Position numbers and translations under genes: made by a program. From Candidatus Poribacteria bacterium (lineage in GTDB: Bacteria; Poribacteria; WGA-4E; WGA-3G), in NCBI GenBank assembly GCA_026710795.1, contig JAPOQK010000012.1:1-64000 (forward strand): a stretch of 64,000 nucleotides of DNA, written 5' to 3'. A model generated the notes under the pieces. It had not been told where the DNA came from, searched no databases, and saw only the letters and a program-made list of their open reading frames with translations. The first letter of the stretch is position 1. Each line of letters starts with the position of its first letter. Shown here one piece after another: positions 1 to 64,000 of the stretch.

Positions 1-2
1 AC

Positions 3-104
3 ATACACAAACAATTCGCCGTCAAATCCTTCGCAAAAATGATGACACAATCAGAAACCCAAAGTAGGTCAAGAGAAGAAAAAGACCAAAAAGGAGCAAA
101 ATAA
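3..104 (+). pseudogene. Fragment of a paralogue of the 39554-40243 protein
   Basis: The reading frame open from the left edge encodes HKQFAVKSFAKMMTQ and stops at 102-104. The intact protein encoded at 39554-40243 contains HKQFAVKLFAKMMTR near its N-terminus. The DNA also matches: positions 6-48 align with the complement of 40183-40225, with about 3 differences in 43 bases. After the shared segment the two sequences diverge at once and the frame ends, so this is a truncated or decayed copy. Its upstream part lies outside the window, so how the copy begins cannot be seen. Confidence 0.5.
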
Positions 105-244
105 AAAAAGCGAAATTCGCGTCACATTCCTTATCCTGACTGGATGCAAAACGTCACAGTGACGTGCAAAAGGTCACATTTTTTAGCACATACTGATAAA
201 CAATGTTAGGGTAAATTAACAGGTATAAGTTTCGCTTCTCTCTA
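62..244 (+). repeat. Dispersed repeat, copy A
   Basis: About 183 bp that recur in inverted orientation at 56038-56221, identical at roughly nine positions in ten by eye. The unit contains a purine-rich stretch, then the perfect interrupted palindrome ACGTCAC-N-GTGACGT (151-165), and ends with TTCGCTTCTCTCTA. It immediately follows the decayed paralogue fragment at 3-104. No convincing protein is encoded. Confidence 0.8.
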
Positions 245-282
245 TCCGACCTCACTTGCGAAGTATGACAGGACACGCGTAG

Positions 283-308
283 GTCGGAGCGAGCTTGCGA
301 CCTCCGAC
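283..308 (+). repeat. GTCGGAG...CTCCGAC palindromic repeat
   Basis: A 7-bp stem, GTCGGAG and CTCCGAC, around a GC-rich 12-base loop. In inverted orientation the same sequence, including flanking bases (CCCATGTCGGAGGTCGC), occurs at 56577-56603 and 56462-56488. It is much richer in GC than its surroundings, like REP-type extragenic palindromes. Confidence 0.7.
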
Positions 309-364
309 ATGGGAACCCAAATGAAAACTATAGTGAACTTTAGAATTAACAGGACATTTTGGGT

Positions 365-430
365 TGTAGGAGGGAACTCCGATTCCCGACTATCAGTGAG
401 TTTTGTCGCGATTCGGATATCGCTCCTACA
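365..430 (+). repeat. Short MITE-like unit with TGTAGGAG inverted ends
   Basis: The unit starts with TGTAGGAG (365-372) and ends with CTCCTACA (423-430), an 8-bp perfect terminal inverted repeat. The interior includes TCGCGATTCGG and ATCGCTCCTACAG, motifs that also appear in the larger element at 57615-57733. It encodes nothing recognisable. Confidence 0.55.
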
Positions 431-492
431 GACATGTGTCTCTTTAATTTCAATGTTTACCATAAATAATCCTGTCTATAAACTTGATGGCA

Positions 493-522
493 TTGACAAA
501 TGGATTTAGAACGTGCTAAAAT
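493..522 (+). promoter_or_regulatory. Sigma-70-type promoter for PHP gene
   Basis: A perfect -35 TTGACA (493-498), an 18-bp spacer, and -10 TAAAAT (517-522). It lies about 100 bp upstream of the start codon at 627, leaving a leader of roughly 95 bases. Assigned by match to the consensus and position only. Confidence 0.6.
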
Positions 523-626
523 ATGTATCGTCATTCAGCCAGCATTTGTACGTAGAAATACATACCTGATGCTATACAACAGTAAACCCTATATAATAGT
601 TTCAATCAACATATTAGGAGGCAACA

Positions 627-1502
627 ATGTTCAGTAACAATCCCTTTCGTCAATCAGGACAGTGGTATCGAGGTAATACACACAGCCACAGCACAGAATC
701 TGATGGTAAACTCCCTATCGCAGACCGTTTCGCAGCATATCAGGATGCAGGTTACGATTTTCTCGTGTTAACAGATCATCGTAAAGTTAATGATGTTGCG
801 GCATATAGTTCATCTGACTTTTTGGCGATATCAGGAAGCGAAGCTCACCCATCTAATCCTTATGGAGGTCCAGTATATCATTTCGTAGCTATAAATATCC
901 ATACACCCGTGAATTGTTCGAAGATGCATCCGAATGCCGTTATTGATGACATCAAAGAACAAGGTGGGGAAGCAGTTTTGTGTCATCCGTATTGGTGTGG
1001 ACATACGATTACTGATTACCTACCATTGCGCGGTTATTTCGCTATTGAAGTCTATAACGATACCTGTATGGGAATTGGTAAAGGGTTTTCGGAACAATCC
1101 TGGGATGATCTGTTGGATAAAGGTGGACCGGTGCTGGGTATTGCTTCCGATGATTCACATGGTACGGAACATGACTGTTTCCACGGATGGATAATGGTTA
1201 AAGCTGAAGATTTAACTCTTGATAGCATCATGGAAGCACTCCGAACAGGTGCGTTTTATTCAACACTTGGACCTGAAATCCTTGACATAGACCTACAAGA
1301 CAACCAAATTTCTGTCAAGTGTTCAGAAGCACAATCAATTGTGTTTAAAGCAGAACGTAGTCGAGGAAAACGAATTGTATCGTCAGACGGTAATCTCCTT
1401 ACAGAAGCATCATATTCTATTCCAAATAATACAAAATATGTCCGAATTGAAGTAACCGATGAGACAGGTAAGAAAGCCTGGTCAAACCCCTTCTTTTTCT
1501 AA
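627..1502 (+). CDS. PHP-domain metal-dependent phosphoesterase
   Basis: A 291-residue single-domain protein of the PHP (polymerase and histidinol phosphatase) superfamily, probably a cytoplasmic metal-dependent phosphoesterase. The metal-binding motifs appear in the usual order: GNTHSHST near residues 16-23 (H19 and H21), LTDH at 48-51, HPYW in the middle, and SDDSH further on. The start is well set by AGGAGG at 616-621, five bases before the ATG. There is no signal peptide. The stop overlaps the start of the heptosyltransferase gene (TAATG), so the two are probably translated together; whether the substrate relates to sugar phosphates is inference. The exact substrate cannot be read from the sequence. 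Confidence 0.85.
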   Translation: MFSNNPFRQSGQWYRGNTHSHSTESDGKLPIADRFAAYQDAGYDFLVLTDHRKVNDVAAYSSSDFLAISGSEAHPSNPYGGPVYHFVAINIHTPVNCSKMHPNAVIDDIKEQGGEAVLCHPYWCGHTITDYLPLRGYFAIEVYNDTCMGIGKGFSEQSWDDLLDKGGPVLGIASDDSHGTEHDCFHGWIMVKAEDLTLDSIMEALRTGAFYSTLGPEILDIDLQDNQISVKCSEAQSIVFKAERSRGKRIVSSDGNLLTEASYSIPNNTKYVRIEVTDETGKKAWSNPFFF

Positions 1503-2572
1503 TGTCCAAGATTCTCGTGTGTCATACAGGGGCATGGATCGGGGATATGGTCCTGCTCACACCAGCATTGCGCGCACTTAAACAGGTATACCCGAATTCA
1601 TGCCTGACTTTTCTTCTGCGTCCACTTGTTGCTGATCTGATGAAAACAAACCCGTATGTTGATGACTGTATTGTTGATCTAAAAACGGATGGTATCTATC
1701 GTTCTTTTATGAAATTGTCCCGTCGGATACGAGAAAATCACTTTGACATTGCTGTTGTCCTACATCCCTCCTCATTCCGAAACGCTCTATTACCATTTAT
1801 TGCACGGATACCTATTCGTGTTGGTTCAAACTATAAAGGTCGCGGGCTTTTACTTACCTATTCTTGTCCAGATAAAACCACTATGCATGAGGTGGATAGA
1901 TATTTACAAGTGATTCAACTACTAAAAAACGATACGCATTCTAACCTCGAAATTAAGAAAAATAATCAATTCATCATACCATCAGAATTAGAATATTGGC
2001 ATACAGATAAAAACAGATTATCACTCACAGATCTACTGAAAAAAGAAGGTGTATCTACAGAAGATCGGTTAATGGCTGTGAATTTAGGCACAACATGGCG
2101 TTCAAAACAGTGGGATCTGAGGGGTTTTGCAGAGGTAATCAAAATTATATCAGAATCTGCACCAGATATCAAAGTTGTTCTAACAGGTTCAACTGATGAA
2201 CTTAATCTTGTAGACCAATTAGTAGTATCAGATTCAACTCTAAATTTTGTAGGGAAAACAGACCTAATGCAACTTGGTGCGCTTTTGGAACGTTGTGACG
2301 TATGTCTAACATGTGATAGTGGTCCTATGCATATTGCTGCATCTGTTGGAACACCCACGGTTGCACTTTTCGGTCCAACAGATCCGAAACGACACAAACC
2401 TTACGGTAAAGGACATACCGTCATTGAGAAGGCTGTGTCATGCAGACCTTGTTACAATCGCACCTGTCATCGACAGGATCAACCATATCTGTGTATGCAG
2501 GAAATCAAAGTAAACGAAGTGGTGAAAGCAATAATGACAATTCTAAACAAGAATAGAGTAAAGTTGAATTAA
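1502..2572 (+). CDS. Glycosyltransferase family 9, ADP-heptose:LPS heptosyltransferase
   Basis: A 356-residue GT9 (WaaF/RfaF-like) glycosyltransferase that would add heptose from ADP-heptose to the lipid A core on the inner face of the cytoplasmic membrane. The N-terminus has the acceptor-side motif GAWIGDMVLLTPALRAL, and the C-terminal nucleotide-binding half has DSGPMHIAASVGTP followed by ALFGPTDP, both hallmarks of the family. Length is normal. It starts inside the stop codon of the PHP gene (TAATG) with no ribosome binding site of its own, which suggests translational coupling. HldA and GmhB, which make the donor precursor, are encoded 39 kb away in this window. Heptose specificity is inferred from family membership. 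Confidence 0.88.
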   Translation: MSKILVCHTGAWIGDMVLLTPALRALKQVYPNSCLTFLLRPLVADLMKTNPYVDDCIVDLKTDGIYRSFMKLSRRIRENHFDIAVVLHPSSFRNALLPFIARIPIRVGSNYKGRGLLLTYSCPDKTTMHEVDRYLQVIQLLKNDTHSNLEIKKNNQFIIPSELEYWHTDKNRLSLTDLLKKEGVSTEDRLMAVNLGTTWRSKQWDLRGFAEVIKIISESAPDIKVVLTGSTDELNLVDQLVVSDSTLNFVGKTDLMQLGALLERCDVCLTCDSGPMHIAASVGTPTVALFGPTDPKRHKPYGKGHTVIEKAVSCRPCYNRTCHRQDQPYLCMQEIKVNEVVKAIMTILNKNRVKLN

Positions 2573-2711
2573 AATTGTGAAAAACAATAGCGAAATTGAT
2601 TGAGTAGATGCAGTCTCATTGGCATTTCTGTGTTGAATCCAATGAACACATATATTTATAGATAGGAATGAAAATACAAGATAACTTATATAAAAGGAAC
2701 TAAGAATCAAC

Positions 2712-3461
2712 ATGATTCAAGCATTAATCTTTGATTTTGGTGGAACTTTAGATGGAAATGGAATACATTGGTTAGAACGAACATATCAATTCATACATAA
2801 ACATCATCCTGAAATTACTCGTGAGGCTTTTGATGTCGCTGATAAAGCAACAATTACAGAATTTGCATTTGGTGATACTGCTGGAGATTGGTCATATCAA
2901 GAGGGTTCAATGTTACCTATTGGAGCAGTGGCAAATACTGCAGCAGCGGAATGTACACTAAGAGAAACTGTAGATACTATCGCTACAGGCATATATAGTA
3001 GACTTGAATTAAGTGATCAATTAAAAGATGAATATGTTGAGTGGTTCTGCAAAGGAGTCTGCGAAAGTCTATCAGAAAATTGTGAATGGCTTAAAACACT
3101 TCACGGTACATATAAACTTGGTGTAATTAGCAACAATTTCGGGAATACACGTGGGTGGTGCGATGAATATAATCTGTCACCAATGCTTGATGTTATCATA
3201 GATTCTACCGAATTTGGGGTAGCAAAACCGGATCCAAAAATATTTGAAGCTGCTTTGTCCGTATTGAATGTAGAACCTACAGAGGCAATCTATGTCGGTG
3301 ATAGTTATAAAGCAGATATGGTAGGGGCAAAGAACGTTGGAATGTGGACAGCATGGATGGTTGGAAATCAGACAAAAGAATGTCCAGACCTGTCCTTTGT
3401 AGATGTCCAACTCAACCACCTGCATGAACTGACTGATTTTCTTGCATCCACCAGTCCTTGA
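2712..3461 (+). CDS. HAD-superfamily hydrolase
   Basis: A 249-residue haloacid dehalogenase-type hydrolase, most likely a phosphatase. All four HAD motifs are visible: motif I FDFGGTLDGNG at residues 7-17 (D8 as nucleophile), motif II VISNN, motif III lysine in VAKPDPKIF, and motif IV YVGDSYKADMVGAKN with the acidic pair. Motif I carries DFG rather than the DxD common in phosphatases; DFGGTL variants exist in the family, but this limits confidence in the exact chemistry. AAGGAAC lies before the ATG. It has its own 139-bp upstream spacer. The substrate is not evident. Confidence 0.85.
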   Translation: MIQALIFDFGGTLDGNGIHWLERTYQFIHKHHPEITREAFDVADKATITEFAFGDTAGDWSYQEGSMLPIGAVANTAAAECTLRETVDTIATGIYSRLELSDQLKDEYVEWFCKGVCESLSENCEWLKTLHGTYKLGVISNNFGNTRGWCDEYNLSPMLDVIIDSTEFGVAKPDPKIFEAALSVLNVEPTEAIYVGDSYKADMVGAKNVGMWTAWMVGNQTKECPDLSFVDVQLNHLHELTDFLASTSP

Positions 3462-3539
3462 CAATTGGCTTCTGTCCAGTCTGACTGCATTATAAACGAA
3501 ACTCAGTTTGAATCGTTTTAACATAAAGGAGTAACATAA

Positions 3540-4157
3540 ATGCAGAAGTTATTTATACATACCATTCTTATATTTCTGTGTTCCTTTTACACGGTTGCAG
3601 CAGAACAGAAGATAGAATCAGTCAGTATTGATGAAAAAGTCAAAGATTGGAGTCTCAAAGATACAGAAAACAAAAGTCGTTCTCTGAAAAAACTTAAAGA
3701 AGAAAAAAAGGTTGTTATACTGGTATTTTTGGCGACGAAATGTCCAGTAGTGGATGAATATGTTGAACGCATTAATACATTATTCAAGGATTACAAGGAG
3801 AAAGATGTTCAGATACTTGGAATACATTCCAACAAACATGAAAAACTTGATGAAATCAAACAGTATCGGAAGAAACATAAATTTGAATTTCCTATTTTGT
3901 TAGACCCAAATAACAATATCGCAGACTATTTTAATGCGCGCAGAACCCCTGAAGTCTTTGTATTAGACAATGAAAACATACTCCTCTATAGAGGAGCAAT
4001 TGACGATAGCCGTGAAAAACCTAAGAAACAGTATCTTAGACCAGTTTTGGATCTGATATTAGAAGGAAAGGTAATACCGGAAAAACAGAAAAAGACCCGA
4101 GCAATTGGATGCACTATAAAACGGGTCAGAAAAGCAGAATTAGATCGCACACCATAG
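3540..4157 (+). CDS. Exported thioredoxin-like / AhpC-TSA redoxin
   Basis: A 205-residue protein with an N-terminal signal peptide (hydrophobic to about residue 20, cleavage near VAA-E) and a redoxin fold: FLATKCPVVDEY around C68, FEFPILLDPNN, and TPEVFVLD with the cis-proline context. The active-site segment is CPVV, with one cysteine rather than the CxxC of thioredoxins, so it is closer to peroxiredoxin or resolvase-type family members. A second cysteine, C191, sits in AIGCTIKR near the C-terminus and could be a partner. GGAG upstream supports the ATG. A periplasmic redox role is likely; the client is unknown. Confidence 0.78.
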   Translation: MQKLFIHTILIFLCSFYTVAAEQKIESVSIDEKVKDWSLKDTENKSRSLKKLKEEKKVVILVFLATKCPVVDEYVERINTLFKDYKEKDVQILGIHSNKHEKLDEIKQYRKKHKFEFPILLDPNNNIADYFNARRTPEVFVLDNENILLYRGAIDDSREKPKKQYLRPVLDLILEGKVIPEKQKKTRAIGCTIKRVRKAELDRTP

Positions 4158-4249
4158 TATTTCTCTAAAATAAGTTGCATTAATAATTCCCCATTATAGG
4201 TATCAAAAAAGTAAGATAAATTCGACATTTATATTTCTTAGGTGAAATT

Positions 4250-6751
4250 ATGCTACGTTTTCTATCACATACCTTACAAGTAATTATCAGCATCGTCCTT
4301 GTTACTTTCATCATGGTCTTCTTTATCGTCTGTTTTGGTACTGGTGTGGTAGGTGGATTTATGCTCGGATGTTGGGAAGATGTTGCATCTCTTGATCTTC
4401 AAAAATTAGAATACAAACAGGATACGCAAACTTGGCGACAAAATCTTGAGGTATACTCATCAGTATGTGAAGTCCAACTACAAGATACATCAGTCTTTTT
4501 GATAGATAAATTGGAACGAATAGAATATGAAAAAATATTACCCGGAAATAAAGGTATAAACGATCCTGGTCAATATTTAATACAATTGAGTGGTGAAACA
4601 GGAAAACAAAATGGATCTATTCAATTGTTCACGCGACATTTTGATTATCCAAATTTGTCTGAAGAGTCATTGGCAAAACGGATTCATCTTACAGTAAATA
4701 GTGGAAAGATAATACTCATGCACGACGATTCTGGTAATACAATCCGCAGTTTCTATCTTGAACCGGAATTAATTGCTGAACCTACCGAAGACGATACACA
4801 TACTAAACGAAAAATAATACGACTTGTGGATATGCCAACTAAACTGAAGGATGCATTTATTGCAATCGAAGATAGACGGTTTTATCAACATTCTGGAATA
4901 GATGTTGTGCGACTTGTTGGGGCAATTAAAGACTTTCTGGGTAGTGGAAATGAAATTGGGGCAACAAGCACATTAACACAACAACTCACTCGGAACGTCT
5001 ACTTAGGAACAGAACGAAATCTACAAAGAAAAGTTCGTGAGATGTTACTCGCTTTCAGAATTGAAAAGCAACTCTCAAAAGATCAAATTCTGGAAGGATA
5101 TCTAAACTATATTGACTTCGGACGACACAACCATCAGCAACTATTTGGTGTTCAAAAAGCTGCAATGGCATTCTTTGGTAAAGATGTAGCTGAACTTGAT
5201 TACCATGAATGTGCATTACTTGCTGCAATTCCGAAGGGAACTACCATGTATTCTCCTGCAAAAAATCCTGAAAATGCACGGAGACGACGCGATACCGTCC
5301 TCACGGTAATGTTGAATCAAAAATTCATTACCGAAACAGAATATAATGAAAATCGAAATCAACCTATAAAGGTTCAACATTCATCTGAATCATCTGTCAA
5401 AGCGAAAGAGTATACCGCAGGGCACTTTATACAACATATAAAATCAGAACTTGAGAAAATTCCTGAAATAAAAGACAGTTTATACAATGAAGGCTTGAAA
5501 GTCTACACGACAATTGATATGTCAATGCAATCAGTAGCAGTAAATACTATTGGTGACCACCTACGACTTTTGGATAGTATGTATGGGAAGCATTTACCAA
5601 ATTACGATACGAATAAAGAAAATAAAAACGGTATACATCCAATAACTAATTATCTGCAAGCAGGTCTTATTGCATTTGTACCGCAAACCGGACAGGTCAA
5701 AGCGATGGTCGGTGGTAGAGATTACTTTATCACTGACAAGGATTTTAAAGATAAGCCAAATTTTAACGAATTTAATCGGACACTGGGAACGAAACGTGAT
5801 CCTGCGCGAAGACAACCAGGTTCCGCATTTAAACCAATCGTTTTTGCGGCACTGATGCAGGAACCTTCCATAGTCAACCCATCAACAATTCTCGTTGACG
5901 AAATTTGGGGAATGTCACCAGCACCCGGACAACCAATATGGTACCCGGACAACTACAGCCACACATTTAAAGGTCCTCTTACCGTTCGGGACATAATAAA
6001 ACGTTCAATAAATGTTCCAACTGTTCGAGCCGCGCTTGAAACACCTATAAATGAAGATGGATTATGGGAAGGTATCAATCGCATTGTAAAACTTACAAAA
6101 CGAATGGGAATTGATAGTCCTATGATACCAACACCAGCACTCACTTTAGGGGCTTCTGGTATGAAAGTAGTTGAATTAACTGCAGCATACGGTGTGTTTG
6201 CAAATCGCGGTATACGTGTTGAACCGAGTTATGTTCATTATGTCGTTGATTCTGATGGGAAACCTGTTTATCATAAACAACCTGAACGCACCCGCGTACT
6301 GGACGAAAAAGTCGCATACCAAATAACTTCATTCTTACAGAGTGTAATAAGGGAAGGAACAGGAATTCGGGCAACAAGAAATCCCGCTTTTCAGGATTGG
6401 GAGGTAGCAGGAAAAACTGGTACTACAAATGAAAACGTAGATGCTTGGTTCGTAGGTTATTCGACAGATCTTGTTGTTGGTGTTTGGGTTGGATTGGACA
6501 GCCAGCGGAGGAATCTAAAAAACTACAATGAAGAAGGGGCAAAAGCTGCATTACCTATTTGGATACGCTTCATGGCTGAAGCTGCAAGAGGTCCAAAAAA
6601 GAAATTTCCTATACCTGAAGGAATAGAATTCTGGGAAATTGATAAAACGACAGGTCTACTCAGAAATAAAGATACATGTCCACCAGAAAACATAAGCAAT
6701 GAACCTTTCATCAAAGGACAAGAACCTACAAGAATCTGCGATCAACATTAG
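4250..6751 (+). CDS. mrcA: Penicillin-binding protein 1A (transglycosylase/transpeptidase)
   Basis: An 833-residue bifunctional class A penicillin-binding protein that polymerises glycan strands and cross-links peptidoglycan in the periplasm. A membrane anchor spans about residues 8-40. The GT51 domain includes IEDRRFYQHSG (E207 likely the catalytic glutamate), STLTQQLTRNVYLG and YLNYIDFG. The transpeptidase domain has all three motifs: S525-AFK, SIN (586-588) and KTGT (722-725). The region between the anchor and GT51 (about 50-190) is longer than usual and unrecognised. AGGTGA precedes the ATG. It stands alone, with a 92-bp upstream and a 237-bp downstream spacer. Confidence 0.95.
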   Translation: MLRFLSHTLQVIISIVLVTFIMVFFIVCFGTGVVGGFMLGCWEDVASLDLQKLEYKQDTQTWRQNLEVYSSVCEVQLQDTSVFLIDKLERIEYEKILPGNKGINDPGQYLIQLSGETGKQNGSIQLFTRHFDYPNLSEESLAKRIHLTVNSGKIILMHDDSGNTIRSFYLEPELIAEPTEDDTHTKRKIIRLVDMPTKLKDAFIAIEDRRFYQHSGIDVVRLVGAIKDFLGSGNEIGATSTLTQQLTRNVYLGTERNLQRKVREMLLAFRIEKQLSKDQILEGYLNYIDFGRHNHQQLFGVQKAAMAFFGKDVAELDYHECALLAAIPKGTTMYSPAKNPENARRRRDTVLTVMLNQKFITETEYNENRNQPIKVQHSSESSVKAKEYTAGHFIQHIKSELEKIPEIKDSLYNEGLKVYTTIDMSMQSVAVNTIGDHLRLLDSMYGKHLPNYDTNKENKNGIHPITNYLQAGLIAFVPQTGQVKAMVGGRDYFITDKDFKDKPNFNEFNRTLGTKRDPARRQPGSAFKPIVFAALMQEPSIVNPSTILVDEIWGMSPAPGQPIWYPDNYSHTFKGPLTVRDIIKRSINVPTVRAALETPINEDGLWEGINRIVKLTKRMGIDSPMIPTPALTLGASGMKVVELTAAYGVFANRGIRVEPSYVHYVVDSDGKPVYHKQPERTRVLDEKVAYQITSFLQSVIREGTGIRATRNPAFQDWEVAGKTGTTNENVDAWFVGYSTDLVVGVWVGLDSQRRNLKNYNEEGAKAALPIWIRFMAEAARGPKKKFPIPEGIEFWEIDKTTGLLRNKDTCPPENISNEPFIKGQEPTRICDQH

Positions 6752-6930
6752 TTGACACACTGCTTTTTACCTACCTACAACACAGGATTATTTATTTTTA
6801 GTTTTTCTCGAGGAATTTGCTAAACATCTCACCATTCCGATCACAGTATTAACCATAATAACCAAGAAATCATAAAATTAATAATCCTGTCCACACCAAA
6901 TCTCCGATGTAAATATTCAGTATTTCATGA

Positions 6931-6936
6931 TATAAT
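6931..6936 (+). promoter_or_regulatory. Possible -10 box for uvrB
   Basis: A perfect TATAAT lies 52 bp before the uvrB start. The matching -35 position (TGTAAA at 6908-6913, 17-bp spacing) is a poor fit, so the assignment is tentative. No LexA-type CTGT-N8-ACAG operator was seen nearby. Confidence 0.35.
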
Positions 6937-6988
6937 AATAAACGACAACTAAATTCTGAAATCCAACAACAATTACCTAAGGGTTAAC

Positions 6989-9034
6989 ATGCACGAGCAT
7001 TATGACATACGACCATCGATCTCTCCTATTAATGTAAATCCAGAGATACCAACAAAGCCATTTGAATTAGTCTCTGAATTTGACCCACAAGGCGATCAAC
7101 CGCAAGCAATTGATAAGTTGACGAATGGTATCATACGCGGTGATAAAGCACAAACACTACTGGGTGTCACAGGCTCTGGTAAGACATATACAATGGCAAA
7201 TTTGATTCAGAATGTTCAACGTCCAACTCTTGTCATTTCCCCTAACAAAACACTTTCGGCACAGCTTTACAATGAGTTTAAAACCTTTTTCCCACACAAC
7301 GCTGTTCACTATTTCGTGAGTGATTATGAATACTACCAACCTGAGGCATATATCCCATCAACTGATACTTTCATCGAAAAGGATGTACGTATTAACGAAG
7401 AAATTACACGGATGCGACTTGCGTCAACTGCATCCTTAATGTCTCGCCGCGATGTTATTATTGTAGCAAGTGTTTCATGTATATACGGTCTCGGTTCACC
7501 ACGCGAATTTGAAGGACAGAAAATTGACTTAGAAACAGGTAAAATCATCAGACGTGATGAATTCCTCAGGGAATTGGTAGATATACAATACGTCCGAAAC
7601 GATGTTGATTTTTGGCAAGGCACGTTCCGTGTCCGAGGGGATGTGATTGAAGTATTTCCAGCATATAGCGAAAGTGCATACCGTATTGAGTTGTTTGGTG
7701 ACGAAGTAGACAGAATTTGTGAAATTGATACTACCACTGGCGAGATATTAGGAAAACAGGATACACTGGAGATATTCCCCGCTAAACACTTTATGACTGA
7801 TGCTGATATTTTTGAAGAAGCACTCATAAACATTGAACTTGAACTACATGAACGAATTGCTACTTTTGAAAAAGAAAATAAACTACTGGAAGCACAACGA
7901 ATTGAACAACGAACACGTTTTGATTTAGAGATGCTACGTGAAGTGGGTTACTGTTCAGGTATTGAAAACTATTCCAGACATTTATCCGGTCTGCAGCCGG
8001 GTGAACCCCCATACTGTCTACTAAACTACTTTCCCGAAGATTTTCTTTTATTCATTGACGAATCACACGTGACAGTTCCACAGTTGAAAGGAATGTTTCG
8101 GGGTGACCGTGCAAGAAAAACGACGTTAGTAGAATATGGATTCCGTTTACCTTCAGCATTGGATAATAGACCTCTCCAATTTGAAGAAATAGAAGCGTAT
8201 ATTGATCAAGTCATCTTTGTGTCTGCTACCCCTGGTAAGTATGAGATAGAAGAAAAAGGTGGTGGACAAATTGTTGAGCAGATTATCCGTCCTACTGGTT
8301 TGATTGACCCTCAAATTGCTGTGCATCCCGTCCGGGGGCAGATCGACCATCTTATAGGAAAAATAAATGAACGGGTTAAAAGGAAACAACGCGTACTTGT
8401 TACAACATTGACAAAACGGATGGCAGAGGACTTAAGCGAGTATTTTATAGAGGCTGGTATCCGAGCAAACTACATGCACTCTGAAATAGATGTATTTGAC
8501 CGCGCAAGAATTCTACGACAACTCCGAGAGGGTGAATTTGATGTACTCATCGGTATCAACCTATTGCGTGAAGGACTTGACCTACCTGAAGTTTCACTCG
8601 TTGCTATTCTTGACGCGGATCGTCCCGGTTTCCTACGATCGGTTACCTCGTTAGTACAAACATCAGGACGTGCTGCACGAAATGTCGATGGAGAAGTCCT
8701 TCTATACGGTGATACAATCACAGATGCAATGGCTAACGCAATTGCTGAAACACAACGAAGACGTGATATACAATTGAAATACAACGAGGAAAACAACATC
8801 ACACCCGCAACTATACAGAAAGCAATTGAGCAACTTATCTCTGAATCTACTGAGGAATATGTTACCAAGAAACCGAAAGATGTAGAACCAGTACCGATGG
8901 TTGAAGAAGCAAGTGAAGAATATATAGTAGCAACAATTGATGATTTAACGCGTCAGATGCATAAAGCTGCAATAGACTTGGAGTTTGAGCTTGCTGCTTC
9001 ATTACGTGACCAGATTGCGGAACTGAAAGAATAG
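6989..9034 (+). CDS. uvrB: Excinuclease ABC subunit B
   Basis: A 681-residue UvrB, the damage-verifying helicase of nucleotide excision repair. Walker A GVTGSGKT is at residues 59-66, the beta-hairpin [18 protein letters not shown] follows, the DEAD-type box is FIDESH, motif VI is TSGRAARN, and a C-terminal UVR domain ([20 protein letters not shown]) binds UvrC. The protein begins about 25 residues before the usual start ([16 protein letters not shown]); AAGGG at 6979-6983 supports the upstream ATG. All helicase motifs look intact. uvrA and uvrC are not in the window. Confidence 0.97.
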
Positions 9035-9061
9035 ACCTCTGAACAAAAATAGAAATTCACA

Positions 9062-10951
9062 ATGAAAAGCACGTTATCTTTGTATTTTGTCATCTTATTC
9101 ACGATATTCGGATTTTTACCACCCAATTTGGCTCAATCCCCACTCCTACCCTTACCCGAAGGGGCAGTAATGCGTCTTGGCAATGGTTGGAGTACTGAGA
9201 TAGATTATTCTCCCGATGGTACACACCTTGCTGTTGGCAGTAGCAAAGGGATTTGGATATATGATGTCATTACCGGTAAAGAACTAAAACTGCTGACTGG
9301 ACATTTAGATGCTGTCTTGACTGTCAGTTATAGTCCAAATGGTAAGTTCTTAGCAAGTGGTGGTTTCGACAAGACAATCTATCTGTGGGAGGCTGGTAGT
9401 GGGAAACTACTTCATACTTTAACTGGACATAATAGCTCTATTTATAGTGTGGCATTCAGTCCAGATGGAAAATTACTTGCAAGTGGTAGTGAGGATAATA
9501 CTGTCCGGGTGTGGGATACAAAGACTGGTGAGCAATTTCAGATGTTTACAGGACATACGGATGCGGTCAATAGTGTGGCGTTCAGTCCAGATGGAAAATG
9601 GGTGGCAAGTGGAAGTGAGGATAAAACCGTACGTTTATGGGCAATAAAATCAGATTCTATTGATATCAATCTCACACTCATTAACCGCACGAGTGCTCCG
9701 GTCAATGACGTAGCATTCAGTCCAGATGGAAAAACTCTCGCAAGTGGTGGACAAGACATGAATGTTACGCTGTGGAATTCAAACACACAAGAATCTGTCA
9801 ACACTTTCTCTGGTCACACGGATTGGGTTCGTTGTATAGCATTCAGTCCAGATGGAAAGATGATTGTAAGTGGAAGTGATGATAATCTCATCAATTTATG
9901 GGAAACAAATTCAGGTAAGCTACTTCATACCCTCATCGGTCATACAGAAAATGTAGAAAATGTTATGTTCAGTCCTAATGGACAAACGATCGTCAGTGAG
10001 GGATTGGATGGTACTATTCGTCTTTGGGATGCGAAAACAGGAAAACTACTGCGTTTCCTTGCTGAACATCCAGACGTGGTCAATAGTGTGGTTTTCAGTC
10101 CCAGTGGTAAAATATTAGCAAGTGGCGGTAAGGACAACACCGTCCGGCTATGGGATACAGGAACAGGACAACAACTACACTCTCTCATAGGTCATACACA
10201 TTATGTAGGAACAGTAGCATTTAGTCCGGACGGTCAAATACTTGCAAGCGGTGGTCGTGATAATACTATTATTCTGTGGGATTTTGATGAAGCCAAAATT
10301 CTTCACACACTTATTGGACATTCCAATTGGGTTAATGGCATTGCATTCAGTCCCGATGGACAAATCCTCGCAAGTGGAAGTGGTGATAACACCATAATTC
10401 TATGGGATACTGAGGACGGAGAGATGCTTCGATCTCTTATATGTACCGATTGGGTCAATGCTGTCACCTTCAGTCCTGACGGAAAAATATTGGCAAGTGG
10501 CAGTGGTACAAATGTTAGGTCCATCCACCTTTGGAATACGGCAACTGGAAATCAACTACACACCCTTACAGGACATACTGCGGAGATATTGTCTGTAACG
10601 TTCAATCCGGATGGTCGCATATTAGCAAGTGGCAGTGCAGATGGAACTATACGACTGTGGCATCCACATACAGGAGAATACCTTAGCACATTCACAGGAC
10701 ATACCGGTTGGGTACGCAGCATTGCATTCAGTCCTGATGGTCAAACTCTTGCAAGTGGAAGTGATGACAATACTATTCGTCTATGGGAGGTATTCACAGA
10801 TAATCCACCTCAAATCCTTACTGGTCATCATCGTAATGTATACAGCATTTCGTTTCGTCCCGATGGAAAGATACTCGCGAGCGGGAGTAATGATGGCACG
10901 GTGCTATTGTGGGATTTAGTAACTTCGGACAAAGAAAGCAATACACAATGA
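9062..10951 (+). CDS. Exported WD40 protein with 14 repeats
   Basis: A 629-residue protein with a Sec signal peptide (hydrophobic to about residue 24, then AQS) followed only by WD40 repeats. I count 14 units of the type GHTxxVxSVAFSPDGKxLASGS ending in LW or WD, enough for two seven-bladed propellers; the first is the most diverged and the eleventh has lost its GH. The repeats are similar at DNA level too (CATTCAGTCCAGATGGAAA recurs at about 9454, 9712 and 9840), suggesting recent duplication or gene conversion. Probably a periplasmic or surface protein-interaction scaffold. Its stop overlaps the start of a decayed wHTH gene. Confidence 0.9.
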   Translation: MKSTLSLYFVILFTIFGFLPPNLAQSPLLPLPEGAVMRLGNGWSTEIDYSPDGTHLAVGSSKGIWIYDVITGKELKLLTGHLDAVLTVSYSPNGKFLASGGFDKTIYLWEAGSGKLLHTLTGHNSSIYSVAFSPDGKLLASGSEDNTVRVWDTKTGEQFQMFTGHTDAVNSVAFSPDGKWVASGSEDKTVRLWAIKSDSIDINLTLINRTSAPVNDVAFSPDGKTLASGGQDMNVTLWNSNTQESVNTFSGHTDWVRCIAFSPDGKMIVSGSDDNLINLWETNSGKLLHTLIGHTENVENVMFSPNGQTIVSEGLDGTIRLWDAKTGKLLRFLAEHPDVVNSVVFSPSGKILASGGKDNTVRLWDTGTGQQLHSLIGHTHYVGTVAFSPDGQILASGGRDNTIILWDFDEAKILHTLIGHSNWVNGIAFSPDGQILASGSGDNTIILWDTEDGEMLRSLICTDWVNAVTFSPDGKILASGSGTNVRSIHLWNTATGNQLHTLTGHTAEILSVTFNPDGRILASGSADGTIRLWHPHTGEYLSTFTGHTGWVRSIAFSPDGQTLASGSDDNTIRLWEVFTDNPPQILTGHHRNVYSISFRPDGKILASGSNDGTVLLWDLVTSDKESNTQ

Positions 10952-11161
10952 ATGAAGAAACACGCGAACAAGCCCAAATAGGATTATCTCATTTAAAAGA
11001 AGTAGTGTTAAATGTGCTGTATCAAGCACGACTCAACAATAACTCATATATTTCTCACATTGCTACTTGAGGAGTGAAAAGTTGAACAATGTCAACTAAA
11101 TAAAGATATAATGGGTTGGCGACTCACCGATACAGAATTCCAAAAACGACATAAAAAATAG
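10948..11161 (+). pseudogene. Decayed winged-helix-like small protein gene
   Basis: An ORF starts with ATGA overlapping the WD40 stop and reads MNEETREQAQIGLSHLKEVV onward for 40 residues to a TGA at 11068-11070. A second frame, from about 11060, reads LLEE, a stop, then KVEQCQLNKDIMGWRLTDTE and ends at 11159-11161. Together they resemble the start and the wing/end (LLEEGxVE...GWRLTDxE) of a small winged helix-turn-helix protein with the middle deleted or frameshifted. This reconstruction is inference. The 40-residue ORF alone could still be a real small protein. Confidence 0.4.
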
Positions 11162-11176
11162 ATGAGGAATATCACT

Positions 11177-14100
11177 ATGAAAATCCAAAACAGAAGTAGG
11201 AGAAATAGTAAAATCTTCAATAATCTTAATAAATGGAATATTTCATTTATCTTTTTAGTCATTTTAATGTTTGGCACATTCATTGCTTTTATGGAAGGAC
11301 TTGATGCCCAGAAGAATAACGATACAGAAAAGAAAGCAGTCGCACAAGAATTCATTAAGATGGCACAGGATTTCGAAAAGAAAAACCAATTAGAGGACGC
11401 AATAGAAATCTACAAACGAATTACGATTGCGTTTCCTGAGGACTTAGAATCTCATACACAACTTGCAAAACTTTACACCCGTACAGAACTGCACGAAAAA
11501 GCTGTTGAAATTTGGACCAAACTCCTTGAAACTGATCCAGAGAACATGAATCATCAGGATGAGTTATTTGACAGTTTACAAGAAGCAGGTAATATCGATA
11601 AGGCACTTGAACTCGCACAATCTTACATCCAGACAGAACCAGAAGTCGGGATCCATTATGCACGACTTGCTAAACTTCAGACTGCCCAAGGTAGAGATAA
11701 TGATGCAATTTCAAACTATGAAAAAGCAACAGAATTCGGACATGCTGATAAAGAAATATATCTCAAACTCGCTGAACATTACTTCATTATAGATGACATA
11801 GAAGCATCTGAAAAAGCATTGAAGAATGCTATTCTACATACCCAATCAGAATGGGATAGAGGACGAATTGAAAATCAATTGATCAACCTACATCGTTATC
11901 AAAACAATTTAGCACAGAGACTACAACAGGCTGATGATGATGGAATAATAACGTTTGTATTGCAAAAGGAACTTGCAAGACACTTTCTCAATAATAATGA
12001 ATTAGAAAAGGCTGCAAATTCATTTAAGAAAGCACTCGAAATGACCAATAGCAGTTATGAGCGAAATAGAGTTATCGAGGAATTGCTCAAGATATACTTA
12101 AAACAAGACAGAACAGACCTTGCATTAGAATTCTACGAAACCGGTACATTAAAACAACCAAGGTTAAGTACAATTGTTACTTCTTTTAGTTCTTCCGGCA
12201 TTACTATCACACTTAGTGGTGATAACGCACGCAAAACATTGATAAACGCACATAAGAATCAAGGTGAACTTGATGACTTGAAAACACTTTTTGAAAGTAA
12301 ACAAGAAAAGGATGACGACAATCCTAATGTCGTTGAAATGCTTGCAAATATATATTGGGAAGCAAACGATTATAAACAAGCAGCGGAAACATTTCACAAG
12401 CTTAGCAAAGTAGAACCAGACAATGTACGCAGTTTTTATTACGCTGCTGCAGCCTTCCAGAAAAGTAATCAACCTAATAAGGTGAAGGAGGTATTGAAAC
12501 AAGCCAACAATGCACTTGCATCCAGTAATAAGAGAGGCGACGAGTCATTTCTCGCAGCACTTGCCACTATCTGTCTAAAAAATGAATTGTATGAACCAGC
12601 AACAAAACTTGCTAATGATGCAGTCACAGAAGTCGAGAAATTAGGTGAAGACTGGGTTTTAGAATATTATTATGAGATTCTTGCAAAATGTTATGTCAGT
12701 ACCAAACGTTATGAAATGGCGTATAAGACATATCAGAAGATGGCAGATGCAGGGGATAGAAACTATATGCGTGATCAAGCAGAAACTGAAATGGATAAAA
12801 TCGCAAAAACAGCAAATCTATATCAAAAATGGATACCGGAACAACTGAAAAAAGTTGAGGAAAATCCCAACGATAGCAAAGCAATCTTAAAACTTGCACA
12901 AAGTTACGAAAACACAAACAAATTTAGGAAGGCTGTTGAACAATACGAAAAACTGTCAACATTGGATCCTGAAAACGCGCAGTGGCACAATAAACTTGGA
13001 TACCTCTATCAATATTTACCAGCAGAGAGACGAGAAACAGGACAGATTGTTAAAGAAACTGCCATTGCACTTAGTGGAAATGGGAGTTACGTTGAAATCA
13101 ATGACAGTAAGTCTTTAAACGAAATTGTAGATCAACTAACAGTATCTGCATGGATAAAATGTAATGGTTTTCCTTATGATTATGCCCCAATTATTTCCAA
13201 AACTGATGCACGTGATCCTGAGTTCAAAAATAGAAGTTACTTCGTGAATCTGAAAGCAGATGGTACAATTCGGTTTGCAGCATCTCCTAATGGTCAGAGT
13301 GACGTAAACCTATATAATACAGGAAGTTTTATTCAACTCAACACTTGGACACATATTGCTGGTGTTATTGACGCAGAAAAAAACACTATCAAATTTTACA
13401 TTGATGGAATTGAGGTAAGTAGTAGAAATTTCAAGAGTGGAAATAGTATATATAATAGCAAACTTCCATTACGAATTGGGTGGACGCAAGAGGAAATACC
13501 TACACACGGGTATTTTAACGGTTTAATTGATAAGGTATGTGTGTGGAATATCGCACGATCTGAAACTGAAATCCGTTCAGATATGAACAAACAATTAAAT
13601 GGTAACGAACCCGGGTTAGTAGGATACTGGAAATTTGATACAGAGAAGGATGGAATTATCTTCGATTCATCACAAAATAATAATGATGGAAAACTAATCG
13701 GAAACGTAAAACTTGAACGTTATTCATGGAAAGTTTATGAAAGTATTATATCAGATGATTTACCAAAGTCAATAATTGCTTATCAAAATGCAATTGAATT
13801 TGATCCTACCTCATACCAAAACTACGACCAATTAGCAAAACTATACGTAAAGAAGGGAATAACATCAGATGCAGAAGAGGTGTATCGTCAAGCATTAGAC
13901 ACACCTCTCTCACAAGGTAATCATGATTCTGCAATCAATGGAATCTGTGGACTTTACTCGGACGAAGGGCAAGAGAACAAACTCATTTCTATCCTTGAAG
14001 AAATAAAACCTATGATGGAGAATAGTGCAGTCCTACACCAACAGTTAGGTGACCTATATACTAATATTGGTGAATCCAATAAAGCAAAACTTGCTTACGA

Positions 14101-15694
14101 CCAATGGTTGAATATTCGGATGAAAGCACTCGGTAGTTCACAGAGTGCAAGGAGTTATCGTTATTTTGCTGAGACACTACTTGACAAAGGACTGTATCCA
14201 AAAACAGCACTTAAGTTCGCAAAACGAGCATTCCAGAAGAACTATGATTCAAATTATGAATACTCCGCGACACTCGGTCATGCATGTATTGCCAATGGAC
14301 TATTCGATGAAGCTCTAAATAATTACATGCACGGTTTAAGTCTAATATCAAGCAAGTATTCATTGTCTAATTTCTGGGATGGAATCAGAGAAGCAATCAA
14401 ACATACAGAAGATGAAGATCGCTTTTTCCAAATGCTGGATGAAATGATGGACGCAATCCCTACAGCAAATATAGGTAATCGCGCGAATGCATATCGATTA
14501 ATGACTCAATATTATAGTAAGTATGATAAGGCTATGAACGTTGAAAACTACCTATTATCAAAAACTGGTTTTGTACCTGAAACGCGCTGGATAACTCTCG
14601 GACCATTTAACAACATTGACTCAATGGGACACGGAAACGCTTATATCCCAGAGGAGATTACCCAGATTGATACTACAGCAAAATATTATGGAAAACATGG
14701 ACTCATCAGTTGGAAAAAATCGGAATATGTGCAATTGGATGGACATTACAATTTCGGGGACGATAAAGATTGGAGCGCAGCCTATGTATGGGGAATTGTC
14801 ATTTCTCCTGATGAACGAGACATAACATTCCGGTTTGATAGTGACGACCAAGGCACAATCTGGTTAAATGGTAAACAGGTGTTTAGGCATGATAGGACCA
14901 GTGGAATATCGTTTGACCGCTACACCATTCCTGTCAGTTTAAAGCAAGGAGAAAACACTATCCTTATCAAGATTTGCAACGCAAAAGAGACGTGGGGTTT
15001 TTATCTACGTCTTACTGACGAATTAGGAAATCCAATAAAGGATCTGAAATTCAAAACTGCAGATGAGTTACTAAATGCTCCGCCACCACCTAATCCAACA
15101 TTCAACGTAATGGCGGTTCTTGGAATGGCTGAATACTACAGCAAAAATAACTTTCCAGAAATAGCAATGGAACAGATGCAACTCACCGGTATCATTCATG
15201 AGAATGCATGGTTGACTCTCGGTCCCTTTGATAACACTGCGGGAATCGGATATAATACTGCCTACATCTCAGAAGAAACTATTCCAATAGACATAAACAC
15301 AAAATATGAAAGTGCAAATGGACAGATAGCTTGGAAACAATTTACTGATGATGCATTTAACGGTTATATTGATTTTGGGAGAGATCTCAATTGGCAGGTT
15401 TCTTATGCTCTGACAACCATCACTTCCCCTGATGAAATGGAAGTACAACTTAGATTTGGTAGCGATGACCAAGCAAAGGTATGGTTAAATGGAAAAGAGG
15501 TATATGCAAATCCACAATTTAGGTGGGCAGTAATTGACGATAACATAATTCCCGTAACACTCAAGGAAGACAAAAACACTATTCTTGTCAAAGTTTGTAA
15601 TGAAGAATTGAGTTGGGGTTTCTATCTTCGGATTACAGACGTTGATGGAAAGCCTATTGATGCCCTGAAAATACCTGATACAAATGCCAAATAA
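11177..15694 (+). CDS. Giant TPR protein with LamG and two galactose-binding-like domains
   Basis: About 1505 residues. One membrane segment (residues about 23-43, FIFLVILMFGTFIAFM) anchors or exports it. Then come tetratricopeptide repeats (about 50-620), a LamG/concanavalin-like domain (about 625-850, ending LVGYWKFD), a second TPR block (about 860-1130), and two related beta-sandwich domains (about 1133-1288 and 1341-1495), each beginning W-TLGPF-N and containing FRFDSDDQGTIWLNGKQVF or a close variant, as in PA14/galactose-binding modules. I chose the ATG at 11177 over 11162 because GAGG at 11164-11167 sits at a proper distance. Likely an extracytoplasmic scaffold or glycan-binding protein; no enzyme motif seen. 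Confidence 0.85.
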   Translation: MKIQNRSRRNSKIFNNLNKWNISFIFLVILMFGTFIAFMEGLDAQKNNDTEKKAVAQEFIKMAQDFEKKNQLEDAIEIYKRITIAFPEDLESHTQLAKLYTRTELHEKAVEIWTKLLETDPENMNHQDELFDSLQEAGNIDKALELAQSYIQTEPEVGIHYARLAKLQTAQGRDNDAISNYEKATEFGHADKEIYLKLAEHYFIIDDIEASEKALKNAILHTQSEWDRGRIENQLINLHRYQNNLAQRLQQADDDGIITFVLQKELARHFLNNNELEKAANSFKKALEMTNSSYERNRVIEELLKIYLKQDRTDLALEFYETGTLKQPRLSTIVTSFSSSGITITLSGDNARKTLINAHKNQGELDDLKTLFESKQEKDDDNPNVVEMLANIYWEANDYKQAAETFHKLSKVEPDNVRSFYYAAAAFQKSNQPNKVKEVLKQANNALASSNKRGDESFLAALATICLKNELYEPATKLANDAVTEVEKLGEDWVLEYYYEILAKCYVSTKRYEMAYKTYQKMADAGDRNYMRDQAETEMDKIAKTANLYQKWIPEQLKKVEENPNDSKAILKLAQSYENTNKFRKAVEQYEKLSTLDPENAQWHNKLGYLYQYLPAERRETGQIVKETAIALSGNGSYVEINDSKSLNEIVDQLTVSAWIKCNGFPYDYAPIISKTDARDPEFKNRSYFVNLKADGTIRFAASPNGQSDVNLYNTGSFIQLNTWTHIAGVIDAEKNTIKFYIDGIEVSSRNFKSGNSIYNSKLPLRIGWTQEEIPTHGYFNGLIDKVCVWNIARSETEIRSDMNKQLNGNEPGLVGYWKFDTEKDGIIFDSSQNNNDGKLIGNVKLERYSWKVYESIISDDLPKSIIAYQNAIEFDPTSYQNYDQLAKLYVKKGITSDAEEVYRQALDTPLSQGNHDSAINGICGLYSDEGQENKLISILEEIKPMMENSAVLHQQLGDLYTNIGESNKAKLAYDQWLNIRMKALGSSQSARSYRYFAETLLDKGLYPKTALKFAKRAFQKNYDSNYEYSATLGHACIANGLFDEALNNYMHGLSLISSKYSLSNFWDGIREAIKHTEDEDRFFQMLDEMMDAIPTANIGNRANAYRLMTQYYSKYDKAMNVENYLLSKTGFVPETRWITLGPFNNIDSMGHGNAYIPEEITQIDTTAKYYGKHGLISWKKSEYVQLDGHYNFGDDKDWSAAYVWGIVISPDERDITFRFDSDDQGTIWLNGKQVFRHDRTSGISFDRYTIPVSLKQGENTILIKICNAKETWGFYLRLTDELGNPIKDLKFKTADELLNAPPPPNPTFNVMAVLGMAEYYSKNNFPEIAMEQMQLTGIIHENAWLTLGPFDNTAGIGYNTAYISEETIPIDINTKYESANGQIAWKQFTDDAFNGYIDFGRDLNWQVSYALTTITSPDEMEVQLRFGSDDQAKVWLNGKEVYANPQFRWAVIDDNIIPVTLKEDKNTILVKVCNEELSWGFYLRITDVDGKPIDALKIPDTNAK

Positions 15695-15711
15695 CAAATA
15701 CATTTAAATCG

Positions 15712-15740
15712 TTGCAATTCCAATCAAAATTTGTTAAAAT
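15712..15740 (+). promoter_or_regulatory. Promoter of the rubredoxin-like gene
   Basis: TTGCAA (15712-15717), a 17-bp spacer and TAAAAT (15735-15740), 69 bp before the start codon. The -35 is identical to that of the toxin-antitoxin promoter at 20692, with the same spacing. Confidence 0.55.
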
Positions 15741-15808
15741 GCCGACATTAATGGTTTTATTATTAATTGTAAACGTGCATAGCACGTAGTCAAGGAAGGA
15801 AAAATACT

Positions 15809-16066
15809 ATGTTTGTTTGTATAGCTTGCGGTTATTTGTGGAAAGAAGCGGATGAACCACCCGATGAGTGTCCAGCATGCACTGCCCCAAAAGAGAAATA
15901 TATTCCTTACGATGATCGGGCTGAACGTTGGGTAAAACGTGCTGTAGCAGCACACGTAATGTATCCTGATGAAGAAGGTGCAGACCTTAGAGCAGAAAAC
16001 TCTGCACTTTCATCACACATTAGATTCGCATTGGTTGGTTTACTCGGTGACCTAAAGGATGAATAG
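15809..16066 (+). CDS. Rubredoxin-like zinc-ribbon protein
   Basis: An 85-residue protein beginning with a rubredoxin-type metal site: C4-IA-C7-G and C21-PA-C24, with W11 between. The knuckle spacing is shorter than in true rubredoxins (about 52 residues), so it may bind iron for electron transfer or zinc structurally, as in the rubrerythrin C-terminal domain. The rest (about 35-85) is helical and unrecognised. AGGAAGG precedes the ATG. It is a single-gene unit with its own promoter and a strong terminator. Confidence 0.75.
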   Translation: MFVCIACGYLWKEADEPPDECPACTAPKEKYIPYDDRAERWVKRAVAAHVMYPDEEGADLRAENSALSSHIRFALVGLLGDLKDE

Positions 16067-16074
16067 AGTATTAC

Positions 16075-16107
16075 AAGCTCCGATAATTATCGTCGGAGCT
16101 TCTTTTT
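16075..16107 (+). terminator. Rho-independent terminator
   Basis: A perfect 9-bp stem, AAGCTCCGA (16075-16083) and TCGGAGCTT (16093-16101), closes a 9-base loop and is followed by CTTTTTG. It lies 8 bp after the rubredoxin-like gene. Confidence 0.88.
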
Positions 16108-16212
16108 GTTTATTCCACAATCCAGAATTCACATGATAGCCAATATGATAAAAAGAAAGGAACTGGCATTATTCATCTTATGTCCTTATACATAAATGCC
16201 AAATATGAGAAT

Positions 16213-17733
16213 ATGAAAAAGATCCGCTATATGCTGATCCTGATCTTTGTTGCTTTACACGGATTAGCATCAGCACAAAACCTGGCAGACCGTGTCGTGG
16301 AACACACATACCCAAACGGTTTAAAACTATTGATGATTGAACGTCATACATCTCCCACTGTTGCTCCGTACATTCTCTTTAAAGCTGGTTCCGTGGATGA
16401 ATCAGATGATTCACGCGGAATTGCACACATGCTTGAGCATATGTTGTTTAAAGGCACAAAAACTATTGGAACAACAGACTATGAAAAAGAGCAGGTTGTA
16501 CTTGAAGAAATAGATAAAATTGGTGATATGCTTGACATGGAACGTGCAAAAGGCTCAAATGCTGACGCAGCGAAAATCACAGAATTGGAAGAACAACTCA
16601 AAACAAAACAGGAAGCAGCTAAAGAATGGGTTGTCTCTGGTGAATATACAGAAATCTATACACAACACGGTAGCACTGGATTTAACGCTGGCACATCTGT
16701 TGACTATACAATATATACCGTGGAATTACCATCTAACAAATTAGAACTATGGGCAATGCTGGAGTCTGACAGGCTAAAGAATGCTGTCCTTAGGCAATTT
16801 TATGTTGAGCGCGAAGCAGTCAAAGAGGAACGGCGAATGGCTGTAGATTCACGTCCCGGTGGTAAACTCTATGAACAGTTTATGGCAGCAGCTTTCACAG
16901 CACACCCTTATGGCATGCCTATTATCGGATGGCCCTCTGACATTGCAATGCTTAACCGCAAAAAAGCCGAAGAATTCTTCCGTATCCACTACGCACCGAA
17001 TAATTCTGTAATGGTCATCGTCGGAGATATAAATCCTGAAGAAACGATCAAGCTAATTGAAAAGTATTTTGGAGATATACCATCACAACCACTCCCCGAT
17101 GAAGTTACTGTTCGTGAACCCGCACAAGAGGGTGAAAGAAGGATTGATGTAGAATACGATGCTGAACCTCAGATGATGATCGGTTTCCATAAACCTACTA
17201 TCCCACATTTTGACGATTATGTCTTAGATATGATAAGTGCTATTCTTTCAGATGGACGAACATCCCGTTTTTACAAGAATATCGTTGAAACTGGTATTGC
17301 TGTATCCGTTGATTCAATAAATGGATACCCAGGGGCACGTTACGACAATCTCTTTTTTGTTAGTGCTACACCTCGTTCACCTAATACAACTACGGATGTG
17401 GAAGACGCCATTTATTTACAACTGGAAAAGCTAAAGACAGAACCTGTTGAAGACAAAGAATTCAAACGGATCCTAAAACAAATTGATGCAGGATTTATTC
17501 GTGCTCTTAGTTCAAATGCTGGAATGGCAAATCAACTGGCGTTCTATGAAGGAATCGCAGGTGACTGGCGATATATTCTTGATTGGCGAAAAAAGATGTA
17601 TGAAATTACGACCGATGACATCATGAGAGTCGCTAATACTTATTTTACAAAGAGTAATCGCACCGTAGCTACACTTGTCAAGAAAGAGGCAGAACCAGTT
17701 GAGGTAATTGTAGACGAGGAGGAAACCGAATAA
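16213..17733 (+). CDS. Zinc protease, M16 family (active subunit)
   Basis: An exported M16 (pitrilysin/PqqL/mitochondrial-processing-like) metallopeptidase of about 506 residues. The inverted zinc motif HxxEH appears as HMLEH in GIAHMLEHMLFKGT, about residues 72-76 from this start, and the downstream glutamate helix VEREAVKEERRM supplies the third ligand. An insertion of charged helix follows the zinc motif. I prefer the ATG at 16213 because MKKIRYMLILIFVALHGLAS begins a clean signal peptide; the frame is open to an ATG at 16180. It overlaps the next M16 gene (TAATG), giving an active/inactive pair that probably forms a periplasmic heterodimer. Confidence 0.9.
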   Translation: MKKIRYMLILIFVALHGLASAQNLADRVVEHTYPNGLKLLMIERHTSPTVAPYILFKAGSVDESDDSRGIAHMLEHMLFKGTKTIGTTDYEKEQVVLEEIDKIGDMLDMERAKGSNADAAKITELEEQLKTKQEAAKEWVVSGEYTEIYTQHGSTGFNAGTSVDYTIYTVELPSNKLELWAMLESDRLKNAVLRQFYVEREAVKEERRMAVDSRPGGKLYEQFMAAAFTAHPYGMPIIGWPSDIAMLNRKKAEEFFRIHYAPNNSVMVIVGDINPEETIKLIEKYFGDIPSQPLPDEVTVREPAQEGERRIDVEYDAEPQMMIGFHKPTIPHFDDYVLDMISAILSDGRTSRFYKNIVETGIAVSVDSINGYPGARYDNLFFVSATPRSPNTTTDVEDAIYLQLEKLKTEPVEDKEFKRILKQIDAGFIRALSSNAGMANQLAFYEGIAGDWRYILDWRKKMYEITTDDIMRVANTYFTKSNRTVATLVKKEAEPVEVIVDEEETE

Positions 17734-19880
17734 TGTATAAACAATTCACGCAACTATTAATTATATCAGTTCTTATTTTTTGTTTTCTTTTTACATCAAC
17801 TTTACTAACTTATGCTAAACCGCATGAAGATCTGGAATTTGAACCAATTAAATTCAAACCTCCGGTACCACAAAAGCACTATCTCTCCAACGGAATGGTA
17901 TTATATCTAATAGAGGATCACGAATTACCTGTATTTGATATCAGTGGACTCGTCAAAACAGGAACAATCTACGATCCTGCAGAGAAAATCGGTTTGGCAT
18001 CTATCTGTGCAAGTGTCATGCGAACAGGTGGAACTGAAGCTCGGAAACCAGACGCTTTAAACGAAGAACTTGAATCTATGGCAGCATCTGTTGAAGTTGG
18101 CATGTCTCCCGAATACGGATCGGTCAGTCTTTCAACGATGGCAGAGGATATAGAAACAGGATTGGAAATCTTCGCAGATGTTTTACGTAATCCTGCCTTC
18201 CGTGAAGATAAATTGGAACTACGAAAACAGCAAGCAGTTGAAGCAATCCGCAGAAGAAACGATAATCCCATACAACTGGCATGGCGTAACTTCTCGGCAA
18301 TATTATACAGTACTAATCACCCGTTTGGATGGTATGCTGAAATAGAAGACGTTGAGAGCATAACAGTTGATGATCTTAAGGCATTCCATAAAAAATACTA
18401 TCATCCCAACAATATCATGCTTTCAATTACCGGAGATTTTGATACCGAAACCTTAATCTCTCAACTTGAAAAAGTATTTGATGGTTGGGAAAATAAAGAT
18501 ATAGAATTTCCACATATTGTTGACATAGAAAACTCACCAGTACCTACTGTAAACCATATCCATAAAGAACTTCCTCAGACTACAATGTTGATTGGACACT
18601 ACGGTATCAAAAGGTCCCCCGATTTCCCCGATATATATGCTTTACGGGTGATGAATGATATACTCGGTGAAGGAGGTTTCACTTCACGATTGATGTCGGA
18701 AGTACGCGAAAAACACGGTCTTGCATATATGGTGGGGAGTCTTATGCAAACAAGCCTATACACTAATCCAGGTGAATGGTTTGCGTATTCGCAAACACGC
18801 ACAGAGAAGACAGCAGAAGCAATTTCGCTTATCATAGATATCGTCCGAGACATGCGGGAAAATCCAGTACCCTCAGACGAACTTCAGCGCACCAAAGATT
18901 CACTTATCAATTCTTTTGTATTTGGATTTGAGAGTAGTTCACAAATTGCTTTTCAACAGATGATGCTTGACTACCGTGGATTCGCGCCCGGTTTTCTTGA
19001 AACCTTCACAGACAATATCGCTAAGGTCACCGCTGAGGATGTACAGACTGTTGCACAGAAATATCTCCATCCTGATGCACTGACAATCGTCACTGTTGGT
19101 AATCAGGAGAACTTTGATAGACCATTGAGCGAATTTGGGGATGTGAATGAGATTGAGATAAAGCAACCAGAACCACCACCTGTGGAACCAATCCCTGAAG
19201 CAAGTGATAATGAGATTGCTAAGGCAAAGGAAATTATTGCTGCAGTGGTTAAGGCACATGGTGGATTAGAAAACTTGACTGCTGTGAAAAATGCTGTATC
19301 AGAATCAAACTCTACCGTTAATTTACGTGGTGGTAGTGCGGAGATGCAAGTGAAGTTCTTTCATCTTTATCCAGATAAACTACGACAAGATGTTGAAACA
19401 CCCCAGGGAAAAATGAGTTATGTATTTGATGGAAACGCGGTCTATATAGTATCAAGCATGGGAACACAACCATTGCCTCCTGAAATATCAAAGGCATTTA
19501 ATGATTCTGTTTTCAGAGAAAATATCCCACTCCTAATAAACCTTGCTCAGAATGTTATACCTGTCCAATTCTCGGGAACAGAAGAGGTACAAGGTAATCC
19601 TGCAGCAGTTTTACTTGTGAAACAACCTTCTGGAGAAACGCTCAAAATCTATGTCAGCGAACAGACACATTACATAGTAAAATATGTCTTTCGCGAAACT
19701 GAACAAGGTGTTACTCTCAACAAAGAACAAAACTTTGCTGACTATCGTGATGTCAACGGTGTAAAAATGCCATATCACATTGTGCAGAAAGTTAATGGGA
19801 ATCCATACATTGAAAATCGTATCAGTAGTATTGAGTTTAACACTGAACTTGATGAAACACTATTTGAGATATCAGAATGA
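17733..19880 (+). CDS. M16-family peptidase-like protein without zinc motif, with extra C-terminal domain
   Basis: 715 residues with a signal peptide (hydrophobic about 7-27). The M16 fold spans about 45-480: LSNGMVLYLIEDHELPVFD, then NPAF, YYHPNNIMLSITGDFD and a REKHGLAYMVGS segment. The zinc motif HxxEH is missing; the equivalent stretch reads LASICASVMRTGGTE, so this is the non-catalytic partner. Residues about 490-715 form a separate domain resembling outer-membrane lipoprotein-sorting (LolA-like) or DUF-type beta proteins, with GKMSYVFDGNAVYIVSS. It starts in the stop of the active subunit (TAATG) and its own stop overlaps the isochorismatase-like start (ATGA), so the three genes are coupled. 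Confidence 0.87.
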   Translation: MYKQFTQLLIISVLIFCFLFTSTLLTYAKPHEDLEFEPIKFKPPVPQKHYLSNGMVLYLIEDHELPVFDISGLVKTGTIYDPAEKIGLASICASVMRTGGTEARKPDALNEELESMAASVEVGMSPEYGSVSLSTMAEDIETGLEIFADVLRNPAFREDKLELRKQQAVEAIRRRNDNPIQLAWRNFSAILYSTNHPFGWYAEIEDVESITVDDLKAFHKKYYHPNNIMLSITGDFDTETLISQLEKVFDGWENKDIEFPHIVDIENSPVPTVNHIHKELPQTTMLIGHYGIKRSPDFPDIYALRVMNDILGEGGFTSRLMSEVREKHGLAYMVGSLMQTSLYTNPGEWFAYSQTRTEKTAEAISLIIDIVRDMRENPVPSDELQRTKDSLINSFVFGFESSSQIAFQQMMLDYRGFAPGFLETFTDNIAKVTAEDVQTVAQKYLHPDALTIVTVGNQENFDRPLSEFGDVNEIEIKQPEPPPVEPIPEASDNEIAKAKEIIAAVVKAHGGLENLTAVKNAVSESNSTVNLRGGSAEMQVKFFHLYPDKLRQDVETPQGKMSYVFDGNAVYIVSSMGTQPLPPEISKAFNDSVFRENIPLLINLAQNVIPVQFSGTEEVQGNPAAVLLVKQPSGETLKIYVSEQTHYIVKYVFRETEQGVTLNKEQNFADYRDVNGVKMPYHIVQKVNGNPYIENRISSIEFNTELDETLFEISE

Positions 19881-20656
19881 AAACACTAAATTTGAACGTC
19901 AGATACTTTCAAGATAGCACACCAGCGGATGTTCCATGTCGTGAGACTGAGTTTATCCGACGTGAATTTGATATGCCGTTGCCAGTTGCAGAAACTGCAT
20001 TGATTCTCGTGGATTTGTGGAACGTGCATTTCATAGAAAGTTGGATAGAACGTGCAAAACAGGTAACGGAGGATTGCGTTGTGCCGGTTATAAAAGCGGC
20101 ACGAAAGACAGGCATGACTATCGTTCATGCCCCTTCCCCATCTGTAGCAGCCCAATATCCTCAACTCGAACGACACAAGCCGCCGCAACCCTCCACACCT
20201 TCTTCTTGGCCTCCTTCAGAATTTCGAGGAAGACAAGGAGAATATGCAGTTTACCGTGGACCACGCAGCCAACCCCCAAGCATAGGAATACATTGGGACA
20301 AACTTGCACCACAACTTTCTATGTCCCCAGCAATTGATGTACAAGAGGATGAATATGTCATTGCAACTGGACAGCAATTGCATGAATTGTGTGAGGATAA
20401 GAATATTCTGCATCTTATATTTGCAGGCTTCGCAACGAATTGGTGTGTATTAGGTAGGGATTACGGTATACGTTCGATGTCGCGATATGGGTATAACATC
20501 ATTCTACTACGCGATGCCACAACAGGAGTCGAGTTCCCTGATACTTATGACAATCTATTCACAACCGAAATCGCAATCCGCGAGGTAGAACAGCAATACG
20601 GATTTAGCGCATCAAATCCTGATTTTTTTGCTGCGGTTGATGTACTATCTCCGTAA
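19877..20656 (+). CDS. Isochorismatase-like cysteine hydrolase
   Basis: A 259-residue member of the isochorismatase/nicotinamidase superfamily. The catalytic aspartate is D46 in LILVDLWN and the nucleophile is C190 in GFATNWCVLGRDYG, with the usual downstream LLRDATTGVE. The middle lysine of the Asp-Lys-Cys triad is not where expected: the segment reads DEYVIATGQQLHELC. A long proline-rich insertion (about 100-135) separates the halves. The N-terminus lacks a signal peptide, so it is cytoplasmic. ATGA overlap couples it to the M16 gene. Substrate unknown. Confidence 0.83.
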   Translation: MKTLNLNVRYFQDSTPADVPCRETEFIRREFDMPLPVAETALILVDLWNVHFIESWIERAKQVTEDCVVPVIKAARKTGMTIVHAPSPSVAAQYPQLERHKPPQPSTPSSWPPSEFRGRQGEYAVYRGPRSQPPSIGIHWDKLAPQLSMSPAIDVQEDEYVIATGQQLHELCEDKNILHLIFAGFATNWCVLGRDYGIRSMSRYGYNIILLRDATTGVEFPDTYDNLFTTEIAIREVEQQYGFSASNPDFFAAVDVLSP

Positions 20657-20691
20657 GGATTTTCCCAATTATACTCAATTGCCTGTTTACT

Positions 20692-20720
20692 TTGCAAAAT
20701 CGCTACTAATTTGGTATACT
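20692..20720 (+). promoter_or_regulatory. Promoter of the toxin-antitoxin operon
   Basis: TTGCAA (20692-20697), a 17-bp spacer and TATACT (20715-20720), 71 bp before the toxin start. No strong palindrome for autoregulation is obvious between it and the gene. Confidence 0.5.
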
Positions 20721-20791
20721 TTCAAATGCGCATATAGATATCATACTTTTACATTTACAAGGAACAGTAGAATCTTACTTAGTTATTTCCT

Positions 20792-21148
20792 ATGAACGGT
20801 GATCCTGCGCTTAATGTTGTATTCTATTCTACTGATTCAGGAAGAGAGCCAGTACGACAATGGTTAAAAAATCTTGAAAAGACAGATAGAAAAACTATAG
20901 GTGGAGATATTCAATTTGTGCAATATGGTTGGCCTTTGGGTATGCCTTATGTTAGAAAAATTGAAAACTTATTATGGGAAGTGCGCAGTAGTATCACTGG
21001 TGGTCGGATCGCAAGAGTATTATTCACAATCGGTGGTAAGGAGATGATTCTATTGCACGGGTTCATTAAAAAATCACAAAAGATATCTCAGAAAGATGTG
21101 AATTTGGCACGCGATAGAAGAAATCAATGGCATAGTGGGAGAAGGTAA
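20792..21148 (+). CDS. HigB/RelE-family toxin (phage Gp49-like)
   Basis: A 118-residue protein of the RelE/ParE superfamily, Gp49-like (HigB) branch, expected to be a ribosome-dependent mRNA interferase. Family features in order: VVFYSTDSGREPVRQWLKNL at the N-terminus, LGMPYVRKIENLLWEVRS in the middle, then RVLFTIGGKEMILLHGFIKK-type strands and SQKISQKDVNLARDR at the end. The antitoxin begins one base after its stop, with its ribosome binding site inside the toxin's last codons. The toxin-first order is that of higBA. The toxin's own ribosome binding site is weak. Confidence 0.82.
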   Translation: MNGDPALNVVFYSTDSGREPVRQWLKNLEKTDRKTIGGDIQFVQYGWPLGMPYVRKIENLLWEVRSSITGGRIARVLFTIGGKEMILLHGFIKKSQKISQKDVNLARDRRNQWHSGRR

Positions 21149-21149
21149 T

Positions 21150-21497
21150 ATGAACAAGTATAGCGGCGGAAACTTTGATGATTTTCTAAAGGACGAAGGA
21201 ATATTTGAAGAGGTAACTGACCGTACCCATAAAAGACTATTAATTCTGGAAATTGAAAACATAGTAAGTGCAGCCAACCGGAACAGAACAGATCTTTTTC
21301 AAAAAATGAATACCGATCTTGTGCAGTTGAACCCTTATATTTTTGATTTGGATAATACAATTATTACTTCAGACTTGCTAAAAATCTATGTGCTTGAAGC
21401 AAAAGAAATGAAAACCTATCCCGTACAATTTAATGATTCTCTGCTTAAATCAGAGGAATTGTTAAATCGTTTACTTACAGAAGATTTAGCTGCTTAA
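21150..21497 (+). CDS. HigA-like antitoxin, diverged
   Basis: A 115-residue partner of the toxin upstream. The N-terminus (GGNFDDFLKDEGIFEEVTDR) matches HigA-type antitoxins that accompany Gp49-like toxins. Where these normally carry an XRE helix-turn-helix, the sequence is diverged but still alignable by eye: NTDLVQLN, DLDNTIITSDLLKIYVLEA. The DNA-binding helix may therefore be weakened. I start at 21150 because GGAGAAGG sits just before it; the frame is open to an ATG at 21135. It ends with an unusual tail, LLKSEELLNRLLTEDLAA. Confidence 0.68.
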   Translation: MNKYSGGNFDDFLKDEGIFEEVTDRTHKRLLILEIENIVSAANRNRTDLFQKMNTDLVQLNPYIFDLDNTIITSDLLKIYVLEAKEMKTYPVQFNDSLLKSEELLNRLLTEDLAA

Positions 21498-21623
21498 CTG
21501 ATCATATAGTTTTCTTTTTCTGAATAATAAAATAATCCCTCCAACATAATAATCAAACAATTCAGATACAGAAAGAGAATTGAATGATAAATTGCATCAA
21601 AATATGTCGTTAGAGGAATCAAG

Positions 21624-21968
21624 ATGTCAGTAATCAATATGACTACAGAAGTGAAGTTTTTTATTCCTAAAGCCAATGGCATTATCCAGGCGGAGGAAAT
21701 TTGGGAATCTGTTAAGAAATTTGCTGAAAAAAACTTAGAATGGGATGTCTCAGACCGGCGTATCTTCAGTATCGCTTATCATAAGCATGGAATGGATTAC
21801 TACGCTGAAGTCGGTAAACCAGATCCACGTAACGGGGAACTTGTGATTGCAATCCTTGATTCAGTCACCTATCTTGTATGTACACCAAATCGCGGTGTTT
21901 TGCGGGGTATACCGATTTTAGTAAGTGGGTCTGAATTAAGGGAAATCACGGAATTTCCTCCTAATTAG
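21624..21968 (+). CDS. Unrecognised 114-residue protein
   Basis: I do not recognise this protein. It is soluble, with no signal or membrane segment and no repeated motif, and looks like a compact alpha/beta domain. Noticeable are VKFFIPKANGIIQAEEIWES, aromatic and histidine residues in IAYHKHGMDYYAEVG, and LVCTPNRGVLRGIPILVSG. A GAGGAA ribosome binding site just before the ATG and normal codon use argue for a real gene. It sits alone between the toxin-antitoxin pair and the PhyH gene. Confidence 0.65.
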   Translation: MSVINMTTEVKFFIPKANGIIQAEEIWESVKKFAEKNLEWDVSDRRIFSIAYHKHGMDYYAEVGKPDPRNGELVIAILDSVTYLVCTPNRGVLRGIPILVSGSELREITEFPPN

Positions 21969-22095
21969 GTGAGAATGATATAATAAATTTTTCACAAATT
22001 AAGTCTTACAATGGATCACTGATAAGCTATGATAACAATACAGCAATATGCTATGAAACTATATTTTTTCTTCAAATTAGAGAAAGGATTTATCA

Positions 22096-22917
22096 ATGCC
22101 AATTACCGATGCCTTGCCGGACCTAAAGCGAGAACTACGGTTTTTTCCTGTTGAAAATGAAAATCCATCAACTCTTACAAAAGACCAAATTCAACACTTT
22201 AATGAGAACGGTTTTATCTCTCCATTAGATGTATATTCAGAAGCAGAAATATCACAACACCGTGAGTATTTCAACAAATTGATGGAAAAAGTCTTAGCAG
22301 ATGGTGGAAACAGTTATTCTATAAATGGATGGCATACACGTTGTACAGAAATCCATGACCTAATTACAGAAGATAGAATACTGGATTATGTCCAAGACAT
22401 ACTTGGTGAAAACCTCATCTGCTGGGGAACACATTACTTCTGCAAACTACCCGGTGAAGATAAACAGGTAAGCTGGCATCAAGATGCATCTTATTGGCCC
22501 CTATCCCCCAGCAAAACCGTCACTGTTTGGTTAGCAATTGATGACGCATCCGTTGAAAACGGTGCGATGACTGTGATACCAAAATCCCATTTACACGGAC
22601 AAATTGCGTTTGAACGGAGTACTCCAGAAGAAAAAAACGTATTAGGTCAAACAGTTATTGACGCAGAACAGTATGGTGGTAAACCTGTACCATTTGAAAT
22701 GAAGGCGGGGCAGCTTTCCCTACATTCTGACTTACTCTTACACGGTTCTGAACCAAACACATCCAATCGTAGACGATGCGGATTAACAATGCGATTTGTA
22801 CCACCAGAAGTTCATGCAGCAAATAACTGGAACCAACGTGCGATTATCGCCAGAGGTTGTGATCGAAGTGGACATTGGGTTCACAATCCGCGTCCTCCAG
22901 AGGATGATCTTCCATAA
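22096..22917 (+). CDS. Phytanoyl-CoA dioxygenase family protein
   Basis: A 273-residue non-haem iron, 2-oxoglutarate-dependent oxygenase of the PhyH family. The iron ligands are clear: H128 and D130 in SWHQDASYW and H216 in LLLHGSEPN, followed by the 2-oxoglutarate-binding arginine in RRRCGLTMRF. AIDDASVENGAMTVIPKSH is the conserved core between them. AAAGGAT precedes the ATG. These enzymes hydroxylate diverse small molecules, and the substrate here cannot be told from sequence. Confidence 0.9.
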   Translation: MPITDALPDLKRELRFFPVENENPSTLTKDQIQHFNENGFISPLDVYSEAEISQHREYFNKLMEKVLADGGNSYSINGWHTRCTEIHDLITEDRILDYVQDILGENLICWGTHYFCKLPGEDKQVSWHQDASYWPLSPSKTVTVWLAIDDASVENGAMTVIPKSHLHGQIAFERSTPEEKNVLGQTVIDAEQYGGKPVPFEMKAGQLSLHSDLLLHGSEPNTSNRRRCGLTMRFVPPEVHAANNWNQRAIIARGCDRSGHWVHNPRPPEDDLP

Positions 22918-22995
22918 AAAACGTATTAACCACTCATTTCATAACTTACATTACAGAGAAAACATATAAGGTATAATTACTTAAAGAGTTCATTG

Positions 22996-24252
22996 ATGTT
23001 ACCAAGACGCATTTTATATGCTGCATTCGCTATCTCTGCTGCCGCAAGTTTTCTCCTTTGTGGATATGAGTTTATACGCGCAGTCTCTACTTCACTCTTC
23101 ATTGATGCTTATGGATCAGAAAACCTACCACGGGTATGGATGGTTGTTTCTCCAAGTATCATACTCATCCTATATATCTATGGACTGTTGTTATCCTGGC
23201 TTGGTGCAACGCGCACATTAGTGGTAACATCAGTTCTATCGGCCTTATTTATTTTAATATGTTACTACGCGCTTTTGGTGGGTATACCTTGGACTGCTGC
23301 TATCGTCTATGTTTTTCGCGAAGCATATATTGTTATCATAATCGAGCAATTCTGGTCTTTTGTTAATAGCACACTCACATCTAAGCAAGCGAAAGCAATC
23401 AACGGTCCCTTTTGTGCTATTGCTTCATTAGGCTCTTATGCTGGTGGAAAACTTGTAAGCAGATGGGCAGAGCCACTTGGAACTGAAACACTGTTGCTGT
23501 TCACTGCTGGTTCTCTAATCCCTGCAGCCATTTTCTGTAGTCTTGCATATTACTTTGCGGGAGAACCAAAGCCATCTGTTGATGAGGAAGGTGGCAAACG
23601 GGGACATTTAGGACTAAAGACATTCCTAAGTTCAAAATATCTAATCTTACTTGGTGTGTTAATCCTAAGCACACAAGTTATTTCAACCGTACTTGATCTT
23701 AGATTTAATAATCTTGTTGAAGCCGAAATAACTGTTACAGATACAAGGACAGCATATTATGGTAATTTCTATGGAAATCTCGGTCTCGTTGCTGCAATTC
23801 TACAATTAGCAGCTGTCCCTATCGCATTACGATTCATCTCTATCCGTTTTGTCCATATATGTATTCCAATAGTACATTTTATAAATGGATTTGTGCTAAC
23901 ACTTATACCAACACTCAGGTCTGGTGCATGGTCGTTTCTGACATTTAAAGCACTTGATTATTCATTTTTTCGTGCTGCAAAAGAGCTATTCTACATGCCA
24001 CTCACTTATGATGAACGGTATCGCGCAAAACAAATTATTGATTCCTTCGGATATCGGTTTGGAAAAGGTGGGAGCGGAGGTGTTTTAGAATTAGTACGTT
24101 TGTTCGTAAAGACAATTCCAGGAGCAGCACTCTCAATTACAGCAATGATTGTATCATGTATATGGAGTGGAGTTGTCCAAAATTTAGCTACTAACTATCA
24201 GAAAATCGTAAATACAGAGAAAAAGGTTGACAATAACAATTCCATTAGGTAA
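22996..24252 (+). CDS. Membrane transporter, ATP:ADP antiporter (NTT/Tlc)-like
   Basis: A 418-residue integral membrane protein with about 11-12 hydrophobic segments. Its conserved loops resemble the nucleotide transporter (NTT/TlcA) relatives within the MFS fold: EQFWSFVNSTLTSKQAKAI, GSYAGGKL, ALDYSFFRAAKELFYMP and QIIDSFGYRFGKGGSGG. The known members exchange ATP for ADP in obligate intracellular bacteria, but shorter free-living relatives of unknown substrate exist, so ATP uptake should not be assumed. The frame could start at TTG 22993; I chose the ATG at 22996. Confidence 0.72.
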   Translation: MLPRRILYAAFAISAAASFLLCGYEFIRAVSTSLFIDAYGSENLPRVWMVVSPSIILILYIYGLLLSWLGATRTLVVTSVLSALFILICYYALLVGIPWTAAIVYVFREAYIVIIIEQFWSFVNSTLTSKQAKAINGPFCAIASLGSYAGGKLVSRWAEPLGTETLLLFTAGSLIPAAIFCSLAYYFAGEPKPSVDEEGGKRGHLGLKTFLSSKYLILLGVLILSTQVISTVLDLRFNNLVEAEITVTDTRTAYYGNFYGNLGLVAAILQLAAVPIALRFISIRFVHICIPIVHFINGFVLTLIPTLRSGAWSFLTFKALDYSFFRAAKELFYMPLTYDERYRAKQIIDSFGYRFGKGGSGGVLELVRLFVKTIPGAALSITAMIVSCIWSGVVQNLATNYQKIVNTEKKVDNNNSIR

Positions 24253-24288
24253 AATGTAATTTGAGATTTAAAATGGAGGAATAAGTTC

Positions 24289-25041
24289 ATGATATTGCGA
24301 TTGTTGTCTATATTACGTTTCCAATATCTACAATTTTGTGGCATACTGATTCTTCTTACCTCAATATTAATAGGTTGTGCAGTGGCACCACAACCTATGG
24401 TTGAAGTTTACTTACAACCGATTGAGGCGAACATCAACACTAAAATTGATCCTGAAACGGGTGCTGTTACCGTTTTACAGAAAGGTGTTGCTGTTACAAT
24501 AGAAGCACTTGATGAAGTGGAGATATTTAACTTGACTGATGACCCACGTATCAATCCTTATATCATTGTAGATAATCGTGGTAGAGTAGAACCTATCTAC
24601 ACGGTTTTTGACCTGACGATTCATAATTTGGAATCCTCTCGTGTTTTAGTTGAAGAATCAGCGATGCTAATTGATAAAAATGGGGCACAATACGCAAATC
24701 TACCTTATGATTACTTTGATGACCTATATGGAAGTGTGAATCGTTCAGAAAATAACCCACATAACCCATCAACATATCCTCACCACTATCCATACTACCA
24801 GACATACTTGGATATTGCATCATTAGAGGAAGGACAGTCAGTTGTTGCGGAGAGTCTCTTTGAAAGTGGGAAGTTATTCAAAGGTGCTAAACGTCGTGGA
24901 CTCATAATCTTTGAACGATTGAATGTTGATACTACAGACATGAGGGTAACTGTCCCTGAAATCGTAATTGTCCATTCTGACGGTAAAGAGGAAAAATTGA
25001 AATTTAATTTTGACTTTAGACAGATCGTTGCGGAAAAGTGA
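24289..25041 (+). CDS. Lipoprotein of unknown function
   Basis: A 250-residue lipoprotein: hydrophobic signal to about residue 29 and lipobox ILIGC, with C30 as the lipidation site. The mature part has no family I recognise. It shows a beta-rich segment VFDLTIHNLESSRVLVEESA, in which an added domain like those for protein-protein contact is possible, and a proline/histidine/tyrosine-rich patch (NPSTYPHHYPYYQTY). GGAGG sits well before the ATG. The binding-protein gene of the Liv-type transporter starts 13 bp after it, so it is probably co-transcribed and could be an envelope accessory of that system. Confidence 0.72.
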   Translation: MILRLLSILRFQYLQFCGILILLTSILIGCAVAPQPMVEVYLQPIEANINTKIDPETGAVTVLQKGVAVTIEALDEVEIFNLTDDPRINPYIIVDNRGRVEPIYTVFDLTIHNLESSRVLVEESAMLIDKNGAQYANLPYDYFDDLYGSVNRSENNPHNPSTYPHHYPYYQTYLDIASLEEGQSVVAESLFESGKLFKGAKRRGLIIFERLNVDTTDMRVTVPEIVIVHSDGKEEKLKFNFDFRQIVAEK

Positions 25042-25054
25042 AGGGAGTTTGAAA

Positions 25055-26260
25055 ATGAGAAAGTGGTTTATAGTTATATTGTTACTTAGTTTGGTCACAG
25101 TGTGGGGATGTCAACCTCCAGATAAGAATACTGAAGCAGACCCACAGGGTGATACACAAGGAGATCAATCAGAATTATTTGTCGGTGTTGCAGGACCTTT
25201 TACTGGTACCGCTGCAGCATTCGGTGAAATGATTCAACGTGGTGCTGAACTCAAAGCGAAAGAGATAAATGAAGCAGGTGGAATCAACGGGAGGAAACTC
25301 ATTCTTAGTTTTGGTGACGATGCTGGTACAGACAAAGAGGCGAAACTTATCGCTACACGTTTTGCAACCGATAAACGAATCCTTGCTGTTGTTGGACATT
25401 TTAATAGTTCATGTTCATTGGCAGGAAAAGATATATACAAAGAAAATGGAATTGTTGCACTGTCTCCCGGATCTACAAATGTCAGCGTATGTGAAGGAAG
25501 CGACTGGACCTTTCGAAATCTCTATCGGGACGATTTTCAAGGCACCTTCATCGCGAGATACATAAAGACTAAATTGACTGAATACCCGTCTGTCGCAGTC
25601 CTCTTTGACAATGATGATTATGGAAGAGGTCTTCGGGACGCATTCACAGCAGAAGCCAAAAAAATAGAACTCAATATGGTGGCTTCTGAAGCTTATGATC
25701 GTGAAAATACTGATTTTACAGCACAACTTACCAGCATTAAGGGAAAAAATCCTGATATCATATTTATATCCGGTCTTTATGGTGAAGCGGCTTTAATTGT
25801 AAGACAAGCACGTAGACTGGGAATAAAAGCACTGTTTTTTGGTGCTGACGGAGTAGATTCACCTGATTTCTTAAAAAATGCCGGTGCATCTGCAGATGGA
25901 ACTTATTTGACCACACCATTTACATTTGGTGCTGGTGGAGAAGGAGCATCCAAGGTCGCTGCAGCATTTGAAGCAGAATTCGGTGTTGCACCCGATACCT
26001 GGGCCGCATTAACCTACGATGCAATGGGGATGATTGCTGAAGCAATTGAGAAAACCTATAATAAAGATGCAGAACTTGCGATCAATCGAAAAGCAATACG
26101 TGATCATTTAGCATCCTTGGATACACCCGAAGAGGGGTATAAAGGGATTACCGGTTTAACTTATTTTGATATTAACGGAGACACTGTTGATAAACCAGCG
26201 TATGTCAAAGTTGTAAAAGATGGAATGTTTACAACCGCACCTATACAGATGACAGACTAA
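25055..26260 (+). CDS. Branched-chain amino acid-type ABC substrate-binding lipoprotein
   Basis: A 401-residue type I periplasmic binding protein of the LivK/LivJ (HAAT) family, tethered by a lipobox (LVTVWGC, Cys at about residue 19). Hallmarks are VGVAGPFTGTAAAFGE, KEINEAGGINGRKL, AVVGHFNSSCSLAG, ALSPGSTN and VAVLFDNDDYGRGL. The open frame begins 15 codons earlier, inside the preceding gene, but GGGAG and the signal peptide set the start at 25055. LivH and LivM follow. The ligand could be branched-chain or other amino acids, amides or urea. Confidence 0.9.
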   Translation: MRKWFIVILLLSLVTVWGCQPPDKNTEADPQGDTQGDQSELFVGVAGPFTGTAAAFGEMIQRGAELKAKEINEAGGINGRKLILSFGDDAGTDKEAKLIATRFATDKRILAVVGHFNSSCSLAGKDIYKENGIVALSPGSTNVSVCEGSDWTFRNLYRDDFQGTFIARYIKTKLTEYPSVAVLFDNDDYGRGLRDAFTAEAKKIELNMVASEAYDRENTDFTAQLTSIKGKNPDIIFISGLYGEAALIVRQARRLGIKALFFGADGVDSPDFLKNAGASADGTYLTTPFTFGAGGEGASKVAAAFEAEFGVAPDTWAALTYDAMGMIAEAIEKTYNKDAELAINRKAIRDHLASLDTPEEGYKGITGLTYFDINGDTVDKPAYVKVVKDGMFTTAPIQMTD

Positions 26261-26326
26261 CAAATCAGGCACTACACAACTGTTGTATTTAATATGTAAA
26301 CGACAAATATCAGGTATTCAGATATT

Positions 26327-27358
26327 ATGGATCAATTTTACCAACAATTGATTAACGGCATTGTGCTTGGAGGGATTTACGCACTCATTGCTGTTGGTTA
26401 TACTATGGTATACGGTATCATCCAATTAATTAATTTTGCTCACGGTGAAATTTTCATGTTGGGTGCATATTTTGCATTTACTTTGGTTAACTTTACACCG
26501 ATACCATTTTGGGTAGCGATTTTTGTCAGCATGCTGTTCTGTGCTGGAGTTGGGATGCTGATGGACTATGTCGCATATAGACCACTCCGTAACGCCCCCC
26601 GATTATCCGCACTCATTACTGCCATAGGTGTCTCAATTGGACTGCAAAATCTTGCCAGAATTCTCTGGGGGGCTAAACCACAAACTTTCACAGACGATAC
26701 ACTTCCGACTATTTTCCAACAGATTTCACCAATGAAAGAACCCAAAGTATTCTTTTCAATCTTTGGAGTCACATTCACTGATGCCGCAATTCAATTTTCA
26801 GAAAATGTATCTTTAGCATACCTTGACCTAACTATTATTGTCCTCGCAATTATTCTAATGGTTAGTTTAAACCGATTAGTATCCTTAACAAAAATTGGTA
26901 AAGCTATGCGGGCATGCGCTCAAAACAGAATTGCTGCCAATTTAATGGGTGTCAGAACTAATCAGGTGATTGCTATAACATTTGCTATCGGTTCAGCTTT
27001 AGGGGCAGTTGCAGGTGTGATGGTCGGTGTTCGGGATAATATCGGACCTACCATGGGGCTTCACAAAGGTGTTGCAGCATTTGCTGCTGCTGTTCTTGGA
27101 GGGATTGGAAATATCACTGGAGCAATGGTAGGTGGACTCCTGATGGGTCTGGCAGAAGTATTTGGTGCAGGTTATATTGATCCGATGATTGCGACTATAT
27201 GCCATACTATAGGACTTGGTGAATTCTATGATTCTGAGAAAATATCCCATAGCTATGGTTCTGGATATAGAATTGCAATCTCATATATTGTGATGATTAT
27301 TGTTATATTAATACGTCCTACTGGACTATTTGGTAAGGCTTCTGCACACCGGGCGTAA
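26327..27358 (+). CDS. livH: Branched-chain amino acid-type ABC permease, LivH family
   Basis: 343 residues with about eight membrane segments. LivH-family features: NGIVLGGIYALIAVGYTMVY and LINFAHGEIFMLGAYFAF at the N-terminus, the cytoplasmic coupling region KIGKAMRACAQNRIAANLMG, and AFAAAVLGGIGNITGAMVGG in the C-terminal half. The loop around 85-130 is longer than in LivH of E. coli. It forms the inner-membrane channel with LivM. The ATPase genes livG and livF are not adjacent. Confidence 0.92.
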   Translation: MDQFYQQLINGIVLGGIYALIAVGYTMVYGIIQLINFAHGEIFMLGAYFAFTLVNFTPIPFWVAIFVSMLFCAGVGMLMDYVAYRPLRNAPRLSALITAIGVSIGLQNLARILWGAKPQTFTDDTLPTIFQQISPMKEPKVFFSIFGVTFTDAAIQFSENVSLAYLDLTIIVLAIILMVSLNRLVSLTKIGKAMRACAQNRIAANLMGVRTNQVIAITFAIGSALGAVAGVMVGVRDNIGPTMGLHKGVAAFAAAVLGGIGNITGAMVGGLLMGLAEVFGAGYIDPMIATICHTIGLGEFYDSEKISHSYGSGYRIAISYIVMIIVILIRPTGLFGKASAHRA

Positions 27359-27411
27359 ATATCTCTATATCAATATTCTATGGATGTAAACGTTTCAAGG
27401 TATAGAATGTA

Positions 27412-28494
27412 ATGCAAATTTTAGATAAAGTAAAGAACTTCATTTTCAAAGCAAAGAACTTCGTTTTCAAAGCAAAGAACTTCGTTTCCAAATTACAAGA
27501 AAATATTACTCCAAAAACTCTTGTATTATGTTTACTGCTTTGTATTTTTCCGTTGCTTACCTATGGAACAGATGCAATTGCCAGTCTTTTTTCTAACTTC
27601 AATATATTTCTACCTATACCCTCTGGAGATTATCTGATCTACATCTCTATTCAGGTGTGTGTATATATACTACTTGCTGTCGGTCTAAATATAGTTTGTG
27701 GTTATACTGGATTGCTGGACCTGGGATATGTTGGATTTTATCTTATCGGTGGATACACAGCTGGACTCTTGATGAGACATGCAGGAGTCAGTTACTGGTT
27801 TGTGGTACCTATTGCTATCTTGAATGGGGCATTGTGGGGATTGATACGGGGGGCACCGACTTTAAAACTCACAGGGGACTATTTTGCAATTGTTACTTTC
27901 GGTTTTGCTGAGATACTTTTTAGAATTGTCAAAAATGAGATATGGTTGATTAGAGACATCAACGGTTTCGTAAAGGAAATTCCTCGCGCTACCATTTTCG
28001 GTTTGGAACTCAATAAGAATTGGCAGCATTACTACCACATTCTTATCCTTACTGCTGTGGTAATATTTGTCAGTTACAGATTAGAACATTCACGTATCGG
28101 AAGAGCATGGATTGCTATAAGAGAAGATGAGCAAGCTGCAGCATCTATGGGAATCAACATTAGTAAATACAAATCACTTGCATTTGCAATCAGTGCAGCA
28201 ATGGGAGCACTTGGTGGTGCATTTTTAGCACAGTTTTGGGGAAACCTTAGTGCAAAAGCATTTGAATTTTGGGAATCAATCCTTATACTCTGTATGGTGA
28301 TTCTTGGAGGGAAAGGTAGTATAAAAGGATCCATATTAGGTGCAATTATAATAGGTTCTCTAAGTGAAGTATTGCGTATAGTCCTACAACAGTTTCCACC
28401 CGATTTCGCAGGTTCACGTTATCTTATCTTTGGCATTGTTTTAGTCTTGTTGATGCGTTTCCGACCTGCTGGTTTGATTTTCAAAAAGACATAA
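27412..28494 (+). CDS. livM: Branched-chain amino acid-type ABC permease, LivM family
   Basis: 360 residues, the second permease subunit. LivM features: VGLNIVCGYTGLLDLGYVGF, the coupling helix RIGRAWIAIREDEQAAASMG, and LGGKGSIKGSILGAIIIG near the end. An N-terminal extension of about 25 residues consists of a three-fold repeat (see the repeat at 27432-27494). AAGGT precedes the ATG. The operon ends here; the next gene is convergent and no ATPase follows. Confidence 0.92.
   Translation: MQILDKVKNFIFKAKNFVFKAKNFVSKLQENITPKTLVLCLLLCIFPLLTYGTDAIASLFSNFNIFLPIPSGDYLIYISIQVCVYILLAVGLNIVCGYTGLLDLGYVGFYLIGGYTAGLLMRHAGVSYWFVVPIAILNGALWGLIRGAPTLKLTGDYFAIVTFGFAEILFRIVKNEIWLIRDINGFVKEIPRATIFGLELNKNWQHYYHILILTAVVIFVSYRLEHSRIGRAWIAIREDEQAAASMGINISKYKSLAFAISAAMGALGGAFLAQFWGNLSAKAFEFWESILILCMVILGGKGSIKGSILGAIIIGSLSEVLRIVLQQFPPDFAGSRYLIFGIVLVLLMRFRPAGLIFKKT
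27432..27494 (+). repeat. Three 21-bp tandem repeats inside livM
   Basis: Three in-frame copies of a 21-bp unit (AAAGAACTTC followed by TTTTCAAAGC variants) encode KNFIFKA, KNFVFKA and KNFVSKL in the cytoplasmic N-terminal tail of LivM. The multiple of three keeps the frame, so copy number could vary without breaking the gene. Confidence 0.85.
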
Positions 28495-28548
28495 ATATAC
28501 TAAACTCTTTATACAAAATATGCTAATGTATTAGATTAATAATTCAAT

Positions 28549-29565
28549 CTACTCATTCTGTTTCATCCTCAATTGAATTAGCAATTCACCAACTAAAAGA
28601 ATAAGTGCAAACGCAATAAACAATTGAAATCTCTCTTGATATTTCCCATCAGAACTAACTCTGTATTTCTGTCTCTCAAGACGTGATAGATCGTCCAACA
28701 ACTGACCAGTACCCTCATCCACATGATAGTAGTTCCCATTCCCTGCTTTTGCAATGTTCAATAATCCCTCTTCATTCAACATTGTTAGTACAAGTTGTCC
28801 TCTAACATCCCGTTTGAATACAGATTGTTCTAATATAAGTGGTATTGGAACTGATTTATCAGTATTGCCAACCCCAATACAGTAGATATAAACACCCTCC
28901 TCTGTTGCTGTTTGCGCTGATTGAATTGCATTTTCGTCATGATTCTCACCATCCGTGAACAGTATCAACACTTTTTGTCCATTAGAGGTAATATCTGTAG
29001 TAGTCAATTTGTTCTGGTATGAATTGAGACGAGATGTTGCAACCTCAATTGCATTTCCAATACGTGTCCCCCTATGTGCAAGGGTTTTGGGTGTCATCGC
29101 AGCTAAAAACTCTTTCAGTGTATTTACATCTCTTGTTAATGGACACACCACAACACTTGCTTCAGCAAAGTAGAGCAAACCAATACGGTCACCTTCAAGT
29201 CGATCCAACAATGATAACATTACATCCTTAGCACGTGCAAGCCGATGAGCACCATTGCCATCTTTAGCCAACATACTTGTTGATATATCCAAAGCAAACA
29301 TAACATCAAGACGTTCTGCGACCGACTCAGGTTTTGCACCCCACTGTGGATTAGCAACTGCTAATACTAAAAACAGAAAACATAATATTAACAAGATTGC
29401 TTGTAACTTATGTCTTCTAAAATGTAAAATATCCACATTGCTCTGAAAAAGCAGCATTGCTTTCCGCTTCTGCCGCATTCCGTAGAGTAACAGTAGGATT
29501 ATGGGTGGAAACCCAAAGAGAAAGAATAGAAGTAACTCAGGATTACCGAAACGGAACCAATTCAT
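28549..29565 (-). CDS. BatA/BatB-like von Willebrand factor A membrane protein
   Basis: 338 residues: two N-terminal membrane segments (about 9-29 and 54-71), a VWA domain with a complete-looking metal-binding MIDAS (D93-I-S95-T-S97, then TRIG and FTDGEN), and a C-terminal membrane segment (LFIAFALILLVGELLIQL). This is the layout of BatA/BatB of the aerotolerance cluster, usually found with a MoxR ATPase and a DUF58 protein; neither is present here. No ribosome binding site is obvious. Converges with livM over a 54-bp gap. Confidence 0.85.
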   Translation of the reverse strand: MNWFRFGNPELLLFFLFGFPPIILLLLYGMRQKRKAMLLFQSNVDILHFRRHKLQAILLILCFLFLVLAVANPQWGAKPESVAERLDVMFALDISTSMLAKDGNGAHRLARAKDVMLSLLDRLEGDRIGLLYFAEASVVVCPLTRDVNTLKEFLAAMTPKTLAHRGTRIGNAIEVATSRLNSYQNKLTTTDITSNGQKVLILFTDGENHDENAIQSAQTATEEGVYIYCIGVGNTDKSVPIPLILEQSVFKRDVRGQLVLTMLNEEGLLNIAKAGNGNYYHVDEGTGQLLDDLSRLERQKYRVSSDGKYQERFQLFIAFALILLVGELLIQLRMKQNE

Positions 29566-29631
29566 TTATTAATATATGTGCCAAGAAGTGTGTTGATATT
29601 TTTATAGGAAGGTGGAAGACACTTTCATGGT

Positions 29632-29652
29632 GAATTATGAATTATGAATTAT
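29632..29652. repeat. Heptamer tandem repeat (GAATTAT)3
   Basis: Three perfect copies of GAATTAT lie in the 102-bp spacer between the VWA gene and glpD. Short heptameric tandem repeats of this type are common between genes in some bacteria, notably cyanobacteria. No function is apparent. Confidence 0.75.
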
Positions 29653-29667
29653 TAGACTATTAACACA

Positions 29668-31374
29668 TTACAGGTTTGCATTTAACCAATGAATGCGACG
29701 TTTATACTTATCAATTTCCGCTGTGATTCTTGACTGATCCCAATTATGTTTTTCACCTATAAATTGTGCAATCTGTGGTACTATATCCAAACCTTGTCCA
29801 CGTGTCCATCCAATGCGAGTTCTCCGCCATAATATATCGTCTATTGTAATTGCCATCTCTCCCGTATATGCATAAAGTATTTCTGCCTTCACAAAGGGAA
29901 GAGATGGACATACTGGTTCTGCAAGTGTGGAATCATGACCAATAAACTCCTCAATGGCATGATACCCTTGGTAACCATAACGATGCACAAGACGTTCCTT
30001 CTCATCATCAGATAGTATTTTGGTTGAATTCTGTTCAATATGACCTTCGTTCCAGCCAACATCCTCAGATACTGCACTTGGTAAAGGATTGATAGATGTT
30101 TTACAATCACGCGGTACACTCAGAGATTCAGCCAAATAATCAACTGCCTCTTCAGCGATTAACCTGTGGGTAGTCAATTTCCCACCATATACATATATGA
30201 TGCCGCTTGCACTTTCAGTTATAATGTGTTCTCTTGAAACAAAATTCCGTTTATCGGAAGTATTTTCAGAACCGTTGGACGCAATCAGAGGACGCACGCC
30301 AGCATAAGAACCAATGATAGAACTGTTATCTAATGACATACTTGGAAAAACACGCTGTGCTTCAGAAAGTAAATACACCACTTCATCGGATGTAGGTCGG
30401 GCAGTTTCTGGATCACCCTCCGGAGTTGTTTCTGTGGTACCAATAATAGATGTATCGTGTTCTCCGGGTAATACAAAAATACCGCGCTGCTTACTATTAT
30501 ATGACTTTTCTGTCTGAGTTAGAAGTATCAAACCGTGTTTAATAGAAGTATCACCACCAAGACAGTTCGGCAAAATCAGGTGGATCCCTTGTGCCTTCTT
30601 AGAAACTAATCGGGATGTTTCATCATAACTTGGATCCTTTTTCCATAACTGATCAGTCCAAGGTCCTGTTGTTGATACAATTTTACGTGATGCAATTTCA
30701 AATGTTTCACCAGTAATGCTATCTTTAGCCTTTATACGAAACATTTGTGATGTGCTATCAGGTTGCGAAACATAATCTTCAAATTGGACGTAGTTTGCAA
30801 CAACGCCGCCATGAACGTGTGCATCCTTAAGCGTGGCTAATGTCAACCTACTATCATCAACTGTGCTATCCCAAAGGATCACACAACCTTTTAATCCATC
30901 TGATAATATAGGACCAACCAACGAATGTATCTCATTAACATCACGAAGTAACTTTGATTTCTCAATTTCATCTGACTTGGAGAGATGATTATAGTACCGT
31001 GCAGCAAGTTGAATACCTGCAAGGGGATACGGATCGCCTTTATATCGAAGGATTGCCAAAGGTAGCGGCTTAACAAGATTAGGGGCAATATTATGCATAA
31101 TCTCGCGTTCCTTGCGAGACTGCTTAACGAGAGCAATATCGCGTTTTGCGATGTAACGAAACCCTCCATGGATAAGTTGTGAACTGGCACCACTCGTTCC
31201 ACTTGCAAAATCACCTTTCTCAATTAAACCTGCTTTTATTCCCCCGTTTAACATAATGTCCCGGATCAATCCTGCTCCGACAACACCACCACCTATAATC
31301 AACACATCCAGAGGTTCTGTCTTTAGGGTATTTATATTATCAATACGAGTCCTATATGAAAATTCAGATAACAT
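29668..31374 (-). CDS. glpD: FAD-dependent glycerol-3-phosphate dehydrogenase
   Basis: A 568-residue GlpD/GlpA-type flavoenzyme that oxidises glycerol 3-phosphate to dihydroxyacetone phosphate at the membrane, passing electrons to quinone. The FAD-binding dinucleotide motif IIGGGVVGAG spans residues 26-35, followed by EKGDFASGTSGASSQLIHGG, the family signature. Further signatures are GPWTDQLW, VRPLIAS and YGGKLTTHR. The C-terminal helical domain (about 450-568) is present. GGAG upstream supports the start. The DegT gene lies 15 bp upstream in the same direction, suggesting a shared transcript. Confidence 0.93.
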   Translation of the reverse strand: MLSEFSYRTRIDNINTLKTEPLDVLIIGGGVVGAGLIRDIMLNGGIKAGLIEKGDFASGTSGASSQLIHGGFRYIAKRDIALVKQSRKEREIMHNIAPNLVKPLPLAILRYKGDPYPLAGIQLAARYYNHLSKSDEIEKSKLLRDVNEIHSLVGPILSDGLKGCVILWDSTVDDSRLTLATLKDAHVHGGVVANYVQFEDYVSQPDSTSQMFRIKAKDSITGETFEIASRKIVSTTGPWTDQLWKKDPSYDETSRLVSKKAQGIHLILPNCLGGDTSIKHGLILLTQTEKSYNSKQRGIFVLPGEHDTSIIGTTETTPEGDPETARPTSDEVVYLLSEAQRVFPSMSLDNSSIIGSYAGVRPLIASNGSENTSDKRNFVSREHIITESASGIIYVYGGKLTTHRLIAEEAVDYLAESLSVPRDCKTSINPLPSAVSEDVGWNEGHIEQNSTKILSDDEKERLVHRYGYQGYHAIEEFIGHDSTLAEPVCPSLPFVKAEILYAYTGEMAITIDDILWRRTRIGWTRGQGLDIVPQIAQFIGEKHNWDQSRITAEIDKYKRRIHWLNANL

Positions 31375-31389
31375 ATTTCAGAAACTCCA

Positions 31390-32823
31390 CTATACAGATT
31401 TATCTTTTAGCGCGTTAACTATGGTCTTTGCGTAATTAGAAACCTTGTGTATTGCTGAAAGAATCCGTTCTGCTGCGCCTGAAACGGGGTTTGTTAACAA
31501 TGGTAAGAAAATCAATTGAGTACATACCTTTTCAGTGATAGGCAGGTCTCCTTCAGAGTATCCTTCAAAATCACCTCCCATTTTAGAAGGTGTGAGTGAA
31601 CCACGTCCATTCGTAAATATATCAAGACCGTGTGTGAATAATGGTAACGTATGTAGTAGTGGGTACGGATTACTATTTGTTGGTAATCCTCCCGTAAATA
31701 CAGGTACACCAGCACCGACCAATAGAGGATAAGGATTGTTATTTGCCAATACCCCTTCCTTCCGCAATGCTTCTGCGTATACTGGTGCAGTTAGACCATG
31801 CATTTCTTCCTCTATATAATGGATTGGGAAACCAAAAAATGCCGCCGGTTCCGCTCCATCATACCGCTGAATAGACCTTACTCCTGGGATATCTTGCAAA
31901 CCTTCATTGATTTCCTGAATATAAGCACGACGATTTGCGTTGAGTTCATCGAGTTTCTGTAACTGCACTGAAGCAATACCGATAGCCAACGGATGTGCAC
32001 GATATTTGACACCTAATCCCATAGGAGGTAGATACGGGTAATTTAGTAAAGATGGATCTAACTCTGGACCTGCGATACTACTAATTCCACGATTGACTTG
32101 ACCTAATAAACATGCCCGTTCAAATACGTTAATGTCATTCGTAGCAAGTACACCACCTTCACCTGCACTGACTGCTTTGCTACCTTGCAAACTCCATGCC
32201 CCCACATGTCCAATACTACCACACGGTTTACCTTTGTAAGATGCTCCGTGTGCATGAGAGCAATCTTCTATCACTGGTACACCAGTTTCAGCACTGAGTT
32301 CCATCAGTGCATCCATATCACATACATTTCCCCACAGATGCACTGCAACAATCGCTTTTGTCTTGGATGTAATCCGTTGTTTGACATCGTCAACATCAAT
32401 GACCAATGTGTTCGGATCCACCTCACAAAAGACAGGTCTCGCCATCAACATTAATGCGGGTGTTATTGATCCCATCCATGTATAAGTCGGACAGATCACC
32501 TCATCGCCTGGACCTACACCCAGTCCAAACATCGCACTATGTAATGCAGCGGTTCCATTGCATAGACTCATAGAGAATTGTGTTTGATGACGTTCACGCC
32601 ACACTCGTTCAAATTCTTGAACAGTGGCGGACTTACCAGACAATTCGTTCCGCAGTGTCATTTCATAAGCCATTTGAGCTTCTGCTTCGGTGATTTGTTG
32701 CCATTGATCAAGGGTGGGAAATGGTTTCTCTTCTGATATGTCAAAAATAGGTTTTCCACCTAAAATTGCTGGAAGGTTAGTTATATCTTTCTCAGAGTTA
32801 GAAGGTCTTATTTTATTTGTCAT
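31390..32823 (-). CDS. DegT/DnrJ/EryC1/StrS-family PLP-dependent aminotransferase
   Basis: A 477-residue aminotransferase of the sugar-nucleotide family. PLP lysine K216 lies in LQGSKAVSAGEGG; EDCSHAHGASYKG supplies the cofactor-ring aspartate. CNGTAALHSAM binds the phosphate. Length exceeds the usual 370-400: the extra residues include a loop at about 355-410 that repeats NPYPLL twice, and a C-terminal tail. Typical substrates are 3- or 4-keto sugar nucleotides for surface glycans, or scyllo-inosose. Next to glpD, a link to surface polysaccharide is inference. Confidence 0.87.
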   Translation of the reverse strand: MTNKIRPSNSEKDITNLPAILGGKPIFDISEEKPFPTLDQWQQITEAEAQMAYEMTLRNELSGKSATVQEFERVWRERHQTQFSMSLCNGTAALHSAMFGLGVGPGDEVICPTYTWMGSITPALMLMARPVFCEVDPNTLVIDVDDVKQRITSKTKAIVAVHLWGNVCDMDALMELSAETGVPVIEDCSHAHGASYKGKPCGSIGHVGAWSLQGSKAVSAGEGGVLATNDINVFERACLLGQVNRGISSIAGPELDPSLLNYPYLPPMGLGVKYRAHPLAIGIASVQLQKLDELNANRRAYIQEINEGLQDIPGVRSIQRYDGAEPAAFFGFPIHYIEEEMHGLTAPVYAEALRKEGVLANNNPYPLLVGAGVPVFTGGLPTNSNPYPLLHTLPLFTHGLDIFTNGRGSLTPSKMGGDFEGYSEGDLPITEKVCTQLIFLPLLTNPVSGAAERILSAIHKVSNYAKTIVNALKDKSV

Positions 32824-33038
32824 ATTATTTTATAATTGAATCGTTAGGAGTAATTAAGTAAAAATTCAGACAAGTATAATGGTCAGACTTCCATTACAAA
32901 TTGCCTAAATGCTAAATCTATGCTATATTAACATCGGACGAAATATGTATTATGTCTTATTGTATTTCTGATACATATTACCATGATATAAAAGTACTGT
33001 CAATCTTCTATGATTAATCCCACCAATTTGAGATAATT

Positions 33039-34124
33039 TTGAATATCCGTATTACATTAAATAAACTGCTTATCTACACATTCGTTCAAAGTCGTAAATT
33101 ACTGAAAAACTGTTATCCGCAGCTACTTGCCATCTGCGGATTCTTTCTTTTATGTGGGTTGGTTTTAATCCTACGAGGACAAAATCCATTAGAATTTTAT
33201 ACCACTATTTTAGTTAGCGGGTTTTCCAGCTTTGATGAATTTGGTAGTGTACTCTTTAATTCTACACCATTGATCTTTACAGGTCTTGCTGTAGCAATAG
33301 GATACCAGTGTGGTTTATTTAATATTGGCTGTGAAGGTCAACTCTATGTCGCGGCATTTGCAGCAACATTGGTAGGCATATATCTATACTTGCCATCTAT
33401 TCTATTAGTGCCTTTATGTATTGGTGCAGCCATGATTGCAGGAGCTGTGTGGGGTGCGGTACCCGGTATCTTAAAAGCGAAATTCGGCGCGCATGAAGTT
33501 ATTAATACTATTATGATGAATTTCATTGCTGTCGCACTCACAAACTTCCTTGTTACATCTGTCTATCAAGAACCGAATCAGATGATTCCACATACCTCCA
33601 AAATATATGAAAATGCGATGTTATCGCGTTTAGGTAGTTATATACCGTATCTACCTAAGAGCAATCTATTAAACGACAGTTTTGTAATCGCATGTGTTTG
33701 TGTTGTTTTTTGTCACATTTTTTTAAAGTATACCCGTTGGGGATACGAACTCCGTTTAGTTGGTAATGCACCAGATGTCGCCGCGTATGGTGGCATAAAA
33801 CCTGGTGTAGTAATTATCTGGGTTATGGCACTAAGCGGCGCAATTGCAGGCTTAGCAGGTGTCTCTGATGTTATGGGGTATCGTTATAGGTTTTTAGATA
33901 GTTTTTCGTCCGGATGGGGTTTCACTGGCATCGCTGTTGCGCTTTTGGGTAGAAACCATCCATTTGGTGTCTTTGCAGCGGCTTTATTGTTCGGATTACT
34001 AAATAAAGTTGCCTTGGATATAGAACTGTTATTGAATGTACCTCGTGGTTTATTTCTTGCTGGTCAAGGATTATTAATCATCGGTTTAGTCAGTATAGAA
34101 AGTCTAAAAAAGAAAAACAAATGA
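33039..34124 (+). CDS. Nucleoside/simple-sugar ABC permease, NupP (YufP)-like
   Basis: 361 residues with about nine or ten membrane segments, from the BPD_transp_2 branch that partners BMP-type binding proteins. Features: PLIFTGLAVAIGYQCGLFNIG, GQLYVAA, KAKFGAHEVINTIMMNFIA and GNAPDVAAYGGI. The frame has no ATG near its beginning; TTG at 33039 is the best start because stops lie just upstream. Overlaps the second permease by ATGA. A BMP-family binding protein is encoded at 60862-61878, but the ATPase is absent from the window. Confidence 0.88.
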   Translation: MNIRITLNKLLIYTFVQSRKLLKNCYPQLLAICGFFLLCGLVLILRGQNPLEFYTTILVSGFSSFDEFGSVLFNSTPLIFTGLAVAIGYQCGLFNIGCEGQLYVAAFAATLVGIYLYLPSILLVPLCIGAAMIAGAVWGAVPGILKAKFGAHEVINTIMMNFIAVALTNFLVTSVYQEPNQMIPHTSKIYENAMLSRLGSYIPYLPKSNLLNDSFVIACVCVVFCHIFLKYTRWGYELRLVGNAPDVAAYGGIKPGVVIIWVMALSGAIAGLAGVSDVMGYRYRFLDSFSSGWGFTGIAVALLGRNHPFGVFAAALLFGLLNKVALDIELLLNVPRGLFLAGQGLLIIGLVSIESLKKKNK

Positions 34125-34966
34125 CAATTATTGATTTGATTCCAAGCACAATACGAATGACAACACCATTAGGTTATGCTGCACTTGGTGGAATATACTC
34201 TGAACGTTCAGGTGTAATTAACATCGCTCTTGAAGGTTTGATGCTAATTGGTGCTTATGGATATGTTGTAGGAACACATGCGACAGGTTCAGCTTGGGGT
34301 GGATTATCAGTCGGTATTGGTTTAGGAATTCTATTTGCGCTATTACATGCTGTTGCTACAATCACATTTCATGCAGAGCAAATTGTCACAGGTGTTGCCA
34401 TTAATATTCTGGCAATCGGAGTCACTGATTATCTTACTCCCGCGTATGAGCGTGTTCAAGGCTTACCCGAATGGAAATTACCTGTCATCGGTTCATATAG
34501 CTTCCTTGTATATTTAGTGCCAATAATTATGCTTGCAAGTCATGTTCTGCTATTCAAAACTCCCTGGGGATTACGATTACGTGCTGCTGGCGAATCAACA
34601 GAGGCACTCAAAACTCTCAGTCTAAGTCGTGCAAAATGGCAATATTTTGGTGTTATCATGAGCGGCATTTTAGCAAGTATTGGTGGTTGTTTTCTTGCAT
34701 CGGATGTACATTATTTTTCTGAAGGTATGACTGCTGGACGAGGATATGTTGCACTTGCAGCGGTTATATTCGGTAATTGGAGACCACTCTACGGTATTGC
34801 TGGGTGTCTTCTCTTTGGTTTTGCTTCCTCATTGGAACTTGCTGACCTATGGAACATACCCGATCAGGTTTTAAAGATAATACCACATGTCTTAACAATG
34901 ATTGTGCTTGCTGGACTTGTGGGTAGATCACGTCCTCCTGCAGCTTTGGGTAAGATGGAATCCTAA
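34121..34966 (+). CDS. Nucleoside/simple-sugar ABC permease, NupQ (YufQ)-like
   Basis: 281 residues with about eight membrane segments. The family signature TPLGYAALGGIYSERSGVIN and NIALEGLMLIGAYGYV is at the N-terminus, followed by TFHAEQIVTGVAINILAIG and the coupling segment WGLRLRAAGESTEALKTLSL. It pairs with the upstream permease as the heterodimeric channel. The start overlaps the upstream stop (ATGA). It converges with wzc across 21 bp. Confidence 0.9.
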   Translation: MTIIDLIPSTIRMTTPLGYAALGGIYSERSGVINIALEGLMLIGAYGYVVGTHATGSAWGGLSVGIGLGILFALLHAVATITFHAEQIVTGVAINILAIGVTDYLTPAYERVQGLPEWKLPVIGSYSFLVYLVPIIMLASHVLLFKTPWGLRLRAAGESTEALKTLSLSRAKWQYFGVIMSGILASIGGCFLASDVHYFSEGMTAGRGYVALAAVIFGNWRPLYGIAGCLLFGFASSLELADLWNIPDQVLKIIPHVLTMIVLAGLVGRSRPPAALGKMES

Positions 34967-34987
34967 TCCATTATCACCAAAAATCTA

Positions 34988-37348
34988 TCAACTTTCTTCA
35001 TCTGTAAGTTCGTAATGACCTGAATGCCTGTTATAATATCCATAAGATTTTGCGTGTTTTGGATTGATCATATTACACAGAACACCAATACCTTTTGCTG
35101 GTAATACTTCCTTAAGGTGCTTGATACCTGTCAATACATCAAATCGTTTTGTTTTTGTTATGTCGAACACATATACAACTGCATCAACGACAGTAGCTAA
35201 AATAACAGGATCCGCGACAGCTCGGACTGGTGGGGAATCAATTACAATGACATCATACTCAGACTTGACCATTTCCAACCATTCGGTCATCATATCTGAA
35301 TTAAGAAGTTCAATAGGATTTGGAGGTACAGTTCCCCCTGGAACGAGATGTAAATTGGGAATACCTGTCTGTCTAATAATTGACTGTAATACATCGTAAC
35401 TATTTTCATTATTGAGACGAATCAGTGCTTCACTTAACCCAGGTTTACGTGGGTCGCTGTGCATCAACTCAGAATCAGTGTCAATTGCATCCTCATCACT
35501 TTGGTTAGTTATCTGAAGGAGTTGTTCTGTAGGAAAAATAGTGTGCTGAGAAGGTCTACGCATATCTGCATCTATCAACAACACCTTATTATTTCTCTGT
35601 GCAAGTGCAACTGCCAGATTTGAAGAAACGGTGCTTTTTCCTTCTCCACGCGTGGAACTTGTAACGAGCACTGTTTTCAATTCTCCACCAAGGTTTAGGA
35701 ATGGAAGTTTTGCTACAAGAACTCTATATGCTTCAGCAGCTATGGAATTTGGGGCATCATTCACTATGAGTGGAATCCGATAGGAACTGTTCTTTTTTAT
35801 TGAAGGTATTACACCGAGGAAATTAGGAGGTTCAGGTAATGCGTCTAACTGACGAACAGAATCCTCTAAGCGTAGGTAGGTGTCTTTAAAGTAATTCTTG
35901 ACAACAGCAAACGTTAACCCAAGTAGTCCACCGAGCATTGCACCTAATACAAGATTTATTTTCATGCGTGGTCTAATTGGTTCTTCAGATAGACGTGCTT
36001 GGTCTAATACCTTAATATTTTCAGAGCTTGCTTCTGCAACAATTTGTGACTCTCGTATTCTCGCCTCCAAAGCAATTACTTGCGTGCTGTAGATTTCTAT
36101 ATCCCGTTTAAGACGAAACAACTCAAGCTGTTCTTCAGACCAACCACCAATTTCCTTGATGCGTTTATCAATCTGAGCGGACACTTCTGCTTTTTGTTCT
36201 TCAAGACTAATGATTGATGCTTGTACTTCATTTACCCGTTGTGTAAGAATTTGGTGGAGCGGGTTATATGAGGAAGTAGTGCTTTTTATATCTTTTTCTG
36301 TAGTATCAAGTTGTGCTTTCGTTTCCTTGATCTTTTCGGTTAATGAGGTTATTTCTGGATGGTCTACATCACCATATTTTCCTATAAGTGCCTTCTTTTC
36401 AATCTCATACTCTTTTAGATTTTCATCCAGTTTTGAATATGATGGATTCTTTGCTACGGTTTCCGAGATGAGTTCTTCATCAGCCTTATTAAGTTCTTCT
36501 TGAAAAGTGCCAAGTTGCAATTCTGCCCCAATCAATTGGCTGGTTAATTCATTTTCACTTAGCTGCAGTGCTAAAACGAGTTGTGCTTGTATACCACCTT
36601 CAGCATTTAAGGTAAGTTCAGGATTGTCTTGTTGAAAATTAAAGAGTTTTGTTTCTGAATTCTCAAGGTTCTGTTTTGCCTCAGTTAGCATTGTTTGTGG
36701 TAAAGGTTTATCCCACCAGCGCATTTCCTCTTCTTTTTCCGCTTCGGTTGTTTCAACAAGTAGTGCTGCAATCCTGTTACATAATAGCTGCGCATATTCC
36801 GGTTTTTGCTGTTTTACTGAAAGTGATATCATGTTGCCATTTTGTGATTCTTCAACCTTCATTTGCTCATCAATCAGTCGTTTTACAAAGAAATCCTTCC
36901 ACTCATCGTCAGTAAGGTCACCTTGTTCTGTAATTGTGGAATCTGATTTAATATTAAAGATATTTGCTAACAACTTTACTGTTTTTCCTCTATGAATAGG
37001 GAGTGGTTCTAACAACCTTTCATCTATGAGTTGCCTTACTGTTGGTTCAATTATTAAGTCGCGGGATTGGAGAAGGGTAGCATAAGTGCCTAAAGTAGGT
37101 CCTTTAAGCAGACCAGAAAGGGGAATCTGAGATAATATCGAAGACGGTTGTTGACCGTCAAGTATGCGAATAGTTGTTTCGGATTGATAAACAGGTGGTG
37201 TGGAATCGGTAACAATAAAGGCAGCGAACACACACAGAAAAAATATAAGGATAACACTCCATTTATTACGGAAAAGTATCCAAAAATAATCTGACAATCT
37301 TATTTCAGTAATTTCTTCAAGCTGCCTATCGTTTGTTTCTGGCATCAT
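34988..37348 (-). CDS. wzc: Polysaccharide co-polymerase with tyrosine autokinase (Wzc-like)
   Basis: 786 residues. An N-terminal Wzz domain is bounded by two membrane segments (about 30-50 and 475-500) around a long periplasmic coiled-coil (about 220-420). The cytoplasmic BY-kinase domain has Walker A STRGEGKST (about 568), Walker A' LLIDADMRRPSQ and Walker B VIVIDSPPV. The C-terminus has a short tyrosine cluster (SYGYYNRHSGHY), as expected for autophosphorylation. It controls polymerisation and export of capsule or exopolysaccharide with Wza, encoded 718 bp upstream. No Wzb-type phosphatase gene is nearby. Confidence 0.93.
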   Translation of the reverse strand: MMPETNDRQLEEITEIRLSDYFWILFRNKWSVILIFFLCVFAAFIVTDSTPPVYQSETTIRILDGQQPSSILSQIPLSGLLKGPTLGTYATLLQSRDLIIEPTVRQLIDERLLEPLPIHRGKTVKLLANIFNIKSDSTITEQGDLTDDEWKDFFVKRLIDEQMKVEESQNGNMISLSVKQQKPEYAQLLCNRIAALLVETTEAEKEEEMRWWDKPLPQTMLTEAKQNLENSETKLFNFQQDNPELTLNAEGGIQAQLVLALQLSENELTSQLIGAELQLGTFQEELNKADEELISETVAKNPSYSKLDENLKEYEIEKKALIGKYGDVDHPEITSLTEKIKETKAQLDTTEKDIKSTTSSYNPLHQILTQRVNEVQASIISLEEQKAEVSAQIDKRIKEIGGWSEEQLELFRLKRDIEIYSTQVIALEARIRESQIVAEASSENIKVLDQARLSEEPIRPRMKINLVLGAMLGGLLGLTFAVVKNYFKDTYLRLEDSVRQLDALPEPPNFLGVIPSIKKNSSYRIPLIVNDAPNSIAAEAYRVLVAKLPFLNLGGELKTVLVTSSTRGEGKSTVSSNLAVALAQRNNKVLLIDADMRRPSQHTIFPTEQLLQITNQSDEDAIDTDSELMHSDPRKPGLSEALIRLNNENSYDVLQSIIRQTGIPNLHLVPGGTVPPNPIELLNSDMMTEWLEMVKSEYDVIVIDSPPVRAVADPVILATVVDAVVYVFDITKTKRFDVLTGIKHLKEVLPAKGIGVLCNMINPKHAKSYGYYNRHSGHYELTDEES

Positions 37349-37747
37349 TAAACCTCATACAAGTAATCCTTTAACACATCAGGGATATTTATGGTGTATT
37401 TTGAAAATAATTAGATATTATACTCGTAGGTCGGAGTGAGTGTTATGAACTCCAACAGTGAATGTCCACATCTATTGTAAGTCGTGTATAGCAAAGCGAA
37501 ACCATAAATGTCAACTTAAGGGAACGTATCCATTTATTATAACTCAAGTTGCTATATAATGAAGATTAAAAAATAAATTAGATTTATAATCATGTTCTGG
37601 ACGACTCTGACACCGTCCCAAATCTGTCCCTTTAATGAAGAATGTAAGTTTATCTGATACACCTGTCGCCCCTCTGGGCTTGATGAACGCCGATATCCTG
37701 ATGCTACATACCTTTCGCCTCTCCGAGGATTGGCTAATTCAATATCA

Positions 37748-37810
37748 GCACCAGCGGTGCGAAAGGTGTATAGATAACATATTACACAAGCAACAAAGCA
37801 CCAGCGGTGC
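37748..37810. repeat. Paired GCACCAGCGGTGC hairpins
   Basis: The 13-base palindrome GCACC-AGC-GGTGC occurs at 37748-37760 and again at 37798-37810, exactly 50 bp apart and each followed by GA. Each can form a 5-bp GC stem with a 3-base loop. Confidence 0.75.
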
Positions 37811-37844
37811 GATTAATAACTTAATCCTCATAATGTAGTACATA

Positions 37845-37880
37845 CTGTTAGTTTGTGTCCGAATAGACGCAAACTAACAG
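37845..37880. repeat. Long inverted repeat (hairpin)
   Basis: CTGTTAGTTTGTGTC (37845-37859) faces GACGCAAACTAACAG (37866-37880) across a 6-base loop, with one mismatch in 15. A further TTTGCGCTAC follows. No T-run lies next to it on either strand, so an extragenic palindrome is more likely than a terminator. Confidence 0.75.
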
Positions 37881-37977
37881 TTTGCGCTACAATATTTTTG
37901 AGAATAATGCCTTTTTTCATTAAAACAGTATCCACATGTCTAAAAATTTGTAGGTAGCAACTTGGGTTATTATAGGG

Positions 37978-38042
37978 TTGCTTCTACAAGAAGAAAATCC
38001 TGCATTATTTTCTTATGTTGACACCTATGGGTAGAGTGAAAC
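37978..38042 (+). repeat. Repeat shared with 57725-57795
   Basis: CTTCTACAAGAAGAAA followed about 30 bp later by GTTGACACCTATGGG and AGAGTGAA. The same arrangement (CTCCTACAGAAGAAA, then GTTGACACCTATTGG and AAAGCGAA) is at 57725-57795 in the same orientation; an inverted fragment lies near 37490-37525. Confidence 0.5.
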
Positions 38043-38066
38043 TGTTTTCGATCTAAAATACGTACC

Positions 38067-39296
38067 CTACCTATATCTTAGCCAAACACTTACAACCAAG
38101 TTTGTCAGTGATGCAGCAAATGTAAGCACCCGCCAGTCAATACGCGTACGTTCCAGTATTCGGAGTTGATCGTTCGGATTTAGATATACATCTGACTGAA
38201 CCAAATCGTAGTTAAGTTTTTCCTGTGTACCATTTGCGCGTGTAAGGACGCATTTTTTTGGGTTTGCTTTCTCCTCGTTCAAACCACCTGCCATTGCCAC
38301 AGCATCTCTTAACAGTGTCGGTTCAGAAATAACAAATTGACCGGGTTTATCTACAGCCCCAACTACACTAATTTTTGCTTCAGCGAGAGGTACATATAAT
38401 ATATCTCCAGGTGATAACATTGCTTTGACGGCATCAGAAGTAAGATCGACCGTTGTATTCCCCGTATCCTTGATTATTTCTGCTTTTTTTAGATCGGCAA
38501 AATCCGCCCGAGAACCCCCGGCAAGTTTTAATGCTTGGTCCGCTGGGATCTGATCAGTCGTTATAGGAAAGAGTCCGGGAGCAGTTACTGCCCCGACAAC
38601 ACGAATACGTCTCTGTTCAAAAATAGACGGAACGATGACAATATCGTAGTTCTTTAAGGGAATATCTTCCTTACCTGATTCAATGAAATCCTGAAAGTTT
38701 ACGGTTGTAAATGGCTTGCCATCACGCCAAACCTTAATATTAGTAAGGTCTGCGAGTTCATAGTTGATACCTGCAGCACCCAAAGCATGCATCAAGTAGA
38801 CCTGACCAGTTTCAAAAACATGCATGTTCCCTCTTGGTCGTTGTTCTACTGCACCAAAAACAAGTATGTTTCGTCGTGGCTGCATCAGCGTTACAAATAC
38901 CCGTGCACTCGGTAGTTTCTCAGAAAATACTTTCTGCATCTGTGCTTCCAGTTCCGACACTGTAGAACTTGTTGCTTTGACAAGTCCAATAAGAGGATAG
39001 GAAATATAACCATCAGGTTGAACAGGAACAGGAGCCCGGTCTTTTGTATATTCGGGAAAACCTTCAACAGTTACGACTATACTGTCGCCAACTTGCAATT
39101 TATATGTTGATGTTTCGGGGTATTGTGGACTATCAGTTACGATATTCTCGTCAGCATGATTCTCAGCTAAAACTGATTGTAAGAAACTGACAGGGAATAT
39201 TAATATAAATAGAAGAGATAGAAAGCGTATATGTAAAAACATATTTATCAAATTTGTTTTACCCTTTTGTCTAAGTTCGTGGTGTAATTTTGACAC
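38067..39296 (-). CDS. wza: Polysaccharide export outer-membrane protein (Wza-like)
   Basis: About 409 residues. After a signal peptide comes a Poly_export domain (YKLQVGDSIVVTVEGFPEYT, then VQPDGYISYPLIGLVKATS) and then SLBB-type domains: ILVFGAVEQRPRG, RIRVVGAVTAPGLFPI and ISVVGAVDKPGQFVI. A C-terminal hydrophobic segment (VLTFAASLTNLVVSVWL) resembles the Wza membrane-spanning helix. The frame begins at GTG 39296, but MFLHIRFLSLLFILIFPVSF at 39242 makes a cleaner signal peptide, so the true start may be there. There is no lipobox cysteine. Partner of Wzc. Confidence 0.88.
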   Translation of the reverse strand: MSKLHHELRQKGKTNLINMFLHIRFLSLLFILIFPVSFLQSVLAENHADENIVTDSPQYPETSTYKLQVGDSIVVTVEGFPEYTKDRAPVPVQPDGYISYPLIGLVKATSSTVSELEAQMQKVFSEKLPSARVFVTLMQPRRNILVFGAVEQRPRGNMHVFETGQVYLMHALGAAGINYELADLTNIKVWRDGKPFTTVNFQDFIESGKEDIPLKNYDIVIVPSIFEQRRIRVVGAVTAPGLFPITTDQIPADQALKLAGGSRADFADLKKAEIIKDTGNTTVDLTSDAVKAMLSPGDILYVPLAEAKISVVGAVDKPGQFVISEPTLLRDAVAMAGGLNEEKANPKKCVLTRANGTQEKLNYDLVQSDVYLNPNDQLRILERTRIDWRVLTFAASLTNLVVSVWLRYR

Positions 39297-39553
39297 AAAA
39301 CTAAACTTTTGATGTGTTTGAAAGAATATTCTTCATTAATTCTTAAATTAAATATGTAATTCCACCAAGGTATATTAGTTATAGGTTGATGAACCAGTAT
39401 CTTGAAATATGCCAGACTATTTTATCAGATAATTGGCAATTATACAAGTGAAAATAGATGTGATGGGTGTGTAAAGTTTTGGCAAAAGTGTGATAATCTG
39501 CTATCTCTACACACCTGTCGTCTCGCTGGGGTTTTGTGACTGTTGGATTGTTC

Positions 39554-40243
39554 CTACAGTTTGTTGGATGCAATTGTTTTGAGTATGGTATGTGCCAGCC
39601 TAATGGTTGTGTTTGTGTCTTTGGGGTGTTCTCCTTGTAATAATCGTTTCTTAATGTATCCGTAAAGGGTTTTAAGTTCAATGGTAATGTCATCGGTGTT
39701 TGTGTTGCTGTCGGTAAGTAATTTCGCTAAATATTCTTTGTGGGTTTGGTAGAATAGTTCGCGATATTTTAATGGAAATTGGTTATGAGAGATGTTATAC
39801 CTTCTGAGTTGTGTAGAAATGCTTGATCTTAGCTTCTTCCGATGTAATTGTAGTTGTTGTTTGTATTCAGCTAAGTTTTCGTTGTGGATCTTATCAAGAT
39901 GCATTTTTTGTTGTTCTTGATAGTCCTTTTCTATTTGTTCACGTAATTTGGGTAGGTCCTGTTCTAATCTTGTTTTAGCATCGTTGCCGTATAATCGTCT
40001 GTAAGTCCTGTCATATCTGAGTAAGCAATCATTATAATGTTGATCTCTATCAATTATGCGATTTATATCTGTCTCATCATTGTTTTCTTGGTCAACATTA
40101 GATGGGTATTCAGGTTCTTGTATGGGTGGTTTCGGTAGTTCTTCTTCAAATTCTTGCATGAATGCTTCAACGACTTCTGCACGTGTCATCATTTTTGCGA
40201 ACAATTTGACTGCGAATTGTTTGTGTTTTTCTTCTAATTTCAT
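39554..40243 (-). CDS. Unrecognised 229-residue charged helical protein
   Basis: I do not recognise this protein with confidence. The N-terminal 35 residues (KHKQFAVKLFAKMMTRAEVV, then EAFMQEFEEE) look like a small helical domain and faintly recall DUF2280 or phage terminase small-subunit N-termini; the rest is highly charged, glutamine-rich helix with coiled-coil character (about 95-150) and a basic segment (HRKKLRSSISTQLRRYN). AGGAGG eight bases before the ATG at 40243 fixes the start; the frame is open to 40282, but that extension lies within an operator palindrome. A fragment of a paralogue is at 3-104. Phased TGGTACA boxes upstream suggest a DNA-binding, self-regulating protein (inference). 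Confidence 0.7.
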   Translation of the reverse strand: MKLEEKHKQFAVKLFAKMMTRAEVVEAFMQEFEEELPKPPIQEPEYPSNVDQENNDETDINRIIDRDQHYNDCLLRYDRTYRRLYGNDAKTRLEQDLPKLREQIEKDYQEQQKMHLDKIHNENLAEYKQQLQLHRKKLRSSISTQLRRYNISHNQFPLKYRELFYQTHKEYLAKLLTDSNTNTDDITIELKTLYGYIKKRLLQGEHPKDTNTTIRLAHTILKTIASNKL

Positions 40244-40706
40244 TGAGATATCCTCCTTAATAAAGTGTACCAATTGGTACATTAATTTCGTTCACTGGTA
40301 CACTTTGGTACATTGCTTGTGAAGATAGTATCAGTAAGGGTTTATAGACTATATAAACAGGATTTTACAAGATAAAAAAATTAAAAATTGGTACAGTTTG
40401 TCTATGCTGAAAAAACACTTGTTTATCAATATGATTTTATCCACTAATTTTGATATTATCTGTATGTTTGTAATATGAAAACTTAACATTACTTTATCAC
40501 CTATAAAACAAAACGATGAATGTGATTTATATTATAACATAAGAGATTAACGTATGTCAAATATATTTTTACAATTTTTGTGTTTTATCTGTTTTTTTAA
40601 TTTGTCATGAAAACTAACGGAAAATATTACATTTTCCAATTACTTTAGTTAGCGTTGGTGAGAATGTATGTTGCTTTTACCTGTTAAGATATGGTAATAT
40701 TATCTT
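40244..40706. other. Divergent intergenic region
   Basis: 463 bp between two divergent genes. The end near 40244 carries the TGGTACA box array; the rest is very AT-rich with poly-T and poly-A runs and holds no recognisable gene. Promoters for the divergent genes probably lie here, but no pair of boxes stood out. Confidence 0.5.
40266..40312. promoter_or_regulatory. Array of TGGTACA operator boxes
   Basis: A perfect 16-bp palindrome TGTACCAATTGGTACA (40266-40281) is followed by TGGTACA at 40296-40302 and 40306-40312, all on the same face: successive boxes start at 40275, 40296 and 40306, that is 21 and 10 bp apart. A further TTGGTACA lies at 40388-40395. The palindrome lies 23 bp before the start codon of the 39554-40243 gene. 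The layout fits an operator bound by a dimer that can also bind neighbouring half-sites. Confidence 0.6.
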
Positions 40707-41780
40707 GTGAACTTTAATAATCTTGTAACACAATTTGAAAATAAACGGATAATGGTAATTGGTGATGTCATCTTAGATGAATACGTCTGGGGTGAAGTCA
40801 ACCGAATTTCACCTGAGGCACCAGTTCCTGTTTTTGAAATGTTGGGTGAACGGATTGGTTGTGGTGGTGCTGCAAATGTTGCGCAAAATATTGTCAGTTT
40901 AGGGGGTAATGTAGTATTAGTCAGTGTCATCGGCAAAGATAGTGATGGAGAAAAATTACTCCACTTACTAAATACATTGGATATTCGTACAACTGATATT
41001 AATATAGATATTCAGCGTCCAACAAGCAAAAAAACACGGGTCATAGTAAACCCTAATACCGTAGAAGCATCATTGTCTGAGTTAGACAGTTCTGATGATC
41101 AAATCCTACACCAAGGACATCACCTACTGAGAATTGATAGAGAATCTAAACAGGATATAGCTGCTAAGTTAAAGGAACGGCTATTGCATGTTACACTGTC
41201 GCAGATTGGAGAATGTGATGCCATCGTATTTGCTGACTATGATAAAGGGGTCGTTGATCAGGAATTAATACAAAAGGTAGTGCTAAATGCAAAATCTTAC
41301 AATATACCGATAATTGTTGATCCAAAACGGAATAATTTCCTGCATTATAAAGGTGCAACAGTTCTTACACCCAATTACAAGGAAGCAGCTGCAGCATTAC
41401 AGGAAGAGATTACCGATGTATCTCACTTAATTTCTGTTGGCGAAAAGATATTAGACCAATTATCGTTGCCAACATTGTTGATAACACGTGAGGAGCAAGG
41501 TATGTCTCTGTTCCAAAGAGATTCGAACGGTAACCTACAAGTTGATCATCTTCCTCCTATCTCACAAGAAGTAATTGATGTAACAGGAGCTGGAGACACT
41601 GTGGTTGCTGTATTTAGTCTTGCAATTACAGCAAATGCAGATAATAGAAGTGCAGCGGAACTATCAAGTCTTGCTGGTGGGATTGTCGTTGGTAAAATGG
41701 GGTGTTCAACTGTTACACCTGAGGAACTACTTACAGCATCCAGAGATTTCTTGGGAACTCCGACATTGGAAACACACTGA
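40707..41780 (+). CDS. hldA: D-glycero-beta-D-manno-heptose-7-phosphate kinase
   Basis: 357 residues of the PfkB/ribokinase family, matching the kinase half of HldE (RfaE domain I). It phosphorylates D-glycero-D-manno-heptose 7-phosphate at C1 on the way to ADP-heptose. Signatures: IMVIGDVILDEYVWGEVNRI, PEAPVPVF, GCGGAANVAQNI near the N-terminus, and DVTGAGDTVVAVFSLA with the catalytic aspartate near the end. It starts with GTG. The adenylyltransferase half of HldE is absent, so a separate HldC-type enzyme is expected elsewhere. GmhB follows after 89 bp. Confidence 0.9.
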   Translation: MNFNNLVTQFENKRIMVIGDVILDEYVWGEVNRISPEAPVPVFEMLGERIGCGGAANVAQNIVSLGGNVVLVSVIGKDSDGEKLLHLLNTLDIRTTDINIDIQRPTSKKTRVIVNPNTVEASLSELDSSDDQILHQGHHLLRIDRESKQDIAAKLKERLLHVTLSQIGECDAIVFADYDKGVVDQELIQKVVLNAKSYNIPIIVDPKRNNFLHYKGATVLTPNYKEAAAALQEEITDVSHLISVGEKILDQLSLPTLLITREEQGMSLFQRDSNGNLQVDHLPPISQEVIDVTGAGDTVVAVFSLAITANADNRSAAELSSLAGGIVVGKMGCSTVTPEELLTASRDFLGTPTLETH

Positions 41781-41869
41781 AAACGCACGGGTCAGAGTGA
41801 GTGTAGGGAACTCCGACTTACGTACTATAATTGTCAAGAATCATTCTAAAATTCACTATAATATAATGC

Positions 41870-42439
41870 ATGAAAACTGTTATACTTGACAGAGATGGAG
41901 TAATCAATCAGAATCCTTTGAATAAAGGTTATGTCCGTGATTGGAATGATTTTATCTTCCTACCAAACGCCTTGGATGCCATACGTATTTTAACACAAAA
42001 CGGGTACGGTATTATTGTAGCTACCAACCAAGCGGGAATTGGCAAAGGACTATATTCTGAAAAAAAACTGTCTGAAATCCATCAACAAATGTTAAATGTA
42101 ATTGAAGAAGAGGATGGAGAAATAAGAAAAATATATTATTGTCCCCATCACCCAGATGCTAAATGCGGATGTCGTAAACCGAATCCTGGTATGTTGTTAC
42201 AAGCAGCGGAAGAAAACAAACTTGTCTTGTCGAAAACATTTTTCATCGGTGATTCATTCACAGATATTCAAGCTGCACGTAACGCTGGCGCATTACCGAT
42301 CCTCGTGTTAACTGGACACGGACGAGAGACCTATAAACAGTACATCAAGGCTGATTCAACTGTGAAAGATTATACACCTGAAAAGATATTCACGAGTCTG
42401 TATTCAGCTGCACGATGGATGACAATGACGAAAAATTGA
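41870..42439 (+). CDS. gmhB: D,D-heptose 1,7-bisphosphate phosphatase
   Basis: A 189-residue HAD-type GmhB that removes the C7 phosphate in the ADP-heptose pathway, or the related histidinol-phosphatase-type activity. LDRDGVIN gives the two catalytic aspartates (D7, D9), ATNQAGIGKG motif II, GCRKPNPGM motif III lysine and IGDSFTDIQAARNAG motif IV. The zinc loop CPHHPDAKCGC, typical of the GmhB/HisB-N group, is complete. It lies just downstream of hldA, whose product supplies its substrate. Confidence 0.93.
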   Translation: MKTVILDRDGVINQNPLNKGYVRDWNDFIFLPNALDAIRILTQNGYGIIVATNQAGIGKGLYSEKKLSEIHQQMLNVIEEEDGEIRKIYYCPHHPDAKCGCRKPNPGMLLQAAEENKLVLSKTFFIGDSFTDIQAARNAGALPILVLTGHGRETYKQYIKADSTVKDYTPEKIFTSLYSAARWMTMTKN

Positions 42440-42443
42440 GATA

Positions 42444-43814
42444 ATGATACTAAAAAAGATTGAATCTTGTAGTGCGCATTCTGGTGTAATCGGACTTGGG
42501 TATGTTGGCTTACCTCTAATGGTAGCCATAGCGAATGCTGGATTTAGAGTCACAGGGATTGATATTTGCCAACATAAATTAGAAAGGTTGAAGAACGGAA
42601 TCTCAGATGTTCCCGATGTGCCAAATTCTGTTCTTGAATCATTTATCAAGTCAGGACAAATCCAAGTAACAGATGATTTTAGTGTTATAAGTGAACTGGA
42701 TACAGTCAACATTTGCGTGCCAACACCATTGAGTGAAAATAACACTCCGGACATACAATATATCTCTGCAGCAGTCGAGCAAATAGCAGAACATTTGCGT
42801 GAAGAACAACTTATAATTCTCGAAAGTACTACCTATCCCGGTACGACCGAAGAAGTTGTCCTACCAATGCTGCAACCAACTGTCAAAAATACCACACAAT
42901 CGTCCGACACTCAACACAGCCCTGACAGGAACTCTTCAGACACAAAGGGGACATTACAGGTTGGAAAGGACTTTTATCTTGCTTATTCACCTGAACGTAT
43001 TGAGCCGGGGAATAGTACTTTTTATATGACTAACACACCAAAGGTTATCGGTGGTGTTACACCCAAATGCACACAAATTGCAAAGGCGTTTTACGAACAA
43101 TATATAAACAAAACTCATACTGTTTCATCACCGCGCATTGCTGAAATGGTCAAGCTATTAGAGAATACATTTCGTAGCGTCAATATAGGTCTGATTAACG
43201 AAGTGGCATTGATTTGTGATCGAATGGGTATGGACGTATGGGAAATAATAGATGCTGCTGCAACCAAACCTTTTGGTTTTATGCCATTCTATCCAGGTCC
43301 TGGACCGGGTGGACATTGTATACCAATAGATCCGCACTATCTGTCTTGGAAAGCACGCACTTACCAATATCATGCAAGATTTATTGAACTGGCAAGTGAA
43401 ATAAATCGTAGTATGCCCAAATATGTATTTGACAAAGTAATTCACGCGTTAAACCGACAACGTAAATCTCTTAATGGTTCAAGAATTCTGGTTATCGGAG
43501 TGGCATACAAGAAAGACATTGGAGATACAAGGGAATCACCTGCATTTGAAGTTATGAGATTAATGCTTGACAACGGTGCAAAAATTTTATATCATGACCC
43601 ACACGTTTCAAATATTATCCTTAGGGGAGAGGATACCTATCATTCAGAAACGCTTACAACATCTATAATTGAAAGTGTAGATTGTGTTGTAATCCTTACT
43701 GACCACAGTTCTATAGATTATGAATTTGTTGTTAGATATGCTGGTACGGTAGTTGATACACGCAATGCAACACGCTCCATCCAAAATAGTTCAAGTAAGA
43801 TAATCAAACTTTAA
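42444..43814 (+). CDS. UDP-sugar 6-dehydrogenase (WecC/Ugd family)
   Basis: A 456-residue nucleotide-sugar dehydrogenase that oxidises the C6 alcohol of a UDP-sugar to a uronic acid with NAD. The NAD motif GVIGLGYVGLPL is at residues 14-25, the catalytic cysteine C292 lies in PGGHCIPIDP, and the C-terminal UDP-binding half has GVAYKKDIGDTRESPA. The closest types are UDP-N-acetylmannosamine or UDP-N-acetylglucosamine dehydrogenases. A serine/threonine/asparagine-rich insertion (about 145-175) is unusual. It begins 5 bp after gmhB, so it is in the same operon and probably feeds surface glycan. Confidence 0.9.
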   Translation: MILKKIESCSAHSGVIGLGYVGLPLMVAIANAGFRVTGIDICQHKLERLKNGISDVPDVPNSVLESFIKSGQIQVTDDFSVISELDTVNICVPTPLSENNTPDIQYISAAVEQIAEHLREEQLIILESTTYPGTTEEVVLPMLQPTVKNTTQSSDTQHSPDRNSSDTKGTLQVGKDFYLAYSPERIEPGNSTFYMTNTPKVIGGVTPKCTQIAKAFYEQYINKTHTVSSPRIAEMVKLLENTFRSVNIGLINEVALICDRMGMDVWEIIDAAATKPFGFMPFYPGPGPGGHCIPIDPHYLSWKARTYQYHARFIELASEINRSMPKYVFDKVIHALNRQRKSLNGSRILVIGVAYKKDIGDTRESPAFEVMRLMLDNGAKILYHDPHVSNIILRGEDTYHSETLTTSIIESVDCVVILTDHSSIDYEFVVRYAGTVVDTRNATRSIQNSSSKIIKL

Positions 43815-43882
43815 CACTGATATTGTATTCAATGAATACATAATTATGAGGTATCACAACAATTACTCTTAGTAAGATAAGA

Positions 43883-43911
43883 TTGTTATATAAGTTTCTT
43901 TCTGTTAAAAT
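43883..43911 (+). promoter_or_regulatory. Promoter of the NYN gene
   Basis: TTGTTA (43883-43888), a 17-bp spacer and TAAAAT (43906-43911), 69 bp before the start codon. It separates this gene from the sugar operon upstream. Confidence 0.5.
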
Positions 43912-43979
43912 GTTTATGCATAGGTGTAATATATGACAGAATTTTTTTCTATAAAAAAGATAATATTCGGAGGAATCTC

Positions 43980-45527
43980 ATGACAAAAACTAATATAAAA
44001 TTGAATATACAGCAGGATCAACTGATGTCGTTTCTTGCTAATTTTTTAAATGAGAGAGAGATTTCCCAACTACTGATGCAATCAGATCAAACCACTGCCT
44101 CGGACAATTTTCAATCATTTTCCAAACAAGAACTGTTAAACAGGTTCGTCACTGTATTCTTCAAACAATCCCAAATTGACGATCTCGTAGTCGAACATTT
44201 GTCACAGAAAGCGGTGGATGCGATTTCCCGCGTGGGATTTATGGAAGTTGATGAAATACATACATTCTTTAACACTCCTGAGCCACTACTTGAATCAGGT
44301 GAGTTTGGGGAAGTGGTCTGGGCACTCCTGATGGACTCTCGAGATGATGTTAATTCACATGGATATAGTTTAATATCACAAGCTTATGAACAACGCCAAG
44401 CATTTCATGAAGATTATGAAAAACAGAATAACGTAACTTTACCAAATCCGCCACAAATTTCCAACACAGATGAATTGGAAGATAGTCGCTACAATGTAGA
44501 GGATCAGCAAGGTGAACTTTTTCGACTTGAACAGGCATTATCAAATCTACGAGAACAATACTCAACGTTAGGTAAAAAGAATAAGAGACTGGAACTTCAC
44601 TGTCAATATCTATTAGAAGAAAATGAAGCACTAAAAAGGAAAGTAAATACTTTTATCGAAAAAGAGAAGGAGTTGGTATTTCTTCAACAAGAAAACAGGG
44701 TGCTACAGGAAAATGCATCACAGTACACTGAAGCAAATGACAGGTTGTTAAAATTGGATGATGAACACAAACAACTCATTGCAAAGTACGATGAAATCTC
44801 TACACAACTAAATGAACTTGGTCAAATTAAAGCCTCAAAAGAATCTTTCATGGTTGAACTAAAGTTGGTTGAAGAGGCAGTATACAAAGAAAAACAATTA
44901 TTAGATCAACTAAAAGCCGATTTACAGGGACATTTTGATATGTTTGAGAAATCACAGGAAATGTCCCAAAACGCGCTTAACCAAATACGACAGACTGTTA
45001 ATCATATAGATGGTCCTGAGATGGAAATTATACAAGATAGTGATATTGAACTGTCCCAACCTCGGGTTGGGGTTTTCGTTGATGTCCAAAATATGTTTTA
45101 TGCTGCAAAAGATCGGTTTGAACGTCGAGTCGATTACATCAAACTTCTTGACTTGATTGTAGGTCCTCGTCAATTGATGAAAGCTTATGCCTATATTGTA
45201 CAGATACCGGAAATAAAACAAGGGAATTTTATATCATTATTAGAACATAACGGTTATACAATTCGAAGTAAGGACTTGCGTTTACGTGGGGATGGTTCCG
45301 CAAAAGGAGATTGGGACGTTGGCATCGCTGTTGACGTGGTATCTATGCTGACTACTTTGGATGTGGTAATCTTAGCAAGTGGAGACGGAGACTTTTGTCC
45401 GCTTGCTGAACTTATCAAACAACAGGGCAAACGGATAGAGGTAGTAGCATTTGAGCATAACACATCTATGGATTTACAGGCAATGGCTGACCAATTTTTC
45501 CCGATAGGTGAAGAGTTGTTAATGTAA
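43980..45527 (+). CDS. Coiled-coil protein with C-terminal NYN (PIN-like) nuclease domain
   Basis: 515 residues. The N-terminal part (about 1-150) is helical and unrecognised; about 170-345 is coiled coil. The C-terminal NYN domain (about 362-510) has the metal-binding aspartates of the PIN-like fold: GVFVDVQNMFYA, KGDWDVGIAVDVV and ILASGDGDFCPL. NYN domains of the LabA/DUF88 group cleave RNA or are predicted to. The family is usually about 170-250 residues, so the long N-terminal half is an addition, probably for oligomerisation or target binding. GGAGGA precedes the ATG. Confidence 0.85.
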   Translation: MTKTNIKLNIQQDQLMSFLANFLNEREISQLLMQSDQTTASDNFQSFSKQELLNRFVTVFFKQSQIDDLVVEHLSQKAVDAISRVGFMEVDEIHTFFNTPEPLLESGEFGEVVWALLMDSRDDVNSHGYSLISQAYEQRQAFHEDYEKQNNVTLPNPPQISNTDELEDSRYNVEDQQGELFRLEQALSNLREQYSTLGKKNKRLELHCQYLLEENEALKRKVNTFIEKEKELVFLQQENRVLQENASQYTEANDRLLKLDDEHKQLIAKYDEISTQLNELGQIKASKESFMVELKLVEEAVYKEKQLLDQLKADLQGHFDMFEKSQEMSQNALNQIRQTVNHIDGPEMEIIQDSDIELSQPRVGVFVDVQNMFYAAKDRFERRVDYIKLLDLIVGPRQLMKAYAYIVQIPEIKQGNFISLLEHNGYTIRSKDLRLRGDGSAKGDWDVGIAVDVVSMLTTLDVVILASGDGDFCPLAELIKQQGKRIEVVAFEHNTSMDLQAMADQFFPIGEELLM

Positions 45528-45654
45528 AAACAGCAGTATTTTGTAATCATACACTGATTTTGCCCCATAAACCCATCAGTTTATCTGTCCTCCCTACGTT
45601 CTCTAACCCACACATATAGACCCCTGACATATATACACACTTACTCTTATATTA

Positions 45655-47037
45655 ATGAAGTTTATCATAAATACATCTCAATTTATATATAGATTAATAG
45701 TTTGTTTCATAGAAAAAGCACCACAATTATGTGTTAATAGTTACCTGTGTAACATCCTATTCTTTTCCATATTCTTTTTTATGTATGGACAATCCAGTAT
45801 CAATCCAGAATGGATTCCTGCTAACAACCTGCCAGTATGTACTGCTGAAAATGCCCAATATTTTCCTATATTAACAACTGATGGGAATGATGGAGTCATA
45901 GTTACATGGCGTGATGGAAGAAATGGAAATTACGATATCTATGGTCAACGAGTTGACAAAAATGGGAATATGGTTTGGACACCTGATGGAATTCCTATAT
46001 GTGATCAGGATGCAGCTCAAGGGGCACCCGAAATCGTTACCGATATGAAAGGCGGTGCAATAATCATTTGGGGTGATATGCGAAATGGTTCTCAAGATAG
46101 TTTCGCTCAGCGAGTTGATGCAAACGGTGAAAAGTTGTGGGTTCCCGATGGTGTTTCAGTATGTACAGAACCAACTTTACAAGACGATTTCACAGCCATC
46201 TCAGATGGAAACGGAGGCGTAATTGTTGTTTGGGAGGATTGGCGTTCGGGCAATCAAGACATCTACATTCAAAAGATTTCATCGGACGGGAATGCGGTAT
46301 GGGACCATAATGGTACTGCTGTGTTTCGTGGTGAAGGGGATCAATATGACCCAGTATTAATCAGCGATGGTAAGGGAGGTGCAATCATAGTGTGGTGGGA
46401 TATCAGTACACCCGATTGGAACATCTTTGCCCAACACATAGATAGCAATGGAGGAGCGTTCTGTGTTTGGGCAGATTACAGAAACGATCCTAACTTTTTC
46501 ACGTCCGCACAACTCTATGCACAACACATCGCTGCAGATGGAACACACCTATGGGAAAAAGATGGTATACAAATTTGTGAGTTACCGGTCAATCAACAAC
46601 AACATAAAACTGTTATTGATGACAAAGGTGGTTTCATCGTTGTGTGGTGGGACGACCGTGATGTCTTTGCTGATATTTACGCGCAACGCGTCAATGTAGA
46701 AGGTAAACGATTGTGGGATAAAGAGGGTGTACCAGTTTGTACAGAGGGTGGAGTTCAACAGAATCCAATGCTTGTTTCAGATGGTGCAGGTGGTGCGATA
46801 GCGTACTGGCTTGATTATCGTGAGGATTTTGGTAACATCACAGAGGATGCAATATATGCGCAAAGGATTGATGAAAACGGGACCCCGCTATGGCAAAAGA
46901 ACGGTGTTCCTGTTTGTGATGCGGAAAAAGAACAGATTTCACCTAACGCAGTTTCTACAAGTATAGGAAGTGTAATTGTTGTATGGAGTGATGCCCGCGG
47001 AAAAGATCACGATATTTATATTAACCGTGTGCAGTAG
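45655..47037 (+). CDS. Exported repeat protein, beta-propeller-like
   Basis: 460 residues. A hydrophobic segment at about 30-43 (NILFFSIFFFMYG) acts as signal or anchor. The rest is about seven repeats of roughly 55 residues with the pattern GGxIIVWxDxRNGxxDIYAQRV, then G-LW-GVPVC. Near residues 258-265 one repeat has collapsed: AQHIDSNG runs directly into GGAFCVWADYRND, lacking the usual LW...GVPVC half. Probably an extracytoplasmic propeller or solenoid of unknown function. No ribosome binding site is visible at 45655, so a later start is possible. Confidence 0.75.
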   Translation: MKFIINTSQFIYRLIVCFIEKAPQLCVNSYLCNILFFSIFFFMYGQSSINPEWIPANNLPVCTAENAQYFPILTTDGNDGVIVTWRDGRNGNYDIYGQRVDKNGNMVWTPDGIPICDQDAAQGAPEIVTDMKGGAIIIWGDMRNGSQDSFAQRVDANGEKLWVPDGVSVCTEPTLQDDFTAISDGNGGVIVVWEDWRSGNQDIYIQKISSDGNAVWDHNGTAVFRGEGDQYDPVLISDGKGGAIIVWWDISTPDWNIFAQHIDSNGGAFCVWADYRNDPNFFTSAQLYAQHIAADGTHLWEKDGIQICELPVNQQQHKTVIDDKGGFIVVWWDDRDVFADIYAQRVNVEGKRLWDKEGVPVCTEGGVQQNPMLVSDGAGGAIAYWLDYREDFGNITEDAIYAQRIDENGTPLWQKNGVPVCDAEKEQISPNAVSTSIGSVIVVWSDARGKDHDIYINRVQ

Positions 47038-47064
47038 ACATTATATCCCGACTAAACAGGTAAA

Positions 47065-48996
47065 TTACTCCATATCAGCAAGCTGCGTTAAATGCCAATC
47101 TGGATCCATTAACGCTTCGTAAACTACACCACCTTCAACATTCTTAGGCATCGGAAGTCCTAACAGATAGCAGAGTGTAGGGGCGACATCTACCACGCGA
47201 ACCTGTCGTTCCAATGCAACCCCGTTCCGCACGCCTGCCCCAGAGAGAATGAAAGTGGAATGTTGACCACCAATGCCAAAACTAACCGATGGTAACTGCT
47301 TTCCATGTGCTCCATCAAACTCTGGACGTAGTGCGTAGACAACATCACCTACAAGCTCACCATGTAAGTTCAACATCTCTGCGTCGGCTTTTGTCACTGC
47401 TAATGAAAACGGGTGCCTTCCTGTTTCTTCATCACGATATGCATGTAGTGCAGCAATAATCTCCAGTTGTGTTGCTTCATAATCCTCAGCTGCTACTATT
47501 CCATTCGGTTCGCGTCCCTCAAGATTGATGAATATATGTACTAATCCGACATTGAGAGCACGTGTTTTCGTCCAGTCTATTTTGTTATTCTGCTGTCTCA
47601 CAATAAATCCTGTTTCTTCCAAGACCTTTTCAATATCAACGGCACGGAACTGATTCGGTGTGCCTCCGTGGTCAGCACAGATAAGCACGACAGTCTCATC
47701 ATCTGCCAATTCAGCGATTTGTCCAATCATATTGTCTACTGATTCATAAGTGCGACGTAAACCTTCTCGACACCGCTGGATTGTTTCAGGTGCAGCACCA
47801 CTTATTTCATCTGCTTGGCTAAGAAAGAAATGACTTGCGTAATCCGGAGCATGTGTCTCTACCATCAGGACATCCCAATCGTTTTCCGAAGCAAGATATG
47901 TAGCGACATCTGCCAAACGTTGGTGATGATATTCTAACAATTCAAAATATGTGTCATCATCTACCTGTCCGAGTGCGTCTCTTGCGGGATTCTGTAGGAA
48001 TGAACCCACATTCTGGTCAATAGCGGTAGCAATTTCCGCAGGTACAGTGTATTCTGAACGGGGCCAAATCTGTGGAACAAATAGCTCAAAAGCATCTGCA
48101 TTAGATGTTAACGTGACCAGCTTCATACGAACATATCCTTCAACATCACTACTATCTATATTAAACGTATCCAACCACCAATCACTCCAATCCCCTACAC
48201 CCAGATCCGCAACCACATCATCCACAGAACGGCTACGACATATTTTTATTCTATCATATCCATTATTGGCAGTAGCATATATTAGCCCGTAAAATGGTTT
48301 TGGAACACCAATTTTACCACGGTTCATGTTTTCTCTACCACGAGCCAAAGGTTGAATCGTGAGTTTTACTTCTTGCAACTGCTGTCTAGATTCTGGTAAA
48401 GTGCCTTCCCACTGACTGATTTCAATTGGTTTTATATCGACCGAATCTATATGTTTTATCTTTTGCAATGCGCTTGGGTCCAGCGATTCTGGGTCTCGCT
48501 GTCCACCGATAGGACGTGGTGCCCATTTACCAGAGACGAAAAGATGATACCCTGCAATTTGGTGATGGTTGGAAACGCCTGGACCAGTTCCTTCCACCTG
48601 AATTCCTGTTTTTACGGTAGGGGGCCAAGACATTTCCCATTTCACCAGAATCGGTTTACCACCTACTCGTTCTACAAGATTCCACAGATATTCCGACTGA
48701 CACAATCCAGTATTTATCCCCCATACTGTTTTATCAAGTTCTTCACCAACAGCACGTATGTTAAAATCCATAACTTTATGGTTTCCAGGCCAAGAACCTG
48801 TTGAGAGTGCTGTCCATCCAGGTGGCGTTAATGTTGGAAATACACCTATCATTGGACGATACACTCCAGCGTTGCGAAGTTTCGCCATATTTGGAGTGTG
48901 TCCCCATTCAATCATGTTATTCACGAGTTCCATGCTTGCGCCATCCATTCCAATAATAATAGCGCGTTTGGCAGGGGAATGTTGTGTCCGCTTCAC
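47065..48996 (-). CDS. Type I phosphodiesterase / nucleotide pyrophosphatase-like hydrolase
   Basis: A 643-residue alkaline-phosphatase-superfamily protein. Metal-binding and nucleophile regions are visible: IIIGMDGASMELV, PTLTPPGWTALSTGSWPG (threonine nucleophile), VETHAPDYASHFF, ICADHGGTPNQF and near the end GQHSTFILSGAG. No signal peptide is present. The start is a GTG, with GGAG inside the last codons of the polX gene, one base beyond its stop, which implies coupled translation. It may hydrolyse nucleotide sugars or phosphodiester glycans; the substrate is not clear. Confidence 0.87.
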   Translation of the reverse strand: MKRTQHSPAKRAIIIGMDGASMELVNNMIEWGHTPNMAKLRNAGVYRPMIGVFPTLTPPGWTALSTGSWPGNHKVMDFNIRAVGEELDKTVWGINTGLCQSEYLWNLVERVGGKPILVKWEMSWPPTVKTGIQVEGTGPGVSNHHQIAGYHLFVSGKWAPRPIGGQRDPESLDPSALQKIKHIDSVDIKPIEISQWEGTLPESRQQLQEVKLTIQPLARGRENMNRGKIGVPKPFYGLIYATANNGYDRIKICRSRSVDDVVADLGVGDWSDWWLDTFNIDSSDVEGYVRMKLVTLTSNADAFELFVPQIWPRSEYTVPAEIATAIDQNVGSFLQNPARDALGQVDDDTYFELLEYHHQRLADVATYLASENDWDVLMVETHAPDYASHFFLSQADEISGAAPETIQRCREGLRRTYESVDNMIGQIAELADDETVVLICADHGGTPNQFRAVDIEKVLEETGFIVRQQNNKIDWTKTRALNVGLVHIFINLEGREPNGIVAAEDYEATQLEIIAALHAYRDEETGRHPFSLAVTKADAEMLNLHGELVGDVVYALRPEFDGAHGKQLPSVSFGIGGQHSTFILSGAGVRNGVALERQVRVVDVAPTLCYLLGLPMPKNVEGGVVYEALMDPDWHLTQLADME

Positions 48997-48997
48997 C

Positions 48998-50758
48998 TTA
49001 TATCTCCTTTTTTAATGTCTTACGTAATTTTTCTAATGGGTAGGTATTGATGACATCTTCTTTCGTCAAACCACTACGGCGCGCAACATTTACTCCATAC
49101 TTGAAACGTTCTGTATCCGGTACAGAGTGAGCATCTGTGTTTACTGAGATTAACACCCCAGCTGCCTTTGCCATACGGATATATTCTGGTCCCAAATCCA
49201 ACCGACTGGGAGAACCGTTTATCTCCAAAATTGTCCCGTTTTCTGCCGCTGCAGCAATTATTTCTTCAATGTTAATCGGATACATAGGTCGCCTGCCGAG
49301 TAACCTTCCTGTTGGGTGACCAATAATCATTACATACGGATTTTCAATTGCCCGAATCACCCGTTTTGTCATATCAGCTTCAGATAACGTAAATTGGCTA
49401 TGTACACTTGCAACAACGATGTCAAGTTGCGCGAGTATTTCGTCTGGGAAATCAAGCTTGCCATCTCTTCGAATATCCACTTCAGACCCTGCTAAAATTG
49501 TAATGCCTTCGGTTGCTGCATCCACCTCACGTACCTGTTTTATCTGTGCTAACAACCGTTTTTGATCCAATCCATTGGCAACCGCTGAGGAAACTGAATG
49601 ATCTGTAATAGCATAATATTCAAGTTCACGTTTTTTGGCTGCCTCTACCATCTCACTGAGTGTATGTGTCCCATCACTCCAATCAGTGTGTGTATGTAGA
49701 TCCCCTCTCATATCGCTGTATTCTATTAGCTTAGGTAACTTATCGTCCAAGGATAACGCAACGGTATCAGGGTATTGTCGTAGTTCCGGTTCAATATATG
49801 ACATGCCGAACATCTCATAAATATCTCTCTCAGATTTGTTCTGTGTTTCTTCCCAATATTCTGTTTTATCATCTTGCATTTCGAGAGAAATATGTGTGTT
49901 TGCTGAGAAAGCACTGAGATGGTCCTTCGTCGGCGTTGTTAAAAACAAAACTGCCTCGAATTCAGCAGGTGAACATAGATAGATTATCACTGCCAAACCA
50001 TTGTCAACACTTAGATGTATTTTGGTCAATGGTTGTAACAATGGCATAGTAGAAATGTCTTGTGAGTCTATAATTTGGGTTGTAAGTGGTTCGTTATGTG
50101 TTGTGATCGTCTCAATGAGGTTATCATGAGCCGTTTTCGTCCCATCAGCACATTCTACAATAATTTCTATACTACGACAAATCTCTTCTCGCCTACGTAT
50201 ATCCCCTGTAACTTCATGCCGGGTTACTGCGGAACAATTACTGATTATATTAGATAGGTGGTTACTAAGGTCTAAACTTCGTGCCAGAATACGTGCCCCA
50301 CGGTATGTCATTAAGAATTCCAGACTTTTGGTTATGGAGGAAAGGGTCTTTTTCCCAAAGCCTTTTATACCTTCAAGGCTTCCATCTTCAAGTGCCTCAG
50401 ATAGATGTGTCAGATTTTTAATATTGTGATCATTATATAGTCGACTTGCTGTTTTTTCACCAATCCCACTGATTTTCAGTAGGTCAAGTGCTTCTATCCC
50501 TATTTCTGCTAAAAGTTTTTCATAGGCTTGACAGGTACCTGTATCAAGTATTTCTCGTGTCTTTTCCTCAATTGTTTTTCCAATTCCTTCAAGATCTTGA
50601 AATTTACCTTCCTTAATTAATTCACTAACATCAACAGACAAGTCCTCAATTATGTCTGCAGCTTTGTCGTAAGATCTTGTACGGAAATGAGAATCTCCGC
50701 GGATTTTCATCAGATTTCCTATGTTTCTGAAAATGACACTAATTTCTATATTTCTCAT
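48998..50758 (-). CDS. polX: PolX-type protein with PHP domain, degenerate polymerase site
   Basis: 586 residues with the layout of bacterial PolX: helix-hairpin-helix and 8-kDa-like region (about 1-150), polymerase beta-like palm (about 155-300) and PHP domain (about 350-580). The PHP domain is intact (DLHTHTDWSDG with H355 and H357, ITDHS, GHPTGR, NTDAHS). In the palm, the motif normally GSxRRxxExxGDxD reads G185-D-IRRREEICR-S196-I-E198, and the third aspartate (VDLR in relatives) is replaced at I259. All three catalytic aspartates are therefore lost. Expected to be a PHP-type 3'-5' exonuclease or AP endonuclease, not a polymerase (inference). Confidence 0.88.
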   Translation of the reverse strand: MRNIEISVIFRNIGNLMKIRGDSHFRTRSYDKAADIIEDLSVDVSELIKEGKFQDLEGIGKTIEEKTREILDTGTCQAYEKLLAEIGIEALDLLKISGIGEKTASRLYNDHNIKNLTHLSEALEDGSLEGIKGFGKKTLSSITKSLEFLMTYRGARILARSLDLSNHLSNIISNCSAVTRHEVTGDIRRREEICRSIEIIVECADGTKTAHDNLIETITTHNEPLTTQIIDSQDISTMPLLQPLTKIHLSVDNGLAVIIYLCSPAEFEAVLFLTTPTKDHLSAFSANTHISLEMQDDKTEYWEETQNKSERDIYEMFGMSYIEPELRQYPDTVALSLDDKLPKLIEYSDMRGDLHTHTDWSDGTHTLSEMVEAAKKRELEYYAITDHSVSSAVANGLDQKRLLAQIKQVREVDAATEGITILAGSEVDIRRDGKLDFPDEILAQLDIVVASVHSQFTLSEADMTKRVIRAIENPYVMIIGHPTGRLLGRRPMYPINIEEIIAAAAENGTILEINGSPSRLDLGPEYIRMAKAAGVLISVNTDAHSVPDTERFKYGVNVARRSGLTKEDVINTYPLEKLRKTLKKEI

Positions 50759-50794
50759 GAGATATAATTACCATTGTAGATGTATAGTAGGTAT

Positions 50795-50843
50795 AAAAAA
50801 ATCGGTTATCATTAGAATAGAATCGTTTCAACTTGATAACCGA
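50795..50843 (-). terminator. Rho-independent terminator of ftsEX
   Basis: Perfect 10-bp stem TCGGTTATCA (50802-50811) and TGATAACCGA (50834-50843), loop 22 bases; read on the minus strand it is followed by seven T residues (50801 down to 50795). It lies about 60 bp after the ftsX stop. Confidence 0.82.
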
Positions 50844-50905
50844 AATCCTATATAAACAGATAATGTATTTTGTACACATTTTCCACGGTTAGGAAATACC
50901 ACATA

Positions 50906-51781
50906 CTATATTGATACCATTTTCTTGTGGGTTTTAGCATACCTTTTATATGCTGATACACCCGATACCATACCTATAATAATACTCGCAGAAACAACAG
51001 CGATGAGTTGATACCACGGAAGGAACTCAAGAACTCCCAGTTGGAAAGTAAACAGACAGTAGAGTATGTAGAAACAGCCTAACCCGAATAATGTTCCGAA
51101 GAATCCCAGAAATATGCCTTGTATGATAAAGGGAGTACGGAGATATCCTCGCGTAGCACCAATATTATTTAGTAGTTGTATTTCTTTATGTCGGGTTCTA
51201 CCAGTTTTCAAGACTGATGCACGGATAAGTAACAATGAAATCAATACCGTAATTACGATACTTGCAACAGTCATACGGTACGTCTGATGATATATGTCTG
51301 TGAGAATACCATGTCCTGTCAAGACAACATCATCTATCATTTCATCGGATTCAATATCATAGGCGATTTCTTCAAGTGTTTTTCTTGATAAATTTGATGT
51401 CTTAAAATAAATCTCTAAGGAAGCGGGAAAAGGATTGCTACCGGAATATCCATTCTTAATTAAAGCTCCAAGTGCTCCAAACTGTTTTTCAGCACGGTTT
51501 AGGTGTTCATCCTTAGAAATGTATTCAATATAATAGATATTATCATTCTTCCTGATTTGATCTGCAAAAACCTTAGCATCTTCTTCAGCAACTGAATCGT
51601 TTGCATAAGCAATGAGCGGCGCAACAGTTTTTCTAAGTGATAATTCTTCATAGAGAGAATTGTGATTAAATAGAAATGTATTTAGGATTAATGTGAACAA
51701 AGCAAGCGCGATGATGCTAAAGAGATTATGTAATCCGGTTTGTGATATTTGAACAAAGGCATTTTGTATATAATATCGCAT
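50906..51781 (-). CDS. ftsX: Cell-division protein FtsX
   Basis: A 291-residue four-helix FtsX. The first membrane segment is at about 18-40 (HNLFSIIALALFTLILNTFL), the extracytoplasmic domain spans about 45-165 with NPFPASLEIYF, and three further segments lie at about 170-190, 215-240 and 255-280. FtsX couples FtsE in the cytoplasm to periplasmic activators of peptidoglycan hydrolases. It follows ftsE by 77 bp. No ribosome binding site is evident. Sequence is otherwise typical, including KEIQLLNNIGATRGYLRTPF. Confidence 0.9.
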   Translation of the reverse strand: MRYYIQNAFVQISQTGLHNLFSIIALALFTLILNTFLFNHNSLYEELSLRKTVAPLIAYANDSVAEEDAKVFADQIRKNDNIYYIEYISKDEHLNRAEKQFGALGALIKNGYSGSNPFPASLEIYFKTSNLSRKTLEEIAYDIESDEMIDDVVLTGHGILTDIYHQTYRMTVASIVITVLISLLLIRASVLKTGRTRHKEIQLLNNIGATRGYLRTPFIIQGIFLGFFGTLFGLGCFYILYCLFTFQLGVLEFLPWYQLIAVVSASIIIGMVSGVSAYKRYAKTHKKMVSI

Positions 51782-51858
51782 TGTATTTTATGTTATTCTA
51801 TACAATTCACTATCTGATGAAATAACCGATTGAAATAAAAAATTACTACGAAATTCGG

Positions 51859-52530
51859 TTAGGCTGTAATACAGCCATCTTTGAGAGTAAAGACGCGTTT
51901 TGGTGCAGTATTATTAGTACGCATAAACCTTTCTGGAAGTTCAGGATCGGATGTTGCAACTAAAACAGTAGTGCCTTGAAAATTGAGCGTATCAAAAAGC
52001 GTAAGCATTTCAAGTGTAAGATTTGGATCAAGAGTTTCTGTGGGTTGGTCTGCTATTATTAGCAAAGGACTATTGATAATTGCCCTTGCAATTGCAAGTC
52101 GGTGTCGTTCATTGCTGGATATTTGACTTGGCTTAGATAGTTTATGATGGATTAACCCCATTTGATGTAATAGATTATCTACATTTTCATGTAATATCCT
52201 TATTTTTGTTCCGATGAGTTTCTGAGGAATTGCCAAGTTTTGTTCAACGGTTTTGGTATCAACAAGGTTGCAATCTTGAAATACTATACCTATTTTTCGT
52301 CTGAAAAATGGCAGTGTAGATGGGGTAAGATCTGCAAGTGACTGACCGAGTACATTTAAGGAACCCGATGAAGGTATTAATGCACCGTAAATCATTTTGA
52401 GTAGCGTTGTTTTGCCTGCCCCGCTTTCACCAACGAGGAATCCGTATTCACCGCGTTCAAGACGAAAACTCGCTCTTTCCAGTACACTTAAATTATTATA
52501 ACTGAAACTTACTTGATGAAGTTGAATCAT
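51859..52530 (-). CDS. ftsE: FtsE-like ATP-binding protein with altered catalytic residues
   Basis: 223 residues of the FtsE/MacB-type ABC ATPase group. Walker A GESGAGKT (34-41) and the Q-loop FQDCNL are normal. The signature motif, LSGGE in relatives, reads ISSNE (137-141). Walker B ends ADQPT, so the catalytic glutamate is Q162. The switch histidine (ATHD in relatives) is S194 in VLVATSDPE. The D-loop ETLD is kept. By these residues it can bind ATP but probably hydrolyses it poorly. It sits between topA (66 bp upstream) and ftsX. Confidence 0.88.
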   Translation of the reverse strand: MIQLHQVSFSYNNLSVLERASFRLERGEYGFLVGESGAGKTTLLKMIYGALIPSSGSLNVLGQSLADLTPSTLPFFRRKIGIVFQDCNLVDTKTVEQNLAIPQKLIGTKIRILHENVDNLLHQMGLIHHKLSKPSQISSNERHRLAIARAIINSPLLIIADQPTETLDPNLTLEMLTLFDTLNFQGTTVLVATSDPELPERFMRTNNTAPKRVFTLKDGCITA

Positions 52531-52596
52531 AATTGATTACATACAAAATGGTGGCATGTTTTTAGCATACACAGATAACTTGAGTATATTGTAGAA

Positions 52597-54873
52597 CTAC
52601 TGAGGCGTATTCGTGTAATCACAGGATTTTGATGCACAAGCGTGTATTGGATCACCCGTTTTTTGCGTCTTTTCAACGATATATGGAGCATTACATTTTG
52701 GACACGGTTCAGCAATCGGTTTATCCCAACTTGCAAACCCACAAGTAGGATAGTTGCTGCACCCGTAGAAAACCTTACCCCTCTTACTTCGACGTTCACC
52801 TAAGTATCCATCACAATCCGGTTCCGGACAATCAACTCCCATGGGAATAGGTTTTGCATTTTTGCACTTTGGATAACCGCTACATGCCATGAAGCGTGCA
52901 CCAGCACGACTCTGCTTAATCAGCATCACTTCACCACATTTATCACAGAGCGTATCTGTTTCTTCTGGTTCAGCGGCAGTGGAATCATCACCGTTCAACG
53001 CCTTTATATTTTGACATTCTGGATAGTTGGAACAACCAAGAAATCGACCATATTTTCCCCATTTTATAATCATATTTCCACCGCACTTTTCGCACTTCTC
53101 ATCTGATTCTGTTTCCATTGCTTTCCGTGCTTCATACATCTTGTCAGGTGCTTCTTTCAGTGCATCTTGAAATGAGGGGTAAAATTCTCCGAGTGTGTCT
53201 ACCCAACTTGCTTTCCCTTCTGCAATTGTATCAAGTTTCAGTTCCATATCTTTCGTAAATTCTACATCAACTATGTCTGGAAAACCGTGTATCAATAGTT
53301 CGTTAACAAGTCTACCGACATCCGTGGGAATTAGTCTTCGCTGCTCTTTTACAATGTATTCTCTTTCTTGAATAGTTGAAAGAATTGCTGCATAAGTACT
53401 CGGTCTACCGATCTCTTTGGCTTCTAATGCTTTGACAAGGGTTGCTTCATTATATCGGGGTGGTGGCTGTGTAAAGTGTTGTTTCGGTTCCAATTTACGT
53501 AATTCCAGCACATCACCTTCGTTGACATTCGGTAAATTTACATTTTCATCACTACCGTTGTTTTCGTTGGCGTTAACATCATCTTGTCCTTCCATATATA
53601 CGCGTCTGAAACCATCGAACTTAATTACAGAACCTGTCGCTCGGAAGAGATATTTACCAGCTTCAATGTCAATCGTGGTAGCATCTAAAATTGCGGGATT
53701 CATTTGACTTGCTAAGAATCGTTTCCAGATTAAATCGTAGAGGCGGAACTGGTCATTGCTGAGAAATGGTTTTAGTGTTTCAGGAGGTCGGAGATTTAAT
53801 GTGGGTCGAATTGCTTCATGTGCATCTTGTGCTCCCTTTTTACTTTTGTAATTTATCGCACGCGTAGGCATGTAGTCTGAACCGTATTTGGATTTAATAT
53901 ATTTACGCGCGGCAGTGAGAGCATCCTGTGCAATCCTTGTTGAATCGGTACGCATGTAAGTAATCAGACCAACAGATCCCTCGTCTCCGATATTAAGCCC
54001 CTCGTATAATTGCTGTGCAATAACCATTGTCTTTTTTGCTGTATAACGAAGTTTACGAGATGCTTCCTGTTGTAGAGTGCTTGTAATAAATGGTGGAACT
54101 GGCTTTTGTTTTCGTTCCCGTTTTTGCACTTTTGTTACGATGTAATTCTGTTGTTTGGCATCTTCTGTGATTTCATTTGCGCGTTCTTCATCAATACGGA
54201 ATCCGTAATTATTGATTTCTCCCTTCTTAGACGCTATCTTATGTAATTTGGCAGGAAACAGATGTTCTTTAGGTGTAGGTGTCAAAGTTGCATTGATAGA
54301 CCAGTATTCTTCCGGATTGAATGCTTCAATCTCCGCTTCACGTTCACAGATTAATCGAACAGCAACAGATTGCACCCTTCCTGCACTTAAACCAGGTTTA
54401 ACACTACTCCATAAAATGGGACTGATCTTCCATCCAATAAGTCTATCTAATACACGCCGTGCTTGCTGGGCATCAACAAGTGCTTGGTCAATTGTTCCGG
54501 GATTTTGAATCGCTTCTAAAATTGCGCTTTGTGTTACTTCGTTGTATACAATGCGATATATAGGTTTCTTTATTTTTTTCAATTCGGTCGCAAGATGCCA
54601 ACATATTGCTTCGCCTTCTCTGTCAGGATCTGCGGCAAGAAAGATACAATCAACCTTTTTTGCTTTTTCTTGTATCTCCTTAACAACCGATCCTTTACCA
54701 CGAATCATCACATATTTTGGAGTGAAGTTGTTATCAACATCAACACCAAGTTCTCTTTTTGGTAGATCGCGAATATGTCCAACGGAGGAGTCAACAATAT
54801 AGTCTTTTCCCAATATTTTTTCTATAGTTCTTGCTTTGGCTGGTGATTCAACTACTACTAATGATTTCGACAT
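52597..54873 (-). CDS. topA: DNA topoisomerase I
   Basis: A 758-residue type IA topoisomerase that relaxes negative supercoils. The Toprim domain begins SLVVVESPAKARTIEKILG and carries FLAADPDREGEAICWHL (79-95); the active-site tyrosine is Y306 in LITYMRTDSTR. The C-terminus has four zinc-ribbon modules, each with paired cysteines: CEKCGG..CSNYPEC, CDKCGE..CSGYPKC, CPEPDC..CSNYPTC and CPKCNA..CASKSC. AAGGAA lies upstream of the ATG. Length and domain order are normal. It lies between accD and ftsE on the same strand. Confidence 0.96.
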   Translation of the reverse strand: MSKSLVVVESPAKARTIEKILGKDYIVDSSVGHIRDLPKRELGVDVDNNFTPKYVMIRGKGSVVKEIQEKAKKVDCIFLAADPDREGEAICWHLATELKKIKKPIYRIVYNEVTQSAILEAIQNPGTIDQALVDAQQARRVLDRLIGWKISPILWSSVKPGLSAGRVQSVAVRLICEREAEIEAFNPEEYWSINATLTPTPKEHLFPAKLHKIASKKGEINNYGFRIDEERANEITEDAKQQNYIVTKVQKRERKQKPVPPFITSTLQQEASRKLRYTAKKTMVIAQQLYEGLNIGDEGSVGLITYMRTDSTRIAQDALTAARKYIKSKYGSDYMPTRAINYKSKKGAQDAHEAIRPTLNLRPPETLKPFLSNDQFRLYDLIWKRFLASQMNPAILDATTIDIEAGKYLFRATGSVIKFDGFRRVYMEGQDDVNANENNGSDENVNLPNVNEGDVLELRKLEPKQHFTQPPPRYNEATLVKALEAKEIGRPSTYAAILSTIQEREYIVKEQRRLIPTDVGRLVNELLIHGFPDIVDVEFTKDMELKLDTIAEGKASWVDTLGEFYPSFQDALKEAPDKMYEARKAMETESDEKCEKCGGNMIIKWGKYGRFLGCSNYPECQNIKALNGDDSTAAEPEETDTLCDKCGEVMLIKQSRAGARFMACSGYPKCKNAKPIPMGVDCPEPDCDGYLGERRSKRGKVFYGCSNYPTCGFASWDKPIAEPCPKCNAPYIVEKTQKTGDPIHACASKSCDYTNTPQ

Positions 54874-55107
54874 ATCTATTCAGAGATTCCTTAAATGTTA
54901 TTTGTTTTAATTTCGTTGAGAGTTCAGTCGCACTCTACCTAATACGGTGGTATATTCCTATATCATAATGGTTTATCTAATGGGTTTATCTATTTAAAAC
55001 GTCTAAAATCTAATTAAGTGACAGAAAAAGGGGAGATTCGGATATTTACACAAGTTCGACATTGTGTAACAGGAAAACAGGGTGTGAGACGATGCCAATT
55101 TGGTATA

Positions 55108-55881
55108 TTAATAAGCAAATGAAATTAGGTCACTTAATAACTGCCGCATACCTTTACGGTGAACGATGTGGTCAATGAATCCATAGGCAACCAATGATTC
55201 TGCTTTTTGAAAGTTCTCTGGTAGTTCTTCCTGTAAACTCGCGACTGCTAATGGACCAGCAAACCCTATTCTTGCCCCCGGTTCAGCAACAATCACATCC
55301 CCAAGTGAACTATAACTTGCAGTCGCACCACCAAAAGTTGGATCAGTCATGACCGAAATATAAAAACCACCTTTTTTGGCGTATTCAGTGCATGCCGCAG
55401 CAGTTTTTGCCATCTGCATGAGTGCTAAAGTGCCTTCTTGCATACGCATGCCACCACTAACAGATACGATAATAAGTGGCAATTGGGTTTCACATGCATG
55501 CTCAATGCATCGGGTTACCTTTTCACCGATCACAGCACCACAAGTACCACCAATAAAACCTACATCTCCAATTGCAATGGCAACCTGATTACCACCAATG
55601 TTCGCAGTACCTGTAAGCATCTCAGAACGTAGTCCAGTTTTTGCAATGTCACGTTCAAGTTTATCTGGATATTCTGGAAATTCTAATGCATCAATAGAAT
55701 AAAGATTGGTATCAGTTTCTTCAAAACTATCTGCGTCGACGAGTAGATTAAGCCGTTCATGAGCACTCATTGGATAATGTGCATCACAAGCAGGACAAAT
55801 CTTTAGGTTTTGTGTTAATGCTTCAATTTCAATGTCCGTGGTGCAAAATCTACAGGTGAAGGTTTTAGGAGTATTATCCAT
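55108..55881 (-). CDS. accD: Acetyl-CoA carboxylase carboxyltransferase subunit beta
   Basis: A 257-residue AccD, the zinc-containing beta subunit that passes the carboxyl group from biotin to acetyl-CoA in fatty acid synthesis. The zinc ribbon uses C10, C13, C29 and C32. The crotonase-like core carries IGDVGFIGGTCGAVIGEKVT, VSVSGGMRMQEGTLALMQMA and MTDPTFGGATASYSSLGDVI. It is somewhat shorter than E. coli AccD (about 300) at both ends. The alpha subunit accA is not nearby. No strong ribosome binding site. Confidence 0.95.
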   Translation of the reverse strand: MDNTPKTFTCRFCTTDIEIEALTQNLKICPACDAHYPMSAHERLNLLVDADSFEETDTNLYSIDALEFPEYPDKLERDIAKTGLRSEMLTGTANIGGNQVAIAIGDVGFIGGTCGAVIGEKVTRCIEHACETQLPLIIVSVSGGMRMQEGTLALMQMAKTAAACTEYAKKGGFYISVMTDPTFGGATASYSSLGDVIVAEPGARIGFAGPLAVASLQEELPENFQKAESLVAYGFIDHIVHRKGMRQLLSDLISFAY

Positions 55882-56037
55882 TTTTCTTTAGAGGTGTATT
55901 TTCAAGCTTTTACCTCTTAATGATACTACTTACTTTATGGGTTTGTCAACTTAATCAACTAATATCACAGGTTTATTTAGTTTTCGGATTTTTCGGATAT
56001 ATTTTCCACAATTCAATATAATCTCTTGTATATCGTG

Positions 56038-56221
56038 TAGAGAGAAGCGAAGACTATATCTTTTAATTTAGCCTTACATTGTTTATCAGTATGTGCTAAA
56101 AATTGTGACCTTTTGCACGTCACTGTGACGTATTGAATCCAGTCAGGATAAGGAATGTGACGCGAATTTTGCTTTTTTTAATTTGATCCTTTTTGGTCTT
56201 TTTCTTCTCTTGATCTAACTT
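56038..56221 (-). repeat. Dispersed repeat, copy B
   Basis: Reverse-complement counterpart of 62-244, including the palindrome ACGTCAC-N-GTGACGT (56117-56131) and flanking bases such as CCTTATCCTGACTGGAT. The match begins and ends sharply (TAGAGAGAAGCGAA at 56038, CTTGATCTAACTT at the other end), as expected of a discrete element. Confidence 0.8.
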
Positions 56222-56461
56222 CATAATTTGTAAGACATGAAACTTAGAAAACCCATATACAGTCCCTGATATAATCCTATATTCTAAACATACGTTAATT
56301 ATATAGTATCTTTTTGTGGATGTCAAATTAAAAAGTGAAATGTTTATTGGATATATATTGGTATTTTATGTGTATATTAAATTGTGTTGTCTGAACCAGG
56401 ATTACAAGATTTTCAGGATAAGAAATCGCGACTGGGAGAGTGCTCCTACAGAATATAAAAT

Positions 56462-56488
56462 GTCGGAGGTCGCTACGCTCGCTCCGAC
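56462..56488 (+). repeat. GTCGGAG palindromic repeat, copy 2
   Basis: GTCGGAG (56462-56468) and CTCCGAC (56482-56488). The 31 bases from ATGTCGG to GACCTAC are identical to those at 56577-56603 and flanks. Confidence 0.75.
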
Positions 56489-56576
56489 CTACGAAGACTG
56501 GTTCAGACAATAAACGGTGAATCCATTAAACATCTATCCATTCCAACGACACGTATCATTTCATTGGGTTTCCCAT

Positions 56577-56603
56577 GTCGGAGGTCGCTACGCTCGCTCC
56601 GAC
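56577..56603 (+). repeat. GTCGGAG palindromic repeat, copy 3
   Basis: Same unit as 56462-56488, 115 bp further on in the same orientation. Its left flank (GGTTTCCCATGTCGG) also matches the inverted copy at 283-308. It lies just beyond the end of the LamG gene, read from that gene. Confidence 0.75.
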
Positions 56604-56643
56604 CTACAAGAGACTCTAACACTAAATTGACAGCTATGCGTTC

Positions 56644-57405
56644 TTAGTGAATTAACCCAATTCTTTTGATGTGTCCCCATTTTGTTGTCAGTTTATCTTG
56701 GGGAGCAACGTCTAAAAACTCATCAAGACCTCCACCTAAGGCGGAAATTTCGTTTTCGTCTAAAGCGCGAGAAAAGACCGCAGCGTCATCAATTGCACCG
56801 CCATATCCCTCTCCACCTTCACCGCCAAGTCTGTAGATTTGATTTATCCCACGCGTTTCCTGAAAGTCAGTTTCTTTTACCATTTCACCATTTACATAAA
56901 TTCTGTAATTCTTACCGTCACTTTGGACAACAGCGTGTGTCCATACATCTTTCTTGATGACACCGCCGTCTGTTTGGCACAATATTGTCCATCCACCAAC
57001 TTGTCCTCTCCAAGAAAGTAATCCTTGGTCTTTATTAACAAAGAAGGTATTATGTCCGGAAGCACCGGGTAAACTTCGCCATATATGTTGCCATGCACCA
57101 CCTTCAAAGGTAGGATTTATCCAGACAGAAATTGTAAATGGATCATTTTTGAAGAGATCCGCATGTAAGGTTTCAGATGCTTGCATCTCAACATGTGTCC
57201 CTACATTAAGATGGATAGCATCTTTGAATTCACCTGTATCCCATTTTGAATCTCCTTTAATTTCACCATGGTTTTCATTTCCAGAACTATCTTCAGCATT
57301 ACCGTCAAATGAATAGTATGCTACCAATGCATCTTCAGCCAGAACACTAACAACCGGTATACATAAAAGTAAAGCAAATGTCAGAAAAAATAATAACTTT
57401 TTCAT
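56644..57405 (-). CDS. Exported LamG-domain protein
   Basis: 253 residues: signal peptide to about residue 23 (LLLCIPVVSVLAED), then one LamG/concanavalin A-like jelly-roll domain (about 25-225). The start of the domain reads LVAYYSFDGNAEDSSGNENHG, shortened here to YYSFDGNAEDSSGNENHG as key motif, and it contains FTISVWINP, GQVGGWTIL, YRIYVNGEMV and AAVFSRALDENEI. The C-terminal tail (about 226-253) is short and basic. These domains bind carbohydrate or protein. AAGGAG before the ATG supports the start. It stands alone, flanked on both sides by repeat-filled spacers. Confidence 0.87.
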   Translation of the reverse strand: MKKLLFFLTFALLLCIPVVSVLAEDALVAYYSFDGNAEDSSGNENHGEIKGDSKWDTGEFKDAIHLNVGTHVEMQASETLHADLFKNDPFTISVWINPTFEGGAWQHIWRSLPGASGHNTFFVNKDQGLLSWRGQVGGWTILCQTDGGVIKKDVWTHAVVQSDGKNYRIYVNGEMVKETDFQETRGINQIYRLGGEGGEGYGGAIDDAAVFSRALDENEISALGGGLDEFLDVAPQDKLTTKWGHIKRIGLIH

Positions 57406-57614
57406 TGAAACTGCTCCTTATAGTAATATCTCTAATGATAATGAAATTATATTAAGGTTATCATTATTAAGGTGTCAACATGAATTGTACAATTGTTAAC
57501 TTAATCTAACATATATGATAAAAAATGTCAAATTATGTCCGAAGGGATCAGGGATATTTAGTTTTAAGAATTGTCTGCAGTTGCGTGTTACCAATAGTTT
57601 ATCACGTAGGCAAT

Positions 57615-57733
57615 CTGTAGGAGCGACCTCCGAGTCGCGATATAAACACATTTATGTGGAAAATGGGTAACGGTCGCGACCAGTAAATCAACGGTATGAA
57701 TGCCTATTGGCATTCCCCGGGTCGCTCCTACAG
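57615..57733. mobile_element. MITE-like element with 13-bp terminal inverted repeats
   Basis: CTGTAGGAGCGAC (57615-57627) and GTCGCTCCTACAG (57721-57733) are perfect inverted repeats bounding 119 bp. The interior is non-coding, with GAGTCGCGA and TCGCGACCAG as inner inverted motifs and TGCCTATTGGCATTC as a small hairpin. No clear target-site duplication is visible. The unit at 365-430 has related ends, and a single end (GTGCTCCTACAG) is at about 56440. Confidence 0.65.
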
Positions 57734-57795
57734 AAGAAACACCAGATTAAAAGGATTCATTTCCTTAAGTTGACACCTATTGGCAAAGCGAAGAG
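57725..57795 (+). repeat. Repeat shared with 37978-38042
   Basis: Begins within the right end of the MITE-like element (CTCCTACAGAAGAAA) and ends with GTTGACACCTATTGGCAAAG. The same two blocks at the same approximate distance occur in the wza-wzc spacer. Confidence 0.5.
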
Positions 57796-57835
57796 ATTAC
57801 ATCCAGAAGTCTGGTATGAATCTGAATCAAAGAAT

Positions 57836-59863
57836 TTACGACAATTGTTTCAGGATGAGATTTCCATACACATCAACATGTGCGAAGAAATTGGGAGGGA
57901 CGACAGTCGTCGCGCTAAATTCGGTGATAATTGCGGGACCGTCAATTCGATTACCCGGCACTAACGACTCACGACGATAATAATTAGTAGAAATATAATG
58001 ACCTTCAAAGAAAACAGGAATTTGTGACATGAGTGCGTCGGTTGGATCAATATCTGATACCTGTTCTGGAATTAGTTCAGGTTTATCAGTTACAACGAAT
58101 GCATTTATCCGTAAATTTACTACCTCTACCGTTGCTTCAGGACGGGAATAACTGAACCGACGTGTGTGCAGGGCATGGAACTTATTCACAAAATCGGTTT
58201 CTCCATCAGAATAAGGGATATTCAACTCATAAGATTGTCCATCATATCGCATATCAAGAGAACGTTCTATTTTTACCTGCGAAAAACTATATCCCTCTGA
58301 TTTCATGTCAACTTCTGCTCTGTTAATTAATGTATCAAAGCCGTTCTCCAATTGTCTTTGTAAATTTGTGCCGCTGTCTGTTTTCAATAGCACAGTCTGT
58401 GAGTAGTCTTTGACAATATCTGCATAGAGCATTCCAAAAGCCGAAAGCAGTCCCCCGTGAGGAGGAATCAGTACAGTACGTATCCCGAGGTTTTCTGCCA
58501 GAAATGCGGCGTGTAAACCACCGGCACCACCAAACGATACAAGTGTAAAATCGCGTGTATCAAATCCTCGTTCAACAGAAATAACTTTAATTGCACGTTC
58601 CATTGTCGCATTGGCAATCTTCAAAATACCGTCTGCAGTGTCAATAGCCGATAAACCAATCTTCTCAGAAAACTCTTCAAAATAATGACGTGTCTTGTCT
58701 GCAGCAAGAGACATTTTTCCACCTAAAAACTGTGTCGGTAAAATACGACCTAAGAAAAGATTTGCATCGGTAACAGTGATTTCTTCACCATCGTTACCGT
58801 AACATATAGGACCAGGATCAGCCCCTGCACTTTCGGGTCCAACACGTAATGCACCGCCTGTATCTACAGTTGCAATAGAACCACCACCAGCACCGACTGT
58901 ATGAATGTCAATTAATGGAACTTTGATAGGCAATCCGCTGATAGTACTTTCAGTCGTCATAGTGATTCCATCTTCACATAGACTGACATCTGTAGAAGTT
59001 CCACCCATATCAAATGTAATAATCTTTTCATATCCAGCAGTTTTGGCAACATGGTATGCCCCGATGACACCACCTGCCGGACCAGAAAGAACAGTTCGAA
59101 TACCAGCAGCTTCAAAATTACTTGTTGAAATACAACCACCGTTTGATAACATCAGACGGAACGATTTGGGAAAACTCTCTGATTCCGTTAGTGTTGATAA
59201 ATGCTTCTCTAAAGTGGGACGGATATACGCATTTGCAACAGTCGTGCTGAAACGTGCATATTCACGGTATTCAGGTAGGATTTCGTGTGAACATGATATA
59301 GGGATATTTAGTGAAGAAAGATGTTCCGCTATAATCTTTTCATTCTTCGGATTTACATAAGAAAAGAGTAGACATATAGCGATTGCATCTAAATCTAACG
59401 ATTTTAGATGTTTTGTAAGCAATTGTAAATCGGTGTCTGATATTTCAGTATGAATCTCTCCAGTGTGAAGTGTACGTTCCTTGATTCCGAATCTACGTTC
59501 TGCTGGTATGAGAGGATCAGGACGTTCTACGAAAATGTCGTATAGATTATGACGTGCCTGCCTACCGATTTCTAATACATCCTCAAAACCCTTCGTAGTT
59601 ATAACTGCTATACGCGCGCCTCTACGTTCAAGTAGTGCATTTGTAGCAACAGTGGAACCGTGGACGATATCAACATCATCAAAAGAATTGATGTCGTGCA
59701 TTTCCAGTATTTCACTAACACCTTTGATAACTGCGAGTGCAGGATTATGTGGTGTAGAAAGAACTTTGTGAGTAAAAAGAGAACTATTCATTGACATAAC
59801 AATGTCAGTAAATGTGCCACCAGTGTCTACACCGATTTTTTTTATTTCTGTAGGTTCTTGCAT
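57836..59863 (-). CDS. hyuA: Hydantoinase/oxoprolinase family protein, HyuA type
   Basis: 675 residues of the ATP-dependent hydantoinase A / 5-oxoprolinase N-terminal family. The actin-like ATPase begins IGVDTGGTFTDIV; DIVHGSTVATNALLERRGAR, SGPAGGVIGAYHVA, TFDMGGTSTDVSLC and SFGGAGGLHAAFLAE follow in order. It would hydrolyse a cyclic amide such as a hydantoin, 5-oxoproline or N-methylhydantoin together with a HyuB partner. No hyuB gene is adjacent in the window. It shares its strand with the dehydrogenase and BMP protein genes, 39 bp downstream of the former. Confidence 0.92.
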   Translation of the reverse strand: MQEPTEIKKIGVDTGGTFTDIVMSMNSSLFTHKVLSTPHNPALAVIKGVSEILEMHDINSFDDVDIVHGSTVATNALLERRGARIAVITTKGFEDVLEIGRQARHNLYDIFVERPDPLIPAERRFGIKERTLHTGEIHTEISDTDLQLLTKHLKSLDLDAIAICLLFSYVNPKNEKIIAEHLSSLNIPISCSHEILPEYREYARFSTTVANAYIRPTLEKHLSTLTESESFPKSFRLMLSNGGCISTSNFEAAGIRTVLSGPAGGVIGAYHVAKTAGYEKIITFDMGGTSTDVSLCEDGITMTTESTISGLPIKVPLIDIHTVGAGGGSIATVDTGGALRVGPESAGADPGPICYGNDGEEITVTDANLFLGRILPTQFLGGKMSLAADKTRHYFEEFSEKIGLSAIDTADGILKIANATMERAIKVISVERGFDTRDFTLVSFGGAGGLHAAFLAENLGIRTVLIPPHGGLLSAFGMLYADIVKDYSQTVLLKTDSGTNLQRQLENGFDTLINRAEVDMKSEGYSFSQVKIERSLDMRYDGQSYELNIPYSDGETDFVNKFHALHTRRFSYSRPEATVEVVNLRINAFVVTDKPELIPEQVSDIDPTDALMSQIPVFFEGHYISTNYYRRESLVPGNRIDGPAIITEFSATTVVPPNFFAHVDVYGNLILKQLS

Positions 59864-59902
59864 TAGTTGGATTGTATTAGTGGTATGAGTTTTTCTGTTA
59901 TA

Positions 59903-60862
59903 TTACACAACAACATTTTGTGGATTGCCTTCTAAATATGCTATGATGTTATCAACAGCACCTTCATTGAGTAGATCAACACCTTCGGGAGTCATGTCTG
60001 CACAATGTGGGGTTAAAATCACCTGTTCACATGCTAAGAGTGGGTGGTCTTTAGGTGGTGGTTCTTGATCATATACATCGACAGCGGCACCAGCAATTTG
60101 CCCTCTGTTTAAAGCATGAACCAATGCGTCAGTATCCAAAACTTGTCCGCGTGCTACATTAATTAAGAGAGCATTTGGTTTCATCATAGCAAGTTCGTTT
60201 TCACCTATTAAACGATAACTCTCAGCAGTCAGTTTTACATGTAGACTGACAACGTCAGACATTCGCAGCAAATTTTCAAGTGTCACATATTTAATTCCAA
60301 GTTGTTTTGCCCGTTCATCAGACGGATTATATGTCCAGGCGATTACATTCATACCGATAGCATTTGCCAGTTTTGCCATTATTGAACCGATATGTCCTGT
60401 ACCAACGACACCGAGTGTTTTTCCTTGTAGATAAATGTTATCCATGCGATGCCATTTTCCTGCTTTCATACCTGCAGTCATAAAAGAAGCACGTTTAGCA
60501 AGTGCAAACATTAAACCGAAACTATGTTCTGCAACAACGGGTGCAGTTCTGCCGGGTTGGTTACATACAGTAATCCCCCTATTTTTCGCCTCAACAAGAT
60601 CAATCATATCTGTTCCGATTGAACAGAGAGAAATCATTTTCAGTTTTGGTAGATACTTCAACACATCTGCATGCCATTTTACCATTCCACGTGAATTAAT
60701 AAGAATATCAGCATCAGCAGCACGTTGGATTTTTGCGTCGGAGGATTCTGGACGATCTGTATATAAGGTAACCTCTCCATAGGGTGCTAATCGTTCCAGA
60801 TGAGGTGAACCTTGAATTTGAGGGGGAGAGTCACCGGGGACAACAATCTTGAGTTGGTCCAC
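59903..60862 (-). CDS. D-2-hydroxyacid dehydrogenase, NAD-dependent
   Basis: 319 residues of the D-isomer-specific 2-hydroxyacid dehydrogenase family (phosphoglycerate dehydrogenase-like). The NAD motif GVVGTGHIGSIMAK is at residues 151-164. The catalytic triad is complete: R238 in INVARGQ, E267 in VYDQEPP and H286 in LTPHCADMT. No regulatory ACT domain follows, so it is not a full-length SerA. It starts with GTG inside the stop of the BMP-protein gene (TAGTG) and is therefore coupled to it. Confidence 0.92.
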   Translation of the reverse strand: MDQLKIVVPGDSPPQIQGSPHLERLAPYGEVTLYTDRPESSDAKIQRAADADILINSRGMVKWHADVLKYLPKLKMISLCSIGTDMIDLVEAKNRGITVCNQPGRTAPVVAEHSFGLMFALAKRASFMTAGMKAGKWHRMDNIYLQGKTLGVVGTGHIGSIMAKLANAIGMNVIAWTYNPSDERAKQLGIKYVTLENLLRMSDVVSLHVKLTAESYRLIGENELAMMKPNALLINVARGQVLDTDALVHALNRGQIAGAAVDVYDQEPPPKDHPLLACEQVILTPHCADMTPEGVDLLNEGAVDNIIAYLEGNPQNVVV

Positions 60863-61878
60863 TATTTTTCCTTCTTGTTCTCACTGTCTTTTGTTTGGGA
60901 ACGTAAATACGGTACTTCTATTTGGCCAGAAATTATTTTTGACTTGAATTCCTCTACTTTATTCAAAATATCTTTAGAAAGTAAAGATTCGTTGTCTTCA
61001 TCTACAATATATTCTATACCACCCTCTTTTAGTCCGTAGTTTTTTACTCCACCAGTAAAATTACCTGTAATCACATTTTCTATCATCTGATATACAGACA
61101 ATTCCACACCTTTTATAATACTTGTAAGTACTTGACCAGGGACGAGACCATTTCCATTTGAATCTACCCATATTAGATATTTCCCTGTTTGTTTTGCTGC
61201 TTCAAGAACACCTAACCCACTTGCACCCGCTGCAGCGAGAATAATATCTGCCCCTTTATTATATTGTGCAAGTGCCAACTCTTTCCCTTTTGCTGGATCA
61301 TTAAAAGCTTGGGGTGTGACCCCAACATAATTTACGAGCAGTTCAATATTTGGATCTGTTTTTTTAAGTCCAGCGGCGTATCCAATTTCAAATGCTTCAA
61401 CGAGAGGTATTTTCATCCCACCCACAAAACCGACCTTTTTGGTTTCGGTCTTTAGTGCAGCGATGGCACCTGCAAGAAAAGTCCCTTCGTGTGCCTTATA
61501 AATGAGGGATGCAACATTTTTCGGTTCAGCTTCAGCATCAATCAGTGCGAAGTTAACATTTGGAAAATCTACTGCTACACGGTTCATTGGTTCCTGAAAT
61601 TGGAATCCGACACCGATTATCAGATCAAACTTTAATTTTGCCAGACGACGCAATGCCATTTCGGTATCAGTATTCTGTGTAGGATTTACTTCTGTCAATT
61701 TGATATTCCACTTGTCAACAGATTTTTTTGCACCATTATAAGCAGCATCACAAAAAGACAGATCCCCACGACCGCGTACGTCATAAATCAATCCGACCTT
61801 GATTGATGCGAATGCACTACTTATATTTATAAGACTAACCATTAGGATAGGTAGTATAAAATACAGATATTTCCTCAA
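60862..61878 (-). CDS. BMP-family ABC substrate-binding protein
   Basis: 338 residues with a Sec signal peptide (hydrophobic about 4-22) and the PnrA/Med/BMP binding-protein fold: GLIYDVRGRGDLSFCDAAYN, LIIGVGFQFQEPM, VGFVGGMKIPLVEAFEIGYA and DIILAAAGASGLGVLEAA. Members bind purine nucleosides or related compounds for uptake through NupP/NupQ-type permeases, which are encoded at 33039-34966. There is no lipobox cysteine. The start codon is TTG with AGGAG upstream. The permease genes are not linked to it here. Confidence 0.9.
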   Translation of the reverse strand: MRKYLYFILPILMVSLINISSAFASIKVGLIYDVRGRGDLSFCDAAYNGAKKSVDKWNIKLTEVNPTQNTDTEMALRRLAKLKFDLIIGVGFQFQEPMNRVAVDFPNVNFALIDAEAEPKNVASLIYKAHEGTFLAGAIAALKTETKKVGFVGGMKIPLVEAFEIGYAAGLKKTDPNIELLVNYVGVTPQAFNDPAKGKELALAQYNKGADIILAAAGASGLGVLEAAKQTGKYLIWVDSNGNGLVPGQVLTSIIKGVELSVYQMIENVITGNFTGGVKNYGLKEGGIEYIVDEDNESLLSKDILNKVEEFKSKIISGQIEVPYLRSQTKDSENKKEK

Positions 61879-62656
61879 GACAATTTCTCCTATGTTTTAA
61901 AGAATGTGAATCAGAGAAAGGGTTGCCTCTGACAAACGAAGAATAAACACAATTACAAGTAAGGTTATTATGTTGTAAATGATAATTGGTATATTTACGT
62001 AATCAATTATTAGGATACACCATTGAGTAGGCAAATGCAAGATATTTCTATTGCAGACATTCCAGCGTCAATTGAAATCCTCTACCAATATATTTAACAA
62101 ATGTTAAAATAAGATTAAATCTACATAATTGCGAGATAAATTAATAGTGTTGTATAATAACTCTTATTCAACACTATTGAAATTATGGTTTGTAATAGCC
62201 TGTTAACATCTTATTGTATCAATGCAGGCATAGCTTATTACCTGTTCTGATGACACTTGAATGACTTCTATGGTATTCTTTGGAATATGGACTGATGATT
62301 ACAGTTGACGCTGGTAAGATTGCGTGATAATATACATCAGATTTATTGTGGAATCAGATTGAGGCAGGGTACATAAGGAATTCTAAAGTTCAATAACAAT
62401 TTGATTGAAAAGGATAAGAAATTAAATTCGCCTTGTAACGTTTTCTTAGGTATATAATATCCCAAATATAAAATAAACGCGTTGTACGCCAACGTGAGCA
62501 TTAATATTTTAAGGGGATTTCAACAATTTTTCTCAAAGAACAATTTCCATTTCAGTGATGCCGAATTACAAATTTTCATCCAACACATATAATATATTAC
62601 TAATTTGTGTGATATTATCATTTATATACATCATCTACTGACAACGTGTTCTTAAT
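61879..62656. other. Intergenic region with one hairpin
   Basis: 778 bp between divergent genes with no supported gene. Composition is AT-rich throughout. A 10-bp inverted repeat is at 62143-62178. I saw no tRNA-like cloverleaf, no repeat shared with the other spacers and no clear promoter pair. Confidence 0.5.
62143..62178. repeat. Perfect 10-bp inverted repeat
   Basis: AATAGTGTTG (62143-62152) and CAACACTATT (62169-62178) around a 16-base loop, with no T-run alongside. It could be a protein-binding site or a stem in a small RNA; neither is shown by the sequence. Confidence 0.5.
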
Positions 62657-64000
62657 ATGCGTTATTATAATTTATTAATACTTTCAATTATATCTATCAT
62701 TATAATATTGACTGTAGGAGAATTTGGTAAAGCACAGCTGCCATCCTTACAAAATGAAAATGTACTTTTCGTCGATGTAACTAAAGATACAGGTATCCAG
62801 TTTCTTGATGAGAACGGAGAGAATGGTAAGAAATATTTCATTGAACCATTAGGCAGAGGTTTGGCTCTCTTTGACTATGATAACGATGGTGATCTGGATC
62901 TTTACCTCGTCAACGGATGCAATTTACCGATAGAGAAATCTGATAAACATCCAAAAAACATACTATATCGCAATGACGATGGAGTTTATATTGATGTGAC
63001 AAATGTTGCATCTGTAGGAGACACTGGATACGGATTGGGATGTTGTGCGGGTGATTATAATAACGATGGATATATTGACCTTTATGTTACAAACTACGGT
63101 AAGAATATCTTATATAAGAACAATGGGGATGGAACATTTTCAGATGTAACTGATGAGACCGGTGTTGGAGGAAATGAACTTAGTAGCGGATGTGCTTTCT
63201 TTGATTATGATGCTGATGGACACTTGGATCTCTATGTTGTAAATTATGTTCAATTTGATATAGATGCAAATCCTGTATGCACCCGTAAAGGTGTTCCAAC
63301 CTATTGCACCCCTGAAGCACTTGATGCTGAAGCAGATATTCTTTACCAAAACAGTGGTAATGGAACATTCACAGATGTGACACAGATCGCAGGGATAACT
63401 GCACCCGCAGGTAAAGGTCTCGGTGTCGTATGTGGTGATATTGATAATGATGAGGATGTTGATGTATTTGTTGCAAATGATACAACTCCGAATTTTCTCT
63501 ACATTAATCAAGGAAACGGTAAATTCACTGAAGATGCGCTTTTTGCCGGTGTTGCACTAAGTGAAGATGGTCGCGCATTTAGTGGTATGGGTGCAAACCT
63601 CGGTGATTATGATAACGACGGATTTCTGGATATAGTAATTACCAATTTCCAAGATCAAGTAAATAACATCTATAAAAATGCACATAACGGCTTCTTCAAC
63701 GATGTGAGTTTTCTTACTGGAATTGGTGAAAAGAGTCTACCCTATTTGGCATGGGGTGTGGATTTTGTGGATTTTAATAACGATGGATGGCTTGATCTGT
63801 TCGTATGTAACGGACACTTAGACGATAATATTGCAGAGATAGATCCTGTTGGAACGTATTCCCAACCAAACCATATATTTTGGAATAATCTGAATTCTAC
63901 ATTTGAGATGACTGAAGTAGGTATTTCACATAAAGTTAGTCGTGGTGCAGCTTTTGGAGACATCGATAACGATGGAGATATTGATATTGTTGTTGCTAAC
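62657..64000 (+). CDS. FG-GAP/VCBS repeat protein (CRTAC1/ASPIC-UnbV-like), partial
   Basis: At least 448 residues, open to the right edge. A signal-like hydrophobic stretch (about 5-22, LLILSIISIIIILTVG) is followed by repeats that carry calcium-binding loops: FDYDNDGDLDLYLVNG, GDYNNDGYIDLYVTNYG, FDYDADGHLDLYVVNY, GDIDNDEDVDVFVANDT, GDYDNDGFLDIVITNF, FVDFNNDGWLDLFVCNGH and GDIDNDGDIDI. Between them, NGDGTFSDVTDETGV and similar segments match the cartilage acidic protein / UnbV family, which usually ends with an ASPIC domain, here beyond the window. Likely extracytoplasmic adhesion or carbohydrate-related protein. The ATG lacks a clear ribosome binding site. Confidence 0.85.
   Translation, partial: MRYYNLLILSIISIIIILTVGEFGKAQLPSLQNENVLFVDVTKDTGIQFLDENGENGKKYFIEPLGRGLALFDYDNDGDLDLYLVNGCNLPIEKSDKHPKNILYRNDDGVYIDVTNVASVGDTGYGLGCCAGDYNNDGYIDLYVTNYGKNILYKNNGDGTFSDVTDETGVGGNELSSGCAFFDYDADGHLDLYVVNYVQFDIDANPVCTRKGVPTYCTPEALDAEADILYQNSGNGTFTDVTQIAGITAPAGKGLGVVCGDIDNDEDVDVFVANDTTPNFLYINQGNGKFTEDALFAGVALSEDGRAFSGMGANLGDYDNDGFLDIVITNFQDQVNNIYKNAHNGFFNDVSFLTGIGEKSLPYLAWGVDFVDFNNDGWLDLFVCNGHLDDNIAEIDPVGTYSQPNHIFWNNLNSTFEMTEVGISHKVSRGAAFGDIDNDGDIDIVVAN

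Follow-up and report, generated by a model that had tools for sequence, protein, structure and literature searches.

In this study, we analysed the ftsEX locus on a stretch of 64,000 nucleotides, the whole of which is called the window below. The genome that carries the locus comprises 4.7 Mb and is 94% complete, and its relatives were deposited as Candidatus Poribacteria. Isolate names, together with the published description of the Entoporibacteria (PMC8546597), suggest that the family of the window represents these sponge-associated bacteria.

The ftsEX locus and its products

The genes accD, topA, ftsE, ftsX and a polX-like gene follow one another in this order on the minus strand (Table 1), and the order accD-topA-ftsE-ftsX is also found in the canonical genome G037. 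The adjacency of topA and ftsE is common to several canonical relatives, which supports the orthology of FtsE.

Table 1. Genes and FtsE sequence features of the locus in window coordinates.
Feature	Position	Strand	Description	Assigned from
accD	55108..55881	minus	upstream neighbour, beyond topA	
topA	52597..54873	minus	upstream neighbour of ftsE	
ftsE	51859..52530	minus	223 aa; FtsE ortholog with degenerate catalytic site	TIGR02673, synteny, tree
Walker A GESGAGKTT (residues 34-42)	52405..52431	minus	intact	
Signature ISSNE (residues 137-141)	52108..52122	minus	second Gly replaced by Asn	
Q162 codon (ADQPT)	52045..52047	minus	position of the catalytic glutamate	
S194 codon (ATSDP)	51949..51951	minus	position of the switch histidine	
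ftsX	50906..51781	minus	291 aa; extracellular and permease domains; intact	Pfam, structure model
polX-like gene	48998..50758	minus	downstream of ftsX in the family	sequence (polymerase-X/PHP-like)

Among the relatives, the surroundings of these genes show some variation. In g8 genomes of family f4 (L111, L113, L121, L122 and L123, with L112 and L114 as comparison), ftsX is separated from ftsE and adjoins a gene resembling MoxR-type AAA ATPases (324 aa), while ftsE still lies next to topA and FtsE is canonical. The topA of G037 (f4; L125) is of the more distant subtype found in f3, with 46-47% identity to that of the window (compare G025 L116 and G028 L119), and the topA of the remaining f4 genomes, such as G032 (L112), reaches 65-67%; judging from these identities, the odd subtype in G037 suggests a replacement or transfer.

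The FtsE of the window is an ortholog of ordinary FtsE, as synteny and the tree show, and the same two lines of evidence ruled out an identity as a LolD or MacB ATPase. Its top NCBIfam match is TIGR02673 (FtsE), with 215.1 bits versus 139 for the next model; this score lies below the curated cut-off of 264.85 bits, and other family members scored 213-246. Its structure was modelled with confidence (pLDDT 92), and the top structural matches are FtsE. A preliminary description had reported a glutamine at position 162, a serine at position 194 and the signature ISSNE, with Walker A and the D-loop kept, and reading of the sequence found all of these as claimed. The protein retains Q85 in the Q-loop, the aspartate D161 in Walker B and LD (167-168) in the D-loop, and it has neither the catalytic glutamate nor the switch histidine nor an LSGG(E/Q) signature. 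Q162 aligns with the catalytic glutamate of solved FtsE chains. The engineered P. aeruginosa FtsE E163Q (8i6r) reads LLLADQPT where the wild type (8i6o) reads LLLADEPT, and LLLADQPT occurs naturally in several FtsE sequences of genus g1.

FtsX, which had been described as normal in appearance, is indeed so: Pfam identified both PF18075 (FtsX_ECD) and PF02687 (FtsX), and the confident structure model matches solved FtsX structures, among them 6tpi, the periplasmic domain in its EnvC-bound form. Within the family, the extracellular domain shows a mean identity of 64%. Residues 165-215 form the only stretch less conserved in the family than in the canonical group; within residues 188-198, which are cytoplasmic and a likely contact with FtsE, F188 is changed to S or A, L192 is changed to K or R, and R198 is variable.

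Catalytic residues and selection across the family

We read 50 distinct FtsE sequences from four genera of the window's family and a further 20 from non-members, of which 18 belong to other Poribacteria families and two to near relatives under other phylum names. Alignment of these relatives showed the three-part change to be conserved throughout the clade: all 50 family sequences combine loss of the glutamate (to Q, A or G), loss of the switch histidine (to S, A or T) and conversion of SGG to SxN. The glutamate position is occupied by Ala in 33, Gln in 16 and Gly in one, and the histidine position by Ser in 27, Ala in 12 and Thr in 11. The second signature glycine is Asn (N140) in every family member; S138 is likewise invariant, and the position of the first signature glycine varies among G, S, N, C, F, Y, M and D. 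Outside the family, glutamate, histidine and signature are intact in 20 of 20 sequences. In an even sample of Pseudomonadota, all 110 FtsE-level matches have the glutamate and the histidine, and loss of the second signature glycine was seen in none of them. When the columns of the catalytic changes were left out of the tree, the dead forms made up one side of a branch with a support of 100, so that the loss of all three features is consistent with a single event at the base of the family.

Every residue checked for binding of Mg-ATP was retained. S36, K40, T41 and T42 are invariant among the 50 sequences, as are Y11, Q85, S138 and D161; taken as a set, Y11, S36, K40, Q85, S138, E141 and D161 are conserved in at least 95%, most of them in 100%. 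With the catalytic base, the switch histidine and the second signature glycine lost and the Mg-ATP residues kept, the protein should bind nucleotide and should not hydrolyse it productively. The view of FtsE as an apparently inactive ATPase is well supported, and the loss of ATP hydrolysis in the family is strongly predicted from the sequences. It is unlikely that slow hydrolysis persists by means of some other residue, or of a dyad-like arrangement, that stands in for the glutamate and the histidine. Some ABC proteins do retain low activity without the canonical glutamate, and the invariance of Walker A, Q-loop and Walker B aspartate would suit such a protein; against this, base, histidine and signature are all altered together, and no fixed acidic substitute occurs at position 162 (Q, A, G) or 194 (S, A, T).

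For the dead FtsE, the median pairwise dN/dS is about 0.06 (20 unsaturated g1 pairs, and 126 pairs in a second family set), compared with 0.03 for canonical FtsE relatives (15 pairs) and 0.13 for g1 ftsX. FtsE of the family is 49-50% identical to that of either sister family, and the sister families are 73% identical to each other; for AccD, identities are 60-63% in all three comparisons. By these sequence identities, the divergence of FtsE is concentrated on the family stem, where FtsE is accelerated and AccD is not.

These data also bear on whether the ftsE locus is being lost and survives as a pseudogene-like remnant, or whether it is an artefact of the assembly. Losses of ftsEX do occur, in f2 and in G026, and an FtsE-type top match is absent from five family genomes (G007, G010, G050, G051 and G058). 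The absence in G007 and G010 is likely an assembly gap, since topA is absent there too. Yet 50 distinct intact sequences share the three-part loss, the dN/dS of about 0.06 and the kept ATP-binding residues contradict decay, and we consider this the most improbable of the readings weighed here. An assembly error or a quirk of a single genome was ruled out by the number of distinct sequences sharing the changes, several of which come from single-contig genomes. The earlier statement that the locus is not decaying is borne out by the clade-wide distribution and single origin of the changes, by purifying selection with invariant ATP-binding residues, and by an intact ftsX.

EnvC, amidases, FtsA and the search for a second FtsE

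EnvC is the activator controlled by FtsEX in Gram-negatives. A search for M23 proteins found fewer in the family than outside, and the kind missing from the family is EnvC-like: its N-terminal part resembles a coiled coil and abounds in E, K, R, Q, L and A, and its C-terminal LytM domain lacks the zinc motif HxH. A profile made from 12 relatives aligns over the length of solved E. coli EnvC (E 2.7e-37) and also matches the EnvC of V. cholerae (6e-36); three single EnvC-like sequences that were tested lie below the curated NCBIfam EnvC cut-off. Among 85 genomes of the phylum searched with this profile, 22 of the 26 non-family genomes gave a full-length match, whereas the 59 family genomes gave none. 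In the latter, even a profile from 12 relatives matched the generic M23 domain alone, on which ground an EnvC hidden by divergence was rejected. The Fisher value for EnvC versus family membership is 1e-16, a value that takes no account of common descent and should not be counted as independent evidence, and the correlation rests on few independent events. The four non-family genomes without full-length EnvC are G024, G027 (both f2), G026 and G043; in G043 a fragment lies close to the edge of a contig. G024, G027 and G026 (L155, L153 and L156) are devoid of ftsE, ftsX and EnvC with topA present, an apparent wholesale loss of the FtsEX-EnvC branch. In the FtsA tree, f1, f2 and G026 are not joined, which suggests separate losses, the tree being weakly resolved.

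In 11 canonical genomes, short amidases of 263-297 aa, which equal E. coli AmiA in size, group into one ortholog cluster, and none of that size from the family was found among the matches listed. The family retains a LysM-M23 protein with intact HxH as well as longer amidases. Taken together, the missing EnvC and, among the matches listed, the missing short amidase lead us to infer that the branch from FtsEX to the amidases was dismantled.

It had been proposed that another ATPase might substitute for FtsE, and this received no support. The genome of the window has 59 ABC_tran matches, the next-closest of which are 29-36% identical to FtsE and have canonical motifs; on the FtsE model they score no higher than LolD-type ATPases from genomes with canonical FtsE. 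Similarity and FtsE-model searches found no second canonical FtsE in this genome, and the FtsE-model search gave no match above the curated cut-off in any family genome. FtsX_ECD proteins number at most one per genome in the 40 relatives searched. The same results make it highly improbable that FtsE forms a heterodimer with another, active NBD and so retains one working site. Asymmetric NBD pairs are known among ABC exporters (PMC7756269), but ftsE is the only NBD gene beside ftsX, and the other NBDs of the genome are as distant as stated above.

In E. coli, ATPase-dead FtsEX blocks septal synthesis through FtsA, and it rescues ftsEX phenotypes if FtsA is unblockable and NlpD is present (PMC7343993). 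FtsA scored above the cut-off in every family genome among 40 searched, except for the 73%-complete G010, which rules out its absence as an escape from inhibition by FtsEX. The E. coli block therefore counts against our preferred explanation, that of a non-cycling FtsEX. A change at G366 of FtsA uncouples FtsEX in E. coli; an altered G366 was also ruled out, as the aligned glycine is kept (position counted along chain 7q6d, which we take to be E. coli FtsA). The phosphate-binding loop of FtsA (L340-L349, L358, L359) reads GDQTT in g1, GDGTT in g2 and g3, and GGGTT in g4 and in canonical relatives within the order. The stem branch of the family FtsA is long, at 0.67 changes per column. From the long stem and the altered loop one might speculate that FtsA adapted to a non-cycling FtsEX.

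A proposed non-cycling FtsEX and its relation to known systems

The role of FtsEX beyond hydrolase activation, and the need for hydrolysis, are debated and differ among model species. We somewhat favour the explanation that FtsE of the family is a conserved pseudo-ATPase, that the EnvC-amidase branch was dismantled, and that FtsEX was kept as a non-cycling, nucleotide-binding complex of the divisome. First, FtsE would bind Mg-ATP through its kept residues with no productive hydrolysis. Second, the FtsEX-to-amidase branch, in which ATP cycling matters, would have been dismantled, and FtsEX would be under purifying selection for another function. Third, FtsZ, FtsA or later proteins would keep FtsEX in the divisome, where it would serve as a scaffold that does not cycle, either nucleotide-bound or nucleotide-gated, and cell separation would depend on the LysM-M23 protein that the family has kept and on its longer amidases, in a route corresponding to the NlpD branch. 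Loss of EnvC may have come first and made hydrolysis less necessary; alternatively, the loss of FtsE catalysis may have preceded it. In E. coli, the Z-ring still assembles in ftsE mutants whose ATP binding and hydrolysis are impaired (PMC5607218).

The preliminary description had suggested that a binding-only FtsE might work as a static switch. The loss of EnvC, and probably of its short amidase, calls for a revision in which FtsEX more likely acts as a scaffold of the divisome, or as a signalling complex that has been retuned, than as a static amidase switch. The conservation of the extracellular domain of FtsX would fit a periplasmic partner that has been kept just as well as a scaffold, and in this respect counts against the explanation we favour. 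FtsEX could still be a true switch, working by ATP binding and release alone on a new periplasmic hydrolase or synthase in place of EnvC, although we regard this as a minority possibility. The strongly conserved extracellular domain and the kept ATP-binding residues would suit it, and ATP binding alone suffices for the activation of EnvC-AmiB via FtsEX in E. coli and P. aeruginosa (PMC11139282). However, no candidate partner gene adjoins ftsEX, and with glutamate, histidine and signature changed the reset would hang on slow ATP release. Elsewhere, M. tuberculosis FtsEX needs hydrolysis, and V. cholerae FtsEX was reported to be nucleotide-independent (PMC11139282, PMC10694151).

The conserved, apparently dead FtsE and the lack of EnvC together make this a real and uncommon version of a familiar system, and the job of FtsE in the division of this family has probably changed. 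To our knowledge, FtsE has been treated as catalytic wherever it was studied, and no natural ATPase-dead FtsE was found in the literature searched, with its little coverage of subscription journals. The family represents an apparent evolutionary separation of function, in which the hydrolysis residues and EnvC are gone and FtsE and FtsX are kept under selection; the case suggests that an ABC ATPase can turn into a stable pseudo-ATPase. We give about even chances to the broader proposition that the family divides with a non-hydrolysing FtsEX and no EnvC, so that FtsEX would have a selected role without ATP cycling or amidase activation, the ABC fold serving as a fixed structural element.

Compared with FtsE of 8hd0 (E. 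coli), 8i6o (P. aeruginosa), 8tzj (V. cholerae) and 6z63 (S. pneumoniae), the FtsE of the window has the same fold at 35-39% identity and shares Walker A, Q-loop, Walker B aspartate and the pairing with ftsX, but differs in having no catalytic glutamate, switch histidine or second signature glycine. The engineered traps E163Q (E. coli, P. aeruginosa) and E165Q (M. tuberculosis) share with genus g1 both the position and the Glu-to-Gln exchange, and FtsE E163Q binds ATP without hydrolysing it (PMC11139282). Unlike these traps, the change in the family is natural and fixed in the clade, is accompanied by loss of the switch histidine and a changed signature, and in genera other than g1 replaces Glu with Ala or Gly. 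With regard to the FtsEX-EnvC-amidase pathway, most other Poribacteria families have canonical FtsE and a full-length EnvC-like protein, and many have an AmiA-size amidase; in contrast, FtsE of the family has lost its catalytic residues, EnvC was not found, and no short amidase occurs among the matches listed. Finally, degenerate sites of heterodimeric ABC exporters have lost the catalytic glutamate and changed the signature, as has FtsE of the family. Unlike those exporters, solved FtsEX contains two copies of FtsE and the only FtsE of the family is degenerate, so that both sites of a homodimer would be degenerate.
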